Both the position numbers and the translations under genes were made by a program. A DNA stretch of 64,000 nucleotides from Clostridia bacterium (lineage in GTDB: Bacteria > Bacillota > Clostridia > Christensenellales > CAG-138), in contig JAFXSG010000025.1 of the NCBI GenBank assembly GCA_017525875.1, forward strand, positions 81,633 through 145,632. The letters run 5' to 3'. Shown piece by piece: positions 1-64,000 of the stretch. Within the stretch, counting starts at the first letter, position 1. Each line of letters starts with the position of its first letter. Under the pieces are notes generated by a model, which saw only the letters and a program-made list of their open reading frames with translations, had not been told where the DNA came from and searched no databases.

Positions 1-288
1 TCGACCTACGACAGCATCTACCGCGCGAAAGCGGTGTTCAACGCCCAAAGGATCATCATCGTGACGCACCGCTTCCACCTTTACCGTGCGCTCTACATAG
101 CCGAAAAGCTCGGTATCGAGGCGTACGGCGTGGCGGCGGAGGACTGGTACGCCGGGAGCACGCGCCGAGAACTGCGGGAGATCCTCGCGCGGGATAAGGA
201 CTTTGTGAAGTGCATCTTCAAGCCGGAGCCGACCTATCTCGGCGACGTGATCGACATACACGGCAGCGGAGACAGCACGAACGACTGA
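1..288 (+). CDS. SanA/YdcF-type (DUF218) protein, 3' end only
   Basis: Only the last 95 codons lie in the window; the frame is open from base 1 to the TGA at 286-288. The segment IIIVTHRFHLYRALYIA resembles the C-terminal core of the DUF218 family (SanA, YdcF, vancomycin high-temperature exclusion protein), where a conserved Thr/Ser-x-x-x-His-x-x-Arg stretch follows a buried beta strand. Members are envelope-linked and their chemistry is unsettled. The N-terminal part, including any membrane anchor, is outside the window. The following gene has its own promoter-like sequence, so the two are probably not one operon. Confidence 0.6.
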   Translation, partial: STYDSIYRAKAVFNAQRIIIVTHRFHLYRALYIAEKLGIEAYGVAAEDWYAGSTRRELREILARDKDFVKCIFKPEPTYLGDVIDIHGSGDSTND

Positions 289-351
289 TCCCTTTATAAA
301 AAAGCCAATGAAACATAGCATCGCACGCTTTCCGTGATGCCAGAAATATGC

Positions 352-357
352 TATAAT
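352..357 (+). promoter_or_regulatory. -10 element ahead of pepF
   Basis: A TATAAT lies 47 bases before the pepF start codon. The hexamer 17 bases upstream (TTTCCG) is a poor -35 match, so this is only a likely promoter. Confidence 0.45.
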
Positions 358-404
358 ATAACTTGATAAACAACAGCACCTTTGCGTGCTGACAGGAGGA
401 AAAA

Positions 405-2207
405 ATGGCAAAACCGAAACAGATCCCCAAGAGGAACGAAGTCAAAAAGGAATACACCTGGGCGCTCGAAGATATCTTCGCGACCGACGAGCTTTGGAAT
501 GAAGCACTCGAAGAACTGCGCGGCGTTCCCGAAAAGATCTCAAAATTCGTCGGCAGGCTCGGCGAGAGCGCCGAAACGCTCTATGAGTATCTCCGTTATT
601 CGGACGAGGTCGAGGTCAAGCTGGTCCGCGCTGCGGAGTACTGCATGCGCCGCGCCGATGAGGACACAGGCAACAGCTATTATCAGGGAATGAAGGGCCG
701 TTTCATGGGCGTCTACGTTGCTGTCTCAAGCGCGGCAAGCTTTGACACGCCCGAGCTGCTCGCGATCCCGGACGAGGTACTTGAAGGCTTCTATGATGCA
801 AAGCCGGAGCTCAAGCTCTACCGCCGCAAGCTCGACAAGCTTCGCAGCCAGAAGGATCACGTGCTGTCCGACGCGGAGGAAAAACTGCTCGCCTCCGTCG
901 GCGAAGTGGCCGATTCCGCCTCCGAGATCGCAGGCACCTTCCGCAACGCCGATCTTAAGTTCCCCTCCGTCCACGACGCCGCGGGCAACGAGCTCCAGGT
1001 CACCCAGGGCTCCTACGTGCCCCTTCTTGAAAACCCCGAAAGGGAAGTCCGCCGCCAGGCGTTCGAATCCCTGCACGGCACATTCGACAGCTACAAGAAC
1101 ACCTCCGCCGCTTTCCTGAACGCGCAGATGAAGCAGCTCACCTTCTTCTCAAGGGCAAGGAAATACGGCAGCAACCTCGAAGCGGCGCTCTCGCGCACCG
1201 AAGTCCCGGAATCCGTCTATCATAATCTGATCGACACCGTAAACGCCAACCTCAAGTACCTGCATCGCTACGTCGCCCTGCGCAAAAAGCTGATGGGGCT
1301 CGACGAAATGCACATGTACGACCTCTATATGCCGATCATCGCGGACGCCGATACCGAGATCCCGTACGAGAAGGCGAAGGAGATCATCGTCGAAGCGCTC
1401 GCGCCTCTCGGCGAGGAATACCTCACCGTGCTTAAGTCCGGCTTTGAGAACCGCTGGATCGACGTGTACGAGAACGAGGGCAAACGCAGCGGCGCCTATT
1501 CCGCCGGCGGCGACCCGCACCCCTACGTGCTGCTCAACCAGAAGGACACGCTCGACAGCATGTTCACGATCGCTCACGAGATGGGCCACTCCATGCACAC
1601 CTATTACTCCATCAAGAATCAGCCCGTCGCCTACCGCGATTACGTCATCTTCGTTGCGGAGGTCGCCTCCACCTGCAACGAGGTGCTGCTGATGAGGCAT
1701 CTGCTCGGCAAAACGACCGATAAGAAGGAAAAGGCATACCTTCTCAACCACTTCCTCGAGCAGTTCCGCGGGACCGTTTATCGCCAGACCATGTTCGCGG
1801 AGTTTGAGCTTTGGATGAACGAAAAGGTCGAGGCGGGGGAAACGCTGACAGCCGACGTGATGAACGAAGCTTATTACGCGCTCAACAAGAAGTACTTCGG
1901 CGACGACCTCGTTGTCGACAAGCTGATCTCCGTGGAGTGGGCGCGCATCCCGCATTTCTTCTACAACTACTACGTGTTCCAGTACGCGACCGGCTTCTCC
2001 GCCGCCGTCGCCATCGCGAACCGCATCCTTACTGAAGGCAAGCCCGCCGTGGATGATTACCTCCGCTTCCTCAGCGGCGGCTCGAGCACCGACCCGATCT
2101 CCCTGCTCAAGATCGCGGGCGTCGATATGGCGTCCCCGAAGCCCATCGAGGACGCGCTCAGGCTCTTCAACGAGCTGCTCGACGAGATGGAAGAGCTTAC
2201 AAAATAA
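405..2207 (+). CDS. pepF: Oligoendopeptidase F (peptidase family M3B)
   Basis: A 600-residue zinc metallopeptidase of the cytoplasm that cuts short peptides during peptide recycling and catabolism. The zinc site HEMGHSMHTYY is at residues 391-401: the two histidines of HExxH bind zinc and Glu392 is the catalytic base. A downstream acidic helix (FVAEVASTCNE) supplies the third ligand, as in the family. Length matches bacterial PepF (about 600). An AGGAGG six bases before the ATG supports this start. The gene stands alone and ends just before a hairpin shared with the convergent gene. Confidence 0.95.
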   Translation: MAKPKQIPKRNEVKKEYTWALEDIFATDELWNEALEELRGVPEKISKFVGRLGESAETLYEYLRYSDEVEVKLVRAAEYCMRRADEDTGNSYYQGMKGRFMGVYVAVSSAASFDTPELLAIPDEVLEGFYDAKPELKLYRRKLDKLRSQKDHVLSDAEEKLLASVGEVADSASEIAGTFRNADLKFPSVHDAAGNELQVTQGSYVPLLENPEREVRRQAFESLHGTFDSYKNTSAAFLNAQMKQLTFFSRARKYGSNLEAALSRTEVPESVYHNLIDTVNANLKYLHRYVALRKKLMGLDEMHMYDLYMPIIADADTEIPYEKAKEIIVEALAPLGEEYLTVLKSGFENRWIDVYENEGKRSGAYSAGGDPHPYVLLNQKDTLDSMFTIAHEMGHSMHTYYSIKNQPVAYRDYVIFVAEVASTCNEVLLMRHLLGKTTDKKEKAYLLNHFLEQFRGTVYRQTMFAEFELWMNEKVEAGETLTADVMNEAYYALNKKYFGDDLVVDKLISVEWARIPHFFYNYYVFQYATGFSAAVAIANRILTEGKPAVDDYLRFLSGGSSTDPISLLKIAGVDMASPKPIEDALRLFNELLDEMEELTK

Positions 2208-2241
2208 CCAATCCGATCCGAAACAAAACCCATAAAGTGCA

Positions 2242-2270
2242 CAAGCCGGGAAGTCCATCCTCCCGGCTTG
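2242..2270. terminator. Shared terminator hairpin, pepF / convergent regulator
   Basis: A perfect 10-bp stem (CAAGCCGGGA with TCCCGGCTTG, 9-nt loop) sits between two convergent genes. T-rich sequence follows on the plus side, so it fits a terminator for pepF and possibly for both genes. Confidence 0.7.
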
Positions 2271-2287
2271 CTTTCGTTTCACCTTGC

Positions 2288-3451
2288 TTATTCCTCGTCA
2301 TCCTCCGGCTTCCAACCATTCAAAAGATAATCGCGCAGTGAGTTTAGTTTATCATAGACGTTGCGTTTGTTCATTGTGTAAAGCATACGGTATTCAGAAG
2401 ACCTGAGTTCTATCATTCCGATACCCATAAGCTTTTCAAGGTGATAGTACATTGCGCTTCGCGTGGTCTTGTATTTTTCAGCAAGCTCCTGACCATAGGC
2501 CTCCCTGTCGCACATATCGTGCAGTATATTGAAGCGCATGGGATCTGAAATCTTTTTCAAAAGGTCGAGATGTGTTTCAGCTTTACCGAAATCTTCGTCC
2601 GCTCTCGTCACCACTGCCATATAGACCCCGCCGACTATGAGCACCCTTGACTCGTTCGAACCGTTTTTTGAGTCGGAAGAAGCTGCACCTTCGTCATACG
2701 GCGAGGAGTAAAAGTTGAATTCATCAAATGAGAACAGACTGAGCCTGACGACCGCATCCTTGATCCATTCATCAGGAAGCTTGACCTTCAATATTGAATG
2801 GATTATCTTTTCATTATCTCCGAAAGAGCTTAATTCGTGCGCTGTATTTATAAGGTATGGCTCAAGTCCACGGCTTCTGAGCTCAATTTCCTTTGCAACA
2901 TTTGTCACGAGCGGACGAAGCCTTTCAAGATGCGGAAACGGATTTGTGGCGGCGTCCACAAGCGCCCATTTATCCTTATAATCTGTAAGCAGTTCATCGG
3001 CTGCGGCAACAAAGCCCGATATACCACTTTCAGTTTCAGAGGGATCAGAGAAAAAATACGCGATTGAGGTCATGAAGAAAAACCTGATGAGTCGCTCCTT
3101 TGGCCATGATTTGTACATAGCGATCATTTCGTCGAAACCGAAGGGCTCGTCCATCTCGCCGGAAAGTGCAAGCAGCATCCCTCCGATAGTGATCGGGAAA
3201 TCTGCAACAGTGCTGTGCTTGGTTTTCAGCGGAGTAAAATACTGCCGAATAAGGTGATCCGTTTCAAACCTCGCATCAAGCTCGTTTTGCAGCTTTACTA
3301 TTCTATCGTAGAATGCAAAATCAGAATTATTCATCCTTGATGATACTGTTTTCAACTTTGCGATTCTATCGGATGTCCTTATGTCAGACAGACGCTCCAT
3401 AAGATATATCCTTGCTTCATGCAGTGGGACAATTCTGTGATCGATATCCAT
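2288..3451 (-). CDS. ArsR-like winged-helix transcriptional regulator with long N-terminal domain
   Basis: A 387-residue protein whose last ~100 residues hold a winged helix: DPMRFNILHDMC, then AEKYKTTRSAMYYHLEKLMGIGMIELR, i.e. the ArsR/GntR-like pattern of recognition helix plus wing. About 280 helical residues of no recognised family precede it and may sense a ligand or mediate oligomerisation. I place the start at the ATG at 3451, which has AGAGGA upstream; a TTG at 3514 is in frame but lacks a binding site. It is divergent from the LRR-dockerin gene and their control regions nearly touch, so it may regulate that gene (inference). Confidence 0.65.
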   Translation of the reverse strand: MDIDHRIVPLHEARIYLMERLSDIRTSDRIAKLKTVSSRMNNSDFAFYDRIVKLQNELDARFETDHLIRQYFTPLKTKHSTVADFPITIGGMLLALSGEMDEPFGFDEMIAMYKSWPKERLIRFFFMTSIAYFFSDPSETESGISGFVAAADELLTDYKDKWALVDAATNPFPHLERLRPLVTNVAKEIELRSRGLEPYLINTAHELSSFGDNEKIIHSILKVKLPDEWIKDAVVRLSLFSFDEFNFYSSPYDEGAASSDSKNGSNESRVLIVGGVYMAVVTRADEDFGKAETHLDLLKKISDPMRFNILHDMCDREAYGQELAEKYKTTRSAMYYHLEKLMGIGMIELRSSEYRMLYTMNKRNVYDKLNSLRDYLLNGWKPEDDEE

Positions 3452-3526
3452 TAAATGACCGTCCTCTCTGAATATTATCCCATTTATTGTAACATGAAAA
3501 TTTTCACAAATCAAGCTAAATGGCTA

Positions 3527-3555
3527 TTGACAATCAAATATACATTGCTTATAAT
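3527..3555 (+). promoter_or_regulatory. Promoter of the LRR-dockerin gene
   Basis: TTGACA (3527-3532), a 17-bp spacer and TATAAT (3550-3555): a consensus sigma-A promoter 58 bases before the start codon and 76 bases from the divergent regulator's start. Confidence 0.8.
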
Positions 3556-3612
3556 AAATGCATAACAGCCGTTAATCATAATACTTGATCAATGGCAATA
3601 AGGAGGTAACTA

Positions 3613-5046
3613 ATGAAAAACCGTATCTTTGCCGTTTTGACGGCGCTTCTGCTTTTACTTGCAGTGACCTCACCATATTCGCTGACCCAGATGCGTTTAA
3701 TGGCAGAGGCTGCAAGCGAATGGACCGTACCCGAAGGCTACAACGAGCACGATTACAACGCAATTGCTTCCTTCCTTGAGCAGACCGATGGAGACGGGGT
3801 AAAAAACGGTTATAAGCTCAACTCTGATTACGATGTCAATGATCCGAACACTTGGATAGGTACCGGAGATAATCGTATTATCACATGGACAGAGCATGAT
3901 GGCCTTCATTTCTTGGAATCGGTTTACCTTGACAATCTATGCCTGTGTGGAGAACTGGATCTGAGTAATTGTCAATGGATTGAAGCTGTGTCGTTTGAGA
4001 AAGATGATGTAGTTTCAGCAAACTTGTCGAATTGCCGTAACCTGTGGTATGTGGCTGCTGACTACAACTATGCCCTCGCAGATCTTAACATTTCTGATTG
4101 CCCTGCAATGCAAAGAGTTTTCTGTGATGGAACCTTAGTATCCGAATTGGATCTCAGCAACAAGCCGCTTCTGTATAGCATTGGATGCAGTGATACACAG
4201 ATTACTGAGCTGGATGTTTCAGGAGCGCCTCAACTTTGTTTTTTGAACTGTGCGTTCAGCAATATCAGCTCCCTTGATTTATCTAACTGCAATTTGCTAT
4301 ACAGCGTGACGTGCGGCGCATGCGGATTGGAGGAACTGATCTTGCCTGCTGAGTTGGAAACACCGCTCATCGTAAACTGTACTTTGAATGAACTGACCGA
4401 GCTTGATCTGTCGCACTGTTTAGCGCTCTGCGGTCTGTATTGCTCGGATAATCACCTCACATCGCTTGATGTAACTCATTGTCCTAATCTTAAGTATCTT
4501 GATTGCAGTGTTAACGAGCTCACCGAGATCGACGTCTCTCACTGTCCTTTGCTCCGTCAGTTTTATTGTACCCAGAACAGGATAACGCAGTTCTTCCTTA
4601 TGAACAATCCGGAGCTTGCTCTTGATTTCGTAATGGTTGAGGGCATGGAAGGAAGCGGCACCGTTTCGTATGGTTATTCGAATAATGATGGTGAAATTGT
4701 CGCACGCGTTTTTGCCGTACCTGACGAAGGAAGCGTTTTTGTTGGATGGGTCAACATCGCTGGGCAGATCGTTTCAACAGATTGGGATTATGATTTTACG
4801 AGCATTATAGGTATTGAGCCGGGTCTTATAGCTCGCTTTGCCTTAAAGACAGTGGAACCCGGTGACGTCGATGAAGACGGAACAGTCTCCGTTGCCGACG
4901 CTCTGCTTGTGCTCCGCTCCGCAATGGGCATCCTCGAGCTTGCGCCGGACCAGATCTCATTGGGCGATATGAACGGCGACGGCTCCATAAGCGTTGACGA
5001 CGCGCTTGTTATACTGAGGCTGGCAATGGGTCTGATCGAGCTCTGA
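3613..5046 (+). CDS. Secreted leucine-rich-repeat protein with C-terminal dockerin-like pair
   Basis: A 477-residue exported protein. Residues 1-35 form a signal peptide (basic start, LLLLLAV core). Residues ~90-330 carry about nine LRRs built on LDLSNC / LDVTHCPNL-type units, with a cysteine near the same place in most repeats. A short beta domain (GSVFVGWVNI) follows. The C-terminus has two calcium-loop repeats, GDVDEDGTVSVADALLVLR and GDMNGDGSISVDDALVILR, the tandem layout of a type I dockerin. Known dockerins bind cohesins on scaffolds or the cell surface; no cohesin is seen here. The start follows AAGGAGGT. It is transcribed alone and ends in a strong terminator. Confidence 0.85.
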   Translation: MKNRIFAVLTALLLLLAVTSPYSLTQMRLMAEAASEWTVPEGYNEHDYNAIASFLEQTDGDGVKNGYKLNSDYDVNDPNTWIGTGDNRIITWTEHDGLHFLESVYLDNLCLCGELDLSNCQWIEAVSFEKDDVVSANLSNCRNLWYVAADYNYALADLNISDCPAMQRVFCDGTLVSELDLSNKPLLYSIGCSDTQITELDVSGAPQLCFLNCAFSNISSLDLSNCNLLYSVTCGACGLEELILPAELETPLIVNCTLNELTELDLSHCLALCGLYCSDNHLTSLDVTHCPNLKYLDCSVNELTEIDVSHCPLLRQFYCTQNRITQFFLMNNPELALDFVMVEGMEGSGTVSYGYSNNDGEIVARVFAVPDEGSVFVGWVNIAGQIVSTDWDYDFTSIIGIEPGLIARFALKTVEPGDVDEDGTVSVADALLVLRSAMGILELAPDQISLGDMNGDGSISVDDALVILRLAMGLIEL

Positions 5047-5080
5047 CGGATCCAAGGAACTTCATTATCCTTTCGGCAGG

Positions 5081-5105
5081 GGAGGCGTTTCACAACGCCT
5101 CTTTT
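5081..5105 (+). terminator. Intrinsic terminator after the LRR-dockerin gene
   Basis: Stem GGAGGCGTT / AACGCCTC with a 4-nt loop, followed by TTTTG, 35 bases after the stop codon. Confidence 0.75.
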
Positions 5106-5120
5106 GCCATATCGGAAAGG

Positions 5121-5149
5121 TTTACAATATTCTTGCTTAATGGTATAAT
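5121..5149 (+). promoter_or_regulatory. Promoter of tldD-pmbA
   Basis: TTTACA (5121-5126), 17-bp spacer, TATAAT (5144-5149), 34 bases before the tldD start. Confidence 0.75.
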
Positions 5150-5182
5150 GTATATGTAAAACTATATTTGGAGGTGCTAAAC

Positions 5183-6574
5183 TTGATCAAAAGCAGCATC
5201 GTAACAGCCGTTTTGGACGAAGCGCTCCGCACGGGCGGAGATTTTTCGGAGCTGTATCTGCAGGATACGGAATCGAACACGCTTTCGATGATCGACGGCA
5301 AAGTGGAAAACGCGAACTACAACCGAAAGGTCGGCGCCGGCGTGCGCGTGCTTTCCGGCACGCGTTCGGCCTATGCCTACACCGCGGACACGAGCGACGA
5401 GGCGCTGATCGCTGCGGCAAGAGCTGCGGCGTCCGCCCTCAAAGGGACCAAGTCATCCGAAGCCAAGTCGATCTGCGTTGAGCGCGTCGGCAGGTCCTGC
5501 GCGCAGATCCCGTTCAGCGAGATCGACAACGCAAAGCGCATGCAGCTGCTTCGCACGGCTACTTCCGCCGCAAGGTCGCAGTCGGGCGAGATAACTCAGG
5601 TCGTGGCGAACTTTATGGACGTCACGCACCGTATTGCCGTCTACAACAGCGAAGGCGTACACGCGGAGGACGTCCGTCCCCGCACGAGGCTCTCTGTTCA
5701 GGCGGTTGCGATGGCGAACGGCGAAGCGCAGACCGGCGGCGTCTCTCCCGGATACGGCATGGGCTTCGAAGCTTACCGCGACCGCATAGACCCCTCCGCT
5801 GTCGGGCGTGAAGCGGCAAAGACGGCTGTCACAATGCTGCACGCACCCGAGTGCCCGGCAGGCGCCGTGCCCGTCGTGATAGACGGCGGCTTCGGAGGCG
5901 TCATCCTGCACGAGGCCTGCGTTCACGCCCTCGAGGCAACGAGCGTCGGCAGGGGCAACTCCGTTTTCTGCGGCAAGCTCGGCCAGCAGATCGCAAGCCC
6001 GATCGTCAACGCGGTGGACGACGGAACGCTCCCGGGAGAATGGGGCTCGATGCACTACGATGACGAGGGCAATCCGGCGCAGTGCAATCACCTGATCGAA
6101 AACGGCATCCTCAAGACCTATCTTGTGGATATCCTCGGCTCGCGCCTGATGGACCATCCCGTCACCGGCAGCGGCAGAAGGCAGAACTACACCTTCGCGC
6201 CGACCTCCCGAATGACCAACACCTTCTTCGCACCCGGTCAGGATGACGAAGAGGAGATGATCCGCACGATGGGCAGCGGCCTCTTCGCCGCGAAGATGGG
6301 CGGCGGCTCCGTCAACCCGCTCACCGGTGAATTTAACTTCGCCGTCAGCGAAGGCTATTGGGTCAAGGACGGCAAGATCCTCTGCCCGGTCCGCGGCGCA
6401 ACGCTGATCGGCAAAGGCGCGGACGTCCTTATGAAGATCGACCGCATCGGCAGGCGCATGTGGATGGCTCCCGGCATGTGCGGTTCCGTCTCAGGCAGCA
6501 TTCCCACCAACGTAGGCCAGCCCAGGATCCGCGTCAGCGAGATCACCGTCGGCGGCAAAGGAGGTGCTTTATAA
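5183..6574 (+). CDS. tldD: TldD-family metalloprotease
   Basis: A 463-residue member of the TldD/PmbA (U62) family. In the characterised TldD-TldE complex this partner is the zinc subunit that trims unfolded peptides and leader peptides of modified peptides. The metal motif HEACVHALE (HExxxH) is at about residue 243, and the C-terminal glycine-rich part (GSVSGSIPTNVGQPRIRV) is typical. The start is TTG at 5183: GGAGGT ends seven bases before it, whereas an in-frame TTG at 5168 lies upstream of that site. The stop overlaps the next start by one base (TAATG), so TldD and PmbA are translationally coupled. Confidence 0.92.
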   Translation: MIKSSIVTAVLDEALRTGGDFSELYLQDTESNTLSMIDGKVENANYNRKVGAGVRVLSGTRSAYAYTADTSDEALIAAARAAASALKGTKSSEAKSICVERVGRSCAQIPFSEIDNAKRMQLLRTATSAARSQSGEITQVVANFMDVTHRIAVYNSEGVHAEDVRPRTRLSVQAVAMANGEAQTGGVSPGYGMGFEAYRDRIDPSAVGREAAKTAVTMLHAPECPAGAVPVVIDGGFGGVILHEACVHALEATSVGRGNSVFCGKLGQQIASPIVNAVDDGTLPGEWGSMHYDDEGNPAQCNHLIENGILKTYLVDILGSRLMDHPVTGSGRRQNYTFAPTSRMTNTFFAPGQDDEEEMIRTMGSGLFAAKMGGGSVNPLTGEFNFAVSEGYWVKDGKILCPVRGATLIGKGADVLMKIDRIGRRMWMAPGMCGSVSGSIPTNVGQPRIRVSEITVGGKGGAL

Positions 6575-7905
6575 TGACTTTTGAACAGTTCAAGGACGAA
6601 TGCTTCCGCTTGGCGCTTGAAAACGGCTGTGAAGCGGCGGAGGTTTACTCCGTTTCAAACGACGGCTTTTCGGTCAACGTGCTCAATGCGGAGATAATTA
6701 AATATTCGGTGGAGCGCGACAACGGCTTCAACCTCCGCGTCATCTTCGGCGGCAAAAGCGGCTATGCTTATACCGAAGCGTTCGAGGATCCGGAGAGCCT
6801 CGTCGCTCACGCGATCGATAACGCAAAAGCGATCGAGAATACCGATGAGAACCCGATGCAGGACAGCTGCGAATACCCGGTGATCGAGCGTAAGCCCAAT
6901 CCCGTCGTCGATCTGACCGAGGATGAAAAGATCAATATCGCACTCAATCTGGAGCGCGACACCCTCGCTTTTGACGACCGCGTGAACAGGCTCGGCTACT
7001 GCGCCGTCTCCACCGGCGTCTCCGGAAAGCATATCTACAATACCAAGGGCCTGCATGCCGACGCCGAAGAAAAGTATTCCTACGCAGTCGTCGGCCCGAT
7101 CCTTCGTCAGGGAGAGGAAGAGCGCGAAGCCTACGCGTTCAAATTCGGTCCCGACGTGATGCAGTATGACGAGATCATTAAAGAAAGCGTAGACAACGCA
7201 CTGATGCAGTTCAACGCAAAACCCGTCGAGTCCGGCGAGTACCGCGTCCTGCTCAGGAACGACGTTGCGGGAGACCTGCTCCAGGCATTCTCCTCCATGT
7301 TCTTTGCGGACCGCGTGCAGAAAGGCCTTTCGCTCCTCGCAGGCAAGAAGGGGGAAAGAATAGCCTCGAGCGCCGTGACGATCCTCGACGACCCGTTCGA
7401 AAAGGACAATCCTCGCGAGTTCGACGACGAGGGCGTGCCTTCCGTGCTGACCGAAGTTGTCAAGGACGGCGTGCTTCAGGGCTATCTCTACAACCTCAAA
7501 ACGGCCCTTAAGGACGGCGTGCAGTCCACCTCCAACGCGGGCAGGGGAGGCGCCTCCGCGCCGGTGGACACAGCGCCAAGCAATTTCTACATCGTCAAAG
7601 GCGAAAAGAGCTATAACGAGCTCGTATCGGAGCTCGATTCCGGCCTCATCATCACGGAGCTCAGCGGCATGCACGCGGGTCTCAACCCCGTGAGCGGAGA
7701 TTTTTCGCTGATCGCGAAAGGTCTGCTCGTCGAGGGAGGGAACATCATCCGCTCGGTCGACCAGATCACCTGTGCCGGTAATTTCATCAGCATGATGACG
7801 AGCATACTTGCCGTTGGCTCAGATCTGCGCTTCGGCATCCCCGGCTTCGGCAGATTCGGTTCACCCAGCCTGCTGATCGAAAAGCTGGTAATAGCTGGCA
7901 AGTGA
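6574..7905 (+). CDS. pmbA: PmbA/TldE-family protein, partner of TldD
   Basis: A 443-residue TldE/PmbA homologue. The family member lacks the HExxxH zinc motif and acts as the non-catalytic half of a TldD-TldE heterodimer that degrades or matures peptides in the cytoplasm. The C-terminal ELSGMHAGLNPVSGDFSL segment is the family's conserved loop. The frame is open well upstream into tldD, but the ATG at 6574, with AAAGGAGGT nine bases before it, is the only well-supported start. It shares a terminator with the convergent pyrophosphorylase gene. Confidence 0.92.
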   Translation: MTFEQFKDECFRLALENGCEAAEVYSVSNDGFSVNVLNAEIIKYSVERDNGFNLRVIFGGKSGYAYTEAFEDPESLVAHAIDNAKAIENTDENPMQDSCEYPVIERKPNPVVDLTEDEKINIALNLERDTLAFDDRVNRLGYCAVSTGVSGKHIYNTKGLHADAEEKYSYAVVGPILRQGEEEREAYAFKFGPDVMQYDEIIKESVDNALMQFNAKPVESGEYRVLLRNDVAGDLLQAFSSMFFADRVQKGLSLLAGKKGERIASSAVTILDDPFEKDNPREFDDEGVPSVLTEVVKDGVLQGYLYNLKTALKDGVQSTSNAGRGGASAPVDTAPSNFYIVKGEKSYNELVSELDSGLIITELSGMHAGLNPVSGDFSLIAKGLLVEGGNIIRSVDQITCAGNFISMMTSILAVGSDLRFGIPGFGRFGSPSLLIEKLVIAGK

Positions 7906-7925
7906 TTTTCCATAGCTTTAATAAC

Positions 7926-7955
7926 AAAAAGGGCAGTCAAATGACTGCCCTTTCG
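7926..7955. terminator. Bidirectional terminator, pmbA / UDP-sugar pyrophosphorylase
   Basis: AAAAAGGGCAGTCA faces TGACTGCCCTTT, giving a stem with A/T tracts on both sides between two convergent stop codons. Confidence 0.85.
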
Positions 7956-7966
7956 TAATTGATCTA

Positions 7967-9187
7967 TCAGAGCTCCACGCCGTTCAGCCTGAGGAGCTCC
8001 CTCGCGCTTTCGACCGAATCGATACCGGTCGGGTTCTTGATAGGAGCGAACTCGCGCTTGCGCTCCACCTCGAAAACGAGGCAGCTGTCGAGCAGATGGA
8101 TCATGTCGAGGATCAGGGTCTCGTACTTATAACCGTTCGGCTTTTCGGGCTTGAAAAGATTACCGTCCGCGTCGAGGCAGGGGATCTTCTTCTCGACTAC
8201 GTGAAGAGGCATCTTCGCATCGACGATCGCGCTCAGCTCCGGAACGCGGAACAGATAGTTGAGGATGACGCCGAAGTTGTATGCGGGCTTGCCGTCTTCG
8301 GTCTTTGCATTCATCATCTCGTCGGTCAGCTCGTAGTATTCCACAACTGAGGGATGCCCGTCCTCAAGGCAGATAACGCCGACGCGCTCGTCGGGAGCGG
8401 CTTTTTTGATGACCTTCGCGCCAACGACGCAGTTCGCAAGCTTCGTCGCCCCGATAAAGACGGGATCGGCAATGCGCTGGAGCACGTTATCCACCGCAAA
8501 TACGTTCAGCCACTCGATGCCGCTTTTGCGGACGATGTCGAGCATACCGCCCTTAGCCATGGAGGAGTACCAGCCGCCGTTGCCGTTAGGCGAGGTGGAG
8601 AGGCGGAATTTGTCTTCAAGATAGACCTTGCCGTTATAATCCGCGGCGGGAGCCATCTCCTGGCGGAAGAAGTGGACGAAGCTGCCGTCATAGCCGAAAT
8701 AGTTCTTTTCATTGAGGAAGCTGACGGTCGCGTCGTGGTTCTTGTCGCTCGTCATTATGAACAGGTGGATGGGATTGCCGGCCTTATCGGTAACGTCCAT
8801 CAGATTGCGGAAAAGGCACTCGAAGATGTAGAGGTCACGGGTAACGCCGATATTGTAAACACCCTTCGGCCCGTCGGAGCCGAGGCGCGTGCCCATGCCG
8901 CCGGCGAGCAGCACGGCGCCGACCTTGCCCGCGCGGATCTCTTCAAGACCGGCCGCCTCATACTCATCGCGGCGCGCGTTGATCTCGTCGAGCTCGGTGC
9001 AGGGGATGGGGGTGATCACGCCGCGCACTTCGTCGGATTTTCCAACGCGTACGACGGAAAAATCGGTGTCGTCTATCTGCGCAAGGAGCGCCGCCTTTTG
9101 ATCTTCAGTGAGCTCGTCATAATAGCGGAGCAGGTGCTGCTGGCCGTATTTTTCGAGCTTAGCCTTCATGCATTCAAAACAAGCCAT
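7967..9187 (-). CDS. UDP-N-acetylhexosamine / UTP-sugar-1-phosphate uridylyltransferase (UDPGP family)
   Basis: A 406-residue nucleotidyltransferase of the eukaryote-like UDPGP fold, not the GalU or GlmU type. The nucleotide-binding signature AVLLAGGMGTRLG-SDGPKG is near residue 90, and the sugar-phosphate region WLNVFAVDNVLQRIADP follows. It should make UDP-GlcNAc, UDP-GalNAc or UDP-glucose from UTP and the sugar 1-phosphate for envelope polysaccharide; the exact sugar cannot be read. The ATG at 9187 has GGGAGGT upstream. It follows lpdA after 13 bases and probably shares its transcript. Confidence 0.82.
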   Translation of the reverse strand: MACFECMKAKLEKYGQQHLLRYYDELTEDQKAALLAQIDDTDFSVVRVGKSDEVRGVITPIPCTELDEINARRDEYEAAGLEEIRAGKVGAVLLAGGMGTRLGSDGPKGVYNIGVTRDLYIFECLFRNLMDVTDKAGNPIHLFIMTSDKNHDATVSFLNEKNYFGYDGSFVHFFRQEMAPAADYNGKVYLEDKFRLSTSPNGNGGWYSSMAKGGMLDIVRKSGIEWLNVFAVDNVLQRIADPVFIGATKLANCVVGAKVIKKAAPDERVGVICLEDGHPSVVEYYELTDEMMNAKTEDGKPAYNFGVILNYLFRVPELSAIVDAKMPLHVVEKKIPCLDADGNLFKPEKPNGYKYETLILDMIHLLDSCLVFEVERKREFAPIKNPTGIDSVESARELLRLNGVEL

Positions 9188-9200
9188 ATTGACCTCCCAA

Positions 9201-10604
9201 TCATTTCTTCTTCGGCAGCGCGTGGCAGCAAAGGCCTTCGAAATCGTGCGCCGCTTCGTAAACGGATTCGCTGACGGTGGGATGCGGATGAATGGTGGAG
9301 GAGATATCCTCGATCGTGCCGCCCATCTTGAGCACGGCAGCAAGCTCGGCGATCATGTCGGTAGCGCGGGGCGCCATGAGCTGTGCGCCGAGAAGCTTGC
9401 CGTCAGGCGTCGCGATCAGCTTCGCGGTGCCAAGCGCGTCGCCCATGATCATCGCTCTGCCGTTGCCCGCAACGTTGAAGGAGCCGACCTTGTATTCGAT
9501 CTCCTGCGCCTTGCATTTTTCCTCGCTGAGACCGACGAAAGCGATCTCGGGCGAGGTGTAGATGCAGGAAGGAACTACGGAATAATCCATGACCTCTTCC
9601 TTGACCTCGCAGGCGTTGGCGGCGGCAACGAAGCCCTGCGCGCTCGCGACGTGCGCAAGCTGGATCTTGCCGGTGATATCGCCGATCGCGTAAACGTTCG
9701 GGACGTTCGTGCGGCAGTGCTCGTCGATGACCACGAACGCGCGGTTCATCTCGATACCGAGGTTTTCAAGGCCGATATTCGCGGTCATCGCGCGGCGGCC
9801 GACGGAAACGACGCAGCAGGCGCCTTCCGCGGTCTTCTCCGCGCCGTTAAGCTCATAACGTACGGTAACGTTTTCACCGCCTTCGATGCCGGTGACCTTA
9901 GCGTTGTTGATGACGCTGACTTTCTTTTTCTTGAGCACGCGGGAGATCAGGCGCACGATATCGGGATCCACGCCGGGCATGATGCTGGGCATCATTTCAA
10001 TAACGGTGACGGGTTTGCCGAGGGTCGCAAACAGCGTCGCGAACTCGATGCCGATAACGCCGCCGCCGATGATGACGAAGCTCTCGGGCAGTTCCGTCAT
10101 GGAAAGGATCTCATCGGAGGTGACGACGTTCTGCCCGTCAATGCCGGGGATAGGCGGGCGGGCGGGGGAGCTGCCGGTCGCGAGGATGAGCTTATCGAAG
10201 GTGAAGGTCTCCTCACCTTCGCCGTCCGCGACGGTGAGGGTATGCTCGTCAACGACCTTTCCGAAGCCCTTGATGACTTTAACGCCGTGCGCCTTTTCAA
10301 GGCCGGCAACGCCGCTGCGCAATTTGGCGACGATACCGTCCTTGTATTCGGCGAGCTTTGCAAAATCAAGTCCGACTTCGCCGGTCATAACGCCGCAGTC
10401 AGCCGCGTTTTTCGCGGTCTCATAGATCTCCGCGCCATGAAGCAGAGCTTTGGTGGGGATGCAGCCGCGGTTGAGACAGGTGCCGCCAAGGTCGCGCGCT
10501 TCGACGAGGGCGACCTTTTTGCCGTATTGAGCGCAGCGGATGGCGCATTCATAACCGCCGGGACCGCCGCCGAGAACGATGATATCAAATGAGTATTCGG
10601 CCAT
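9201..10604 (-). CDS. lpdA: Dihydrolipoyl dehydrogenase
   Basis: A 467-residue flavoprotein disulfide reductase that reoxidises dihydrolipoamide with NAD+ for 2-oxoacid dehydrogenase or glycine cleavage complexes. It has the FAD motif GGGPGGYECA near the start, redox disulfide GGTCLNRGCIPTK at about residue 40, the NAD motif GGGVIGIEFA mid-protein, and the C-terminal His-Glu catalytic pair in HPHPTVSE. No lipoyl domain is fused and no partner complex gene is nearby, so the complex served is unknown. The start at 10604 has AAAGGA upstream; the open frame extends further but without a site. Confidence 0.93.
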   Translation of the reverse strand: MAEYSFDIIVLGGGPGGYECAIRCAQYGKKVALVEARDLGGTCLNRGCIPTKALLHGAEIYETAKNAADCGVMTGEVGLDFAKLAEYKDGIVAKLRSGVAGLEKAHGVKVIKGFGKVVDEHTLTVADGEGEETFTFDKLILATGSSPARPPIPGIDGQNVVTSDEILSMTELPESFVIIGGGVIGIEFATLFATLGKPVTVIEMMPSIMPGVDPDIVRLISRVLKKKKVSVINNAKVTGIEGGENVTVRYELNGAEKTAEGACCVVSVGRRAMTANIGLENLGIEMNRAFVVIDEHCRTNVPNVYAIGDITGKIQLAHVASAQGFVAAANACEVKEEVMDYSVVPSCIYTSPEIAFVGLSEEKCKAQEIEYKVGSFNVAGNGRAMIMGDALGTAKLIATPDGKLLGAQLMAPRATDMIAELAAVLKMGGTIEDISSTIHPHPTVSESVYEAAHDFEGLCCHALPKKK

Positions 10605-10663
10605 AACATTTATCCTTTCGTATTTGTTCTGTATGCGAAAAACCGCATATTCCATCAACTTCA

Positions 10664-10692
10664 AGAATAACACAAATCCGTGTTTCTTTCAA
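10664..10692 (-). promoter_or_regulatory. Promoter of lpdA
   Basis: On the minus strand: TTGAAA, 17-bp spacer, TATTCT, 60 bases before the lpdA start. A small ATGCG/CGCAT hairpin lies in the leader. Confidence 0.6.
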
Positions 10693-10743
10693 TAGTTTAT
10701 TACGATCTCGTTTTGTATTTGATGAGTTCAAAATGAACGGGAA

Positions 10744-10769
10744 CGGCGCATCCTTATGCGGATGCGCCG
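10744..10769 (-). terminator. Hairpin after the GNAT gene
   Basis: A perfect 10-bp stem CGGCGCATCC / GGATGCGCCG seven bases beyond the GNAT stop codon. The T tract that follows is broken. Confidence 0.6.
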
Positions 10770-10775
10770 ATATGC

Positions 10776-11159
10776 CTATTTTCTTTTCTTTTCAATTATG
10801 AAGGACTGCATGCCCTTCCTGCAGCCGTTCTTCTCATAGAAGCCTTCGACTCCGGGCTGCGAGCCGAAATACAGCATTGTCGGCGTGTTGGATTTTGCCA
10901 ATTGAAGAAGGCTGCTTCCGATACCTTTGTTCTGATACTCCGGAAGAACAAGCAATTCGGTGATGGTCCCGAAATAATAACCGTCCGAAAGGATGCGCAG
11001 GCATCCTACCAGCTTTGCACCGTCATAAGCTGTTATGTTCAGTGTTTTGGATAAGGCGTTTTGCGTACGCTGCGCATCATAGCTGCCCGGCCATATTTTG
11101 TTCACAAAGGAAAGAAAAACGGCTGCATCCAGTTGCTTGTCATCAACTATATAGTCCAT
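10776..11159 (-). CDS. GNAT-family N-acetyltransferase, small
   Basis: A 127-residue compact GNAT enzyme expected to move an acetyl group from acetyl-CoA to an unknown amine. The acetyl-CoA loop is LPEYQNKGIGSSLL (the V/L-x-P-x-x-Q-x-x-G-x-G/A pattern) and the C-terminal GVEFYEKNG-like stretch is the usual beta-bulge helix. It starts 50 bases after the end of a small-membrane-protein pseudogene and may lie on the same transcript. Confidence 0.82.
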   Translation of the reverse strand: MDYIVDDKQLDAAVFLSFVNKIWPGSYDAQRTQNALSKTLNITAYDGAKLVGCLRILSDGYYFGTITELLVLPEYQNKGIGSSLLQLAKSNTPTMLYFGSQPGVEGFYEKNGCRKGMQSFIIEKKRK

Positions 11160-11209
11160 CTTCCGCCTCCATATACTGGAATTCGATCATTCTTTTATCC
11201 GCTTATTGA

Positions 11210-11521
11210 TCAGTACGGCGACACAATTGCATAAATGATGACGCCGGACGCCAAGGGTATCTCAAGCAAAAAAAGCCGGTCATTATGAAGTATGAGAGAT
11301 ATGCCGATAACTATGAAAACTTCACTCAAAATGCAAAAAACAATCGCAGACTGTTTATAGCACGGCTTCTTATTCATCGTTTTTCGTTCTTCCTATGAAG
11401 CATACAGGTATGCATTGTTCAACAAAAAGCCCTTCTCTAAAAATGATCGTATGCTAAGAAGCATCAGCACCCCGGCAAAAGAAAAGACGATGATCACTGT
11501 GATCCATTCTCCGGCAGTCAT
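11210..11521 (-). pseudogene. Small membrane protein (DUF3784-like) split by an in-frame TAG
   Basis: Read on the minus strand, an ATG at 11521 with GAGGTG five bases upstream opens a frame of 42 codons ending at TAG (11395-11393). The same frame continues without a break for 60 more codons to TGA at 11212. The joined product has two to three hydrophobic segments around a polar middle, NAYLYAS-stop-EERKTMNKKPCY. That middle resembles the ASKEER..MDKKP signature of small DUF3784-like membrane proteins of Firmicutes, which suggests an AAG-to-TAG change. A second ATG at 11377, with AGGAAG upstream, could restart translation of 55 residues. It lies between a paralogous intergenic cassette and a GNAT gene. 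Confidence 0.6.
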
Positions 11522-11709
11522 ATTTCACCTCTGCAAATCCCGATTCATTGATATGATTATATCATATTCAAATGGATGGAACAACAGAAAAACCTCTATT
11601 GTCTTGGCAGGCAGAAGAGGTCCCTTTGATTTGTAAGCGCGTCAAAATGCTGCAAAGTCATGAAGGGAACGCCAAAATGATCCGCTCGTTCGGCGCGACA
11701 AACAGGAAT
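11522..11709 (-). repeat. Intergenic cassette copy A (terminator, promoter, operator-like palindrome)
   Basis: The whole gap between the DMT transporter's stop and the start of the split small membrane gene is paralogous to the gap at 12748-12944. Shared blocks on the minus strand are a CGCGCCGA motif, an AACCTCT hairpin, TTGTTC-17 bp-TATAAT, and an imperfect palindrome CAAATC-CC-GATTCA (11534-11547) just before the start codon. By eye about 70% of positions agree. Confidence 0.7.
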
Positions 11710-12747
11710 TTAATGATGTAAAGCTCCCGGCAGCAGTTCCAGTTCTCCGCTCTTGTGATGATGACCGTGTCTGTCATCCGTCACATAATGATTATGGTCG
11801 TGAGAATGAGTGACTGTATGCGTATGCGTTGTTCCATTATGGGTATGCGTAAATGTATGTTGATGCTCGTGCGCGTGATGCCTTATCAAGGTATCTGCGA
11901 CAACAAGCGCAGATCCGCCGGCCATGACGATCAATGCGACAAAGTACATCCATGACAGTTGTTCTCCAAGAACCACAAAAGACAGGAAAGCCCCTACGAA
12001 CGGCGCGACTGCATAGTATGCGCTGGTCTTTGCCGCGCCGAGGGCATTCTGCGCCCGAACGTAAAGGAAAATACTCAGTCCATAGGCCACAAAGCCAAGC
12101 AGCAGCGCAGCAACCATATACCGGATTTCCGGCATGGGCTCTCGCTTGATGAGCGCAATCACAAGCGCACCCAATCCGGAGAAGATACCTTTCAGCACTA
12201 CGATCTCGTAAGTGCTTTTTGAAGATATGTTTCTCGTACAGTTATTCTCAAAGCCCCAGCATACCGTTGCGGCAAGTACAAGCAGAGAGCCGTAGGAGAA
12301 GTGGAAGCTGTCAGTTCCTTCAAAAGACAGCAGGATGCTGGAAAGTGTGATCAAAGCGATTGCCGCCCACAATCTTTTGGAAACAGCCTCTTTGAAAATG
12401 AAAAGGGCGATCACGGTTGTTGCAGCGATCTCGAAATTCCCGAGCAGGGATGCGTTTGCGGACAAACCATAGCTGATCCCAAGCATCAGGAAAATCGGTG
12501 CGGCAATATCAAGAACGATCATACCGATCACAAAAGGCAGGTCCTTCCTTGACATTTTTTCTGAACTCTTTCTGCCTTTCTTGTTGAACAGCGAAAGGAT
12601 CCCTATTCCGATCCCCGCGCCAAGATACAGGAGCGCGGCCATTGTAGTCGGTCCGACATTACTGAGAAGTACTTTGGATATCGGTACATTGATGGCATAA
12701 AACACAGCTGCAAACAATGCGTATGTAATAGCTTTTGTTTTACTCAT
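11710..12747 (-). CDS. DMT-superfamily (EamA) transporter with histidine-rich C-terminus
   Basis: A 345-residue inner-membrane protein with ten predicted hydrophobic segments in two EamA halves; relatives export metabolites or amino acids. The start MSKTKAITYALFAAVFYAI is typical. The last ~60 residues are unusual: about twenty histidines in patterns such as THTHNGTTHTHTVTHSHDH and RHGHHH, like the metal-sensing loops of zinc and nickel carriers. This suggests metal binding or metal-controlled transport (inference). The gene is flanked by two paralogous intergenic cassettes carrying its promoter and its terminator. Confidence 0.85.
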   Translation of the reverse strand: MSKTKAITYALFAAVFYAINVPISKVLLSNVGPTTMAALLYLGAGIGIGILSLFNKKGRKSSEKMSRKDLPFVIGMIVLDIAAPIFLMLGISYGLSANASLLGNFEIAATTVIALFIFKEAVSKRLWAAIALITLSSILLSFEGTDSFHFSYGSLLVLAATVCWGFENNCTRNISSKSTYEIVVLKGIFSGLGALVIALIKREPMPEIRYMVAALLLGFVAYGLSIFLYVRAQNALGAAKTSAYYAVAPFVGAFLSFVVLGEQLSWMYFVALIVMAGGSALVVADTLIRHHAHEHQHTFTHTHNGTTHTHTVTHSHDHNHYVTDDRHGHHHKSGELELLPGALHH

Positions 12748-12944
12748 AGCAGCCCCCTACAAATCCCGATTTGTTGAAACAATTATATCATATTCAATTC
12801 CATGAAACAATAAAGAAACCTCTCTTGCCACGGCAGACAAGAGAGGTTTCTTTGATGTGTAAGCGTGCCCAAAAGCATACCAAACCATAGAAAGAACGTC
12901 AAAAGAAACGCGCGCTCGGCGTGATAAACCGGTAATTGCCGGGA
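12748..12944 (-). repeat. Intergenic cassette copy B (terminator, promoter, operator-like palindrome)
   Basis: Paralogue of 11522-11709, again filling exactly one stop-to-start gap. It contains a 16-bp perfect terminator stem, TTGTTT-17 bp-TATAAT for the DMT gene, and the palindrome CAAATC-CC-GATTTG at 12760-12773 between promoter and start codon. Confidence 0.7.
12812..12853 (-). terminator. Terminator of the 12945-13631 gene
   Basis: A perfect 16-bp stem (AAAGAAACCTCTCTTG with its complement) with a 10-nt loop, followed on the minus strand by TATTGTTTC. The counterpart in copy A (about 11590-11628) is eroded. Confidence 0.8.
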
Positions 12945-13631
12945 TCAATTCTTTTTCTTGCCGGAGTCCCCGAGCCTTTCATTCGAAATCTCAAGAAACC
13001 GCTTAAGTGTTTCGTTTGACAAAATCTGCCCGCGCACTCTCTCGTTAAAAATGTTTGCGAAATCTTCAATGGTACAGCCGACATAAAAGTCCCGAGGTAA
13101 AGGGTTGGCGTATTCGCCTCCGCCGTAACTGCCCGCCGAGCTTCCCGGGGTGAAACAGTTGTAATGGATATCGCTTGAGCCGTCTTCAAAAAAACGCAGA
13201 GTTATAATATCGTGTTCGTGCGCGATCTCTATGTCATCGTCAGCCAGATGAATGTCGCTGTGAAGAAATTTAAGGCCGTTCTCACCCGCGAACCTTTCGG
13301 CAAAGGTGTCGTATTCACCGCAGATCATAACCTTTCTTTTACGCCAGAGTTTCAGAAGTTCAGGCGATGCAGCAAGTGATCCTACCGTTCGGCTGAGGAT
13401 AAGGCAGTCTATATGCGAAAAGAATTCGATAAAACCACCGCAAATTCCGGTTATCCCTTCGGTCACGCTGAGCGTATCATATTCTTTTGCCCAATTTCTG
13501 CTTGATTCGTGCCATAACTCGGTGTCTTCCGGGCAGAGTACGCCCTCGCCCTCAACTTCAAGCAGACCGCTGTAATGGTTTATATACGTAATGTTCTTGT
13601 TGTGTTTTGAAAAAAACATCCTCCGCCTCAT
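12945..13631 (-). CDS. Protein of unknown function
   Basis: A 228-residue protein I do not recognise. There is no signal peptide or membrane segment. The middle (TEGITGICGGFIEFFSHIDCLILSRTVGSL) faintly recalls one or two BspA-type leucine-rich repeats, in which the phrase ...GITGI...F...I..L.LS..V... recurs. The C-terminal part has a glycine/serine-rich stretch (GSSAGSYGGGEY) and a charged lysine-rich tail. The start is uncertain: ATG at 13631 has no clear ribosome site, and ATG at 13619 has GGAGG immediately adjacent to it. It has its own promoter and terminator. Confidence 0.6.
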   Translation of the reverse strand: MRRRMFFSKHNKNITYINHYSGLLEVEGEGVLCPEDTELWHESSRNWAKEYDTLSVTEGITGICGGFIEFFSHIDCLILSRTVGSLAASPELLKLWRKRKVMICGEYDTFAERFAGENGLKFLHSDIHLADDDIEIAHEHDIITLRFFEDGSSDIHYNCFTPGSSAGSYGGGEYANPLPRDFYVGCTIEDFANIFNERVRGQILSNETLKRFLEISNERLGDSGKKKN

Positions 13632-13665
13632 TAAACCGAAATTTGTCGGTTTCTTTTCACGATTT

Positions 13666-13694
13666 ATTATACTCAGAACTTATGAGCTTTTCAA
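13666..13694 (-). promoter_or_regulatory. Promoter of the 12945-13631 gene, with leader palindrome
   Basis: Minus strand TTGAAA, 17-bp spacer, TATAAT. Between it and the start codon lies an inverted repeat AACCGA-CAAATT-TCGGTT, placed like the palindromes before the two neighbouring genes. Confidence 0.65.
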
Positions 13695-13723
13695 CCTGCT
13701 GCAAAAAACCCGCAAACCCGCTG

Positions 13724-13746
13724 TTATGGTCGGGGCGACGGGATTT
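13724..13746 (-). repeat. Partial copy 1 of the tRNA-Pro 3' end
   Basis: A 20-base match to the CCA end, acceptor strand and part of the T arm of the intact tRNA-Pro at 14268-14344, with no tRNA body attached. It lacks the terminator found at the other copies. Confidence 0.75.
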
Positions 13747-14034
13747 CTTTTTCGCGCATCGTTTCTCCTCGTCGCTGCAAGCTCCATATAGTTCGCTTCC
13801 GCAAGTATGCGAAAGCTCGCTCATTCCGCTGTTCCTCCTCTCCGCAAAAGACTCCGCTCGGCTTGCCTGCTCGGTTGCAAGCGCGCTCGCCGCGGCTCAC
13901 CGTCGCTAACGCTCTTTTGCGGGGTTCGCTGCGCTCGCTTTTTCTCACTCCGCTTCGCACTCGCCCTGCGGCGAAAAAGCCGGGGCGGGAAAACCATCCA
14001 CCGGAAAGTTCGCTGATCCGCCATTCAAATCTCT
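13747..14034. other. Hairpin-rich non-coding stretch between tRNA-Pro fragments
   Basis: About 290 bases with no credible gene. It has dispersed GCTCGCT/CTTCGCAC motifs and a long inverted repeat with arms CCGCAAAAGA (from 13842) and TCTTTTGCGG (to 13921). The right end (CCGGGGCGGG ... TTCAAATC) resembles the 14105-14218 stretch, so the two look like diverged copies of one unit. Confidence 0.55.
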
Positions 14035-14104
14035 TCGATTCAATACATTACAAAAGAGAGGCATTTAGCCTCTCTTTCGTTATGGTCGGGGCGACGGGAT
14101 TTGT
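14035..14104 (-). repeat. Partial copy 2 of the tRNA-Pro 3' end with its terminator
   Basis: About 70 bases nearly identical to 14219-14289: a terminator hairpin (AGAGAGGC / GCCTCTCT) joined to the last ~20 bases of tRNA-Pro. The rest of the tRNA is absent. Confidence 0.85.
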
Positions 14105-14218
14105 TTCGCAGAGATGCGTCTTGTGCTCGCTCACTCCGCTTCGCACTTCGCGCCTCTGCAAAACCCGGGGCGGGCAAGCGCAACACTGTTGCCCTTGCTG
14201 TTCCGCCCTTCAAATCCC

Positions 14219-14289
14219 TTCGATTCAAAACATAACAAAAGAGAGGCATTTAGCCTCTCTTTCGTTATGGTCGGGGCGACGGGATTTGA
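14219..14289 (-). repeat. Parent copy: terminator plus tRNA-Pro 3' end
   Basis: This copy belongs to the intact tRNA-Pro gene. It differs at only about two positions from 14035-14104. Confidence 0.85.
14238..14262 (-). terminator. Terminator of the tRNA-Thr/tRNA-Pro operon
   Basis: Minus strand stem AAAGAGAGGC / GCCTCTCTTT with a 5-nt loop and trailing TTTTG, six bases after the tRNA-Pro CCA. Confidence 0.8.
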
Positions 14290-14344
14290 ACCCACGGCCT
14301 TTTGGTCCCGAACCAAACGCGCTACCAAACTGCGCTACGCCCCG
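14268..14344 (-). tRNA. tRNA-Pro (anticodon CGG)
   Basis: 77 nt with CCA encoded. The acceptor stem is CGGGGCG/CGCCCCG, the D arm carries AGCGCAGTTTGGTAGCG, and the anticodon loop TTCGGGA sits on a TTTGG/CCAAA stem. It reads CCG. Confidence 0.95.
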
Positions 14345-14346
14345 AA

Positions 14347-14422
14347 TGGAGCCAATGAAGGGACTCGAACCCTTGACCCGCGCATTACGAATGCGCTGCT
14401 CTACCAACTGAGCCACATTGGC
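14347..14422 (-). tRNA. tRNA-Thr (anticodon CGT)
   Basis: 76 nt with CCA encoded. The acceptor stem is GCCAATG/CATTGGC and the anticodon stem-loop is GCGCA-TTCGTAA-TGCGC. It lies two bases upstream of tRNA-Pro on the same transcript. Confidence 0.95.
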
Positions 14423-14436
14423 TTGCACAGTTTCTT

Positions 14437-14465
14437 ATTATAGCAGATGAAAACAGATTTGTCAC
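14437..14465 (-). promoter_or_regulatory. Promoter of the tRNA-Thr/tRNA-Pro operon
   Basis: Minus strand GTGACA, 17-bp spacer, TATAAT, ending 14 bases before the mature tRNA-Thr 5' end. Confidence 0.75.
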
Positions 14466-14519
14466 TATGTTTTTAAAATATATCAATTTAGTGTCGTTCG
14501 TTCCGCCTGAAACTCAAAA

Positions 14520-15365
14520 TCAAGGCTTCTCAACGATCATCCTGAGGACTTTTTCGCCGTCTTCACTGTGCAAAACGAACTTCACCGCAGTCCCTCCGGA
14601 CTGGATCTCAACAAACTTATCGACCGCATACAGGGTTCGTCTGCCGCATTTTCCGTCCTCGGTAAGCGGTTTCCCGTCCGCGTCCGTGTAGCCGAGGCCG
14701 TTCAGCGCAAACTGCAGCGCGAGGATCGCATCTCCCCGGATCATAGGCGATTTCAGTTCGAGCCTGATCGGTTCAACGGCCCTGCCGCCGTCATATTCAA
14801 ACAGCTTGGTCATCAGCCCGCGATGAGTGAAGCTGCGCTCAGAGAGCCTGGAAATGGTCACTCCGTAGCGGATTCCGCGCGCTTCTACAACAAGCGGTTC
14901 TCCCAAAACACTGCCGCAGATCCAGCCGACGTGCGTCATTCGCCCGGCTGAATTGGCAGAAAACACCGCCTCGCCGATCAGGTACGGCCTTGATACTTCA
15001 TCGATCCTGTATTTATCCGTGCACCAATAGAGCCAGTTATGGTTTACGTTAACGTCAGTCGGTTCATCCATCTCGTAAGTGAGCCAGGCGTCAAGAAGTC
15101 CCTGGCAGTCCGTTGCGTAGCCGTTTGGGCTCCAGTTTGCCGTAACAGCATCAAATTCGGTTCGAGTCATCTCGTCTGCATAGTGTTCGTTGTAGAAATA
15201 ATCGAGGTTTGCCGGAGTGGTCTTCACCATGATACTGCCGAAAAGGTATTGCCAGGGATCGAGCGCGCACAGCGCGTCGGAGGATGCGAGGGCCGCACCT
15301 TCGGGAACGGAATCCTTTTGAACGTGGGTCAGCGCCCACCTTACGAACTCAAGAACAGAAAACAT
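14520..15365 (-). CDS. NlpC/P60-like cysteine peptidase with peptidoglycan-binding-like domain
   Basis: A 281-residue protein without a signal peptide. The N-terminal half fits an NlpC/P60 fold: candidate nucleophile Cys in YATDCQGLLDAW (about residue 88) and His in MTHVGWICGS (about residue 143). The C-terminal ~80 residues (AILALQFALNGLGYTDADG ... LTEDGKCGRRTLYAV) match the PG_binding_1 repeat. This combination is common in endolysin-like and phage-related wall hydrolases, but no other phage gene is near. The start at 15365 has GGGAGGTG, part of which is buried in the hairpin at 15372-15397. Confidence 0.75.
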   Translation of the reverse strand: MFSVLEFVRWALTHVQKDSVPEGAALASSDALCALDPWQYLFGSIMVKTTPANLDYFYNEHYADEMTRTEFDAVTANWSPNGYATDCQGLLDAWLTYEMDEPTDVNVNHNWLYWCTDKYRIDEVSRPYLIGEAVFSANSAGRMTHVGWICGSVLGEPLVVEARGIRYGVTISRLSERSFTHRGLMTKLFEYDGGRAVEPIRLELKSPMIRGDAILALQFALNGLGYTDADGKPLTEDGKCGRRTLYAVDKFVEIQSGGTAVKFVLHSEDGEKVLRMIVEKP

Positions 15366-15371
15366 AAAACA

Positions 15372-15397
15372 CCTCCCGCATGATACTATGCGGGAGG
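15372..15397 (-). terminator. Hairpin ending the ornithine operon and covering the next gene's ribosome site
   Basis: A perfect 10-bp stem CCTCCCGCAT / ATGCGGGAGG. On the minus strand its 3' arm contains the GGGAGG of the downstream gene and is followed by TGTTTT and the start codon, so one element can both terminate and mask translation. Confidence 0.65.
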
Positions 15398-15417
15398 CGT
15401 TTATTCTATGATGAAGT

Positions 15418-15753
15418 TTATTCCGCCGTTTCGTCGGGCTTTTTGATGAGCTTCATTACCGCTTCAACGTCGAGCACTTTGCCCATGCTGACGAGCCTTC
15501 CGTCGACTATCAGCGCGGGCGTGGTCATGATCCCCATGCGCATTATGCGGGCAAGGTCGGTCACGATCTCGATCTCGCTTGAAGGGATGCCGAGCCTTTC
15601 GGCTGCTTCGAGCGTGTTGTCACGAAGCTTTGCGCAGTGGCTGCAGCCGCCGATGAGCACCTTTATCCTTTCGCCGGGAAGCGCGGAAGGAACGACGCGG
15701 ACTTCCTTCTTGCCGCGTTTTTTCAACATATCATTGATCTTTATGTATGCCAT
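15418..15753 (-). CDS. Thioredoxin-like small redox protein
   Basis: A 111-residue protein with a 25-residue lead and then a thioredoxin fold of the TIGR00412 'redox-active disulfide' type. It has a CxxC in GGCSHCAKL (about residues 35-41) and the cis-proline loop MTTPALIVDG. It is the last gene of the ornithine operon, 23 bases after orr. A thioredoxin-like partner is reasonable there, for example to keep thiols of the cobalamin mutase or thiolase reduced, but that role is inference. Confidence 0.85.
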   Translation of the reverse strand: MAYIKINDMLKKRGKKEVRVVPSALPGERIKVLIGGCSHCAKLRDNTLEAAERLGIPSSEIEIVTDLARIMRMGIMTTPALIVDGRLVSMGKVLDVEAVMKLIKKPDETAE

Positions 15754-15776
15754 ATCAAACCTCCGAAGGCGGTGCG

Positions 15777-16856
15777 TCAGTCTTCGCCGCCGTTTATATA
15801 AACTCTCTCAACGTATTTCTCGGCAGTACAGAGCTTTAAAAGAGCGCCGTAATCGGGAATGAACCTGAGAACATCGCCGACCTTGTGATCGGGACTGCCG
15901 TTCAGATTAACGAGCAGGTGGTCGCTGCTCGCGCCGATGATCTCAACGCCGTTATCGAGCGGAACGAGCCCGTCCGGGTTGACGTCCTGCCTGCCGATCG
16001 CAAGGATCCCGCGGATCATAGGCCCGCGGTCCTCGAACGTCACGCGCTCTCCGAACGCGTTCAGACCGCTCATGCCGATGGGCTTGCTGGGCTTTGGCTG
16101 AACTTCAACGAGCTCAGCTTCGAGCACGAAGCAGTCGGTATTGAGTTCGGCCATCGGGAGACCGGATTCCGTGTTGTTGCCGAGCACGAAGCTCTCGCCG
16201 AGGCGAAGCTGCGTTACGCCTTCGGGAACACGGTTTTCCGTCAGCATCGTCATCATCGAGGAGTTCCCGCCGGAGACGACGGGGAGGGGGACGCCGTATT
16301 TTTCGCGGATCCGCTCCGCAAACCGCACGAGCCCGCCGACGTTCGTCTCATCGGGAACGATCGCGCCGTAGCAGGTGAGGTTCACGCCCACGCCGTACAG
16401 CTCGAGACCGTCCTCCGCGAGTATCGCTTCGACTGTTTCAAAGATGCGGTCCTCGTTTTTGAAGAAAATTCCCTCGCGCAGGTCGCCCATGTCGATCATC
16501 AGAATGATCTTATGCGTTTTGCCGAGCTTTCGTGCGGCTGCGCCAAGCAGGCGGATGGTATCGATACTGCTCTGCATGGAGATGTCGGCCGATCGTACGA
16601 CAGCCTCGGCTTCGCTCTGCATCGCGATCCTGAGGAGCTGCTTGGGCTTGTTTGTTCGGATCGAGCGAAGATTCTGCACGCGGGAGTCCGCAAACCCGTC
16701 CGCGTCGCTCGCGTCGATAACGGCGCAGATCTCGGGATCGGCACAGAAAACCTTAGTAACGACGGCAACTTTAATGCCAATAGCATGGCATTTTGCAGTC
16801 AGCCAATCGAGGTTTTCACGAAGTTTTTTCAGGTCGATAACAAGTCTCGGATACAT
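15777..16856 (-). CDS. orr: Ornithine racemase (PLP-dependent, alanine racemase fold)
   Basis: A 359-residue enzyme converting L- to D-ornithine, the entry step to OraSE. The PLP lysine lies in KVAVVTKVFCADPE near the N-terminus, matching the Orr branch rather than Alr (which has IKADAYGHG). Other family marks are MIDMGDLREG and the glycine-rich SGGNSSMMTM phosphate site. It starts two bases after glmL ends, inside the ornithine operon. YhfX-like racemases are related, but the context makes Orr the best call. Confidence 0.9.
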   Translation of the reverse strand: MYPRLVIDLKKLRENLDWLTAKCHAIGIKVAVVTKVFCADPEICAVIDASDADGFADSRVQNLRSIRTNKPKQLLRIAMQSEAEAVVRSADISMQSSIDTIRLLGAAARKLGKTHKIILMIDMGDLREGIFFKNEDRIFETVEAILAEDGLELYGVGVNLTCYGAIVPDETNVGGLVRFAERIREKYGVPLPVVSGGNSSMMTMLTENRVPEGVTQLRLGESFVLGNNTESGLPMAELNTDCFVLEAELVEVQPKPSKPIGMSGLNAFGERVTFEDRGPMIRGILAIGRQDVNPDGLVPLDNGVEIIGASSDHLLVNLNGSPDHKVGDVLRFIPDYGALLKLCTAEKYVERVYINGGED

Positions 16857-16858
16857 AA

Positions 16859-18229
16859 TCAGTCCTCTTTGATGCCCAGGCTCTGCTTCATAAGGTCGAG
16901 CGCGGCCTCGGGGTAAGTCTTGCTGAGAACGCCTAATGAAGCCATGATATAGTGGTTGTCAAACAGCAGACGGAGCCTTCCCGGGCGGGGATAGAGCATC
17001 ATCCCGCCCGTATTGCAGTCCGCTATGCGCCTTGCGATCTCCTCGTGATGGTGGAGCCTCGTGAGCGCTCCGCCGGTGCCGATGAGGTATTTGATAACGG
17101 TAAGGTCCTTGCCCTCCGCAATGGTCTGCCTGCCCCGGGGCGTGTAGATATAGCGGAACGCTCCGGCGTGGCGCTGAATGGCGGTGAGCCCGGCTTCATA
17201 GCAGAGCCGCTCCGTCAGCCTGAACTGCTCCTCGGTTTCGGGGATAGGCTTATAGTTGGCCATAACGGCGTCCATGTCGATGCCGAGTTCCTCGGCAAGC
17301 TTGTCGCTGCCGATCATCTTTACAAGGTTTTTCGCGTTCACGAACAGGCCCAGATCGCCCTCCACGGTGCGCTTTGCAAAGGGCTCGGGCGTGGTCTGAA
17401 GCACGGCCACTTCGTCGGAACCCGCGGTGACGGAGTGTACGTCCGTCGTGGCGCCGCCGATGTCGATGACGGCGAGGTCTCCGAGCTCTCCCTGGAGCAG
17501 CTGCGCGGCCTCCATAACGGCGCCGGGCGTGGGGATGATCTTGCCGTTTACCATGTCGCGGATGTGCTCCATGCCGGCGGCTTTGACGATATGCTCCTCA
17601 AAAACGCTGTGGATGATGCGCCTTGCGGGCTCGATATTCAACAGGTCGAGCTTCGGATAAACGTTTTCGGTGATGTAATACGGTACGCCTGCTTCGGAAA
17701 AGATCTTTTCGATGATCCTGTGGTTCTGGATATTGCCGCCGTAGATGACCGGAGTTTTCAGCCCCGAGGCGGCGATGAGCTTCGCGTTGTGAACGGCGGT
17801 CTCTCTCTCACCGTAATCGGTACCGCCCGCAAGGAGGATCAGGTTGGGATCTATCGCACGGATATCGTCGATATCGAACTCATTCAGCTTGCCGGCCGTC
17901 GCGTGCTTGATGATCGCACCAGCGCCGAGCGCCGCGGCCTGTGCCGCCTTGACGGTCATATCGTAGACGAGGCCGTGAACGGTCATGCGAAGACCGCCCG
18001 CGGCGCTTGAGGTCGCGAACATCTCTCCGTATTCGATCTTATCTGCTCCGAGATTTCCCGCAAGATCGTCGACGGCGGCGGTGAGGCCGATGCGCACGTC
18101 GCCTGCGAGAACGCTGGTAGGCGCCTGACCCTGCCCGATGAAGCGCGGGCAGCCGGACTTCACGCCGGAAAAGGCGTTTACAAGCGTCGTTGTGGAACCG
18201 ATCTCGGCAACAAGAATATCAATAAACAT
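16859..18229 (-). CDS. GlmL/MutL-family ATPase, mutase-associated
   Basis: A 456-residue actin-like ATPase-fold protein of the GlmL family, found beside cobalamin-dependent glutamate mutase and ornithine aminomutase. It is generally proposed to reactivate the enzyme by exchanging damaged cobalamin. It shows the phosphate-1 motif VAEIGSTTTLVNAF, a second phosphate loop DIGGATTDVHSV, and IGTGGALTRL. The ATG at 18229 is preferred; a TTG two codons earlier adds nothing. It follows oraE after 62 bases that contain a hairpin, and is directly followed by orr. Confidence 0.88.
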   Translation of the reverse strand: MFIDILVAEIGSTTTLVNAFSGVKSGCPRFIGQGQAPTSVLAGDVRIGLTAAVDDLAGNLGADKIEYGEMFATSSAAGGLRMTVHGLVYDMTVKAAQAAALGAGAIIKHATAGKLNEFDIDDIRAIDPNLILLAGGTDYGERETAVHNAKLIAASGLKTPVIYGGNIQNHRIIEKIFSEAGVPYYITENVYPKLDLLNIEPARRIIHSVFEEHIVKAAGMEHIRDMVNGKIIPTPGAVMEAAQLLQGELGDLAVIDIGGATTDVHSVTAGSDEVAVLQTTPEPFAKRTVEGDLGLFVNAKNLVKMIGSDKLAEELGIDMDAVMANYKPIPETEEQFRLTERLCYEAGLTAIQRHAGAFRYIYTPRGRQTIAEGKDLTVIKYLIGTGGALTRLHHHEEIARRIADCNTGGMMLYPRPGRLRLLFDNHYIMASLGVLSKTYPEAALDLMKQSLGIKED

Positions 18230-18241
18230 AAGCAATAATTT

Positions 18242-18278
18242 GCGGAACGGCTTCCGGGATGACCCAAAGCCGCTCCGC
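18242..18278 (-). other. Intra-operon hairpin between oraE and glmL
   Basis: A 12-position stem with one mismatch (GCGGAACGGCTT / AAGCCGCTCCGC) and a 13-nt loop. No T tract follows, so it is more likely an mRNA-end or attenuation structure than a full terminator. Confidence 0.55.
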
Positions 18279-18291
18279 GTTATAAAGTCGG

Positions 18292-20541
18292 TCAGTTATC
18301 TTTCTTGCCGTTCTTCGCGGCTTCTGCGGCTTCCATCTCCCACCTGCGCTTGATCAGGAATGTGGCGTTGTGCACGCCGTGGCTGCCGCGGCCAAAGCCT
18401 TCGTCCGCGCCGGCTTTCCTTGCAAGCTCCGGTGTGACCTGGGTGCCGCCCGCGATGAAGATGATCTTATCGCGGATACCCATCTCGCGGGCGATCTGGT
18501 CGATCTTCGCGATGTTCTTGTAGTGGATATCGTCGTGGCTGATGATGGTCGAGGCCATGATAGCGTCCGCGTTCAGCTCAACGGCCGCGTTGACGAGCTT
18601 CTCGGGCGGGCAGGAGGTTCCGAGATAGACGACCTCCATGCCGTACTTCTCGATACCGCCGTGCTTGATGTCGATGATCTCGCGAAGGCCGACGGAGTGT
18701 TCATCCTCGCCCACGGTCGCGGCGACGATCTTCATGGGACGGCGCTCGATATCCTTGCGGATAACGTCGTCGGAAAGCACGTCGGGCTCCTTGGGGATCA
18801 CGAGGGAATCAACGTCGATCGCGAAGGGCACCTTGCCCTTGACCTCGATGCGGGTACCGTCCTGCGGGTGCATGATCTCGCGGCTGATGACCTCGCACTC
18901 GGTGAGGTTCATGCGCTTTGCGCATTCAAGCGCGGCTGCTTCCGCGATGGGCTTCGGGGCGGGGAAGAACATGGTCAGCATGACCGTGCCGTCCGCAAGC
19001 CACTCCATTTCGGGGCGGATCTGCTTGCCGCCGGGAACGAAGTCCTTGACCTCGTTCATACGGACGTTGACGTTGTCCTGCTCGTCGAGCTCGTCGATGT
19101 AAATGATCTTCTCGGGGCACTCGAGAGTGCAGCCGCCGATGAGTGCGGACGGGTTCTGCTCGTATTCCTTGCCGTACTGAGCAACGTTGTTGTAGCCGTA
19201 GTGCGCGGTGACGGGGGCCATGTAGTCCTTCGCACGCTTGAAGATGGTGCCGGCGCCGATGCCGCCGTCGATCTTCCTCGCGATGCCGTCGCCGTTGCGC
19301 TCGGGGTAGATGCCGCTGTCGACGAACATGCCTTCCTGTACGGCGTTGAAGTAGCCGCCAAGTTCGATCATCTCTTCCATGAACATGATGGCGCGCTCCT
19401 TGAGCTCGCGCGCTTTTTCACGGAGATAACCGTCCTTCTTGAGCTCGACCATCTCCATCAAACCGTCGAGACCGACGAGCGTCTGCTTCGCGGTGTCGCA
19501 GGCTTCGATGTTGTAGATGTGCCACGGAACGTTCCTGCCCTCATCGGGGGTGATGGTGGACTGGATGTCCGCGCTGGTCAGCTTGGAGATGAACATGTTG
19601 AGCACGTGGGTGACGGTCGCTTCACGGGTGCTGGACTCGATGTACTTGGTGTTCATCTGTGCGCGCATGCGGTACTCATGGAACAGGTCGCGAAGCGCGA
19701 CGGCGTAGGGCAGGTCCATGTGTACGCAGGGTGCGGGCGTTGCGGTCGGCGGAACGGTGGAGAGGCAGATGTTCTTCTTGTTGATGCCGACCCTTGCGGA
19801 GAAGATAGCGTTGATGCCGTGCTGGACCATCAGCTCGGGCATGACCTTCCACGCTTCGCGCGCGGTCGCGTTCGCGTTGTGAGCGCCGTCGATCTGCGCC
19901 ATGCCGGCCCACGCGATCAGCTTCTTGCTCTCGCACGCGTCGACGAAGGAACGGATCATGTTGATATTGCGGTAGATAACGTTGTACTGCGGGTCCTGAT
20001 GAACGCCGTTGACGCCTTCCTCGGCGAACATGACGGCGATATCCGGGCCTGCGACGCCGGAAACGTAGCTGTGATAGTTGATGGGCCTGCCGACTTCGTC
20101 CTCGATCATGTCGAGCGCCTTGCGCTGCGCGCGGACCTGCTTCCTCGTGATCGGAACGCCGCCCATGCCCTGCGGAGTGCCTTCGATCAGGCCGTCGAAG
20201 TGGCTCTGACCGGCGGTGCGGATGACCATGATATGGTCCGCGCCATGGTGCGCCGCCATGCGCATACGGCGGATATCGTCCTCAAAGCGGCCGGAAGCGA
20301 TCTCGGTGGTGATGACCGGGCCGGGCTGGGGATCGATGTCGCCGAAGTAATGGGCCGGGGGAAGGGGGACGCTGGCTTTCAGCGGCTCGGTGCAGTCGAG
20401 ATACTCGAACGGACCCATGTGCAGGTGATCCACCGGCTTGCGCCAGGTCCAGCCCCTGCGGCGGGGACGGTAGGACTCAAGGTCCTTCAGGATCTCAGCA
20501 ACGTCGATCGGCTTATTCGGATCAAGTTTATAGTCGCTCAT
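18292..20541 (-). CDS. oraE: D-ornithine 4,5-aminomutase, large (cobalamin/PLP) subunit
   Basis: A 749-residue subunit. With OraS it moves the terminal amino group of D-ornithine to C4, giving (2R,4S)-2,4-diaminopentanoate by an adenosylcobalamin radical mechanism with PLP. The TIM-barrel part covers roughly residues 1-560. The C-terminal Rossmann domain carries the cobalamin signature DEHSVG (D-x-H-x-x-G) followed by GMEVVYLGTSCPPEKLV. Length fits the family (about 730-750). Its ATG overlaps the oraS stop by one base. Confidence 0.95.
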   Translation of the reverse strand: MSDYKLDPNKPIDVAEILKDLESYRPRRRGWTWRKPVDHLHMGPFEYLDCTEPLKASVPLPPAHYFGDIDPQPGPVITTEIASGRFEDDIRRMRMAAHHGADHIMVIRTAGQSHFDGLIEGTPQGMGGVPITRKQVRAQRKALDMIEDEVGRPINYHSYVSGVAGPDIAVMFAEEGVNGVHQDPQYNVIYRNINMIRSFVDACESKKLIAWAGMAQIDGAHNANATAREAWKVMPELMVQHGINAIFSARVGINKKNICLSTVPPTATPAPCVHMDLPYAVALRDLFHEYRMRAQMNTKYIESSTREATVTHVLNMFISKLTSADIQSTITPDEGRNVPWHIYNIEACDTAKQTLVGLDGLMEMVELKKDGYLREKARELKERAIMFMEEMIELGGYFNAVQEGMFVDSGIYPERNGDGIARKIDGGIGAGTIFKRAKDYMAPVTAHYGYNNVAQYGKEYEQNPSALIGGCTLECPEKIIYIDELDEQDNVNVRMNEVKDFVPGGKQIRPEMEWLADGTVMLTMFFPAPKPIAEAAALECAKRMNLTECEVISREIMHPQDGTRIEVKGKVPFAIDVDSLVIPKEPDVLSDDVIRKDIERRPMKIVAATVGEDEHSVGLREIIDIKHGGIEKYGMEVVYLGTSCPPEKLVNAAVELNADAIMASTIISHDDIHYKNIAKIDQIAREMGIRDKIIFIAGGTQVTPELARKAGADEGFGRGSHGVHNATFLIKRRWEMEAAEAAKNGKKDN

Positions 20542-20906
20542 TACTCGTTACCTCCTTTGAAAAGCTCCTCGGCCTTTTCCCAAAGCTTGCCTCCCGCGAG
20601 GGCAAGGCCCGCTTCGCGGAGGGGCATATCCTCCTCTTTGGAAAGGCGGTAGACGACGTGGCCCGCGCCGTGGGAGATGACGTCGTGCTTGATGCAGCCC
20701 TCGACGATGGCCTTCGCCTCGATGGAGGAGAAGCCCATGCGGAGCAGCACGGAACGCTCGACGGCGGGGGAGGTGTATTCATAGCCCATCTGGAGGAGAG
20801 GATCCACGAGCTTGTTCGCAAGCTCCCAGAACCTTGCCTCGAGCTGCTCGTCGGTCAGATCCGCGAGGTGAGCTCTGCGCTCGGTGTAATCATCGTTTCT
20901 CTTCAT
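20541..20906 (-). CDS. oraS: D-ornithine 4,5-aminomutase, small subunit
   Basis: A 121-residue helical protein, the partner of OraE in the alpha2-beta2 mutase. The N-terminal YTERRAHLADLTDEQLEARF and the 'LLQMGYEYTSPAVERSVLLRMGFSS' type sequence (shortened here to LLQMGYEYTSPAVERS) match the family. It lies 24 bases after ortB and overlaps the oraE start codon by one base, giving translational coupling of the two subunits. Confidence 0.93.
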   Translation of the reverse strand: MKRNDDYTERRAHLADLTDEQLEARFWELANKLVDPLLQMGYEYTSPAVERSVLLRMGFSSIEAKAIVEGCIKHDVISHGAGHVVYRLSKEEDMPLREAGLALAGGKLWEKAEELFKGGNE

Positions 20907-20930
20907 AATTATTTTTCCTTTTCGATTTAT

Positions 20931-22328
20931 TTACAGGGAAGCGACAACGCCGCGCACGAACTCTTCGCTCGCGTTCGTTTCTTCCATGAGGAACCTGATA
21001 TCCTCGTCTGTGAGCTCGTCCTTATGCGTGCCGACAGCCCTCTTGATCCTCGACTTGCGCATGTGGTCGAGATCGAGATCGGTGACCTGGATGAGGGAGG
21101 GGTGTGCGGGCAGGATGATGCTCTTGCCGGGGACCTCGTCCTTCGGGTCGCCGAAGCGGATATCGATACCGTTCCGGCGGGCGAAAGAGAGCTGGGGATT
21201 GATGTGCTTGCCTGCGCCGGTGTACTCGGTCTCCTGAACCACGATGATCTGATCCTCGTCCATATCCTGCGCAAGGCGGAACGCCGCCGCGAGGGACGTA
21301 TTGCCGGCGGGGCCCTTCTCAAGGCCTTCGAGGGAGGCGAGGCATTCGGTGATGTAGAACACGCTGCCCTGGGTGACGGTCACGTAGCGGTCCATGTAGC
21401 GCAGGGGCCTTGCGGCGCTCCGCGGAACGTCGGAATGGTCGGGATTGACCGCGTAGGGAACGCCGAAACCGGTGTGGCCGGTGGTGAAGCTCTTTTTGTT
21501 GAACTGCTCGTCGCTCGCCATGTGCAGGCCGGAGAGGTTGACGGAAGCAGCGATGACCTTGGCGCTGCAGCCGGCCTTGCGGAGGCCGCGCGCGGTGCCG
21601 GTCAGGTTGCCGCCGCCCGCGTTGGTGCAGACGACCACGTCGGGATCCTTGCCGACTTTCGCGCGGAACTGCTCCGCGATCTCATAGCCAAGGGTCTCGA
21701 CGCCCGCGATGCCGAACGGGGTGTAGAGCGAGGCGTTGAAGTAGCCGGTCTCCTCTAAAAGACGGAGCACGGTGCTGAAAAGCTCCGGTCCGACCGTGAG
21801 CTGAACGACTTCCGCGCCGAGCGCCTCGCACTTGCGGGCCTTTTCGATGATCTCGGGCTGACCGACGGCCTTGCTGTCGTAGCACTCCTGAACAACGATG
21901 CACTTGAGGCCTGCCATAGCCGCGCAGCAGGCGACCGCAGCGCCGTAGTTGCCGCTCGTTGCGGTGACTACGCCCTTGTAGCCGAGCTTCTTTGCCTGAT
22001 AAACGCTCGTGCAGGCACGGCGCGCCTTGAAGCTTCCGCTCGGGTTGGTGGCTTCATCCTTGATGAAGATGCGCGCGCCCTTGCCGGGAGCAGCGCATTT
22101 CCTTGCGAGCGCGGTGAGGTTCTTGAGCTCGATGATCGGAGTGTTGCCGATGGAGAACAGGGACTGAACGCGCCTGATCTCGTCGATGGTGTAGCCGGTC
22201 GCAGCCATCATCGCTTCGTAATCGAAACCTATGCCGGGTTTTTCGAACTGATCAAAATCCATTCCGACGGCTTCTTTAATGATATCGTTCTTGCGTGCCA
22301 TTATCGCCGCATAGCTGTTATCCATCAT
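20931..22328 (-). CDS. ortB: 2-amino-4-oxopentanoate thiolase, beta (PLP) subunit
   Basis: A 465-residue fold-type II PLP protein resembling threonine synthase and cysteine synthase. With OrtA it cleaves 2-amino-4-oxopentanoate with CoA into acetyl-CoA and D-alanine. The PLP lysine is in ATNPSGSFKARRACTS and the phosphate-binding glycine loop is NAGGGNLTG. Two adjacent ATG codons follow GGAGGTGAAAA; the first overlaps the ortA stop, so the subunits are coupled. Confidence 0.94.
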   Translation of the reverse strand: MMDNSYAAIMARKNDIIKEAVGMDFDQFEKPGIGFDYEAMMAATGYTIDEIRRVQSLFSIGNTPIIELKNLTALARKCAAPGKGARIFIKDEATNPSGSFKARRACTSVYQAKKLGYKGVVTATSGNYGAAVACCAAMAGLKCIVVQECYDSKAVGQPEIIEKARKCEALGAEVVQLTVGPELFSTVLRLLEETGYFNASLYTPFGIAGVETLGYEIAEQFRAKVGKDPDVVVCTNAGGGNLTGTARGLRKAGCSAKVIAASVNLSGLHMASDEQFNKKSFTTGHTGFGVPYAVNPDHSDVPRSAARPLRYMDRYVTVTQGSVFYITECLASLEGLEKGPAGNTSLAAAFRLAQDMDEDQIIVVQETEYTGAGKHINPQLSFARRNGIDIRFGDPKDEVPGKSIILPAHPSLIQVTDLDLDHMRKSRIKRAVGTHKDELTDEDIRFLMEETNASEEFVRGVVASL

Positions 22329-22624
22329 TTTTCACCTCCGAAAGTGATCTCGCGCACCATATCGCCGATCTTGAGCACTTCGGGAACGAGGAAACCGAAG
22401 TTATGAGTGAAATAGGGTGCCTCATCCACGAGCTTGCCCTCTGCGTGACGGCCGGTGCGGGTGATGACCTCCACCTCGTCGCCGAGCTCCGCGTCCTGCT
22501 GTAGCCAGCCCTTTACCCACATTTCGAGGGGATGCTGTTTGGTGTCCTCAGGGAGTGCGTCTGAGCGCTCTTCGGGCTGAAGAACGATGCTGTGCACCTG
22601 GACCCAATCGCCTTTCTTTGCCAT
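22325..22624 (-). CDS. ortA: 2-amino-4-oxopentanoate thiolase, alpha subunit
   Basis: A 99-residue beta-rich small subunit (QVHSIVLQPEERSDALPEDT, then GDEVEVITRTGRHAEG) that pairs with OrtB. Length and motifs fit the family. It lies between ord (78-base gap with a hairpin) and ortB (4-base overlap). Confidence 0.92.
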   Translation of the reverse strand: MAKKGDWVQVHSIVLQPEERSDALPEDTKQHPLEMWVKGWLQQDAELGDEVEVITRTGRHAEGKLVDEAPYFTHNFGFLVPEVLKIGDMVREITFGGEK

Positions 22625-22667
22625 TTTAACCTCCTGCTGTGCTTAACTTATGTTAAACGGAATGGAA

Positions 22668-22693
22668 GGAGAAGCCCGGCAAAGAGCTTCTCC
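22668..22693 (-). other. Intra-operon hairpin between ord and ortA
   Basis: A perfect 8-bp stem GGAGAAGC / GCTTCTCC with a 10-nt loop in the only long gap in the first half of the operon. There is no convincing T tract. Confidence 0.5.
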
Positions 22694-22702
22694 AAACCTG
22701 AA

Positions 22703-23749
22703 TTATTTCTCGATGTAGTCGCGGAAATCGCCCATGATCGCGCGCGGCACGGGCAGGTCGAGCATGGTCTTGAGACCGGGGCGTGCGTTGATGACGTGGG
22801 GTATCATATTCACGACCATAGCGATCGTGCCGATGCCGCCGTCGACCTCGGGACGGATGCTCATATTGACTTCGGGGGTGCCGTTCAGAACGATGTAGTC
22901 GCCGGTGTGGGTGCCTTCCATCTCGGGTTCGATCTGCTGGGGATGGATCATGTCGATCTTGACTTCGCCGTCGACCCAGCCCTGGCCGGTCATGTTGACG
23001 CCGGCAACGTCGCCCGCCTTGGCAAAGCCGTAGGGGGACTTGCGGTCAACGCTCGTGACGATGGGCTTCATCTGCTGCTCGAACTTCTCTACCTTCCAGC
23101 CGAGCGCTTCGCTGATCATGCCGACGGACTCCGCAAAGCCGACGTGGCCTGCGAGCGTGCCGTCCTCAACGCCCTTCATGAACGCGTCGACGGTGAGACC
23201 CACGCCCTGCTCCTCCATAACGGCGGGGCCGAAGGGGGAGAGGCTGTTTACGCGGCGGCAGGTGACCTTCTCAACGTCGGTCATGCAGCCGGTGAGGCAG
23301 ATGGCGAGCAGGTCCATCATGAGGCCGGGGTTGATGCCGGTGCCGAGGATGGAAACGCCGTGCTCCTTGGCAAGCCTGTCCATTTCAGCCGCAAGCTCGG
23401 GTTCCTGCGCCTTGGGGTAGCTCATCTCCTCCGCGGTGGAGACCACGTTGACGTTCTGTTCGACAACATACTTGATCTTGTTGAACGCCTTGCGGGTGAA
23501 GGAATCGGTGGCGATAACGCAGATATCGCAGTTGCCGTCATGAACGACTTCCTCGATCTTCGGGTTCACGAAAACGTCCTCGCGGCCGTTCTGCTCAACG
23601 CCGAGCAGGTCGAAGATGCTCTTGCCGACGCGCGCCGGGTGAATGTCGCAGACGCCGACGATGTCAACGCCCTTTTTGCCGAGAAGGACCTTTGCGATGC
23701 CGGAGCCCATTGCGCCGAAGCCCCAAAGTGCGACCTTTACATTTTCCAT
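22703..23749 (-). CDS. ord: 2,4-diaminopentanoate dehydrogenase
   Basis: A 348-residue NAD(P)-dependent oxidoreductase that deaminates 2,4-diaminopentanoate to 2-amino-4-oxopentanoate. The Rossmann loop ALWGFGAMGSGIAK is at residues 6-19, and the region DIVGVCDIHPARVGK matches the diaminopentanoate / dihydrodipicolinate reductase-like family. The ATG at 23749 has AGGAGG ten bases upstream; the frame stays open for 23 codons above it but without a site. It is the first gene of the ornithine operon. Confidence 0.94.
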   Translation of the reverse strand: MENVKVALWGFGAMGSGIAKVLLGKKGVDIVGVCDIHPARVGKSIFDLLGVEQNGREDVFVNPKIEEVVHDGNCDICVIATDSFTRKAFNKIKYVVEQNVNVVSTAEEMSYPKAQEPELAAEMDRLAKEHGVSILGTGINPGLMMDLLAICLTGCMTDVEKVTCRRVNSLSPFGPAVMEEQGVGLTVDAFMKGVEDGTLAGHVGFAESVGMISEALGWKVEKFEQQMKPIVTSVDRKSPYGFAKAGDVAGVNMTGQGWVDGEVKIDMIHPQQIEPEMEGTHTGDYIVLNGTPEVNMSIRPEVDGGIGTIAMVVNMIPHVINARPGLKTMLDLPVPRAIMGDFRDYIEK

Positions 23750-23822
23750 AGAAATATTGCCTCCTGCTTTGATTTTATGGGTTGGATACGGACCTTTCTC
23801 GAAGGCCCATGCATACACAGTA

Positions 23823-23828
23823 ATTATA
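23823..23828 (-). promoter_or_regulatory. -10 element of the ornithine operon
   Basis: TATAAT on the minus strand, 73 bases before the ord ATG; the -35 candidate (TTCCTT, 17 bp away) is weak, which hints at activator control. The implied leader is too short for a cobalamin riboswitch. Confidence 0.5.
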
Positions 23829-23901
23829 CCACAGAACGATATAAAAAGGAACCCCGTTTTTCGCTTTTTGAGCGCTTCGGGGTGTATATAATAACAGAAA
23901 A

Positions 23902-23925
23902 GCGGGCACGGTTTTCCGTACCCGC
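23902..23925 (-). terminator. Terminator of the sigma/anti-sigma-like operon
   Basis: A 10-bp stem GCGGGTACGG / CCGTGCCCGC with an AAAA loop, followed on the minus strand by TTTTCTGTT. Confidence 0.8.
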
Positions 23926-23941
23926 AGTGGGAGGCTCGAGG

Positions 23942-24958
23942 TCATTCGATAAGCCCGATCACGGCTTGAGCTTCATCCGAAGAAAGGGGGAGCACACTTT
24001 TTACGGAGCTCAATTCATAGAAGGCGTAAGCCGGATCCAGCTGTATGAGCAGCAGCAGATAGCTGTCGCCAAGCTGCATGCTGTTCTTGAATGCAGTCAC
24101 CCGTATCGTCTCTTCGCAGCTGCCCTTGAAGGTATCGGTGACGGTGCAGAGGTATGTTGTCCTTGCGTGGAATTCGTTTATCAGCACTCTTTCCGGGCGG
24201 ACCGAGATGATCAGATCGGAATAATCCACGATGGCGGGAAGTGCTGTCGAGGTGCAGTAGGCTCCGATCACGGTACCGGTCCCCGTGTACGGATGAGAGG
24301 GAAGCATCCCGGTCAGATACTCGATAACGCTGTCATGATCAAGCTGCTCGAGGCCGACGAGGTCATCGCCGAGAATAACGCCGTTACGATCTTCACGACA
24401 CGCGGCAAGCGGGGCAAAATACAGCTCGATCTGTTCGAAGACGGAGGCATAGGCTTCCGCAAGGATCAGATGCGTTTTGCCGACCGCGAAACCGAAATCC
24501 TCCGCGGATCGAACTATGATCTCATCGCCGGACTCGAGATCGCCGCGGAAGACCCTTTCAACGCGGAAAACGTACGAAGGCATGGGGGAGTACATATCGG
24601 TATCTCCGGCGCTATCCGGCGCGCTCAGGCATACGCCCTCGAAGATATACGGTGAGATATCCATCGCCATATCGAAGCTCCAGCCGTGGATGTACTCATG
24701 CTCCGTTTCGATCTCGGGAGCGCGGGTGATTCTCGGAGCGGCGGTCGGCGCCGGCGTTGCTGCGGCCATCTGCTCGCCTGGCACGGCGCTGCGGTTGTTT
24801 ATAAGCTTGAAAATACCGAAAACGAGCAGCAGCACGGCGGATGCGCAGACGGCGGCGACGGCCGCGTAACGGGCGGGGAAGGCGGAAGGCTTTTCGCTTT
24901 TTGCCAAAAGGCTTTCGTCGATATCGGAAAAAGCATTGAACAGATCTTCATTCTTCAT
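23942..24958 (-). CDS. Single-pass membrane protein, probable anti-sigma partner
   Basis: A 338-residue protein: about 30 cytoplasmic residues, one membrane segment near residues 32-52 (AVAAVCASAVLLLVFGIFK), a Pro/Thr/Ala-rich linker, then a ~250-residue outer domain of no recognised family. Its start overlaps the end of an ECF sigma gene by 11 bases, the usual coupling of a sigma factor to its membrane anti-sigma factor. No zinc anti-sigma (HxxxCxxC) motif is visible, so the role rests on context and topology. GGAGGG lies upstream of the ATG. Confidence 0.65.
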   Translation of the reverse strand: MKNEDLFNAFSDIDESLLAKSEKPSAFPARYAAVAAVCASAVLLLVFGIFKLINNRSAVPGEQMAAATPAPTAAPRITRAPEIETEHEYIHGWSFDMAMDISPYIFEGVCLSAPDSAGDTDMYSPMPSYVFRVERVFRGDLESGDEIIVRSAEDFGFAVGKTHLILAEAYASVFEQIELYFAPLAACREDRNGVILGDDLVGLEQLDHDSVIEYLTGMLPSHPYTGTGTVIGAYCTSTALPAIVDYSDLIISVRPERVLINEFHARTTYLCTVTDTFKGSCEETIRVTAFKNSMQLGDSYLLLLIQLDPAYAFYELSSVKSVLPLSSDEAQAVIGLIE

Positions 24959-25514
24959 TGAGTAGACCCTCCTTTTCAAGATAGGATCGGAGCTTTTGCC
25001 TTGTTCTCGAAAGGATGACCGAAGCGTTGTTCTCGCTGATCCGGAACCGCTTTGCGATCTCGGCGATCGGTTCCGCATAAAAACAGCGGCGGATGAAGAC
25101 GCCCGCGTCGCGGCGGCTGAGCGTGTGCAGGAAGGCGTTCACGGCGCGCGACAACTGCTTTGCGTCGATCTCGCCAATAACGCTGTTTTCGGACGGGATA
25201 CACTCCGAGAGCTCATCGAGCACCAGCGCGGTCTCGCCGCCTCCGCGTTTTTCGGCGTGAAGCGTATTGTAGCGGTTGACGGCGATATTCCGTGTCAGCT
25301 TGGCAAGGTAGAGCCGAAGGTTTCCTGGCCTTGTGGGCGGGATGGAATCCCATGCGGCGAGCAGCGCGTCGTTGACGCACTCCTCGGCGTCCTCGGCGCT
25401 GTGCAGAATATTGTTCGCAACGGTGAAGCAATATGCTCCGCAGCTCGCTTTCGTTTCGGCAGCGGCGCGCGCATCCCTGCCGAAATACAGTGCGATGATC
25501 TCCTCGTCCTTCAT
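24948..25514 (-). CDS. ECF-type RNA polymerase sigma factor
   Basis: A 188-residue sigma-70-family protein. Region 2 is seen in ILHSAEDAEECVNDALLAAW and LYLAKLTRNIAVNRY, and region 4 in IAEIAKRFRISENNASVILSRTRQKLRSYL, a helix-turn-helix. I start at the ATG at 25514, six bases after AAAGGA; a GTG 11 codons upstream is possible. It probably drives a small envelope-stress regulon with the overlapping membrane protein (inference). Confidence 0.88.
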   Translation of the reverse strand: MKDEEIIALYFGRDARAAAETKASCGAYCFTVANNILHSAEDAEECVNDALLAAWDSIPPTRPGNLRLYLAKLTRNIAVNRYNTLHAEKRGGGETALVLDELSECIPSENSVIGEIDAKQLSRAVNAFLHTLSRRDAGVFIRRCFYAEPIAEIAKRFRISENNASVILSRTRQKLRSYLEKEGLLNEE

Positions 25515-25590
25515 GGTGTGTCCTTTCATAGGGCATTCGCTCCTCACCCTATAAGACAGGAAAAATACACAAAGCTTACAGAAGAATCAA

Positions 25591-25619
25591 AAAGGCTCCC
25601 GCGTTCTGCGGAAGCCTTT
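25591..25619 (-). terminator. Terminator of the GGGtGRT operon
   Basis: A 12-position stem with one mismatch (AAAGGCTCCCGC / GCGGAAGCCTTT), followed on the minus strand by TTTTTGATTC. Confidence 0.8.
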
Positions 25620-25631
25620 GATGCGGCCTGA

Positions 25632-26633
25632 TTATTTCTTCATCGCTTCTTCGATGGCGACTGCGGTCGCGACGGTCGCGCCGACCATCGGGTTGTTGCC
25701 CATGCCGATGAGGCCCATCATCTCAACGTGCGCCGGAACGGAGCTGGAGCCTGCGAACTGCGCGTCGGAATGCATACGGCCCATGGTATCGGTCAGACCG
25801 TAGCTTGCGGGACCGGCGGCCATGTTGTCGGGGTGCAGGGTACGGCCGGTGCCGCCGCCGGACGCGACGGAGAAATACTTTTTCTTGTTCTCGATGCACC
25901 ACTTCTTGTAGGTGCCTGCGACCGGGTGCTGGAAGCGGGTGGGGTTGGTGGAGTTGCCGGTGATGGAGACGTCCACGTTCTCATAGCGCATGATCGCAAC
26001 GCCCTCGTTGACGTCGTCCGCGCCGTAGCAGCGGACAGCGCTCCTCTCGCCCTTGCTGAACGCCTTTTCCCACTTGATCTCGAGCTCGCCGGTGAAGCGG
26101 TTCAGCTCGGTCTCGACGTGGGTGAAGCCGTTGATGCGGGAGATGATGTAGGAAGCGTCCTTGCCGAGGCCGTTGAGGATGACCTTGAGGGGCTCCTGGC
26201 GGACCTTGTTCGCGGTGCGTGCGATGCCGATCGCGCCTTCCGCCGCGGCAAAGCTCTCGTGGCCGGCGAGGAACGCGAAGCACTTGGTCTCTTCCTTGAG
26301 GAGCATCGCGCCGAGGTTGCCGTGGCCGATGCCTACCTTGCGGTGATCTGCGACGGAACCGGGGATGCAGAAGCTCTGCAGGCCCTGGCCGATGTATTCG
26401 GCGGCCTTAGCGGCGGTCTTCGCGCGGTGCTTGATCGCGATCGCGGCGCCGACGGTGTATGCCCAAACGGCGTTCTCGAAAGCGATGGGCTGTATGCCCT
26501 GAACGATCGAACGCACGTCGATGCCCTTCGCTTCGACTATATTCTTTGCTTCCTCAAGGCCGGAGATCTTGTGGTCGTTGAGGATGTAGTTGATCTTGGA
26601 GATCCTTCTTTCGTAGCCTTCAAAAGTGATCAT
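25632..26633 (-). CDS. GGGtGRT-family protein
   Basis: A 333-residue protein of the GGGtGRT family, named for the motif seen here as SVASGGGTGRTLHPD (about residue 258). Its biochemical role is not established. It has no membrane segment and is glycine-rich near KVGIGHGNLGAMLL and FAFLAGHESFAAAEG. In Clostridia and other anaerobes it commonly sits with a NifU-like scaffold gene, as here (10-base gap), which suggests Fe-S or metal-centre biology. ATG at 26633 with GAGGTG upstream is preferred over a GTG three codons earlier. Confidence 0.9.
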   Translation of the reverse strand: MITFEGYERRISKINYILNDHKISGLEEAKNIVEAKGIDVRSIVQGIQPIAFENAVWAYTVGAAIAIKHRAKTAAKAAEYIGQGLQSFCIPGSVADHRKVGIGHGNLGAMLLKEETKCFAFLAGHESFAAAEGAIGIARTANKVRQEPLKVILNGLGKDASYIISRINGFTHVETELNRFTGELEIKWEKAFSKGERSAVRCYGADDVNEGVAIMRYENVDVSITGNSTNPTRFQHPVAGTYKKWCIENKKKYFSVASGGGTGRTLHPDNMAAGPASYGLTDTMGRMHSDAQFAGSSSVPAHVEMMGLIGMGNNPMVGATVATAVAIEEAMKK

Positions 26634-26643
26634 GGTTTCCACC

Positions 26644-27336
26644 TCATTCCTTGCGGGGGTCGATGACCTTGGCGGCTTCGTTGAACCTGCCGTAGGTCTT
26701 AACGAATTTTGCGTAAGCGTCGTTGGGCGTTTCGCCGGCCTTGATCGCTTCCATCATTTTGCCGAGGTTGACGAACTCATAACCGATGATCTCGTCGTTC
26801 TCGTCGAGCGCGAGCCTGGTGATATAGCCCTCGGTGAGGTTCAGATAGCGTGCGCCCTTTGCGCGGGTGCTGTAGGTGGTGCCGATCATGCTGCAAAGGC
26901 CTTTGCCGAGGTCTTCGAGGCCTGCGCCGATCGAAAGCCCGTTCTCGGAGAACGCGCTCTGGCTGCGGCCGTAGACGATCTGGAGGAAGAGCTCGCGCAT
27001 GGCGGTGTTGATCGCGTCGCAGACGAGGTCGGTATTGAGCGCTTCGAGGAGAGTCTTGCCGGGAAGGATCTCCGCCGCCATAGCCGCGGAGTGCGTCATG
27101 CCGCTGCAGCCGATGGTCTCCACGAGCGCTTCCTCGATGACGCCGTCCTTGACGTTGAGCGTCAGCTTGCAGGCGCCCTGTTGGGGAGCGCACCAACCGA
27201 TGCCGTGAGTGAAGGCGCTGATATCGCTAATCTGCTTCGCCTTTACCCACTGGCCCTCTTCGGGTATTGGGGCGGGTTCGTGCACCGCGCCTTTGCGGAC
27301 GCAGCACATGTTCTTTACGTCGATCGTGTATTCCAT
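26644..27336 (-). CDS. Iron-sulfur cluster assembly scaffold-like protein (NifU/IscU N-terminal fold)
   Basis: A 230-residue protein. Residues ~60-140 match the IscU/NifU scaffold core: TIGCSGMTHSAAMAAEILPGKT, with the cluster cysteine in GCSG. Further cysteines are in KNMCCVRKG and IGWCAPQQGACKL. It is longer than housekeeping IscU (about 130) because of extra N- and C-terminal segments. It is the first gene of the two-gene operon with the GGGtGRT gene and is probably specialised to that partner rather than to general Fe-S assembly (inference). Confidence 0.85.
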   Translation of the reverse strand: MEYTIDVKNMCCVRKGAVHEPAPIPEEGQWVKAKQISDISAFTHGIGWCAPQQGACKLTLNVKDGVIEEALVETIGCSGMTHSAAMAAEILPGKTLLEALNTDLVCDAINTAMRELFLQIVYGRSQSAFSENGLSIGAGLEDLGKGLCSMIGTTYSTRAKGARYLNLTEGYITRLALDENDEIIGYEFVNLGKMMEAIKAGETPNDAYAKFVKTYGRFNEAAKVIDPRKE

Positions 27337-27383
27337 ATAAAAACCCTTTCTGTTTAGATTCTTTGATTTAATATATTTGTGTT

Positions 27384-27411
27384 ATTATACCATATTATTC
27401 CCGCATTGCAA
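27384..27411 (-). promoter_or_regulatory. Promoter of the scaffold-GGGtGRT operon
   Basis: Minus strand TTGCAA, 16-bp spacer, TATAAT, 48 bases before the start codon. Confidence 0.7.
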
Positions 27412-27434
27412 TAGGCAATCCCGGAAAAGAGAAA

Positions 27435-27460
27435 AACTCCGGTCATATATCCCCGGAGTT
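27435..27460 (-). terminator. Terminator of alr
   Basis: Stem AACTCCGG / CCGGAGTT with a 10-nt loop, then TTTCTCTTT on the minus strand, just after the alr stop. Confidence 0.8.
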
Positions 27461-27473
27461 TTATAAAGCAGTT

Positions 27474-28598
27474 TCAGCCGATATACACCCTCGGGACGCG
27501 CTTTGATACAAGGCACGCAAGCTCATAGTTGATGGTCCCGACGATCTGGGAGACCTCCTCAAGGCTCATGCCGCCCTTGCCGAACAGGATCGCCTCGTCG
27601 CCGGGTTTCACGTCGCCGCCGGTGACGTTCGCCATGGCAACGTCCATGCAGATCCTTCCGATCTGGGGATAGAACCGGTTGTTGATAGCGATACGCGCCT
27701 GATTGGAGAGCCGGCGGTTGTACCCGTCCGCATAGCCCGCGCAAATGACCGCGCTCCTGATGGGCTCGGTCACGGTGAAGGTCCTTCCGTAGCTGACCGT
27801 GGCGCCGGCGGGGAGCTCGCGCACCTGCGTAACGCGGGATTTCAGCGTCATTACGGGCTCGAGCACGCCGTATTCGACGGGACGGCTGTTAGGATAAAGG
27901 CCGTAGAGGATGATTCCCTCGCGGATGGAGTCGAAATGCACGGGGCTTGAAAGGATCGCAGCGGAATTGGAAACGTGGCAGTTCGGGATGCGGATGCCGC
28001 GCTCCGCAAGGCCGTTAAACACGGTCGCGTAGTTGCGATATTGGAACGAGGTGAAATCATATTGAGCGGGGTCGTCCGCCGCGGCAAAGTGGGTATACAT
28101 GCCGGTGACGTCCAGATTGCTCATGTTGCAGATGCGCTCCACGGCGTCCACGGCTTCGCGGTGGTTCGCCTGCGCGAAGATGCCGATGCGGCTCATGCCC
28201 GTGTCGATGCCGACGTGCACCTTGACGGTCACGCCAAGCTCCTTTGCCGCGCGGTTCATGGCGACGGCGTGCGCTTCGTCAACGATCGTCTGTTCAAGGT
28301 CGAGCGCTGCGATCTGCTCAGCGTGGACGGGATCGGTATAGCCGAGGACGAGGATGGGCAGTTTGATGCCGGCGTCGCGCAGCTCGAGCGCTTCCCAAAA
28401 GGTTGCGACGGCGAACATATCGGCGCCGTTTGCTTCAAGATATTTTCCGCACTGTACCGCGCCGTGGCCGTATGCGTCCGCTTTGATGACGCAGATGACC
28501 TTTCGGCCGATATTGCGCTTGGCGTAGTCGAGGTTGTGTTTGAGAGCCTTGAGGTCGATCTCGACCCATGTCCTTGCGGTCTTGTCCTCGTTTTGCAT
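27474..28598 (-). CDS. alr: Alanine racemase
   Basis: A 374-residue PLP enzyme interconverting L- and D-alanine for peptidoglycan. The PLP lysine is in VICVIKADAYGHG (about residue 40), and the C-terminal catalytic tyrosine region is VSYGRTFTVTEP with CAGYADGYNRRLSN. The start at 28598 has AGGAGG upstream. Because the ornithine pathway releases D-alanine, this enzyme could also feed that product back to L-alanine (inference). Confidence 0.96.
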   Translation of the reverse strand: MQNEDKTARTWVEIDLKALKHNLDYAKRNIGRKVICVIKADAYGHGAVQCGKYLEANGADMFAVATFWEALELRDAGIKLPILVLGYTDPVHAEQIAALDLEQTIVDEAHAVAMNRAAKELGVTVKVHVGIDTGMSRIGIFAQANHREAVDAVERICNMSNLDVTGMYTHFAAADDPAQYDFTSFQYRNYATVFNGLAERGIRIPNCHVSNSAAILSSPVHFDSIREGIILYGLYPNSRPVEYGVLEPVMTLKSRVTQVRELPAGATVSYGRTFTVTEPIRSAVICAGYADGYNRRLSNQARIAINNRFYPQIGRICMDVAMANVTGGDVKPGDEAILFGKGGMSLEEVSQIVGTINYELACLVSKRVPRVYIG

Positions 28599-28655
28599 GA
28601 AAACCTCCTGCATTTTCAGGTGATACAACTGTTTGCTATATAAAGAAAGCAAGCC

Positions 28656-29381
28656 TTAATGCATGCCTTCGGTGAACGCGTCGATAAAGAGATACACTGC
28701 GATCAGCAGGATGAAGACGCCGAGGACGATCCTGATGATCCTGCTCACACGCTCGTATTTGGGGCTTGCCATGAGCTTCTGAACGAAGCCGACGCTCGTC
28801 CCGGCGACGACGGAGAGCACGGCGTGACCGATCGAGAAGAACAGCAGCAGCAGAACGCCGAACAGGGTGCTGCCTTTGCCCGCGCCTGCGGCGACCGCCA
28901 TCAGCGCGATCACGACCGGAAGCGCGCAGTGCGAAGCGAATACGCCGGCGAGGACGCCCGCGATGAACGCGCCGAACCAGCCGGTGAGGCGGTTTTTCGC
29001 CATGATCGAGCTGCCGGAGGGGATGATGTTGATAACGTCCCACATCTGCAGCGCCATCAGAACGAGAAGGACGCCCATTGCGATATGCAGCCAGAATTCG
29101 GACTTTTCAAGCAGCCCGCCGATCAGCGAGGCGATGAGCCCGAACACGCAGAACACGACCGCGGAACCCAGCGCAAAAAGCAGGCTGAGCCAGAACGCGC
29201 GGCGCGAGCTCGGCATTTCGCCGCTCTCGCCTGCGCCGCCGACGTAGCCTATTATAAGAGGTATCGTCGAAAGCGAACACGGCATCAGCGAAGTAAGAAC
29301 GCCGGAAACGAGCGCGGCCACGGGGCCGAGCCAGGGCGTGACGTTTATAAGCTGCGAAAGCTTGTCGAGAAGAGCATCCAT
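28656..29381 (-). CDS. CcdA/DsbD-type thiol:disulfide transmembrane protein
   Basis: A 241-residue inner-membrane protein with about six hydrophobic helices. Two conserved cysteines each sit next to a proline as in CcdA/DsbD-beta: SLMPCSLSTIPL and FASHCALPVV. The family carries electrons from cytoplasmic thioredoxin to exported thiol proteins. No cytochrome c or exported thioredoxin gene is adjacent. It lies 17 bases after typA and probably shares its transcript. Confidence 0.85.
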   Translation of the reverse strand: MDALLDKLSQLINVTPWLGPVAALVSGVLTSLMPCSLSTIPLIIGYVGGAGESGEMPSSRRAFWLSLLFALGSAVVFCVFGLIASLIGGLLEKSEFWLHIAMGVLLVLMALQMWDVINIIPSGSSIMAKNRLTGWFGAFIAGVLAGVFASHCALPVVIALMAVAAGAGKGSTLFGVLLLLFFSIGHAVLSVVAGTSVGFVQKLMASPKYERVSRIIRIVLGVFILLIAVYLFIDAFTEGMH

Positions 29382-29398
29382 TCTTTACGGTTAATTGA

Positions 29399-31243
29399 TC
29401 AACCCTGCTGATCCTCGAGCGACTGGGCCTGCTTGCGGTTGAAATCCTTGACGCGCTGGTCCTTCGTGAGAAGGCGCTTGCGCATGCGGATGGATTTGGG
29501 CGTAACTTCCACGAGCTCGTCGTCGCGGATGAACTCAAGGCACTGCTCGAGGCTGAATTCGAGCGGGGGAGTGAGCCTCAGCGCTTCGTCGGAGCCGGAA
29601 GCGCGCATGTTGGTGACATGCTTCTTTTTGCAGACGTTGACGGTGATATCCTCGTTGCGCGAGCATTCGCCCACGATCTGACCTTCGTAGATCGGGTCGC
29701 CGGGGCTGACGAACAGCCTGCCGCGGTCCTGCGTGTTGAACAGGCCGTAGGAGTTGGCTTCGCCGCTCTCGCTTGCGACGAGGCTGCCGCGAGTGCGCTC
29801 CGCGATCTCGCCGGTGAAGGGTTCGTAGCCCTTGAAGATGTGGCTCATCACGCCGTTGCCGCGGGTATCGGTCAGCAGCTCGCTGCGGTAGCCCATGAGG
29901 CCTCGGGCAGGGATGTCGAAAACGAGTCTGACGCTGCCCTCGTCATCGCTGATCATGTTGTTCATGACCGCGCGTCGGGAGCCGAGCTTCTCCATGACGG
30001 TGCCCATGTATTCGCTCGGAACGTCGACGGTGAGCTCCTCGATGGGCTCGAGCAGATGGCCGTGCTCGTCGCGCTTCATGATAACGCGCGGGCGGGAGAC
30101 GGCGAATTCGTAATCCTGGCGGCGCATCGTCTCGATGAGGATGGAGAGATGCAGCTCGCCGCGGCCGCTGACCTTGAACGCGTCGGTGGAGTCGGTCGTC
30201 TCAACGCGCATGGATACGTTCGTTTCGACCTCTTTGAAGAGACGGTCGCGGAGATTGCGGGAGGTCACGTACTTGCCCTCGCGGCCGGCGAAGGGGCTGG
30301 TGTTGACGATGAAGTCCATGCTGACCGTCGGCTCGTCGATATGTACGAACGGCAGAGGCTCGACGTTCAGCGGGTCGCAGACGGTCTCGCCGATGGAGAT
30401 CCCCGCGATGCCCGCGACGGCAACTATGTCGCCCGCGCCGACGGAGTCGACCTCAACGCGCTTCAGACCTTCGAACCTGTACAGCCTGGAAAGCTTTGCT
30501 TCCCTGGGCTCGCCGCCCAAAGTGCAGACGGAGACCGTGCGGTTGCGGACGGCGGTGCCGCGTTCTATGCGGCCCACGCCGATACGGCCTACGTAATCGT
30601 CGTAATCGACCGTTGAAATGAGCAGCTGCAGGGGTTCGTCCTCCTCGCCGCCGGGCGCGGGGACCGAGGAAATGATCGTGTCGAACAGCGGCTGCATCGT
30701 GTTTTCGAGCTTATCGGGCTCAAAGCCGGAGATACCCTGCTTCGCGGAGGCGTAGATGATCGGAAAATCGCACTGTTCGTCCGTCGCGCCGAGCTCAAGG
30801 AACAGGTCCAGCGTTTCGGAGACCACCTCGTAGGGGCGTGCGCCGGGGCGATCGATCTTGTTGATGACCACGACGGGGATCTTGCCGAGCTCCAGCGCCT
30901 TGCGGAGCACGAAACGGGTCTGGGGCATGCAGCCCTCGAACGCGTCGACAAGAAGCAGGACGCCGTCAACCATCTTGAGGATGCGCTCAACCTCGCCGCC
31001 GAAATCGGCGTGGCCGGGAGTGTCAACGATATTGATGCGGTAGCCCTTGTAGTTTACCGCGGTATTCTTTGAAAGGATGGTGATGCCGCGCTCACGCTCG
31101 AGATCGTTGGAGTCCATAACGCGCTCCTGAACGGCCTCGTTCGCGCGGAATACGCCGCTCTGGCGGAGCAGCTGATCGACCAGCGTCGTCTTGCCGTGGT
31201 CGACGTGTGCAATGATCGCAATATTGCGGATTTTATCGTTCAT
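29399..31243 (-). CDS. typA: Translational GTPase BipA/TypA
   Basis: A 614-residue ribosome-associated GTPase of the EF-G superfamily, linked to 50S assembly and stress or low-temperature growth. G motifs are [18 protein letters not shown] and [13 protein letters not shown]-like domains and the BipA-specific C-terminal domain ([20 protein letters not shown]) follow. The ATG at 31243 has AAAGGT upstream; the open frame extends 16 codons more without support. Confidence 0.96.
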
Positions 31244-31299
31244 AAAAACTACCTTTTCACAAAGTTCGGAGCGGTGCTCCCGTGTTTCCACAAAACCTT

Positions 31300-31328
31300 A
31301 TTTTAACCCTTTGACGCAATATTTTCAA
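31300..31328 (-). promoter_or_regulatory. Promoter of typA
   Basis: Minus strand TTGAAA, 17-bp spacer, TAAAAT, 57 bases before the start. Confidence 0.6.
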
Positions 31329-31387
31329 GCGGTTGAACGATTATATTATTCATGATGAAAAAACGGCGGACGAAAGCGAAAAGAAAA

Positions 31388-31408
31388 GAGCCTCCTTTTA
31401 GGAAGCTC
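31388..31408 (-). terminator. Terminator of the ABC exporter-rsmF transcript
   Basis: Stem GAGCTTCC / GGAGGCTC with one mismatch and a TAAAA loop, then TTTTCTTTTC on the minus strand. Confidence 0.75.
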
Positions 31409-31422
31409 AAGACGGGAAAGCG

Positions 31423-32784
31423 TTATCTGTACGAGCCGACGGTAAGCCCCCTCGGAAGATGGTTCTTCAGCTGACCGTCCGAGACCTTGCCGAAACCGAC
31501 GGCGAAGCCGCTGACCGTCACCGGGCAGAAACAGCCGGAGAACTCTTCGGCGTCACTTTCCGAGACGGGCAGCGTATTCCCTCCGAGGAATGAAAGCAGG
31601 AGCGGATCGTCCGGTGCGAAATCGAAGCATTTGCGGTAGCCGAGCCCGTGCGCCGCCATAAAGAACGCGTGCGAAGGCCTGAGCCTGCCCTTTGTGAATT
31701 CACCGACCTCGACCCCGAAAGAAACGATCGGCAGTGAAGCGAGCTCGTCCGGGTATTCGAACGGGCAGTAAACGAGCTTTTGCCCGTAAACGCAAAGAGG
31801 CAGAGCGGACGCGTTTTCGACCGACGCGGAAAGGAACTCCCGAACGGGTCTTTCGAGCGATTTGTCGGGCAAGCGGAGCGCTGAGCTTTTCTTAGCGGCG
31901 TTTCGTTCATCCTTCCTGCCGACCGCGGCGGATCGATCAAGGCTACCGCTGCGAACGAGCCTCGCGGCGAAATGACCTTCGCCCGTGCAGGTGTGCGGAT
32001 AAAGGCGGCGGGTCATTTCCGGGGAAAAGTCGGGATGATCCGACAGGAAACCTTCGATCACGCCTTCGTTTTCTTCCTGCGAAAACGTGCAGGTGGAATA
32101 AATGAGCTTGCCTCCCGGCGCGACGCATCGCGCGGCGCTCTCCATGATCGCACGCTGGCGCACGGCGCAGGAAGCAACGTGCTCTAAGGACCATTCAGCG
32201 ATCGCCTGCGGGTCCTTGCGGAACATCCCCTCGCCGGAGCAGGGCGCGTCGACTATCACGCGGTCGAAGTATCCCGGCAGAGCGTTTGCGACCGCATCCG
32301 GGTGAGCGCTCGTCACGACGGCGTTTGTCACGCCGAGCCGTTCGAGGTTCCTCGCAAGCTGTTTGGCGCGGGAGGGGACGATCTCGTTTGAAACGAGCAG
32401 GCCTTTGCCGCGGAGCCGCGCCGCCGCGCCGCCGCTCTTTCCGCCCGGTGCGGCGCAAAGATCGAGCACCTTCATTCCGGGTTCGATCCCCGCCTCGGCA
32501 ATAACGCTCATCGCGCTCGGCTCCTGCATATAGAACAGCCCGGCGATATGGTACGGGTGGGTGCCGATATGCTCCGCTTCTTCCAGGAGGACGAGCCCCT
32601 CGTCCAGCGTTTCGCTCCGGCCGACCTTCCACGGCGAAAGCTCGAGAAAACGCTCCTTCGAGAGCCGGAGCGTGTTGACGCGAAGACCGCGCACGGGCGG
32701 GAGATCGTACTGCGCGATGAACGCGTCGAACTCTTCTCCGAGCACGGTCTTCATTCTTTCGGTAAATCCTGCAGGCAGATCCAT
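31423..32784 (-). CDS. rsmF: 16S rRNA cytosine-C5 methyltransferase, RsmF/YebU type
   Basis: A 453-residue SAM-dependent RNA m5C methyltransferase of the NOL1/NOP2/Sun family. The SAM loop is VLDLCAAPGGKSG. The two catalytic cysteines are in DAPCSGEGMFRKDP and IYSTCTFSQEENE; the GEGMFRKDP wording is typical of RsmF. The C-terminal PUA-like region (GYRKCFDFAPDDPL) fits. It lies eight bases after the ABC exporter and is probably cotranscribed with it, which is an odd pairing unless both respond to ribosome-targeting drugs. Confidence 0.92.
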   Translation of the reverse strand: MDLPAGFTERMKTVLGEEFDAFIAQYDLPPVRGLRVNTLRLSKERFLELSPWKVGRSETLDEGLVLLEEAEHIGTHPYHIAGLFYMQEPSAMSVIAEAGIEPGMKVLDLCAAPGGKSGGAAARLRGKGLLVSNEIVPSRAKQLARNLERLGVTNAVVTSAHPDAVANALPGYFDRVIVDAPCSGEGMFRKDPQAIAEWSLEHVASCAVRQRAIMESAARCVAPGGKLIYSTCTFSQEENEGVIEGFLSDHPDFSPEMTRRLYPHTCTGEGHFAARLVRSGSLDRSAAVGRKDERNAAKKSSALRLPDKSLERPVREFLSASVENASALPLCVYGQKLVYCPFEYPDELASLPIVSFGVEVGEFTKGRLRPSHAFFMAAHGLGYRKCFDFAPDDPLLLSFLGGNTLPVSESDAEEFSGCFCPVTVSGFAVGFGKVSDGQLKNHLPRGLTVGSYR

Positions 32785-32792
32785 ATTATCCG

Positions 32793-34652
32793 TCAGTTCA
32801 GCACGTCCCGAGTGCTGTTTTCGGTGAACTGGGTGGTGTAGAGGTCGTAGTAGTAGCCGCGCAGTTTCAGCAGTTCGCGGTGGGTGCCGCTCTCGGTGAT
32901 CTTTCCGCCGCGGATAACGAGGATGCGGTCACAGGAGCGGATCGTCGAAAGCCTGTGCGCCACGATGAAGCTGGTCCTGTTCTGAAGCACCGTGCCGATC
33001 GCGTTCTGTATCAGCGCTTCGGTCTCCGTATCGATGGAGCTCGTCGCCTCGTCGAGCACGAAAATGCGCGGATCCGCGAGGATGACCCTCGCGAAGCTGA
33101 TCAGCTGCTTCTGGCCCGTGGAGAGCCTTGCGCCGCCTTCGCCCACTTCGGTGTCGTAGCCCTTTTCAAGGCTTTCGATGAAGCTGTCGGCATGCACCAT
33201 CTGAGCGGCGCGGACGACCTCTTCGTCCGTCGCGTCCTTGCGCCCGTAGCGGATATTGTCCCTGATGCTCCCGCTGAACAGATGCGGGCTCTGCAGCACA
33301 TAGCCGAGGCGGTCCTGCAGCCAGAGCTGGCTGCGCTCGCGGTAGTCGATGCCGTCGATAAGGATCGCGCCCCCGGTCGGCTCATAGAAGCGGCAAACGA
33401 GGTTGACGATCGTGCTCTTGCCCGCGCCTGTCTCGCCGACGAGCGCGATCTTTTCGCCGGGTCGGACGGTCAGATCAAAGTGATCGAGCACCTTTTCGCC
33501 CTCCTTATAGCTGAAGGAAACGTCGCGGAACTCGACTCCGCCCTCGATCTCCTCCCAGTTCTCGCGCTTCGGGTCGAAGCAGTCGCCGTACTTCTCGATG
33601 ACCTCGTCGGAATCGGTGATGTCGCAGGGCGTATCGAGCAGGGAGATGACGCGCTCGGCGCTGGCCTGCGCGCTCTGCAGCTCCGCGAAGATGCCGGCAA
33701 GCTGCTGCATCGGGTCGAAAAGGTTGGTACTGTACGAAATGAAGGAGGACAGCACGCCAATGGTCATCGTCGTTCCGAAGATCGTGGGTGCGATGACCGT
33801 CCTGCCGCCCGCGTAGAGCGCGATGGCGGTCGCGATGGAGCCGAGCGTCATAACGATGGGCGTGAACATCGCGGAGAGCACCGCGGCGCGGATCGAGGCC
33901 TTCTTCATAGTGCCGGCTTCGGCCTTGAACTCCTCGAAGTTCTTTTCCTCGCGCACGAGGGTCTTGGTCGTTACGGCGCCCATGATGCCCTCGTTGAAGG
34001 CGCTCGTGATGCGGGAGTTCTGCTTGCGCACGATGCGGTGCTGCCTGAGGATCCTGCGCTGGAAATACACGCTGATGACCGCGAGCGGGGGAAGCACAGT
34101 GAGGATCACGAGGCCGAGCTTCCAGTTCATAGCAAGCAGGAAGATGATGCAGCCGATGATGTAGCCGCTCGACCAGAAGATATCGGTCAGGCTCCACGCG
34201 ATCATCTCGGAAAGGCGGGGGATATCGCCGACCATTCGCGCCATGATGTAGCCCACGGCCGTCTTGTCATAATAAGAGAAGGAAAGCTGCTGAAGCTTTT
34301 TGAACGCGTCCTGACGGATGTCGTACGCGATCTTCACCTCGAGCTTGCCGCAGAACAGGATGAACGACACGACGCCCGCGCCCTGGAAGAGGACGAAGCC
34401 GAGGTAAACGAGCCCGAACGGGAGGAGCTTGCGCAGGCCCGCCTCGCCCTCCGCAACGATGTTGTCGATCGCGTAGCGGGTGAGCTGGGGGTAGAGGATG
34501 TCCACGAACGCGACGACGAGCATCAGAAAGATGACGCCTACGAAAAGCCAACGGTAGCGCAGCGCGTAGCGGAGCAGCCGCTTCCAAAGCTTGAGATCTA
34601 TCTTTTTGCTGAATTCTTCTTCACGAAGAGCGCTGGTCTGAAGGTCTTCCAT
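32793..34652 (-). CDS. Heterodimeric ABC exporter, second subunit
   Basis: A 619-residue half-transporter: six membrane helices (about residues 20-320), then a nucleotide-binding domain with Walker A GETGAGKST, signature LSTGQ and Walker B IFVLDEATSS. The catalytic Glu is present but the signature departs from LSGGQ. With its neighbour, which has LSGGQ but Asp in place of the catalytic Glu, it forms the asymmetric pair seen in BmrCD and TM287/288-type multidrug exporters. It starts immediately after the partner's stop. Confidence 0.9.
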   Translation of the reverse strand: MEDLQTSALREEEFSKKIDLKLWKRLLRYALRYRWLFVGVIFLMLVVAFVDILYPQLTRYAIDNIVAEGEAGLRKLLPFGLVYLGFVLFQGAGVVSFILFCGKLEVKIAYDIRQDAFKKLQQLSFSYYDKTAVGYIMARMVGDIPRLSEMIAWSLTDIFWSSGYIIGCIIFLLAMNWKLGLVILTVLPPLAVISVYFQRRILRQHRIVRKQNSRITSAFNEGIMGAVTTKTLVREEKNFEEFKAEAGTMKKASIRAAVLSAMFTPIVMTLGSIATAIALYAGGRTVIAPTIFGTTMTIGVLSSFISYSTNLFDPMQQLAGIFAELQSAQASAERVISLLDTPCDITDSDEVIEKYGDCFDPKRENWEEIEGGVEFRDVSFSYKEGEKVLDHFDLTVRPGEKIALVGETGAGKSTIVNLVCRFYEPTGGAILIDGIDYRERSQLWLQDRLGYVLQSPHLFSGSIRDNIRYGRKDATDEEVVRAAQMVHADSFIESLEKGYDTEVGEGGARLSTGQKQLISFARVILADPRIFVLDEATSSIDTETEALIQNAIGTVLQNRTSFIVAHRLSTIRSCDRILVIRGGKITESGTHRELLKLRGYYYDLYTTQFTENSTRDVLN

Positions 34653-36581
34653 TCAGATCGCCTCCTTTCCGTTTCCGTTTCCGGAGTCAGTGGAATCATC
34701 GCCGGAGTTCAGCTCGTCCTCGAGCAGGTTCTGGATATCGGCGATGCGCTTATACAGGCCGTCTGCGCGGGCGAGCTCGCTGTGAGTGCCCTCCTGGACG
34801 AGTCGGCCGTTTTCAAGCACGAGGATCTTGTCCGCACGGCAGAGCGTTGTGATCCTGTGGGAGATGATGAACGTGGTCGTACCCTCGCGCCGTGCCTGGA
34901 GCGCGTCGCGGATGGCGGCGTCCGTCTCGGTATCGACGGCGCTCATCGAGTCGTCGAGGATGATGATCGGCGCCTTCTGCATCAGCATGCGCGCGATTGC
35001 GACGCGCTGCTTCTGTCCGCCGGACAGCGTGATGCCCTTTTCGCCGACGACCGTGTCGTAACCCTTTTCAAACGAGGTGATGACGTCGTGCACGGAGGCG
35101 ACCGAAGCGGCGTCATACACCTCTGCTTCGGGCGCTTCGGGGTCCACGATGCGGATGTTCTCCATGATCGTCCTCGAATAGAGGAACGGCTCCTGGAGCA
35201 CGATGCCGATGTTCTTCCTCAGATGATGCCGTTCGATATCGTTGATGTTTATGCCGTCGATCAGGATCTCGCCCTCGCGGACGGTGTAGAGCCTTTGAAG
35301 CAGCTGAACGAGGCTGGACTTGCCGCTGCCGGTGGAACCGAGGATCGCCACGGTCTCTCCGGGCCGGGCTGTGAAGCTGATATCCTTAAGCACGTCCTGA
35401 CCGTCCTCGTAGCCGAAGCCCACGCCGCGGATCTCAACGGCGCCGCGGATCTCGGGCCGGAGCGCCTTGCCGGGCTCCGCTTCGACCGGGACTTCGAGGA
35501 TCTCGTTGAGCCTGCCGAGCGAAACGCCGGCCTTCTCAAGGTCCGCAAGGATCCTGCCGAGCTGGCGTACCGGCCAGACGAGCATCGAGGTGTAGCTCGA
35601 GAATACGAGCATCTCGCCGACGGAGATCCTTCCGCGGATGGTGAAAACGATACCGACCACGAGCGAAATGCCGATCTGGATATAGCCGAAGGTGTCGGAA
35701 ATGCCCCAGAACATCGCCATCAGCCTGTTGAGGCGCAGGTTCTTTTGGGTGTAGTCCTTGTTCTTTGCGGTGAAGGAATCGAGCTCCGACCTCTGCTGAC
35801 CGAATGCACGCACGACGCGCATCCCAGCGGCGTTCTCCTGAATGGCGGCGGAGAGCACGCCCTCCGCTTCGTCGGACGCGGTGAAGTCCTTCTTGACGTT
35901 CTTGCAGTAAATGTACGCAGCGACCGCAAGCAGGGGCATCATCATGACGGAGTAGAGCGAGAGCATCGCGTTCATGCGAAGCATGATGAACGCGGCGATA
36001 ATGACCATCGTGACCGTACGGACGATCTCGAGCAGCTGGTTCTGAACGAAGCGGCGGATGGTATCCACGTCGGACGTGCAGCGCTGGATGATGTCTCCGC
36101 TCGAGATATGCTTATGATAATCATAAGGAACGTTCGCAAGGTGGTCGTACAGCCTCGTGCGCATGTTGTAGGCAAGCAGCTCCGAGCCCCTGGCGACCTC
36201 GCTGCGGCGCAGATACACGGAGAAGGCGTTTATGCCGGTCATAAGGATGAGCGCGATCCCCATCAGATACAGGTGGTCGACGAGGAACGCCTTCCCGCCA
36301 AAGCCTTCAACGAGCTTTTCGATCCACGGTGCAACGACCATTCCGCCCTGATAACCCGCCTCGGCGTAATCGAGCAGCACGTAGTCGATCGTGAAGCTCG
36401 TGATGAGCGGGATGCAGTAGGCGGAAAGGTTCGCAGTCAGTATAGCGATCATTCCGGTCACGAAGTGGTGCACGGTGCCGCGGCTGAACTCGCCTATAAG
36501 CTTTCTTATCGAAGCGGCGCGCTGCTTCTTTTTGATCTTTTCTTCTTTTGTGAGTTTAACTTTTTCAGTCTTCTTTTCCAT
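34653..36581 (-). CDS. Heterodimeric ABC exporter, first subunit (degenerate Walker B)
   Basis: A 642-residue half-transporter with a ~50-residue charged N-terminus (KKTEKVKLTKEEKIKKKQRA), six membrane helices and an ATPase domain: Walker A GSTGSGKSS, signature LSGGQ, Walker B IIILDDSMSAVD. Asp replaces the catalytic Glu, so this Walker B side should be a non-hydrolysing site, as in BmrC-like subunits. It lies downstream of a leader peptide and attenuator at 36614-36772. Substrates are unknown; the family exports drugs or peptides. Confidence 0.92.
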   Translation of the reverse strand: MEKKTEKVKLTKEEKIKKKQRAASIRKLIGEFSRGTVHHFVTGMIAILTANLSAYCIPLITSFTIDYVLLDYAEAGYQGGMVVAPWIEKLVEGFGGKAFLVDHLYLMGIALILMTGINAFSVYLRRSEVARGSELLAYNMRTRLYDHLANVPYDYHKHISSGDIIQRCTSDVDTIRRFVQNQLLEIVRTVTMVIIAAFIMLRMNAMLSLYSVMMMPLLAVAAYIYCKNVKKDFTASDEAEGVLSAAIQENAAGMRVVRAFGQQRSELDSFTAKNKDYTQKNLRLNRLMAMFWGISDTFGYIQIGISLVVGIVFTIRGRISVGEMLVFSSYTSMLVWPVRQLGRILADLEKAGVSLGRLNEILEVPVEAEPGKALRPEIRGAVEIRGVGFGYEDGQDVLKDISFTARPGETVAILGSTGSGKSSLVQLLQRLYTVREGEILIDGININDIERHHLRKNIGIVLQEPFLYSRTIMENIRIVDPEAPEAEVYDAASVASVHDVITSFEKGYDTVVGEKGITLSGGQKQRVAIARMLMQKAPIIILDDSMSAVDTETDAAIRDALQARREGTTTFIISHRITTLCRADKILVLENGRLVQEGTHSELARADGLYKRIADIQNLLEDELNSGDDSTDSGNGNGKEAI

Positions 36582-36613
36582 ATTATTACCTTGTGCGCTC
36601 AGCGCATATCTCC

Positions 36614-36650
36614 TAAAACAAAACGAGCCGGGGCATATACCTGCGGCTCG
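36614..36650 (-). terminator. Intrinsic terminator in the ABC exporter leader (attenuator)
   Basis: Stem CGAGCCG / CGGCTCG with a 13-nt loop, followed on the minus strand by TTTTGTTTT, between the leader peptide and the exporter. The upstream segment CAAACGAGC can pair with GCTCGTTTTG, an alternative fold that would break the terminator. Another hairpin, TTCCG / CGGAA, holds that segment in its loop. Confidence 0.75.
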
Positions 36651-36679
36651 CGTTCCGTTAAGCTCGTTTGACCGGAAAA

Positions 36680-36772
36680 CTAATCATGAGGCCGCAGAGA
36701 GGGGCAAAAAAGGGCATAGCTATAGCTGCTGCGTGCGATAGAGCGTACCCGGACGAATGAAACTTTGCGCAT
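36680..36772 (-). CDS. Leader peptide ahead of the ABC exporter (30 residues)
   Basis: An ATG at 36772, eight bases after AAAGGAGGCC, opens 30 codons ending at TAG (36680-36682). The peptide begins MRKVSFVRVRSIARSSYSYA and is rich in Arg and Ser. It starts 35 bases after a strong promoter, and its stop codon lies two bases before alternative hairpins that end in an intrinsic terminator. This is the arrangement of BmrB, the leader controlling BmrCD in Bacillus subtilis by ribosome-mediated attenuation. No homology to BmrB is claimed; the call rests on layout. Confidence 0.65.
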   Translation of the reverse strand: MRKVSFVRVRSIARSSYSYALFCPSLRPHD

Positions 36773-36806
36773 TGCAAGCGGCCTCCTTTCCGTAAAAATC
36801 ATTTAT

Positions 36807-36835
36807 ATTATAACGGCAATGTGGAGAGATTGCAA
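36807..36835 (-). promoter_or_regulatory. Promoter of the leader peptide-ABC exporter transcript
   Basis: Minus strand TTGCAA (36830-36835), 17-bp spacer, TATAAT (36807-36812), then 34 bases to the leader ATG. Confidence 0.8.
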
Positions 36836-36886
36836 CAGGATTTTGACAAAACCGGATATATATTATCGTTTGCGCTTTCTGCTCGC

Positions 36887-36914
36887 TTGACATAATTTTG
36901 CGCATGAATATAAT
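36887..36914 (+). promoter_or_regulatory. Promoter of groES-groEL
   Basis: TTGACA (36887-36892), 16-bp spacer, TATAAT (36909-36914). A small AATTAT / ATAATT inverted repeat follows. No CIRCE element (TTAGCACTC-N9-GAGTGCTAA) is present between promoter and gene. Confidence 0.75.
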
Positions 36915-36992
36915 ACCAATTATCGGAAAATAATTACCGTGGGCGCAGTATGCACTGTATACCCGCCCGCGATCACCTAAGGAGGCAGTATT

Positions 36993-37277
36993 ATGAAACT
37001 CAGACCCTTGTTTGACAAAGTCGTGCTCAAAAGCTGCGAAACGGAAGAGACCACCAAGAGCGGCCTTATCCTCGCGGGCAACGCCAAGGAAAAGCCGATG
37101 ATGGCGGACGTCATCGCGGTCGGCCCCGGCGGCATTGTTGACGGCAAGGAGATCGAAATGACGGTCAAGGCCGGCGACAAGGTCTTCTATTCCAAGTATG
37201 CGGGCAACGAGATCAAGCTCGACGGTCAGGAATACATCATCGTCCGTCAGAGCGATATCCTCGCAGTTGTTGAGTAA
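36993..37277 (+). CDS. groES: Co-chaperonin GroES
   Basis: A 94-residue cytoplasmic cap of the GroEL cage. It begins with the family's [11 protein letters not shown], has the mobile loop [14 protein letters not shown], and ends [22 protein letters not shown] lies ten bases upstream of the ATG. It is 24 bases ahead of groEL. Confidence 0.97.
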
Positions 37278-38930
<1,653 letters not shown>

Positions 38931-38958
38931 TCCAAAGCGAAAAACAAATAGTTTCGGC

Positions 38959-38989
38959 AGTTCGGAGCTGTGAAAAACAGCTCCGAACT
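38959..38989 (+). terminator. Strong hairpin between groEL and proS
   Basis: A perfect 12-bp stem AGTTCGGAGCTG / CAGCTCCGAACT with a 7-nt loop. No T tract follows, so it may be a weak terminator or an mRNA-end structure. Confidence 0.6.
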
Positions 38990-39014
38990 CATGAATAGAG
39001 TAATTGGGGGAAAT

Positions 39015-40754
39015 ATGAAGGTCAAGAATATTCTCGGCGAGCGTTTCAAGGAACGTGCGTACGATATCGAAAGCCAGAATCTGATGACGCGCGGCGGCTA
39101 CATGAAGCAGGTCGGCAACGGCATCTATTCGCTTTTCATGCCCGCGAAGCGCATCCAGAACAAGATCGAGCAGATCCTGCGCGAGGAGATGGACGCGATC
39201 GACGGCCAGGAGGTCCTCTTCCCGGTCGTAATGCCCGCCACGCTCTGGCAGAGCTCCGGCAGGTTCGATTCCATCGGCAGGGAGCTGCTCCGCTTCAAGG
39301 ACAGGAGCGGCGCGGACATGGTCCTCGGCATGACCCATGAGGAAGCGGCGGTCCAGCTCGCGATGAACGTTGCGGGGACCTACCAGAAGTATCCTTTCAT
39401 GATCTACCAGATCCAGACCAAGTTCCGCGACGAGCCCCGCGCAAGGGGAGGCCTGATCCGCGTACGCGAGTTCACCATGAAGGACGCGTATTCCTTCCAC
39501 ACCTCGCAGGAGGACCTTGAAAAGTACTACGAGCGCGCCTACCGTGCCTACGAGCGCATCTACGCGCGCGCCGGCGTGCCGGAGGTGCTTGCCGTCAAGT
39601 CCGACAGCGGAATGATGGGAGGCAAGGTCAGCCATGAGTTCATGCTCCTGACCGATATCGGCGAGGATACGATCGTGACCTGCCCGGAGTGCGGCTTCCG
39701 CGCCAATATGGAGGCCTGCGACGCGATCACCGAGAACACGGCCGACGCGGAGCTCCTGCCGCTCACCGAGGTTTTCACCGGCGAAGCCAAGACCATCGAG
39801 GACGTCGGCGAAATGCTGCACATGAGCTCTGAAAAATCCTGCAAGGCCGTCGTCTATCAGCGCAATGAGGACGATTCCTACGTGCTCGTCTTCTGCCGCG
39901 GCGACCGCGAGATCAACGAGACAAAGCTCACGAATTATCTCAAGGCGGAGATTCATCCCGCGCAGGACCTCACGAACGCGAACCTCGCGGCCGGCAATAT
40001 CGGCCCCGTCGGCCTTGAAACGAAGGCGACCGTGCTGTTCGACCGCTCGCTCGTCGGAGCGACGAACCTCGTCTGCGGCGCGAACAGGGAGGAGTACCAC
40101 TTCACGGGCTTCACTCCCGCGCGCGATCTTCCCGAAAACACCGTTTATTTCGACCTTTGCAAGGCCGTTGCGGGCGGCGTCTGCCCCGGCTGCGGCAAGC
40201 ATTCGCTCAAGATCAGCCGCGGCATCGAGGTGGGCAACATCTTCCAGCTCGGCAAGCGCTATACCGAGGCAATGGGCATGACCTACGACAGCGAGAACGG
40301 CGAAAGAAAGAACCCGATCATGGGCTGCTACGGCATCGGCGTCGGCCGCCTGATCGCCTCCGTCTGCGAGGCGCATCACGACGATTACGGCCCCATCTGG
40401 CCGATCACCATCGCGCCCTGGCAGGTGCAGATCTGCGCCCTCAGGATCGACGACGAGAACGTCAGAGCCGCCGCGGACAAGCTTTATGAAGAGCTCGAAA
40501 AGGCAGGCGCCGAAGTGCTGTATGACGACCGCGCGGTCTCCGCAGGCGTCATGTTCTCCGACGCGGACCTGCTCGCGGCTCCCGTGCGCGTGGTCATCAG
40601 CCCCAAGACGCTCCAGCGCGGCTGCTTCGAGCTTGCCGCACGCGATAAGAGCTTCCGCGAAGATATCAGCGCGGAAGGCGCGTGCGAGGCCGTACTCGCG
40701 AAGATCCGCGAGCTGACCGAGGCCGTCAACGCCAAAGTCCCCGAAAGACTGTAA
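39015..40754 (+). CDS. proS: Prolyl-tRNA synthetase
   Basis: A 579-residue class II synthetase of the bacterial type. It charges tRNA-Pro; a tRNA-Pro gene is at 14.3 kb. Class II motifs: FPVVMPATLWQSSGR, motif 2 KFRDEPRARGGLIRVREF, and motif 3 GCYGIGVGRLIASV. The editing (INS) domain lies between motifs 2 and 3 (about residues 225-400). The start at 39015 follows GGGGGAAAT; an in-frame ATG at 38970 lies inside the groEL-proS hairpin. No T-box was found. Confidence 0.96.
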   Translation: MKVKNILGERFKERAYDIESQNLMTRGGYMKQVGNGIYSLFMPAKRIQNKIEQILREEMDAIDGQEVLFPVVMPATLWQSSGRFDSIGRELLRFKDRSGADMVLGMTHEEAAVQLAMNVAGTYQKYPFMIYQIQTKFRDEPRARGGLIRVREFTMKDAYSFHTSQEDLEKYYERAYRAYERIYARAGVPEVLAVKSDSGMMGGKVSHEFMLLTDIGEDTIVTCPECGFRANMEACDAITENTADAELLPLTEVFTGEAKTIEDVGEMLHMSSEKSCKAVVYQRNEDDSYVLVFCRGDREINETKLTNYLKAEIHPAQDLTNANLAAGNIGPVGLETKATVLFDRSLVGATNLVCGANREEYHFTGFTPARDLPENTVYFDLCKAVAGGVCPGCGKHSLKISRGIEVGNIFQLGKRYTEAMGMTYDSENGERKNPIMGCYGIGVGRLIASVCEAHHDDYGPIWPITIAPWQVQICALRIDDENVRAAADKLYEELEKAGAEVLYDDRAVSAGVMFSDADLLAAPVRVVISPKTLQRGCFELAARDKSFREDISAEGACEAVLAKIRELTEAVNAKVPERL

Positions 40755-40771
40755 ACTATCTGAACAAGCCG

Positions 40772-40804
40772 GGCCTGTCGTACGAGCGTACGACAGGCCG
40801 TTTT
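40772..40804 (+). terminator. Terminator of proS
   Basis: A perfect 13-bp stem GGCCTGTCGTACG / CGTACGACAGGCC followed by GTTTTC. Confidence 0.9.
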
Positions 40805-40896
40805 CATATTCATGCTCAGGAAAAATCAAAAGGATATTCATTTTTTGACCGATCTGTGTTATAATGATAAAAGCCTGAATCTGGAGGTATAATAGA

Positions 40897-42339
40897 ATGA
40901 CCGAACGAGCGACGATCTATACTGATTCCGAGATCAGAAAAGCTATGCGCGTGCGCGTGGACTACAACAACATGCTGTCAACTGCCGTTGGCGAGCACGG
41001 CGTCACCGAGCAGGAGATCGCCGATATGCAGCCCCGGCTCAAAGCCGCTTTTGAATCGGCTAACGCGAAGCGCGACATGATGCGCTGGCGCGATCTCTAT
41101 AAGACGATGCCCGCCGTAGTCGACTCCATCCTCGAAGCGGCTGCGTTCGTGCGCGAAACCGCGGAAAACTTCGTCGTGCTCGGCATCGGCGGCAGCGCTC
41201 TCGGCCCGATCGCCGTTCAGCAGGCGCTTTGCCACCTCCATCACAACGACCTCGGCAAGGAGCGCACGGGCAGCCCGCGCATCTTCGTTGAGGACAATAT
41301 CGACCCGGAGCGCATGACCGCTCTGTTCGACGTCATCGACCTTGACAACACCGTTTTCAACGTCATCACCAAGTCCGGCAGCACCTCGGAGACCATGGCG
41401 CAGCTGCTCATCGTAACGCGCCTGCTGCTCGACAGGTTCGGTGAAGAGGGCCTTCGCGACCATCTCATCGCCACTACTGATAAGGAAAAGGGCAATCTGG
41501 TCGGTATCGCAAGAAAATACAACCTCCGCACCTTCGTCGTTCCGGACGGCGTGGGCGGCAGGTTCTCGGAGCTTTGCCCGGTAGGTCTGCTTCCCGCAGC
41601 TGTCGCGGGCGTGGATATCCGCACGCTGCTCGACGGCGCGGGCTTTATGGACGAGCTCTGCTCCGTGCCCGAACCCGAAAAGAACCCCGCGCTGGTGCTC
41701 GCCGGCCTCGAAGTGCTCGCGATGGAGGACCACGGCGCGAACGTCGGCGTGCTGATGCCCTATGCGGACTCGCTCAAGTACATGTCCGACTGGTACGCGC
41801 AGCTCTGGGCGGAATCCCTCGGCAAGAAAAAGACCGTGAACGGCGAGATGAAGCGCTTCGGCCAGACCCCGGTCAAGTCGCTCGGCGTGACAGACCAGCA
41901 CTCCCAGGTCCAGCTCTACACCGACGGTCCGTTCGACAAGACGATCACCTTCCTCGGCGTTATGAACTTCCGCACGGAAGTCACGATCCCGCACGCCTTC
42001 GACGATATCCCGAACGTCGCCTTCCTCTCCGGGCACACGCTCAACGAGCTCATCACCGCGGAGCGCATCGCGACCGAACACGCCGTCACCGTCAGCGGCC
42101 ACATGAACAAGACCGTCCTCATCCCGGAGGTCAACGAGTTCACGCTCGGCCAGCTGCTGATGCTGTTCGAAATGCAGACCGCGTTCGCGGGCGAGCTTTT
42201 GGGCATCGACGCTTTCGACCAGCCCGGCGTTGAAGAGGGCAAGAACGCAACCTACGCGCTGCTCGGCAAGCCCGGCTACGACGAAAAACTCGCGGAGCTC
42301 AAGTCCTCCGCCGTCAAGCAGGAAAAATACGTTATCTGA
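40897..42339 (+). CDS. pgi: Glucose-6-phosphate isomerase
   Basis: A 480-residue cytoplasmic enzyme interconverting glucose 6-phosphate and fructose 6-phosphate. The sugar-phosphate site includes LGIGGSALGPIAVQ and ITKSGSTSETMAQ; later GQTPVKSLGVTDQHSQVQ carries the catalytic Glu/His neighbourhood of the Gram-positive subtype. GGAGGT lies upstream of the ATG. It heads a run of four plus-strand genes with gaps of 20-30 bases. Confidence 0.95.
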   Translation: MTERATIYTDSEIRKAMRVRVDYNNMLSTAVGEHGVTEQEIADMQPRLKAAFESANAKRDMMRWRDLYKTMPAVVDSILEAAAFVRETAENFVVLGIGGSALGPIAVQQALCHLHHNDLGKERTGSPRIFVEDNIDPERMTALFDVIDLDNTVFNVITKSGSTSETMAQLLIVTRLLLDRFGEEGLRDHLIATTDKEKGNLVGIARKYNLRTFVVPDGVGGRFSELCPVGLLPAAVAGVDIRTLLDGAGFMDELCSVPEPEKNPALVLAGLEVLAMEDHGANVGVLMPYADSLKYMSDWYAQLWAESLGKKKTVNGEMKRFGQTPVKSLGVTDQHSQVQLYTDGPFDKTITFLGVMNFRTEVTIPHAFDDIPNVAFLSGHTLNELITAERIATEHAVTVSGHMNKTVLIPEVNEFTLGQLLMLFEMQTAFAGELLGIDAFDQPGVEEGKNATYALLGKPGYDEKLAELKSSAVKQEKYVI

Positions 42340-42369
42340 TGAAAGGTACCGCCGGTCCGGCGGCTTGAA

Positions 42370-43557
42370 ATGAGCCTTTTCAATAAAGAAAGTCTCAAAA
42401 GAATAGATTGGTTCACGCTTATCATCGTCCTTGCGCTCGTTGCGTTCGGAACGGTCGCGCTCGCCTCCGTCATGGCAAAGCCCTTTGACGGGAGCGAGAG
42501 CGGCTTTGCCGATTACTGGAGCAAGTTCAACGTTGAGTACCTGCAAAAGCACGTCATCAACTTCATGATCGGCTTTGCGGCGATGATAATCGTCTTACTG
42601 CTCGATTACAGCTTTATAAAGCCCTTCGCGCTCTGGATCTACGCCGCTGTCATCGGTCTGCTCGCGCTGCTGTTCGTGTTCGGCAAAGTCCGCGGCGGCG
42701 CGCAGGGCTGGTTCGTCTTCGACTCCCTCGAGCGAGCGATACAGCCCGGCGAGCTGAGCAAGATCGCGCTCATAATCACGCTTTCAAAGTTCGTCTCCAC
42801 GGCGATGGACGAGCAGGGAGGCCTGCGCCGCTTCAAGGACGTTATGACGGCGGCGGGACTCACCGCGCTGCCGTTCATTCTGATCGTCCTTCAGCCCGAC
42901 TACGGCACGGCGAGCGTTCTGCTTGTCATAATGATCGCCATATTCTTCGTCGCGAGGATCTACTGGCTGTACGTTGTCATCGCCGCGGTTCTCGCGGGCG
43001 TCGGCCTGCCGGCTGTATACGCGTTCGTGCTGACGAAAAACCAGCGCCAGCGCATCGACGTGTTCATCAATCCGGATGCCGCAAGCGACGACGCGAAGTA
43101 TCAGGTCAACCAGTCGAAGATGGCGATAGGCTCGGGCCGGCTGCTCGGCAAGGGCTTTTTCCGAGAGCAGACGCTTGCGCAGCTGCGCTACGTTCCCGCG
43201 AGGCATACCGACTTCATCTTCAGCGGCATCACGGAGGGCGTGGGCTTTGTCGGCAGCGCGATACTGATCGTCGCGTTCTTCGCGCTGATGCTGCGCTGGC
43301 TCTATATCGCCGCGCGCGCAAAGGACAGCTTCGGCACCTGCATTGCGGTGGGCGTCGTTGCGATGTTCGCCGCGCATATCTTCGAGAATATCGGCATGAC
43401 GATGGGCATAATGCCGGTCACCGGCATCCCGCTGCCGTTCATCAGCTACGGCGGCTCGAACATGCTTACCAACATGATAGGCGTGGGGCTCGTTATGAAC
43501 GTCCACATGCACCGCAACTTCAAGAAAAAACATAAGTACGGAGATACGCTTGACTGA
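42370..43557 (+). CDS. RodA/FtsW/SpoVE-family peptidoglycan polymerase
   Basis: A 395-residue SEDS glycosyltransferase with ten membrane segments that polymerises lipid II outside the membrane. The essential Asp-containing loop is LQPDYGTASV, and the signature near the C-terminus is GIMPVTGIPLPFISYGGSNML. The RodA/FtsW/SpoVE split cannot be settled here; a cytoplasmic tail of only ~20 residues and the lack of nearby division genes favour RodA. It lies 30 bases after pgi and 23 bases before the Clp gene. Confidence 0.9.
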   Translation: MSLFNKESLKRIDWFTLIIVLALVAFGTVALASVMAKPFDGSESGFADYWSKFNVEYLQKHVINFMIGFAAMIIVLLLDYSFIKPFALWIYAAVIGLLALLFVFGKVRGGAQGWFVFDSLERAIQPGELSKIALIITLSKFVSTAMDEQGGLRRFKDVMTAAGLTALPFILIVLQPDYGTASVLLVIMIAIFFVARIYWLYVVIAAVLAGVGLPAVYAFVLTKNQRQRIDVFINPDAASDDAKYQVNQSKMAIGSGRLLGKGFFREQTLAQLRYVPARHTDFIFSGITEGVGFVGSAILIVAFFALMLRWLYIAARAKDSFGTCIAVGVVAMFAAHIFENIGMTMGIMPVTGIPLPFISYGGSNMLTNMIGVGLVMNVHMHRNFKKKHKYGDTLD

Positions 43558-43580
43558 GTTTCGGTCAGGCGCCTTTCTTT

Positions 43581-46064
43581 ATGAAGACTGAACAATACAG
43601 CAAAAACTCAATAGATGCGCTCGAGCTTGCGAGGGCGGCGTCCGCGCGGCTCGGGCACGGCTTCGTCGGGTCGGAGCATATCCTGCTCGGCCTTGCACAG
43701 GCGCATGGCGCAGCGCGCACGGCGCTCAATGAAGCGGGCATTACTGAGGAAACGATCCTGCCGTACGCGGATACGGTCATCCCCGATACCGCACGCAGGC
43801 AGTTTACGGACAGCACGGGCTACACAGCCGACGCAAAGCGCGTACTCGAGCTTGCGCTTTACGAGGCTAAAGGAGACCGCGCTTCCGAGATCGGGACGAA
43901 GCATATCCTTCTCGGGATCCTGCGCGGCGAAGAGATCTTTGCCTGCCGCATCCTGGAGATCCTACTTCAGGACTTTTCGCTTATTAAAAAAAGCCTTACA
44001 AGTCTGTCGGACGACCGTCCGACTGAACCGGAGGATCCGGACGCCATAAGCAAAAACGAATTCGATGAAAGAGGCAGCTGTGAATTCGGAGCCGACCCAC
44101 TCAGCGCGCCCGTTTTCGGCGAGCAGAATCGCAGGCGCGCCTTCGAAGGCGGGAAAGACGCTTATAGAGAGAGCGGAGAGCAGGCCGAAGGGAACGACGA
44201 TCCGCTGCGCTTTTTGACGGATCTTACTGCCGCTGCCCGCGAGGGGCGGCTCGATCCGCTTATCGGATGCGAGAACGAGCTTTCAAGGCTCTCTCAGACG
44301 CTGCTTCGCAGGGGCAAGAATAATCCCGTCCTCGTCGGCCGCCCCGGCGTGGGCAAATCGGCGATCGTGGAGGGTTTTGCGCAGCGCATAGCCGAAGGAA
44401 ACGTTCCGGACGAGCTGAAAAACGCCAAACTCGTTTCGCTCGATCTCGGCGCGCTCATCGCCGGGACCAAATACAGGGGCGAGTTCGAACAGCGGCTCAA
44501 AGCCGTGCTCGATTCCGTTGACGAAAACACGATCCTTTTTATAGACGAGCTCCATAATATCGTAGGCGCAGGCGCTGCGGAGGGCAGCGTCGACGCGGCG
44601 AACATCCTCAAGCCGGCGCTCGCCCGCGGAGGGCTCAGAGTGATCGGCGCAACCACTTTCGATGAATACAGGAAACACATCGAAAAGGACGCGGCGCTCG
44701 AACGCCGGTTCTCACCGGTCACCGTGGAAGAACCTTCGCGCGATGAAGCGGTGGTCATACTTAAAGGGCTCAGGAGCCGTTATGAAGCGCACCACGGCGT
44801 TGAGATAACCGACGACGCGCTCGCCGCCTGCGTCGATTGCTCAATAAGATGTATGCCCGACCGCTGCCTTCCCGATAAGGCCATCGACCTGCTCGACGAA
44901 GCCGCCGCGTTCGTTCGCCTTGCTCCCGAAAAAGCCGGGAAGGACTCGAAAAACACGGAGCTTGACGCCGTGCGCGGGCAGCTTGAAGCGGCGCTCGCCG
45001 CCGGAGATTTCCGGACTGCCGCAGAGCTCCGCGCACAGGAAAAGCTGCTGCTCGCGGGTGCCGGCGCAAAGGCATATAAACGCACTCTGACCCGCGCGGA
45101 TATAACAAAAGTCGCGTCGGAGCTCTCCGGCATCCCGGCGGACGTATCGCCCGAAGCGCTTTCGCGGCGCGTTATCGCCCTTGAAAAACAGCTGAACGCT
45201 GCCGTTCACGGCCAACCCGACGCGGTCTCCGCAGTCTGTTCCGCCGTGCGCCGCGGCTTCTCGGGCCTTTCGGACGCCGCAAGACCAATCGCTTCGATCA
45301 TTCTTGCGGGCCGGAGCGGCCTTGGAAAGACCTATCTCGCGGAGAAACTTGCAGAAAGCCTCTACAGCTCGCCAGCCGCGCTGCTGCGCTTTGATATGGC
45401 CGACTACCGGGATGAGAGCAAGGCCGTGAACCTCGTCGGCGCGCCGCTTGGCTATAAGGACTCCGACGAGGGCGGCAGGCTGACCGAAGCCGTGCGCAGA
45501 AAGCCTTATGCCGTATTGCTTTTCGATAACGCGGAGCTTGCATCAGACGAGGCATTGAGCATCATTTCAAAGGTGATCAAAGACGGCTGCCTGACCGACA
45601 ACCGCGGGCGCACCGTCAGCTTCCGCAGCTGCATCGTGCTCGTCGCCTGCACCGCCGGGCACGAAGGCGGCCGCTCCGTCGGCTTTGCGAAATCCGGCGC
45701 GGAAGATGACGGCACTCTGCCTCCGGCGCTGCTTCCATCGGAGCTTGTTTCCTCAGCCGACTGCATCGCGCGCTTTGCACGATTTGATAAAGGCGCAGCG
45801 GAGCTTGTGGCAAAGGATTGCCTTGATGAACTTTCGGCCCGCACAGCCCGTATGGGCGTATCGCTTGAGTTTTCGCGGGAAGTACCCGCGGCGATCGCCG
45901 AAAAAGCAGCGTCCGAGCTCAATGAGAACGGAGCGTTCGCCGTTAAAAAAGCGGCTGCTCGATTCGTCGAAAAGCCGGTCACCGAACTGCTCCTTTCAGG
46001 CGCGGCAAAGGCCGGAGCCGCGGTCCGCTGCGCGTATTCGGGCGCCGGTTTCAGTTTTGAATAA
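43581..46064 (+). CDS. ClpC-like AAA+ ATPase with degenerate second ATPase site
   Basis: An 827-residue Hsp100 protein: Clp-N repeats (about 1-145), a linker, D1 with Walker A GRPGVGKSA (about 253) and Walker B ILFIDELHN, a short ClpC-like coiled middle, and D2 with Walker A AGRSGLGKT (about 576). In D2 the Walker B reads VLLFDNAEL, with Asn in place of the catalytic Glu. The usual FRPEFLNRID arginine-finger segment is replaced by LLPSELVSSADCI. A VGF tripeptide near residue 700, where ClpC binds ClpP, is kept. D2 may therefore bind but not hydrolyse ATP (inference). Adjacent genes give no substrate clue. Confidence 0.85.
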   Translation: MKTEQYSKNSIDALELARAASARLGHGFVGSEHILLGLAQAHGAARTALNEAGITEETILPYADTVIPDTARRQFTDSTGYTADAKRVLELALYEAKGDRASEIGTKHILLGILRGEEIFACRILEILLQDFSLIKKSLTSLSDDRPTEPEDPDAISKNEFDERGSCEFGADPLSAPVFGEQNRRRAFEGGKDAYRESGEQAEGNDDPLRFLTDLTAAAREGRLDPLIGCENELSRLSQTLLRRGKNNPVLVGRPGVGKSAIVEGFAQRIAEGNVPDELKNAKLVSLDLGALIAGTKYRGEFEQRLKAVLDSVDENTILFIDELHNIVGAGAAEGSVDAANILKPALARGGLRVIGATTFDEYRKHIEKDAALERRFSPVTVEEPSRDEAVVILKGLRSRYEAHHGVEITDDALAACVDCSIRCMPDRCLPDKAIDLLDEAAAFVRLAPEKAGKDSKNTELDAVRGQLEAALAAGDFRTAAELRAQEKLLLAGAGAKAYKRTLTRADITKVASELSGIPADVSPEALSRRVIALEKQLNAAVHGQPDAVSAVCSAVRRGFSGLSDAARPIASIILAGRSGLGKTYLAEKLAESLYSSPAALLRFDMADYRDESKAVNLVGAPLGYKDSDEGGRLTEAVRRKPYAVLLFDNAELASDEALSIISKVIKDGCLTDNRGRTVSFRSCIVLVACTAGHEGGRSVGFAKSGAEDDGTLPPALLPSELVSSADCIARFARFDKGAAELVAKDCLDELSARTARMGVSLEFSREVPAAIAEKAASELNENGAFAVKKAAARFVEKPVTELLLSGAAKAGAAVRCAYSGAGFSFE

Positions 46065-46084
46065 TTTCGTAATGAGGTCATAAA

Positions 46085-47641
46085 ATGGAAGTACTCAGGT
46101 TTGCACTCGGTCTCAGGTTTGACGCCGCGGATGAAACTGCCGGAACGGATCAGCGGGAGCATGCGCTCGGCCTGCTTTTATCGCGCGCGGAGCCCGCTCT
46201 CTTTGAAGGAATGAAGCTATACACCGCCCGCCATAAGCTTGACGAAAACGACGACGAGCGTATACTTACCGTCATCACGATGGGGCAGGGCCTCAAGCGC
46301 ACACGCAGGCTCTATGAAGCGATCACTGCGGATCCGTTCATTATGAGCGCGCTCGCTCCGCACAGGCCGATAATCCAGACGAACGCGATCTTCCATATTG
46401 AAAATGCCGAGTATTTAGGCGAATTCGATGCGGACGGGAAGCTTTCCGGCGGGGAAGTAAACTGTCCGATCAAACGCTTGCCGAAGGAGAGCTTCGGAAG
46501 GGCATATCCGATAAAGATCGCGCTTGCGCCGGATAAGTTTAAGGGCAGCATGACACAGTTCGAGGTCATCGACGTGCTGAAGGCTGCTGCGCGAAAGGTG
46601 CTGCCGGGCTGCACTTTGATCCCCGTTCCCGCTGCGGACGGCGGCGACGGTACCGCGGAAGTGCTGGCGCGCACGCTGAACGGCCGCAAACGCACGCTGA
46701 CAGTCACCGGACCGGATTGGACCAAGGTCGAAGCGTCGTATTATTTCATCGGGAACGAGACCGTTGTGATCGAAATGGCGGCCGCATCCGGCCTGTCACT
46801 CGTGCGCGGCAAGCCCGATCCCGTCGACGCGACGAGCTTCGGCACAGGCGAACTTATCGCCGACGCTCTCAAAAACGGCGCGAAACAGCTCCTGATCGGC
46901 ATAGGCGGTTCCGCGACCAACGATGCGGGCATCGGCGCAGCGACCGCGCTCAGCGTGAAGTTCACCGACGGGGTCGACAACGTCTTTGAAGGCTGCGCAT
47001 CCAACATGGAGTTCGTCCGCGGGATAGATCTTTCCGGCCTCGATCCGCTCGTGCGGCAGGCGGAGATCACCGTTCTGTGCGACGTAACGAATCCGATGTA
47101 CGGCAAAAACGGAGCAACGGCCGTATTCGGCCCGCAGAAGGGCGCCGACGAAGAGGACCTTGAGCGGCTCGAACGGGGCGTAAGGAACATTGCCGGGCGG
47201 TATAACGCGATCGCGGGCAGGGAAGTAAGCTCCGAACAGGGATCAGGCGCCGCCGGAGCCATGGGAGGCATGCTTGCGGCGCTGCTCGGCGCAAAGCTCG
47301 TGAACGGAGCCGGTACCGTGCTCGATCGGCTCGGCTTTGACAAGCGCATTGCGGGCAGCGATATCGTCGTCACAGGCGAAGGCCGGTTCGATGCGACAAG
47401 CATCGATTCCATGAAAGCGACCGGCGAGGTGATCGCGCGCTCCAGGGCGCAGCACGCGGTACCGCTCGTTATTGCGGGTTGCCTCGGCAAAGGCTGGGAG
47501 AAGGTGCTCGAAGGAGTGGATGTCCCCGTTTTTTCCACAGTGACAGGCGAAAACGGCCGACTGTTCGAAAGCGACAGGGAGCGGCTTATGCGCACGGCGG
47601 AGCGCGCGTTCACGGCTGTAAAGCGTTTTTGGCATAACTGA
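46085..47641 (+). CDS. Glycerate 2-kinase with an extra N-terminal domain
   Basis: A 518-residue protein. From about residue 143 it is a full glycerate kinase of the GarK/GlxK family: IALAPDKFKGSMTQFEV, ADGGDGTAEVL, IGGSATNDAGIGAA, GAAGAMGGMLAALLGAKL and the C-terminal VVTGEGRFDATS. It phosphorylates D-glycerate with ATP. Residues 1-142 (MEVLRFALGLRFDAADETAG onward) match no family I know and have no signal peptide. The joint is in frame with no start codon or ribosome site at the kinase boundary, so this is a true fusion or an unannotated domain. Confidence 0.88.
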   Translation: MEVLRFALGLRFDAADETAGTDQREHALGLLLSRAEPALFEGMKLYTARHKLDENDDERILTVITMGQGLKRTRRLYEAITADPFIMSALAPHRPIIQTNAIFHIENAEYLGEFDADGKLSGGEVNCPIKRLPKESFGRAYPIKIALAPDKFKGSMTQFEVIDVLKAAARKVLPGCTLIPVPAADGGDGTAEVLARTLNGRKRTLTVTGPDWTKVEASYYFIGNETVVIEMAAASGLSLVRGKPDPVDATSFGTGELIADALKNGAKQLLIGIGGSATNDAGIGAATALSVKFTDGVDNVFEGCASNMEFVRGIDLSGLDPLVRQAEITVLCDVTNPMYGKNGATAVFGPQKGADEEDLERLERGVRNIAGRYNAIAGREVSSEQGSGAAGAMGGMLAALLGAKLVNGAGTVLDRLGFDKRIAGSDIVVTGEGRFDATSIDSMKATGEVIARSRAQHAVPLVIAGCLGKGWEKVLEGVDVPVFSTVTGENGRLFESDRERLMRTAERAFTAVKRFWHN

Positions 47642-47709
47642 GCGGAGACGGTTAAGCATATCTTCCGTCAGGGCCCGATGATATATATCGGACCTTGTGA
47701 AAAAAAGGC

Positions 47710-47738
47710 TTGACAATTCAGCCGGGCGGTATTATAAT
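47710..47738 (+). promoter_or_regulatory. Promoter of the five-tRNA operon
   Basis: TTGACA (47710-47715), 17-bp spacer, TATAAT (47733-47738): a full consensus promoter 36 bases before tRNA-Val. Confidence 0.9.
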
Positions 47739-47774
47739 AGGCAAGCCGTTTGAAAGTAAGCTTTCAAAAGGTTC

Positions 47775-47850
47775 GGGAGCATAGCTCAGCTGGGAGAGCA
47801 TCTGCCTTACAAGCAGAGGGTCACAGGTTCGAGCCCTGTTGTTCCCACCA
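47775..47850 (+). tRNA. tRNA-Val (anticodon TAC)
   Basis: 76 nt with CCA encoded; acceptor GGGAGCA/TGTTCCC, anticodon stem-loop CTGCC-TTACAAG-CAG. First of five tRNAs. Confidence 0.96.
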
Positions 47851-47854
47851 ATGT

Positions 47855-47931
47855 GGTCCGGTAGTTCAGTTGGTTAGAATGCCAGCCTGTCACGCTGGAG
47901 GTCAGGGGTTCGAGCCCCCTTCGGATCGCCA
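47855..47931 (+). tRNA. tRNA-Asp (anticodon GTC)
   Basis: 77 nt with CCA encoded; anticodon loop CTGTCAC on a CAGC/GCTG stem; the acceptor stem has G-T pairs. Confidence 0.95.
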
Positions 47932-47934
47932 TTT

Positions 47935-48010
47935 GCCTCGGTAGCTCAGTTGGTAGAGCAAGGGACTGAAAATCCCTGTGTCGGTGGTTCGACTCCACTC
48001 TGAGGCACCA
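47935..48010 (+). tRNA. tRNA-Phe (anticodon GAA)
   Basis: 76 nt with CCA encoded; acceptor GCCTCGG/CTGAGGC, anticodon stem-loop GGGA-CTGAAAA-TCCC. Confidence 0.96.
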
Positions 48011-48012
48011 CC

Positions 48013-48088
48013 GCGGGAATAGCTCATTTGGTAGAGCGCCGCCTTGCCAAGGCGGAGGTGGCGGGTTCGAGCCCCGTTTCCCGCTCCA
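48013..48088 (+). tRNA. tRNA-Gly (anticodon GCC)
   Basis: 76 nt with CCA encoded; acceptor GCGGGAA/TTCCCGC, anticodon stem-loop CCGCC-TTGCCAA-GGCGG. Confidence 0.96.
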
Positions 48089-48091
48089 AAC

Positions 48092-48127
48092 AACATGGCT
48101 ATGCAGAACACGCTGCGTAGCCATGTT
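48092..48127 (+). other. Hairpin between tRNA-Gly and tRNA-Cys
   Basis: AACATGGCTATGC pairs with GCGTAGCCATGTT around a 10-nt loop. No T tract follows; it may steer tRNA processing or partly terminate before tRNA-Cys. Confidence 0.55.
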
Positions 48128-48134
48128 AATACAA

Positions 48135-48208
48135 GGCACCATAGCCAAGCGGTAAGGCAGCGGTCTGCAAAATCGCCATCTCCAGTTCGATTCTGGATGG
48201 TGCCTCCA
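48135..48208 (+). tRNA. tRNA-Cys (anticodon GCA)
   Basis: 74 nt with CCA encoded; acceptor GGCACCA/TGGTGCC, anticodon loop TCTGCAA. Confidence 0.95.
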
Positions 48209-48234
48209 AAAATCCTGCGCAAGCAGGATTTTTC
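48209..48234 (+). terminator. Terminator of the five-tRNA operon
   Basis: AAAAATCCTGC-GCAA-GCAGGATTTTT directly after the tRNA-Cys CCA. Confidence 0.9.
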
Positions 48235-48238
48235 CTTA

Positions 48239-48266
48239 TTCACTCTTCACTCTTCACTCTTCACTA
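48239..48266 (+). repeat. Four tandem TTCACTC units
   Basis: Three perfect heptamers plus TTCACTA. A near-complementary TAGTGAATAGTGAA lies at 48320-48333, so the two can form a stem upstream of the four-helix-bundle gene. Confidence 0.8.
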
Positions 48267-48360
48267 AACCTTTCCCCTCCGCTCCTTCCCGCGCAGGATT
48301 TTCGGGAGGTAAGAGGTAATAGTGAATAGTGAAGAAGGAGAAGTAACAAAGGAGAAAAAA

Positions 48361-48708
48361 ATGAATGAAAGTCCGCTGATGATCAAATCAAAAGAACTTG
48401 CGCTTGAAGTTATCAAGGTGTGCAAAGAATTAAGGATCTCAAAGTGCGAAAGCGCGCTTATCAATCAGTTTCTTCGTTCCGGCACATCCGTCGGCGCAAA
48501 CGTGCGAGAGGCGCAGTACGCGCACGGTACGGCGGATTTTATCGCAAAACTGCAAATAGCTCTCAAAGAGTGTTCTGAAACCGAATACTGGATCGAACTA
48601 TTGCTCGAGAGTGGGTATTATTCCAATAAAACAATTCTTGAGAAGTGCGTGGAAGTCAAAAAGATTCTCATTTCTTCTGTCAATACCGCAAAGGCAAAAA
48701 GCAAATAA
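48361..48708 (+). CDS. Four-helix-bundle protein (23S rRNA intervening-sequence type)
   Basis: A 115-residue all-helical protein of the family often encoded inside 23S rRNA intervening sequences: KELALEVIKVCKEL, FLRSGTSVGANVREAQYA and ALKECSETEYWIELL are its hallmarks. Its function is unknown; structures are pentamers. This copy is not in an rRNA gene but just downstream of a tRNA operon, behind TTCACT repeats. ATG at 48361 is chosen for the AAAGGAG before it; an in-frame ATG 13 codons earlier lacks a site. Confidence 0.9.
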   Translation: MNESPLMIKSKELALEVIKVCKELRISKCESALINQFLRSGTSVGANVREAQYAHGTADFIAKLQIALKECSETEYWIELLLESGYYSNKTILEKCVEVKKILISSVNTAKAKSK

Positions 48709-48825
48709 CCACACCCGCCCCGCCGCAGACTTCACTTTCCGGATTGACTTATTCACATTTTTCTGATATTAAAAAAGAAGAAATCGATATGCTCAAACTA
48801 TTATTTTAAAAGAAAGGGCAATCTC

Positions 48826-49302
48826 ATGAAAAAAATGAACAAAACCTTTATGATCAAGCCGCTTGAAAAGACAGACGTCCCCCTCGTCATCGGGTTTGAA
48901 CTTGAGCTGCGCCGTCAGGAGCCCGATACTTATTTCTGGGAACCGGACGAGTCCTACAAAGCGCAGCTCGAACAAAGCTTTGACGACGAGCGTTTCAATA
49001 ACGCAATGTCTTTTATAGCGGTCAGAGACGGAAAAGTGATCGGCAGGATCGACGCGTCCGTGATATCGAGCCGCAGCGACGCAGCGTGTGCGAGCGCATA
49101 TCTCGACTGGATCTGCGTTCTCAAAAGCGAAAGGCATTTTGGAGTGGCTCGGGAGCTTCTCAACGCATTAAGAGCCGAGTGCAAAGAACGCGGCGTAAGC
49201 GTGCTGATCGCGCTTACTGCAAGCAACGACGAGGCTCAACGCTTTTATAAAAGCGTTGAGAACGCCTCGATGCACGATACCGGGATCTGGATCGATATCT
49301 GA
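48826..49302 (+). CDS. GNAT-family N-acetyltransferase
   Basis: A 158-residue acetyltransferase with the order of GNAT motifs: beta strands MSFIAVRDGKVIGRIDAS, then LDWICVLKSERHFGVARELL (acetyl-CoA loop R-x-x-G-x-A), then ALTASNDEAQRFYKSVE. The substrate is unknown. AGAAAGGG lies before the ATG. A long inverted repeat follows the stop codon. Confidence 0.82.
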   Translation: MKKMNKTFMIKPLEKTDVPLVIGFELELRRQEPDTYFWEPDESYKAQLEQSFDDERFNNAMSFIAVRDGKVIGRIDASVISSRSDAACASAYLDWICVLKSERHFGVARELLNALRAECKERGVSVLIALTASNDEAQRFYKSVENASMHDTGIWIDI

Positions 49303-49303
49303 T

Positions 49304-49379
49304 ATGCAGGCGCAAAAGCCGGCTCCAAAGCGGGAATACTGCGCATCCGATCGGGCGCGGGATACCGGCGCCTGCATAC
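49304..49379 (+). other. Long inverted repeat after the GNAT gene
   Basis: Arms TATGCAGGCGC and GCGCCTGCATA enclose about 54 bases that contain a further GCCGG / CCGGC pair, making a ~76-nt extended hairpin without a T tract. Confidence 0.6.
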
Positions 49380-49382
49380 ATT

Positions 49383-49411
49383 TTGACAAACCTGTGAGTC
49401 GGTGATAAAAT
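49383..49411 (+). promoter_or_regulatory. Promoter of the YwaF-like gene
   Basis: TTGACA (49383-49388), 17-bp spacer, TAAAAT (49406-49411), 38 bases before the start codon. Confidence 0.75.
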
Positions 49412-49449
49412 CAAAGAAAGAAACCTATCTAATAATGTGAGGATCGTTT

Positions 49450-50241
49450 ATGTTCTGGACACCGCTGCACGCGTATACCCTGATACCGCAGTTTGTCTTT
49501 TATATAGCGCTTGCGTTTATACTGAGCCGTTTATTAAAAAACAAGGACTACGAAACTCAGCTGCTGCCGCTGAAGATCTGCACCGTCATACTTTTGCTGC
49601 TCGAAGCTGCAAAGCAGATTACGGGGATCGTCACCGGCTATGACACCTACTGGATCCCTTTGCATTTCTGCAGTCTGTTTCTGTATTTCCATCCATTGGC
49701 TTGTTTTTATAAAGGAAAACACCGCGACAGGCTCATTCTCATCGCCGGCGTAGTATCAATGTGCCTGTTCCTGTTCATGGCTGTTTATCCGAACGTCATT
49801 TATTCGGACGAAGCCGTCAGGAGCATGTGGAGATTCGTAACGGGGCGCGGCGGCAGCTTCTTCGAACTGCACACCGTCCTTTTCCACGGTATCGGGCTGT
49901 TCACGTTTTTTTTGTTCGTTTTCCAGGGCTTGGCGAAGTTCAACACAAGGAAGGACGTTAAACTGCTGATCGTCACCTACGGGGCATACTGCCTTATCGC
50001 CGGCCCGATTGCGCAGATCATCGATACGAACTTCAACAACTTCGTTCACAGCAACGCTCCGTTCCTGGAGAACATCAGATTAGCCGTCATCGAAAGCGCC
50101 GGCCCCGTCTTGGGCCAGACCGTCTACGTGCTGATCATATCGGCCGGGACCATCCTCGTTCCTTTGATCGCATACTTCGTTCTGAAAGCTTTAACAGGAG
50201 TATTTAACAAAAGAAAAGCAGCAGCTCCGGGCGAGAGTTGA
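49450..50241 (+). CDS. YwaF/TMEM164-type integral membrane protein
   Basis: A 263-residue protein with seven or so hydrophobic segments. The phrase YWIPLHFCSLFLYFHPLA matches the LPLHLC signature of the YwaF family (TIGR02206), and FELHTVLFHGIGLFTF and FVHSNAPFLENIR fit its later conserved sites. The function in bacteria is unknown; eukaryotic TMEM164 relatives act on phospholipid acyl chains. It is transcribed from its own promoter. Confidence 0.82.
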   Translation: MFWTPLHAYTLIPQFVFYIALAFILSRLLKNKDYETQLLPLKICTVILLLLEAAKQITGIVTGYDTYWIPLHFCSLFLYFHPLACFYKGKHRDRLILIAGVVSMCLFLFMAVYPNVIYSDEAVRSMWRFVTGRGGSFFELHTVLFHGIGLFTFFLFVFQGLAKFNTRKDVKLLIVTYGAYCLIAGPIAQIIDTNFNNFVHSNAPFLENIRLAVIESAGPVLGQTVYVLIISAGTILVPLIAYFVLKALTGVFNKRKAAAPGES

Positions 50242-50518
50242 CGCTCGATGAGGTCAAAGCTGCGCCTTTCGGCGTATCCGCATAAGGATAAACAGCCTCA
50301 AAAGGGATCTTTTCGCGCCCGCCTGCGTTAAAAATGCTCGGAAGACGCTCCGAGTATTCCTGCGCTTTTTGCCTTGACGGGCACAAAAATCCCCTCTTTT
50401 GAGACGCTTCGCGGTTTTCAGCATCAAATTGAAAGAGATCCGAGGACCATTACAGTGTTCCCGGATCTCAATAATTCTATAGTTGTTTTTCTGCTGAAAA
50501 CCTGCTTCTCCTTATGCG

Positions 50519-50543
50519 GCTGCGCCGTTCGGTGCGGCTTTTT
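50519..50543 (+). terminator. Intrinsic terminator before the MFS gene
   Basis: Stem GCTGCGCC / GGTGCGGC (two G-T pairs) with loop GTTC, followed by TTTTT. Confidence 0.7.
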
Positions 50544-50548
50544 GATTA

Positions 50549-50577
50549 TTGAATCGAAGGAAGACCTATGGTATAAT
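50549..50577 (+). promoter_or_regulatory. Promoter of the MFS transporter gene
   Basis: TTGAAT (50549-50554), 17-bp spacer, TATAAT (50572-50577), 29 bases before the start. Confidence 0.75.
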
Positions 50578-50606
50578 CTCACTATACTCATAAGGGGGGC
50601 AAGCTT

Positions 50607-52295
50607 ATGAAGCTGAACTACAAACGAACGATCTTTGTCGGCCTCGCGTTTTTCCTTATCTGCGCGTTCTGGCAGGCATACGACACGATAATCCCCAAGA
50701 TCCTCGTCGATAAATTCGGCATGTCTCAGGCAAACTCCGGCATCGTCATGGCGCTCGACAACGTGCTGGCGATCGCTCTGCTGCCGCTCTTCGGCGTGCT
50801 TTCGGACAGAACCAAAACCAAGCTCGGCCGCCGCACGCCGTACATCCTCATCGGAACGCTCGTAGCTGTCGTCGCGTTCGTCGGGCTTTCGCTCGTCGAC
50901 AACGCGCAGAAGGCGAACCTCAAGACCGCACAGCAGGTCGAGAGCGTTCTCTTCGACAGCGATTACGACGGCCTCAAGCGGCAGGACAGCATGACTGCGG
51001 GCGAAGGCATCGACCTCGTGCTGGAGTCCGTTTCCGGCAAGGAGCTCATCAATACCGACGGCATACATTTCATCGTCGATCCCGCTTCCGCTCCCGAAAA
51101 CGCGATCAAGCTTTCGGACTACGTAAAGACAGCTAAAAACGACCTCGATCCGAACGCCGTAGTCGTTGTCGACCGCTCCGAATTCACCGATATCCGGCAG
51201 TATTTCTCCGAAGACGGCAAGTCTCCGGGAAAGCTCTATACCGATATCTACGTCCCCGCGAGGCAGGTCTACGCGCAGGGCGTGCGCGCCGGGCATCCCG
51301 GAACGCTCATCGCGTTCATAGTCGTGCTGCTCGTCGTTCTGCTCGCGATGTGCACCTTCCGCTCTCCGGCGGTCGCGCTCATGCCTGACGTGACGCTCAA
51401 GCCCCTGCGCTCCAAAGCCAACGCGGTCATCAACCTGATGGGTTCTGCGGGCGGCATCCTCGTGCTCGGTCTCGGTATCTTCTTCAAGACGGGCAGCGTG
51501 AAGAACAGCCTGATGAGCTATACCGCGTTCTTCGCGGTCATCGCGGGCGTTATGCTGCTCGCGCTCATCGTTTTCCTCATCACCGTGCGCGAGCCGAAGT
51601 TCGTTGACGAAGCGGAAGAAGCAAGGAAACGCTTCGGCATCGAGGAAGACACGGGCGACGAGAACGGGGGAGGACGGAAGCTTTCGCCGGGCGAACGCCG
51701 TTCGTTCATCCTGCTGCTGCTCTCCGTCGCGCTGTGGTTCATGGGCTACAACGCCGTTACCTCAAAGTATTCGGTCTATGCCAACAAGGTGCTCGACCTT
51801 GACTATAACCTCACACTGATGATCGCGCAGGGCGCTGCGATTATCTCATACATCCCCGTCGGTCTGATCGCGTCCAAGGTCGGCCGCAAAAAGACGATAC
51901 TCGCGGGCGTTCTGATGCTCGCGGGTTCATTCCTCGTGGCCTGCTTCCTCAGGAAGGGCAGCAGCGCGCTGCTTATGAACTGCATGTTCGCGCTTGCCGG
52001 GATCGGCTGGGCGACGATCAACGTCAACAGCTTCCCGATGGTCGTGGAGCTCTGCAAGGGCGGCAACGTGGGCAAATTCACCGGCTATTACTACACCGCG
52101 AGCATGGCGGCTCAGGTGCTCACGCCTTACCTCAGCGGCCTGCTGATGGATAAGACGGGCATGACCTCGCTCTTCCCGTACGCCGTCGTTTTCGTCGGGC
52201 TCTCGTTCGTCACGATGCTCTTCGTCATGCACGGCGACAGCAAGCCGCAGAAGAAGAGCGGTCTCGAGGCGATCGGCGAGGCCGATGCGGACTGA
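50607..52295 (+). CDS. MFS transporter with a large loop insertion
   Basis: A 562-residue inner-membrane carrier; the start FVGLAFFLICAFWQAYDTIIPKI and the loop GVLSDRTKTKLGRRTPYILIG are those of the sugar/cation (GPH-like) branch of the MFS, and a second GLIASKVGRKKTILAG loop marks the C-terminal half. Family members have about 450 residues. Here residues ~105-225 insert a soluble, acidic domain (QDSMTAGEGIDLVLESVSG to YVPARQVYAQG) after the third helix, predicted outside the cell. Substrate unknown. GGGGGG precedes the ATG. Confidence 0.85.
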   Translation: MKLNYKRTIFVGLAFFLICAFWQAYDTIIPKILVDKFGMSQANSGIVMALDNVLAIALLPLFGVLSDRTKTKLGRRTPYILIGTLVAVVAFVGLSLVDNAQKANLKTAQQVESVLFDSDYDGLKRQDSMTAGEGIDLVLESVSGKELINTDGIHFIVDPASAPENAIKLSDYVKTAKNDLDPNAVVVVDRSEFTDIRQYFSEDGKSPGKLYTDIYVPARQVYAQGVRAGHPGTLIAFIVVLLVVLLAMCTFRSPAVALMPDVTLKPLRSKANAVINLMGSAGGILVLGLGIFFKTGSVKNSLMSYTAFFAVIAGVMLLALIVFLITVREPKFVDEAEEARKRFGIEEDTGDENGGGRKLSPGERRSFILLLLSVALWFMGYNAVTSKYSVYANKVLDLDYNLTLMIAQGAAIISYIPVGLIASKVGRKKTILAGVLMLAGSFLVACFLRKGSSALLMNCMFALAGIGWATINVNSFPMVVELCKGGNVGKFTGYYYTASMAAQVLTPYLSGLLMDKTGMTSLFPYAVVFVGLSFVTMLFVMHGDSKPQKKSGLEAIGEADAD

Positions 52296-52332
52296 TATTC
52301 TGCTTTAAGATCCATCGAAAGGAGGGGGAGCG

Positions 52333-53130
52333 TTGATAGATATCCACTGCCACATCGTCTATGGCGTTGACGACGGTTCATATTCCAAAGCCGAATCGCT
52401 GCGTATGGCTCAGATCGCCGCGCACAGCGGCGTCACCGATATCATTGCGACCCCTCATTCGATCCCCGGGATGTTTGATAATTTCGCCGGCGAGGAGCTC
52501 GACGCCGCGTTCGGCCGACTCGAAAAGCTGATCGCGGACAACGGACTCGACGAAAGGCTCCGCGTCCACAGGGGCATGGAGGCCTTCGCGAACGACGACA
52601 CGCTGGACAGGCTCGAAAACGGTCAGCTCCTGACCCTTGCCGGGACCGATCATCTTCTGATAGAATGTGAATTCGGCGAGGATCCGGAGTATTTCGGCGG
52701 GATACTCCTGCGCCTCAGGCGGCGCGGCATACGCCCCGTGATCGCCCATCCGGAGAGGTACTATTTTGCGCAGGACGATCCGAAATTCCTGCTTGATTAC
52801 GTCGATATGGGCTGTGCGCTCCAGCTCGACAGCGGCAGCGTGACGGGCATGTTCGGCCACCGTTCAAGGCGGACGGCGCTCGAGCTGCTCGATATAGGCG
52901 CCGTGCAGCTTATCGGCAGCGACGCGCACGATTCCGAGTCGCGCACGCCCGACATGCGCGAGGCGGCTGATCTCATAGCAAACGAGTTTTCACACCGCTA
53001 TGCGGAGCTGATATTCGACGTGAACCCGGCAAGGCTTCTCAAAAACCGCCGCCTGCTGTTCCCCGGAGATGAGTCCGAAGGCAAGCGGCGCGATCCTTTC
53101 ATGACCGATGAAGAATTTTGGGGTGTTTGA
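52333..53130 (+). CDS. CpsB/YwqE-type protein-tyrosine phosphatase (PHP domain)
   Basis: A 265-residue metal-dependent phosphatase of the PHP fold. Metal ligands appear in order: IDIHCHIVYGVDDGS at the N-terminus, IATPHS, RGMEAF, VIAHPERY and LIGSDAHDS. In Gram-positives CpsB removes phosphate from tyrosine kinases controlling capsule or exopolysaccharide export. No kinase or capsule genes are adjacent, so the target is open. The start is TTG at 52333 after GGAGGGGG. Confidence 0.88.
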   Translation: MIDIHCHIVYGVDDGSYSKAESLRMAQIAAHSGVTDIIATPHSIPGMFDNFAGEELDAAFGRLEKLIADNGLDERLRVHRGMEAFANDDTLDRLENGQLLTLAGTDHLLIECEFGEDPEYFGGILLRLRRRGIRPVIAHPERYYFAQDDPKFLLDYVDMGCALQLDSGSVTGMFGHRSRRTALELLDIGAVQLIGSDAHDSESRTPDMREAADLIANEFSHRYAELIFDVNPARLLKNRRLLFPGDESEGKRRDPFMTDEEFWGV

Positions 53131-53914
53131 AACAAGGCTTTCCCGCCAAAGCGAACAAGCGCAGCTCGAAGAAAAACTGCGCTTTTTTGACGCGTGTGAG
53201 ACCGTCCGCCGCGGCGTACGCGACGGCGGCATCGGCACCCTGCGCGAAAGGACGCTGCACGCCGCGCTGAAGCTCTATTTCGAAGAGGATCCCAAGCTTC
53301 ACGAACAGAACGTCGCGGGTTCGGTCGCCGATATCCGCAACGAATACGGCCTGATCGAGATCCAGACCGTGGGGCTTTCAAAGCTCCGTCCAAAGCTGGA
53401 ACGCTTCCTCGAATCGACGGACGATCGGATCATCATCGTGCATCCGATCGCCGCGGAGAAGCGGCTGCTGCGGCTGGACGGCGCCACGGGCGAGCTCTCG
53501 CGGCCGCGCAAAAGCCCGAAGAAGGGCAGCTTCCTCTCCGCCTACCGCGAGCTGTACGGGCTTTGCGGCCTTATCGCGGAGCCGAGGATATCGATACTTC
53601 TTATGCTCATAGATATGGACGAATACAGCCTGCGCGTCGGCCCGAAAAAGCGGCACTCGAGCGGACTTATCCGCTATGAGCGCATACCGACGGCGCTGCG
53701 CGATTTCGTGCTTTTGAGGACCGCCGAAGACCACGCGGACCTGATCCCGGACGATCTGCCGGAGGTGTTCACGGTGAAGCAGTTCGCTGCGTCCGCCAAG
53801 CTCACGCAGTACTGCGCGCAGAGCGCGATCACCGTGCTTTCAAGGGTCGGCGCAATAACCGACGCGGGGCGGCGGGGGAAAGCAAAGCTCTATCGAGGCA
53901 TTGCAGGGCGTTAG
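53108..53914 (+). CDS. Protein of unknown function, possible nuclease-like fold plus winged helix
   Basis: A 268-residue protein overlapping the upstream phosphatase gene by 23 bases and the convergent sigK by 4. Residues ~40-115 contain ERTLHAALKLYFEEDPKLHE, GSVADIRNEYGLIEIQTVGL and IIIVHPIAAEKRL; an acidic residue, a D and an ExQ on adjacent strands recall the PD-(D/E)xK layout, but a lysine is missing and the match is only by eye. The last ~70 residues (FTVKQFAASAKLTQYCAQSAITVLSRVGAI) look like a winged helix. I do not recognise the family. Confidence 0.7.
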   Translation: MKNFGVFETRLSRQSEQAQLEEKLRFFDACETVRRGVRDGGIGTLRERTLHAALKLYFEEDPKLHEQNVAGSVADIRNEYGLIEIQTVGLSKLRPKLERFLESTDDRIIIVHPIAAEKRLLRLDGATGELSRPRKSPKKGSFLSAYRELYGLCGLIAEPRISILLMLIDMDEYSLRVGPKKRHSSGLIRYERIPTALRDFVLLRTAEDHADLIPDDLPEVFTVKQFAASAKLTQYCAQSAITVLSRVGAITDAGRRGKAKLYRGIAGR

Positions 53915-54603
53915 ACCTTCCCCGTGAGGCACGCGTTGAGCTTTTCAAGCGCTTTCTTTTCGATGCGCGAAACGTACGAGCGCGAGATGCAAAGCTGTTT
54001 GCCGACCTCGCGCTGGGGCATAAGCCTTCCGTCGATAAGTCCGTAGCGCAGCTCGATAACGCAGCGTTCCCGCGCGGTAAGCACCTCGTTCACGGCGGCA
54101 CGCAGCGCACGCCCGTTGGAATTGAGTATCACGGTATCCGCCGCGGAGCTTTCGTCGCTCGCGATCACGTCCGAAAGCGTGATCTCGTTGCCGTCGCGGT
54201 CGACGCCTATCGGTTCCTCGAGCGAGACCTCGCCGCAGTGTTTTTTCTCGCTGCGGATGGACATCAGTATCTCGTTCTCGACGCAGCGTGAGGCGTACGC
54301 CGCAACGCTCTTCGCCTTATCCGGATCGAAGGTGCCGATCGCCTTGATGAGGCCGATCGTGCCTATGGAGATCAGGTCGTCGAGGCTGCGCTCGCGGTTG
54401 GCGTATTTTTTCGCGATGTGCGCAACGAGCCTCAGATTGTGCTCGATAAGCTCGTTCCGCGCTTCCGTACTGCCGTTTTTGAGCTCGCGCGCAAGCTCCG
54501 CCTCCCGTTCCGGAGAGAGCGGCTGGGGGAAACAGCTCTTCGGCGCGACCATGCCGACGAAGACGAACAGCTCGCGTATGAACTCCGATAATAATGAAAA
54601 CAT
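53911..54603 (-). CDS. sigK: Sporulation sigma factor K
   Basis: A 230-residue sigma factor with the SigK hallmarks: a short hydrophobic pro-sequence (FSLLSEFIRELFVFVGMV), then FPQPLSPEREAELARELKNG and NELIEHNLRLVAHIAKKYAN. Region 2 has DLISIGTIGLIKAIGTFDP, and region 4 ends in QREVGKQLCISRSYVSRIEKKAL. It drives late mother-cell genes in sporulation after the pro-sequence is cut. The gene is continuous, with no skin-element interruption. It is convergent with the unknown gene before it. Confidence 0.9.
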   Translation of the reverse strand: MFSLLSEFIRELFVFVGMVAPKSCFPQPLSPEREAELARELKNGSTEARNELIEHNLRLVAHIAKKYANRERSLDDLISIGTIGLIKAIGTFDPDKAKSVAAYASRCVENEILMSIRSEKKHCGEVSLEEPIGVDRDGNEITLSDVIASDESSAADTVILNSNGRALRAAVNEVLTARERCVIELRYGLIDGRLMPQREVGKQLCISRSYVSRIEKKALEKLNACLTGKV

Positions 54604-54702
54604 AAGTCACCGTCCTTGTTTATTCAGCAACAAATTACGCCGTAATGCTCCGAAATATGACAGGACGGGTCAAAGAACAAAGTATCTGCCTGTGGGGGAA
54701 CT

Positions 54703-55452
54703 ATGAAGACAAAAGCCTTTTCGATCCACGATGATTCGAACAACATCCGCTGCCTGCTTTACAGCGGGGACGGCGAAACAAAACGCGTTGTGATCTACTG
54801 CGGAGGGTTTGCCGGCAACAAGGCCACCCGTTCCGCCGCCAGGTTTGCTGAATACATGCTGCCCAAATACAAGGATATGGCCGTGATCTCCTTTGACTGG
54901 CCCTGTCACGGGGAGGATGTGCGCAAGAAGCTCAGCCTTGCGGACTGTGATTCGTACCTCTGTTCGGTCATCGGATACGCGAACGACACGCTGCACGCAG
55001 CCTCGGTCGACTGTTACGCCACCAGCTTCGGCGCGTACCTCGCGCTTAAATACTGCTCCGAGAACGGCGATCCGTTCCGCATGATCGCGCTTCGAAGCCC
55101 GGCGGTGAAAATGTACGAGGTGATCTGCTCACTTTTGACGGACGAGGACCGCGCACAGCTCAGAAAGGGAAAGGAAGTCCTTGTTGGCTTTGACAGAAAG
55201 ATCGCCGTCGGGCCCGCGTTTCTCGAAGAGCTGAAAAAGGCGGACGTCACGGCAAACGACTATTCCGGTATCGCCGATACCGTGCTGATCATGCACGGTT
55301 CAAACGACGAAGTCGCGCCGTTCGAGTCCTCGCGCCTGTTTGCGGAGGCGAACGGGATCGATTTCATCGAGTTCCCCAAGGCCGATCACCGCTTCTCCGA
55401 TCAAAAGCTGATGACGGAAGCCATCCAGTACGTCGAGGCGTTCTTCTGCTGA
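54703..55452 (+). CDS. Alpha/beta-hydrolase family protein
   Basis: A 249-residue serine-hydrolase-like protein. The oxyanion region is VIYCGGFAGNKATRSAARF, the nucleophile elbow is CYATSFGAYLALKY (A-T-S-F-G), and the acid and base are in IMHGSNDEVAPFESS and PKADHRFSDQ. The layout fits cytoplasmic acyl- or peptide-esterases of the DLH/YitV type. Substrate unknown. It has GGGGG upstream of the ATG. Confidence 0.85.
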   Translation: MKTKAFSIHDDSNNIRCLLYSGDGETKRVVIYCGGFAGNKATRSAARFAEYMLPKYKDMAVISFDWPCHGEDVRKKLSLADCDSYLCSVIGYANDTLHAASVDCYATSFGAYLALKYCSENGDPFRMIALRSPAVKMYEVICSLLTDEDRAQLRKGKEVLVGFDRKIAVGPAFLEELKKADVTANDYSGIADTVLIMHGSNDEVAPFESSRLFAEANGIDFIEFPKADHRFSDQKLMTEAIQYVEAFFC

Positions 55453-55477
55453 AAAAACAATTGAAAAAATAACGAAA

Positions 55478-55517
55478 GGAGGCCGTTCCGACCGGAGCAG
55501 CCTCCCTGTTTTTTTAT
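55478..55517. terminator. Hairpin between the hydrolase and transketolase genes
   Basis: GGAGGC pairs with GCCTCC around a 16-nt loop, followed by CTGTTTTTTT on the plus side; it serves the hydrolase gene and perhaps the convergent transketolase. Confidence 0.65.
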
Positions 55518-55526
55518 CGAAAATGC

Positions 55527-57506
55527 TTATTTGATCACGGAAAGCACCGCGGCGGCGACGTTTTCCGGAGTGAAGCCGAAATGCTTGTAGACGAAGGAGC
55601 CGGGCGCGGATTCGCCGAAGCTCTTCATCGAAACGACCTTGCCGTCAAGCCCGACGAAACGCCAGAGACTCATCCCGCCGAGCACCTCCACCGCAACGCG
55701 TGCGCGAACGCAGGAAGGCAGCACGCTCTCGCGGTACTCCTCGCTCTGTTCGTCGAACAGCTCCGCGCAGGGCATCGAAACGACCCTGACGCTCCTGCCG
55801 GCGTCTTCAAGCTGCTTCTGCGCATCGATCGAGAGCGAGACCTCGGAGCCGGTGGCGATGATGATCGCGTCGAGCTTTGCGGGATCGCGCGCCTCGGAGA
55901 CGACGTAGCCGCCCTTCATCGCAGCCCTGCCGGTGCCCTTGAGCTGGGGAAGGTTCTGCCTTGAAAGCGCAAGGATCGCGGGGGCGTCGAGCGAGAGCGC
56001 GGCAAGATAGCAGGCCGCGGTCTCTTTGCCGTCCGCCGGACGGAATACGAAGGTGTTCGGCGTCGCGCGGAACATGTCCAGCTGCTCGATGGGCTGGTGC
56101 GTGGGGCCGTCCTCGCCGACCGCTATGCTGTCGTGCGTGGCGATATAGATAACGTTCAGGCCCATCAGCGCGGAAAGCCTCTCGGCGGGCTTGAGATAAT
56201 CGGTGAAGATCAGGAAAGTGGCGCAGTAGGTGCGCAGGCCGCCGTAGAGGTATGCGCCGTTCATCGCGGCCGCCATAGCGAACTCGCGCACGCCGAAATG
56301 GATGTTCCTGCCAGCGGGCTCGTCGGCGGAGAAATACGGCTCGCCCTTTATCTCACTGAGGTTCGTCGGCGCAAGGTCGGCGCTGCCGCCGAAGAGGTTG
56401 GGAAGGTGCTTCGCGATCTTGTTGAGCACCTGACCGGAGCAGGCGCGGGTCGCGATGGGCTTGTCTTCAAACTCGAACAGGCTCTCGTCGGCAAGAAGCG
56501 CCTCGGGCAGCTCGCGCGAATACCAGCTCTCAAGCTGTTTCGCAAGCTCCGGATATTCTTTCTCATAGCGCGCGAACATCTCGTCGTATGCTTTGACTTC
56601 GGGATCGATCTTCTTTTTCAGCGCGCGAAGGTGAGCGCGGACGTTCCTCGGAACGGTGAAGGGCTCGTTTTCCCAGCCGATGCTCTTCTTCCAGTCCTGT
56701 ATGACGTCCTCGCCGAGCGGCGCGCCGTGGCTCGACGCGGAGCCCTGCTTCGCGGTGCCCTGAGCGATGTTGGTGCGCACGATGATGAGAGAGGGTCTGG
56801 CCGTTTCCTTCTTTGCTTTGCGGATCGCGGCGCGTATCGCGGCGATATCCTCGCCGTCCCTGACGCTTATGACCTGCCAGCCGTAGGCAGCGAAGCGCGC
56901 GGCGGCGTCCTCGGTGAAGGTCACGTCGGTATTGCCTTCGATCGTGATCTTGTTGCAGTCGTACAGCGCGATCAGCTTTCCGAGCTTTAAGGAACCGGCG
57001 AGCGACGCGGCCTCCTGAGCAACGCCCTCCATCATGCAGCCGTCGCCCATGAGCGTGAAGGTGTAGTTATCGAAAACGGGGAAGCCTTCGCGGTTGAAAA
57101 CGGCAGCGAGGTGCCGTTCGGCCATCGCCATACCGACCGCCATTGCAAAGCCCTGGCCGAGAGGGCCGGTGGTCGCTTCAACGCCGGGGGTATTGCCGTA
57201 TTCGGGGTGACCCGCGGTCTTGCTGCCGAACTGGCGGAAGGACTTGATGTCGCCGAGGGAGACGTCGTAGCCGAAGAGGTGCAGCAGCGCGTAGTCGAGC
57301 ATGGACGCGTGCCCGGCGCTGAGGATGAAACGGTCGCGCCCGCGCCAGTCGGGGCGGGAGGGGTCCTTCCTGAGCTGCTCAAACACCGCCAGCGCCATCG
57401 GCGCAGCGCCGATCGCCATACCGGGGTGGCCGCTCTTGGCCTTCTGGATAGCGTCCGCAGCAAGCGTGCGGATCGTGTTTACCGTCATCGTATCTATCGA
57501 ATTCAT
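55527..57506 (-). CDS. tkt: Transketolase
   Basis: A 659-residue thiamine-diphosphate enzyme of the pentose phosphate pathway. The N-terminal domain starts NTIRTLAADAIQKAKSGHPG, the cofactor motif is MGDGCMMEGVAQEAASLAG (GDG...N-like), the catalytic Glu region is FGVREFAMAAAMNG, and THDSIAVGEDGPTHQP binds substrate. Full length, single gene rather than the split N/C form. It is divergent from the VirD4-like set. Confidence 0.96.
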   Translation of the reverse strand: MNSIDTMTVNTIRTLAADAIQKAKSGHPGMAIGAAPMALAVFEQLRKDPSRPDWRGRDRFILSAGHASMLDYALLHLFGYDVSLGDIKSFRQFGSKTAGHPEYGNTPGVEATTGPLGQGFAMAVGMAMAERHLAAVFNREGFPVFDNYTFTLMGDGCMMEGVAQEAASLAGSLKLGKLIALYDCNKITIEGNTDVTFTEDAAARFAAYGWQVISVRDGEDIAAIRAAIRKAKKETARPSLIIVRTNIAQGTAKQGSASSHGAPLGEDVIQDWKKSIGWENEPFTVPRNVRAHLRALKKKIDPEVKAYDEMFARYEKEYPELAKQLESWYSRELPEALLADESLFEFEDKPIATRACSGQVLNKIAKHLPNLFGGSADLAPTNLSEIKGEPYFSADEPAGRNIHFGVREFAMAAAMNGAYLYGGLRTYCATFLIFTDYLKPAERLSALMGLNVIYIATHDSIAVGEDGPTHQPIEQLDMFRATPNTFVFRPADGKETAACYLAALSLDAPAILALSRQNLPQLKGTGRAAMKGGYVVSEARDPAKLDAIIIATGSEVSLSIDAQKQLEDAGRSVRVVSMPCAELFDEQSEEYRESVLPSCVRARVAVEVLGGMSLWRFVGLDGKVVSMKSFGESAPGSFVYKHFGFTPENVAAAVLSVIK

Positions 57507-57641
57507 ATATACCCTCCGTTAGCGTTTCTTGCAGCGAAAGCGGGCGGATGGACCGCATCGTTACACTTTATTATAACAATTTAGAGTACGCGCCGCAATA
57601 CCGCGCGGAAAATATCCAATACCGCCCGAATATGCGGAACA

Positions 57642-57670
57642 TTGACAGACAACCCGGATTTGGGTATAAT
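57642..57670 (+). promoter_or_regulatory. Promoter of the VirD4-like three-gene set
   Basis: TTGACA (57642-57647), 17-bp spacer, TATAAT (57665-57670). It lies inside the longer open frame that begins at 57548, so the real first start must be downstream, at 57701. Confidence 0.85.
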
Positions 57671-57700
57671 CCATATATCACAGCAAAGGAAACCAGAGGT

Positions 57701-58558
57701 ATGGAAAATCCGGCAACCAATCGCAGATCAGAATACAATCCGCTGAGATCACTTTTCAAAAAATGGGATAATCTTTCCAAAAACCTGCAGAAATACCCCG
57801 TAAGAGCTCCGATACTGCTTCCGGATCTTTTTGTTTGCGCTGACCGCGGCGTGGAGTTCACAAGGCTTATCGACGAGCTCAACGAGTTCCTTCTGGCGAG
57901 GAAAAACCTCATGGATTTCTACGGCGACGTGGACCACTTCGATTTCTTCCTCAACTATTGCAGTCCGGACGCCGGCTTTACGGAGATCGTCCGCCTGATG
58001 AACGAGGTCAAGGCCGCAGCCGGGTTCCGCAACCACTTCAAAGGCATCGTCCATATCGGGATAGACGACTGGATAGGGCATCACGATGAGACCTATTTTT
58101 CGGAGTTCCTAAGCTACCTTTCCGAGAACAGCCGCAACTGGCTCATCGTGCTTTCCGTCACCGACGATCCGGACAGGCATGACGGCATCGAGGAGATGCG
58201 CAGCGTCGTTTCGATGTTCCTCAGGGTCGAGCATCTTCAGATAAAGCTGCCCGGCGCGGAGCACTATCTGGACATGCTCGAGGGCATGCTTGAGGGCTAC
58301 GGCATCAGCCTTGACGAAGACGCGAGGAAGGCCATGCTCGCGTCCATCAAGGTGCTTCGCAGGAACCGTTATTTCAGCGGTGAGTTCAACATCAACTGCC
58401 TTGCGGACGACATAGTCTACACGCTGTATTCACTGCCGGGCAGCCCCGCAAAGCTTCTCACAAAGGCGGATCTTGAAGGGTTCACGGCAAGCAGCGACTA
58501 CATAAAACGCACCATTATCAGGATGCAGAAAAAGAACATGATCGGCTTTAACAACTGA
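57701..58558 (+). CDS. AAA-ATPase-like protein with eroded P-loop, first gene of the VirD4-like set
   Basis: A 285-residue soluble protein. Residues 37-60 (PILLPDLFVCADRG, then VEFTRLIDEL) occupy the place of an AAA Walker A strand-loop-helix, but the GxxGxGK[T/S] residues are gone. Residues 115-130 (GIVHIGIDDWIGHHDE) look like a Walker B strand with acidic ends. Later LQIKLPGAEHYLDMLEGML and the C-terminal helices fit an AAA lid, so it is probably a non-hydrolysing partner (inference). The ATG at 57701 is placed by the promoter ending at 57670 and by AAAGGA nearby. The next gene follows after 10 bases. Confidence 0.7.
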   Translation: MENPATNRRSEYNPLRSLFKKWDNLSKNLQKYPVRAPILLPDLFVCADRGVEFTRLIDELNEFLLARKNLMDFYGDVDHFDFFLNYCSPDAGFTEIVRLMNEVKAAAGFRNHFKGIVHIGIDDWIGHHDETYFSEFLSYLSENSRNWLIVLSVTDDPDRHDGIEEMRSVVSMFLRVEHLQIKLPGAEHYLDMLEGMLEGYGISLDEDARKAMLASIKVLRRNRYFSGEFNINCLADDIVYTLYSLPGSPAKLLTKADLEGFTASSDYIKRTIIRMQKKNMIGFNN

Positions 58559-58568
58559 GGAGGACGGT

Positions 58569-60050
58569 ATGAGTTCCTATAGATTCGGAAGATACGTCGT
58601 TTCGGACCAGGAAACGCGCTGGGCGACCGAAAGCGAGATCAAGAGCAGCGGCACATACGTCGATCTCTTTGCGAAGAAGTATCCGACCGGCGGTCTGCCT
58701 CTGCTTTCAGACGGCAAAAAGGCCTGGATCGACGGCAGTGATACTCACACAATGATCTTCGGCGCGACCGGCTCCAAGAAAACAAGGCTTTTCTGCATGC
58801 CTATGCTCAATATTTTCACAAAAGCTGGGGAGAGCTTCATCGCGACCGATCCCAAGGGCGAACTGTACCAGAACACCTCCGGCATAGCCCGCGCCAACGG
58901 CTACCAGATCGTCGTGCTCAATTTCAGGGATATCGGCAGGGGCGATATGTGGAACCCGCTCGCTCTGCCCTACGAGCTTTATCACAGCGGGAACGTCGAA
59001 GCGGCCACGAGCATGCTCAACGACTTCGTAGCAACGATCTCCGAGCCGTTTATTACGAACACGCAGGATCAATTCTGGCCGCAGATGGCGGCGTCGTACG
59101 CGCTGGCGAACCTGCTGCTTCTGATGGACTGCGCTTCCAAGGAAGAGGCAAACGTCACCAGCCTCGCCGCGCTCTGCCGGGAAGGAACCTGCGATACGCT
59201 CAAACGCCTCGCGGAATCCATGCCGAGCGATTCCATCGCCAAAATAAACTACGACAGCGTGCTCTCAAACCCCGAAAAGACGAGAAACTGCATCTTCTCC
59301 ATGCTATATTCGATGATCAGGGTCTTCGCAACGCAGAAAAATCTCTGCGGCATGCTTTCGAGGAGCTCAGTCGATTTCCGCACCGTCGGCCGAAAAAAGA
59401 CCGCGCTTTACATCATCGTGCCGGATGAAAAAACCACCTATCATTTCCTCGTCACGACCTTTATCAAGCAGATCTACGAGCTTTTGATCGCCGAAGCGCA
59501 GAAATGCCCGAACGGACAGCTGCCCGTCAGGGTCAACTTCGTGCTGGATGAGTTCTGCAACATACCCAGGATCCCGGATATGCCGTCCATGATCTCCGCC
59601 GCGAGGAGCCGCAATATGCGCTACTACCTCGTTGCGCAGAGCAAGCATCAGCTCATCGGCAAATACGGCGAAGACGCGGAAACGATCAAGGGCAACTGCG
59701 ACAACTGGGTGTTTTTAACGAGCAAGGAGCTCGATCTTCTCGAGGAGATCAGCAGGCTTTGCGGCGTAACGACCACCGCGGGCGGGAAGGAGCGCAGGCT
59801 CATCTCCACCTCCGAGCTGCAGCGTCTCGACAAGCAGAAGGGCGAAGCGCTCATCATGCACGCGAGGGAGTACCCGATCATCACCGAGATCGCCGACATA
59901 TCGATGTACGAGCCCTTCGCCGGTTTCGAGGCCATCCCGCTCAGCTCGTTCACCATCCCGGAAACGAAAGTGTTCTCCGCTGATGCGCTCCTTCGCGGCG
60001 TGGTACGCGGTTACAGGAGAGCTCCGTTTTCCGGCAGGTACGGCGGATAA
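58569..60050 (+). CDS. VirD4/TraG-type coupling ATPase without membrane domain
   Basis: A 493-residue P-loop ATPase of the type IV coupling protein / TraM-recognition family. Walker A is FGATGSKKT (about 64-72), with Lys where most have Gly; IATDPKGELYQNT follows, then Walker B VNFVLDEFCNIP (Asp327-Glu328) and the YYLVAQSKHQLIGKYG motif. VirD4 proteins drive DNA or protein through type IV secretion channels from two N-terminal membrane helices; this one has none. No relaxase, VirB4 or pilus gene is in reach, so it is an orphan motor. It sits between a P-loop-less AAA-like gene and a helical unknown. Confidence 0.85.
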   Translation: MSSYRFGRYVVSDQETRWATESEIKSSGTYVDLFAKKYPTGGLPLLSDGKKAWIDGSDTHTMIFGATGSKKTRLFCMPMLNIFTKAGESFIATDPKGELYQNTSGIARANGYQIVVLNFRDIGRGDMWNPLALPYELYHSGNVEAATSMLNDFVATISEPFITNTQDQFWPQMAASYALANLLLLMDCASKEEANVTSLAALCREGTCDTLKRLAESMPSDSIAKINYDSVLSNPEKTRNCIFSMLYSMIRVFATQKNLCGMLSRSSVDFRTVGRKKTALYIIVPDEKTTYHFLVTTFIKQIYELLIAEAQKCPNGQLPVRVNFVLDEFCNIPRIPDMPSMISAARSRNMRYYLVAQSKHQLIGKYGEDAETIKGNCDNWVFLTSKELDLLEEISRLCGVTTTAGGKERRLISTSELQRLDKQKGEALIMHAREYPIITEIADISMYEPFAGFEAIPLSSFTIPETKVFSADALLRGVVRGYRRAPFSGRYGG

Positions 60051-60057
60051 CGTCAAA

Positions 60058-61488
60058 ATGAGTTCGAAGAAGGACAAAAATTATCTTATAGAGCTCGCAG
60101 AGTTCAGGCGCAAGAACTTTGAGCGGGACCCGGATCCGGCTGTCGCAAGGCTGCTTGCGGAGGATTACGCTGCCATATCGCCTCTGGCCTATATGGAGCT
60201 CAAAGGAACTGAGGGCCTGAAGGAGGCGGCGGACTGGCTGCTGAAAGCCGCAAAGTACCGCCTTGATGCGTACCGGATGAGCGGGAATATCGATCATTTG
60301 CGCGAATATGTGCAGGATATGGAGAATGCCGCCGACATGCTGGAAGGGACCGCGTCCGATCGCGGCCGCGCAGGGGACGTTTATAAGGAACTGTGCGATG
60401 AAGTCATGCCGCTTGGCGAAAGCTCCGAATACGAGGATATATCCGTCTGTGCGAAATGCTTCAACGACCTCGGAACGTTTGCGTACGAAAGCTACGTAAA
60501 GAACAGAGCCGCCGACGATATCGTCCTTGCCGCAAACAGCTTCCTGACCGCAGCCGATATTATAATGAAGCTGAACTGCGGGACGACCGCCGTTTCGGCA
60601 AACGGAATGATCCGATCGGTCCTCGACAACAATCTGCTCCCTCCGGGGATGCTCTCCTCACAAGATCCTTCTCTGCTGCACGAGGTCTACACGCCCGAAA
60701 AGCAGCGCAGGCTGAGGCAGCATTTGATCAGCGCGTTCGACGAGCTGAAGGCACAGGTCCGGGAGGACTCGGCGCCGCCGCGGATGCTGATGCTCACCGA
60801 GGCGGCCCGCGGCTGCCTGAGCTTTGCAAGTTCATTCAAGCTGTCAGGCATGCTATCAGAATACACTGTCGAGGCCGAACGGTGGAGTTATAAGCTTGCG
60901 TCCGCGTCCGGCCGTCTTTCCGACGAAGTGATATATATCAACGACGCGTCGCGCTGCTTCCGCTATTCCGCTCTGATCTATGAAGGCAACAGAAAAGAGT
61001 TCTTTTCGATGATCGAAAGAGCCGGTGAGATGCTTAAAAAGCTTTATCTTCGCGCGCCCGATCCTGACCTGAACGGTTTTGCGGAAAGCTGGCTCGACAC
61101 GGTGCTTGGCAGCACGTGGTTCACGGGGAGGACGAGGCCGATCGAGGTCTTTTCCTTCCTCGGCGATATCGTTCGGGTCTATGACGCCGCGATAGAGAAA
61201 GAGCTGATCGGCGCGGGAACCGTCTTCACGCAGCATCTCGGCAGGATAGCGGAGTTCTTCACGTCAGGCTTCGGTTTCGCAAAGAAGTACCGCGCGGGAG
61301 CCGCAAGGCGTTTTTTGATCGAGTGCAGCGCAGTTATTGCGATGAAGAAATACGGCGTCGTGTCGCCCGATCTTGAGGCGCCGGCCGAAGGATTCGCCGC
61401 TTATCTCGCCGAAAAGCACCCCGGGAAAGCAACGGATGAAGCCGTCAAGGCCCTTGAGGACGCGAGGAAGGCCCGGCATAGCAGCTGA
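60058..61488 (+). CDS. Helical protein of unknown function, third gene of the VirD4-like set
   Basis: A 476-residue protein predicted almost wholly helical, with recurrent A-x-x-x-L/F-x-x-A patterns (EAADWLLKAAKYRLDAYR, ANSFLTAADIIMKL, GAARRFLIECSAVIAMKK) suggesting a TPR-like or other alpha-solenoid. There is one CxxC (ISVCAKCFND). No signal peptide, membrane helix or known catalytic motif. It starts eight bases after the VirD4-like stop, so it is almost surely cotranscribed and may be an adaptor or cargo. An open frame 25 codons upstream overlaps the previous gene and is not favoured. Confidence 0.7.
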   Translation: MSSKKDKNYLIELAEFRRKNFERDPDPAVARLLAEDYAAISPLAYMELKGTEGLKEAADWLLKAAKYRLDAYRMSGNIDHLREYVQDMENAADMLEGTASDRGRAGDVYKELCDEVMPLGESSEYEDISVCAKCFNDLGTFAYESYVKNRAADDIVLAANSFLTAADIIMKLNCGTTAVSANGMIRSVLDNNLLPPGMLSSQDPSLLHEVYTPEKQRRLRQHLISAFDELKAQVREDSAPPRMLMLTEAARGCLSFASSFKLSGMLSEYTVEAERWSYKLASASGRLSDEVIYINDASRCFRYSALIYEGNRKEFFSMIERAGEMLKKLYLRAPDPDLNGFAESWLDTVLGSTWFTGRTRPIEVFSFLGDIVRVYDAAIEKELIGAGTVFTQHLGRIAEFFTSGFGFAKKYRAGAARRFLIECSAVIAMKKYGVVSPDLEAPAEGFAAYLAEKHPGKATDEAVKALEDARKARHSS

Positions 61489-61543
61489 AGCATGATCAAA
61501 CGGGGGATACCCCTTCAAGAATAAGATCCAACGGAGGTACCAA

Positions 61544-62479
61544 ATGACAGACGCAGGCAACATATTTTTCATTCCATTCGAGCTCCGGCTTATGGAATGG
61601 CTCCAGGCGCATCTGCCTGACTGGAGCATCGGCGCGATCTCCGCGCTTTCCGTATTCGGCGAGGAGATGCTCCTCGTGCTGATCCTCGGCTTCGTCTACT
61701 GGAGCTGGAACAAGCGTATGGGCAAGCGCCTCGGCCTCGTGCTGATCGCCGTTCAGATCTGTACTGCGATGATCAAAAACGTCGTGCTGCGCCTGCGTCC
61801 GTATATTGCCAGCGACAACATAAAGCTACTTCGCAAGATAGACGCCGACGCCGATATCTACGACGTCGCTGCGCAGGGCTATTCCTTCCCGAGCGGACAT
61901 TCCGCGAACTCCACCGCCGTGTACGGCGATATCCACCGACAGGTCCGCAAAAAATGGACCCTCGCGCTCGCCGTCGCGCTGCCGCTGCTCGTCGGCTTCT
62001 CCCGGGTGGCTGTCGGCGCGCATTTCCCAACGGACGTGCTCGCGGGCTGGGCACTCGGCCTGGTCCTCATCTTCCTCGTTCCGTTCCTCGAGAGCAGAAT
62101 CAAGAACCGCTTCGTGTTCTACCTGATCTTCCTCCTCGCGGGTCTGCCCGGGTTCTTCTTCTGCAGGAGCAGCGATTACTTCTCCTCCTACGGCATGCTG
62201 CTCGGCTTCACGCTCGGCATAGCCTTCGAGGGCAAGTTCGTGAACTTCGAAAACACGAGGAGCCCCCTCCGCATGATCCTGCGCGTCGTCTTCGGCGTGG
62301 CCGTGTACTTCGCGCTGAACACGCTGCTCAAAATGCCGTTCAGCAAGGATTTTCTCGAAAGCGGTTCCTTCCTTTCGCTCCTCACGCGTACGCTCCGCTA
62401 CGCCGTCGTCGCCTTCGTCTGCTTCGGCGTTTACCCGCTTCTTTTCAAGCTCACAGCCGGGATCGGCAAAAAGAAATAA
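61544..62479 (+). CDS. PAP2-family membrane phosphatase
   Basis: A 311-residue multi-pass membrane enzyme of the lipid phosphatase / BacA-like PAP2 family. The three catalytic motifs are intact: KNVVLRLRP, FPSGHSAN and SRVAVGAHFPTDVLAG. It likely dephosphorylates undecaprenyl pyrophosphate or phosphatidic/phosphatidylglycerol phosphate at the outer face. About 120 C-terminal residues with four more hydrophobic segments exceed the core. GGAGGT precedes the ATG. It follows the VirD4-like set by 55 bases and may or may not share its transcript. Confidence 0.9.
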   Translation: MTDAGNIFFIPFELRLMEWLQAHLPDWSIGAISALSVFGEEMLLVLILGFVYWSWNKRMGKRLGLVLIAVQICTAMIKNVVLRLRPYIASDNIKLLRKIDADADIYDVAAQGYSFPSGHSANSTAVYGDIHRQVRKKWTLALAVALPLLVGFSRVAVGAHFPTDVLAGWALGLVLIFLVPFLESRIKNRFVFYLIFLLAGLPGFFFCRSSDYFSSYGMLLGFTLGIAFEGKFVNFENTRSPLRMILRVVFGVAVYFALNTLLKMPFSKDFLESGSFLSLLTRTLRYAVVAFVCFGVYPLLFKLTAGIGKKK

Positions 62480-62497
62480 ACCCCGATAAACTCGCAG

Positions 62498-62523
62498 GAC
62501 CTGCCCGCCGGGCAGGTCTTTTT
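62498..62523 (+). terminator. Terminator of the PAP2 gene
   Basis: GACCTGCC / GGCAGGTC stem with a 5-nt loop, then TTTTTT, 19 bases after the stop. Confidence 0.9.
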
Positions 62524-62629
62524 GCATCAAACCTGTTTATAAAACCATATCTTGATTATAGACGGGCGCGTACGCGTGTGATATAATATAAGGGCTGAAT
62601 AAATTTACCCCCAAAAGGAGGAAAACCGA

Positions 62630-64000
62630 ATGAAAAAGCTGCTATGCATCCTTCTCGCTCTGTTCATGGTCGCGGCGATCGCGCCCGTGAGCTTGGCCGA
62701 GAACGTACGCGTCGCCGACGACCCCGTCAATCCGAACGCGCTCCGCGTTTCCGAGGAAGCGGAAAAACCGGCCGCCGACCCCAACGAGATCGTGACCGTC
62801 GTCGTCAAGCTCAAGGACAAGCCCGTCGCCGCACGCGTGGACGACGTCCATTCCGAGATTGCGAACGACATTGCGTCCATTCTCAGGACCAGGCAGACCG
62901 CTGTAGAAAAAGCGGTCCTCGACCTGCTCGACAAGGGCGACACGATGCGGATCACCTATGAGTACACGCTCCTCTTCAACGGCTTCGCTGCCGAGATGCC
63001 CCGCTATATGATCGAGAAGATCGCGAGGCTCGAGGGCGTCGAGAAGGCGTTCGAAGCCCCGCGCTGGAATGCTCCCGAAGCCTTCGAGGGCGAGGACGAC
63101 AGGCTCTCCTCCTCCGTTGGCTTCATCAACGGTGACGACGCGTGGAGCGCGGGCTACACCGGCAAGGGCACCACTATCGCCGTGATCGACACCGGCGCCG
63201 TCGTAGGCCACCGGGCCTTCAGCACCGCTCCCGCCAACCCCAAGATGACCTCAAGTTCCATCGGCACCGTGCTCGCAAACAACAACATGCACTGCGAGCA
63301 GCAGTACAGCGGAACGCTCAGCGCGTCAAATCTGTATTACAGCGCGAAGATCCCGTTCCGCTTCGACTATGCCGGCAGCGATACAGACGTTTCGCATGCC
63401 GACGCGGGCAGCGACCACGGCTCCCACGTTGCGGGCATCGCCTGCGGCTACTATTCCGGTTCGAGCTATACCGGCGTCGCTAAGGACGCACAGCTCATCG
63501 TCATGAAGGTCTTCGGTTCGAGCGGCGGCGCCGGATGGGACGTTATTGCCGCCGCGCTCGAGGACTGCGTTTATCTGGACGTTGACGCCGTCAACATGAG
63601 CCTCGGCTCCGGCTGCGGCTACACCTCCGACGATCCCGAGATGGACGAGCTCTTCGACCTGCTCTGCCAGCACGGCTGCAACATCGCCTGCGCCGCCGGC
63701 AACGACGGTTCCTCGAACGGCACCCAGTACTACGGCTCAAGCTACAAGACCTACGCGCTCGCCATGAACCCCGACAACGGCATCGTCGGCTCTCCCGGCA
63801 CCTATTCCGACTCACTCTGCGTCGCCTGCTGCCAGAAGAGCTCCGCTTCCATGGTCTACTTCAGCAGCCACGGCAGCACGGCCGACCTCAGGATCAAGCC
63901 CGAGGTCAGCGCACCCGGCTACAACATCTATTCCGCGACTGACTCCGGCCTTTCCGGCTCCACCACCGGCTACGGCACCAAGTCCGGCACGTCCATGTCC
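62630..64000 (+). CDS. Secreted subtilisin-like serine protease (S8), 5' part
   Basis: The first 457 codons; the frame is open at the window end. Residues 1-23 are a signal peptide (KKLLCILLALFMVAAIAP). Residues ~40-140 form an I9-like propeptide (VTVVVKLKDKPVAARVDD ... FNGFAAEMP). The catalytic domain follows: Asp in TIAVIDTGAVVGH, His in DHGSHVAGIA, oxyanion Asn in IACAAGNDG and Ser in the final GTSMS, so the triad is complete although the protein is not. Such enzymes are often cell-wall-linked in gut Clostridia; the C-terminal anchor is out of view. AAAGGAGGAAAA precedes the ATG, with a TATAAT 50 bases upstream. Confidence 0.92.
   Translation, partial: MKKLLCILLALFMVAAIAPVSLAENVRVADDPVNPNALRVSEEAEKPAADPNEIVTVVVKLKDKPVAARVDDVHSEIANDIASILRTRQTAVEKAVLDLLDKGDTMRITYEYTLLFNGFAAEMPRYMIEKIARLEGVEKAFEAPRWNAPEAFEGEDDRLSSSVGFINGDDAWSAGYTGKGTTIAVIDTGAVVGHRAFSTAPANPKMTSSSIGTVLANNNMHCEQQYSGTLSASNLYYSAKIPFRFDYAGSDTDVSHADAGSDHGSHVAGIACGYYSGSSYTGVAKDAQLIVMKVFGSSGGAGWDVIAAALEDCVYLDVDAVNMSLGSGCGYTSDDPEMDELFDLLCQHGCNIACAAGNDGSSNGTQYYGSSYKTYALAMNPDNGIVGSPGTYSDSLCVACCQKSSASMVYFSSHGSTADLRIKPEVSAPGYNIYSATDSGLSGSTTGYGTKSGTSMS

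Follow-up and report, generated by a model that had tools for sequence, protein, structure and literature searches.

Among the FtsK/HerA pumps, the VirD4 branch serves the export of DNA and effectors, and we know of no VirD4-family ATPase that serves a peptidase. CHAT, TPR, and NACHT-like genes, in turn, mark NTP-dependent conflict systems. The motif with which proteins dock on ClpP is a (L/I/V)-G-(F/L) tripeptide (PMC8745299, PMC6773864). Here, we describe a locus from a Clostridia bacterium, lying within a stretch of 64,000 nucleotides (hereafter the window), in which a gene for a soluble VirD4-like ATPase directly follows a gene for an AAA-like protein with an eroded P-loop and a candidate ClpP-docking tripeptide near its C-terminus.

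Organization of the three-gene locus

The locus comprises three genes on the forward strand behind one consensus promoter (Table 1), and in this respect the initial annotation, made from the sequence alone, is confirmed. A scan of positions 57400–62700 found seven promoter-like sites matching at least 9 of 12 consensus bases, against a mean of 2.5 in shuffled sequence; only the site upstream of gene 1 is perfect (12/12, TTGACA-N17-TATAAT). The genes had been described as spaced 10 and 8 bases apart, of which the first figure stands and the second becomes 7. An empty site was sought through orthologues of the PAP2 gene in three genomes (G017, G018, G019); these had other neighbors within 3.9 kb, and none was seen.

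Table 1. Features of the locus, in window coordinates
Feature	Position	Strand	Basis
Promoter, consensus sigma-70-type, TTGACA-17-TATAAT	57642..57670	+	12/12 matches
Gene 1 (P0001, 285 aa), AAA-like partner, eroded P-loop	57701..58558	+	alignment A5, homologues upstream of VirD4-like genes
Gene 1 P-loop remnant RGVEFT, residues 49–54	57845..57862	+	alignment A5; coordinates by hand
Gene 1 C-terminal I-G-F codons, residues 281–283, candidate ClpP-docking motif	58541..58549	+	coordinates by hand; PMC8745299, PMC6773864
Gene 2 (P0002, 493 aa), soluble VirD4-like ATPase, CD1115 type	58569..60050	+	family models, tree
Gene 2 Walker A GATGSKKT, residues 65–72	58761..58784	+	sequence
Gene 2 Walker B Asp-Glu, residues 327–328	59547..59552	+	sequence
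Gene 2 QSKHQL motif, residues 357–362	59637..59654	+	sequence
Gene 3 (P0003, 476 aa), position of the variable slot in relatives	60058..61488	+	ORF, no convincing family match

The assignment of gene 2 to the VirD4/TraG-type ATPases holds: P0002 matches Pfam T4SS-DNA_transf (PF02534) at 1.5e-40 and scores 284 bits against NCBIfam conju_CD1115 (NF045973), above the family cut-off of 250, and both the Walker B motif (LDEF) and QSKHQL are present. Pfam HerA_C is matched at E 0.19 only, and the Clp ATPase (Hsp100/Clp AAA+ unfoldase) family is absent from the Pfam and NCBIfam matches of P0001 and P0002. The variant Walker A, read directly from the sequence, carries Lys in place of the usual Gly preceding the catalytic Lys (KKT). 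The highest 19-residue Kyte–Doolittle means are 0.88, 1.10, and 1.32 for genes 1, 2, and 3, compared with at least two N-terminal segments above 1.6 in the membrane-type VirD4 clade; at 1.10, P0002 therefore has no apparent membrane helix, as first noted, and no N-terminal membrane anchor, whether its own or separate, is apparent by this measure in any of the three proteins. When a phylum-wide sample was searched for further soluble members, all matches but the window's own scored at most 317 bits, and the readable loci were mostly membrane-anchored.

At a threshold of E 1, P0001 matches nothing in Pfam, NCBIfam, PADLOC, or PHROGs. An alignment and profile of its family (A5; 29 rows, 13 of them Lachnospiraceae) gave no hit up to E 10 in a PDB profile search, and only one of the 29 members, from locus L048, matches Pfam KAP/AAA_22/NPHP3_N (E 0.016–0.15). 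At the position where P0001 reads RGVEFT, its homologues in L048, L051, and L071 retain intact P-loops (SGVGKT, SGAGKT, and SGTGKS, respectively), which supports the early description of gene 1 as AAA-like with lost P-loop residues, an eroded partner within the set. A P0001-like domain is also fused to an AAA+ motor in six proteins of a class-level genome sample and in one of L048, the latter 42% identical to the fused protein of L145.

P0003 finds only Pfam FAT (E 0.14) among Pfam, NCBIfam, PADLOC, and PHROGs models, and its similarity to the TPR-like third protein of one relative (G021/L045; the locus shares its 67,596-base contig with G021:C2, or L006) is marginal, at E 8e-4 over 38 aa in a single comparison.

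A conserved pair with no conjugation genes found nearby

Relatives numbered at least 483. Among the matches listed, the VirD4-like gene has a gene 1 homologue immediately upstream in all 30 of the nearest loci (L045–L074), which come from Clostridia, mostly of the rumen or gut. This count includes the partners of L065, cut by a contig end, and L074 (A5 profile E 1e-8), both left out of A5. Not counted are the partner in L041, which matches A5 only at 6e-4 (14 proteins searched), and the weak A5-profile matches of L138, a broken-up double-AAA-like gene, and of L139 and L140, which are probably due to chance. Five soluble VirD4-like genes have no recognized AAA-like partner (L036, L037, L038, the first copy in L039, and L125). 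Loci L128–L137 are the same places as L141–L150 and were counted once.

The third slot, in contrast to the constant pair, varies among the nearest relatives: it is empty or is taken by a TPR-like protein, a CARF nuclease, ClpP, or a different family. Profile comparisons between third-slot proteins (A6/A7 and A7/A8) were not significant. The conserved unit is therefore genes 1 and 2; conservation of the trio, which the initial annotation had put forward for checking, was not borne out, and the trio as a fixed unit is rejected.

Machinery for conjugation was sought by BLAST with one VirB4, two relaxase, and eight integrase queries, three of the last apparently in wrong frames. None of the three functions was found in the 30 window-type loci, in a further 19 loci of soluble or double-AAA type, or in the window; the VirB4 query matched 38 of 50 membrane-type loci as a positive control, while the relaxase and integrase queries ran without one. 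Relaxase and Phage_integrase models likewise had no match on the window's 145.6-kb contig (C37), the integrase matches of the genome lying on C19, C11, C35, C26, and C46. P0001 had no match among 72,556 plasmid records. The set thus stands alone, as proposed, and homologues within ICEs, which would have told against that proposal, did not appear in these 49 related loci with the few queries used. On these searches, membership in an ICE is rejected. So is a phage origin: viral contigs account for two loci, one a distant relative, and the 36 matches in phage records are distant.

ClpP adjacency and a candidate docking tripeptide

P0001 ends in ...MIGFNN, and by sequence its IGF is a candidate ClpP-docking tripeptide. 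[ILV]GF occurs within the last 12 residues in 14 of the 29 A5 rows, equal to 14 of the 16 outside the Lachnospiraceae, compared with 9 of 1185 non-family proteins (from 1229 proteins of the examined loci), the nine including the ClpP of L187 itself. The 13 Lachnospiraceae rows lack it, and most end in QFNY, QYNIQ, or similar. Six of the seven fused double-AAA proteins also end in [ILV]GF; in L141 and L142 their genes directly precede ClpP, and tripeptide and adjacency coincide there.

In six loci, the immediate neighbor of the AAA-like/VirD4-like pair is a ClpP gene. It lies downstream of VirD4 in L051, L148, L149, and L150, and upstream of the AAA-like gene in L187 and in the second copy of L039 (L039b). 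The AAA-like partners of all six are members of the gene 1 family: that of L051 is a row of A5, and the others have A5 profile matches of 3e-13 or better, except those of L187 (4e-12) and L039 (5e-12). These pairs fall on three branches of the tree—L149/L148/L150, L051 within the window's clade, and L039b/L187 outside the main soluble clade—and the cluster ClpPs retain their Ser and His motifs. By comparison, no ClpP was found in 50 membrane-type VirD4 loci (L075–L124; 3–19 kb each). Within the class sample (391 genomes), five genomes besides the window's reach at least 390 bits with profile A10, and four of the five have ClpP beside the pair; the count rests on matches at or above that score, those below having been looked at in part, and four of the five are rows of A10, originally found with the A5 profile regardless of ClpP.

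ClpP itself is absent from the window's cluster, and among the 30 nearest loci it was found, within the DNA examined, only in L051. L051 is also the only one of the six ClpP-adjacent pairs whose partner has [ILV]GF; the L149 partner has MGL, and those of L148, L150, L039b, and L187 have no such tripeptide near the C-terminus. In pair-type loci, motif and adjacency are therefore mostly found apart. Neither lead had been foreseen in the earlier interpretation. The window's genome carries a clpP adjoining clpX and tig (names by eye).

A ClpP pocket residue, at the position taken as equivalent to the published ctClpP2 I190, was also compared by eye. It is hydrophobic in the ClpPs of L051, L141, and L142, whose partners have [ILV]GF; among six other ClpPs it stays hydrophobic in L148, L150, and L038 and does not in L149, L039, and L187. 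These are too few for a conclusion on a link between tripeptide and pocket.

Discussion

The recurrent ClpP neighbor and the C-terminal IGF favor proteolysis over DNA transfer, competence, or secretion. The initial suggestion, a stand-alone translocation machine possibly serving defense, a competence-like function, or secretion, is supported in part: the stand-alone character survives. Our preferred reading, put forward tentatively, is that the VirD4-like motor translocates proteins in the cytosol and is docked to ClpP by gene 1. Genes 1 and 2 would then encode an ATP-driven translocase that arose from a coupling ATPase of conjugation. Its motor would be the VirD4-like protein, presumably forming a ring and no longer residing in the membrane; the AAA-like protein, having lost ATP binding, would act as an adaptor, with its IGF tail bound in hydrophobic pockets on ClpP; and selected proteins would be unfolded and threaded into ClpP for proteolysis. 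Some relatives bring their own ClpP beside the pair, and in the window organism the housekeeping ClpP would take this part. The product of gene 3 may be an effector, or an adaptor for substrates or signals. It is possible, though doubtful enough to be offered with caution, that this amounts to a new class of ATP-dependent protease, in which a VirD4-family (FtsK/HerA-superfamily) motor supplants the Clp unfoldase and is held to ClpP by the tail of a dead AAA partner, with signal-controlled use in conflict suggested by CARF and CHAT neighbors. Against proteolysis stand the five soluble VirD4-like genes without a recognized AAA-like partner, the shortness of the tripeptide, and the Gly-to-Lys change in the motor's Walker A; a conflict system would account just as well for the CARF-nuclease and CHAT neighbors in relatives.

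Such a conflict (defense) system, of HerA/FtsK type, is the main rival: the VirD4-like protein would be a nucleic-acid pump capturing invading DNA, the AAA-like protein a sensor or clamp, and ClpP, the CARF nuclease, and the TPR protein exchangeable effectors. HerA/FtsK proteins with AAA+ partners and effectors are a published type (PMC12839542). Differences in the third slot among close relatives are consistent with this, as are the CARF-PD-(D/E)xK nucleases in L048 and L141, a CHAT/TPR protein in L147 with a homologue in L148, NACHT-like and TIR-like proteins (by eye) in L040, L042, and L150, and BrxL in L036. The rarity of gene 1, patchily present in 2 of 103 genomes of its own family (the window's included), points the same way. 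Yet this leaves the IGF tail without explanation, and the trio's sole PADLOC match at E 1 or better is that of P0002 to mad8 (4.5e-6). Further, the genes around the pair are common to a Lachnospiraceae clade (L056–L070), which looks vertical, and on the whole we regard a conflict system as somewhat unlikely. Shared neighbors in that clade would also suit a housekeeping module resident in Clostridia, for regulated proteolysis or for an envelope or developmental function, with no invader link, in which the VirD4-like ATPase moves other cargo and its adjacency to ClpP is incidental. The core-gene surroundings, named by eye, agree: transketolase in the window, rpsB/tsf and ApbE in G021, and trpAB, argG, and deoD near relatives. 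However, the same patchiness, the different genomic places at which the window and its nearest relative hold the pair, and the recurrence of ClpP on three branches all make a housekeeping module distinctly unlikely.

It is harder still to see the pair as left over from conjugation or assisting it, with an orphan coupling protein working for the T4SS channels of other elements in the genome. P0002 does pass a conjugation-family model, and the same genome has Relaxase matches on contigs C21 and C8 and a further VirD4-like gene on C8. Some class-sample VirD4-like genes, moreover, lack N-terminal helices but follow a gene for a small protein that begins with a hydrophobic stretch. Against this, none of the three proteins has an apparent membrane anchor, the pair is conserved without T4SS genes in the loci queried, the tree places its main soluble clade apart from the conjugative rows, and P0001 is unmatched among plasmids; we consider this reading very improbable.

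If docking of the VirD4-like motor on ClpP is correct, the VirD4 branch would have been recruited for intracellular proteolysis, and ClpP would gain a partner motor that is not of the Clp/Hsp100 family. Leaving proteolysis aside, the data delineate a VirD4 module of gut Clostridia that is non-conjugative and of which we found no description in the literature searched. Family models label the module "conjugal transfer protein," and it may therefore be mistaken for a mobile element.

Comparison with known systems

The related loci resemble NTP-dependent biological conflict systems in their CHAT, TPR, and NACHT-like genes. A term search of the main text of PMC7159879, on such systems, did not find VirD4, TraG, ClpP, or CbxX. 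HerA/FtsK-anchored capture systems (PMC12839542, PMC10853773) share a motor of the FtsK–HerA superfamily, an AAA-type partner, and exchangeable effectors; the terms VirD4, TraG, and ClpP were not found in either main text. The motor here, however, is of VirD4 type, and the trio has no nuclease or wHTH family match. ClpXP, ClpCP, and ClpAP share the (L/I/V)-G-(F/L) tripeptide, and some relatives have ClpP genes beside the pair; unlike in the Clp proteases, the motor is VirD4-like rather than Hsp100/Clp, the tripeptide lies at the C-terminus of a separate pseudo-AAA partner, and the window's cluster lacks a ClpP. The type IV coupling proteins VirD4/TraG, and their CD1115 subfamily, belong to the same family as gene 2 and share its Walker B and QS..QL motifs. 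In contrast to them, gene 2 lacks membrane helices and detected T4SS neighbors, carries the Gly-to-Lys exchange in Walker A, and has, throughout the window's clade, a constant AAA-like partner encoded upstream.

Results

The initial annotation described one promoter followed by three closely spaced genes, and this arrangement stands: a perfect sigma-70-type promoter precedes gene 1, and the genes share a strand with small gaps between them. Upstream, on the opposite strand, lies what we take from its sequence to be a transketolase gene; the gene downstream of gene 3 presumably encodes a PAP2-type membrane phosphatase.

Promoter and three-gene set in the window
Feature	Position	Strand	Remarks
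sigma-70-type promoter	57642-57670	+	perfect; precedes gene 1
gene 1 (P0001)	57701-58558	+	285 aa
gene 2 (P0002)	58569-60050	+	493 aa; VirD4-like ATPase
gene 3 (P0003)	60058-61488	+	476 aa

Family models identify P0002 as a CD1115-type VirD4-like ATPase. No membrane helices are apparent by hydropathy, Walker A reads GATGSKKT, and Walker B and QSKHQL are intact, in agreement with the annotation. Family libraries gave zero matches for P0001 and none significant for P0003. Relaxase and tyrosine-integrase models had no match on the 145.6-kb contig; nothing there therefore suggests a conjugative element and, to judge from the DNA, the set is not conjugative, as had been proposed.

Within the family (103 genomes), gene 1 recurs in one other genome only, G021 (48% identity), at a different chromosomal place; judging from their sequences, the neighbours there are an ApbE-like gene to one side of the unit and, to the other, aldo/keto reductase, rpsB and tsf. 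Searching named genomes with a soluble VirD4-like profile yielded 483 relatives. Among the best 80, the nearest (L045-L074; L045 is the G021 contig) are Clostridia, chiefly from the rumen or the gut; a single bin carries the label Cloacimonadota, which may be a binning error. A gene 1 homologue lies directly 5' of the VirD4-like gene in all 30 of these loci (27 clustered by BLAST, L051 and L069 added via alignment, L074 via A5, the 29-row gene 1 family profile, at E 1e-8; L065 is counted although its homologue is cut at the contig end); the two genes are 181 bases apart in L046 and no more than 46 elsewhere.

The conserved unit is this pair and not the trio, which the annotation had treated as one machine, for the downstream slot varies across the eleven nearest loci (L045-L055). 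It holds TPR-like proteins (L045, L046, L047), a CARF-PD-(D/E)xK nuclease (L048), ClpP (L051), no close gene (L055), or a family of 285-288 aa (L049, L050, L052, L053, L054) with no Pfam match in the two members scanned. Among 14 Lachnospiraceae loci (L056-L059, L061-L070), the gene after the pair is on the opposite strand in eight; a 329-aa gene follows in L059, a 477-aa gene 56-107 bases away in L067, L068 and L069, and small ORFs only in L058 and L065. P0003 itself is only marginally similar to its G021 counterpart. In nine Lachnospiraceae loci (L056-L059, L063, L066-L069), a lipoprotein-like gene with the cysteine motif CDFCG...C..C precedes the pair, two genes upstream of VirD4 (e.g., L066:7022-7924).

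A branch of its own in the tree holds soluble VirD4-like genes that have other genes upstream and no recognised gene 1-type partner: L036, L037, L038, L125 and the first copy in L039. A 341-349-aa protein is encoded directly 3' in L038, L039 and L125, and a 361-aa protein, beyond a small gene, in L037; the L039 follower, the only one scanned, has weak TPR matches (E 0.008). L038:1966-14957 is a large cluster in which soluble VirD4 and its 341-aa follower are joined by ClpP, an AAA_2 ATPase and another VirD4-like gene (717 aa).

Membrane-anchored VirD4s with two to three N-terminal hydrophobic segments occupy L075-L124, from Bacilli and Mycoplasmatota, also among the best 80 of 483. Neither BLAST clustering nor the A5 profile found a gene 1-type partner there, tblastn found ClpP in none of the 50 loci, and BLAST with few queries gave no relaxase or integrase match. 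These genes sit in a recurrent T4SS-like cluster (e.g., L113:1-11010). BLAST finds a VirB4-like gene in 38 of the 50, and encoded upstream are an M23 peptidase protein, a membrane protein of small size and a large protein with multiple helices; trpS, rnr and smpB, named by eye, lie near some. Further VirD4-like genes (L191, L193, L195, L201, L204, L205, L208, L209), several without N-terminal helices by a script threshold, each follow a gene for a small protein that begins with a hydrophobic stretch; these may be split-anchor coupling proteins.

Gene 1 is, on sequence grounds, probably a decayed AAA-type ATPase, as the annotation had it. At the A5 P-loop position, L048, L051 and L071 retain SGVGKT, SGAGKT and SGTGKS; the window has RGVEFT, and others PGYGNT-like or DNGID-like sequences. 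Distant partners in L039b, the second copy in L039 (GCGRTT), and L187 (GNGRTT) match A5 at E 5e-12 and 4e-12 among 1229 proteins, with hhalign probabilities of 95 and 92 in single comparisons. A PDB profile search with A5 returned zero matches.

In most soluble VirD4-like members another residue, usually Lys, takes the place of the Gly that precedes the Walker A Lys; L071, L040, L041, L039b and L187 retain the Gly. Throughout A10, the alignment of VirD4-like relatives, Lys71, Asp94, Lys96, Glu328 and Arg346/348 do not vary, so these proteins probably still bind nucleotide. The VirD4-like proteins at L187:1498-3357 and L039:13933-15768 carry C-terminal extensions that resemble, by eye, the L7/L12 C-terminal (ClpS-like) fold but have zero Pfam matches.

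P0001 ends in KKNMIGFNN. Clp ATPases dock in ClpP pockets via an (L/I/V)-G-(F/L) tripeptide, according to PMC8745299 and PMC6773864. Of the 29 A5 rows, 14 have [ILV]GF within their final 12 residues; the other 15 are 13 Lachnospiraceae, L071 (AGF) and L073 (FGF). Of the 1229 proteins with 150 aa or more in the loci analysed, 44 match A5; the motif occurs in 21 of the 44 and in 9 of the 1185 others (6 of the 9 in the last 8 residues). Because family rows are not independent, no probability is attached to these counts.

Searching related loci by tblastn placed ClpP beside the pair six times: 3' of VirD4 in L051, L148, L149 and L150, and 5' of the AAA-like gene in L039b and L187. In L038 it lies near the VirD4-like gene, beyond the 341-aa gene; a further match, L151, is a housekeeping locus. 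The six pairs fall on three tree branches, the placing of L039b, L187 and L149 being unsure because of long branches. In the class sample (391 genomes), A10 scores at least 390 bits in five genomes besides the window's, and ClpP adjoins the pair in four; in G639 it was not found in the 19 kb around the pair. Four of the five are A10 rows originally found with A5, and so this is one sample, not two. The L187 ClpP (L187:120-713) ends ...NIGFPKSV, a docking-type tripeptide in its own tail. In the window's genome, a ClpP gene lies next to clpX and tig, named by eye, and contig C51 has another match to the family, far weaker at 73 bits.

The class-level A5 search, which matched 14 of 391 genomes, recovered 650-700-aa proteins in which a P0001-like domain precedes an AAA+ domain (L141, L142, L143, L144, L145, L146; PF00004, 1.3e-18, in L141); a seventh, in L048, shares 42% identity with the L145 protein. 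Six of the seven end in [ILV]GF, and L144 in FGF. ClpP lies directly 3' in L141 and L142, and a CARF nuclease gene 5' in L141.

Discussion

L141 and L142 combine the motif, an AAA motor and ClpP, the set that an unfoldase-protease would be expected to have. P0001 looks like the same docking domain paired with another motor, such that the VirD4-like ATPase would feed ClpP. Several observations count against this protease reading: among pair-type loci with an adjacent ClpP, [ILV]GF is found only in L051, with MGL in L149 and no motif near the end in four; the Lachnospiraceae clade has neither motif nor ClpP; and only one of the 30 loci L045-L074, among the best 80 of 483, has a ClpP gene. These could be reconciled if loci that lack a ClpP gene relied on the canonical motif to engage the housekeeping enzyme, and if those with their own had evolved a different contact.

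The neighbours favour the chief rival, in which the wider family would act in signalling or conflict: a CHAT/TPR protein in L147 (PF12770, 1.4e-40) with a homologue in L148, CARF nucleases, BrxL in L036 (PF13337, 1.1e-132), and, by eye, anti-sigma-like and sigma-like genes (L048, L074, L147, L148; the one tested had zero Pfam matches) as well as NACHT-like and TIR-like proteins. Such a role and the protease reading are compatible. In L147:7263-16177 and L148:5602-16119 the pair lies beside this CHAT/TPR protein or its homologue (~1165 aa) and the anti-sigma-like and sigma-like genes seen by eye; L148 carries ClpP as well. L141:8034-12078 (G685:C14), comprising a CARF-PD-(D/E)xK nuclease, a double-AAA protein ending in IGF, and ClpP, is a candidate signal-controlled protease; inspecting the 19.5 kb of L141 by eye showed no CRISPR gene.

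Judged by titles and abstract openings, with subscription papers and most preprints outside the coverage, none of the papers listed describes a ClpP and VirD4 system. On the same basis, no such system appeared among the papers listed on VirD4-like coupling proteins that are soluble or orphan, on ClpP and either IGF motifs or non-canonical unfoldases, on CbxX/CbbX, CHAT or Card1 with ClpP, or on HerA, VirD4 and ClpP in defence; the terms VirD4, TraG and ClpP are absent from the main texts of PMC7159879, PMC12839542 and PMC10853773. Of the new ideas to come from this analysis, a link to ClpP has the best support; it is held with low to moderate confidence and is cheap to test.
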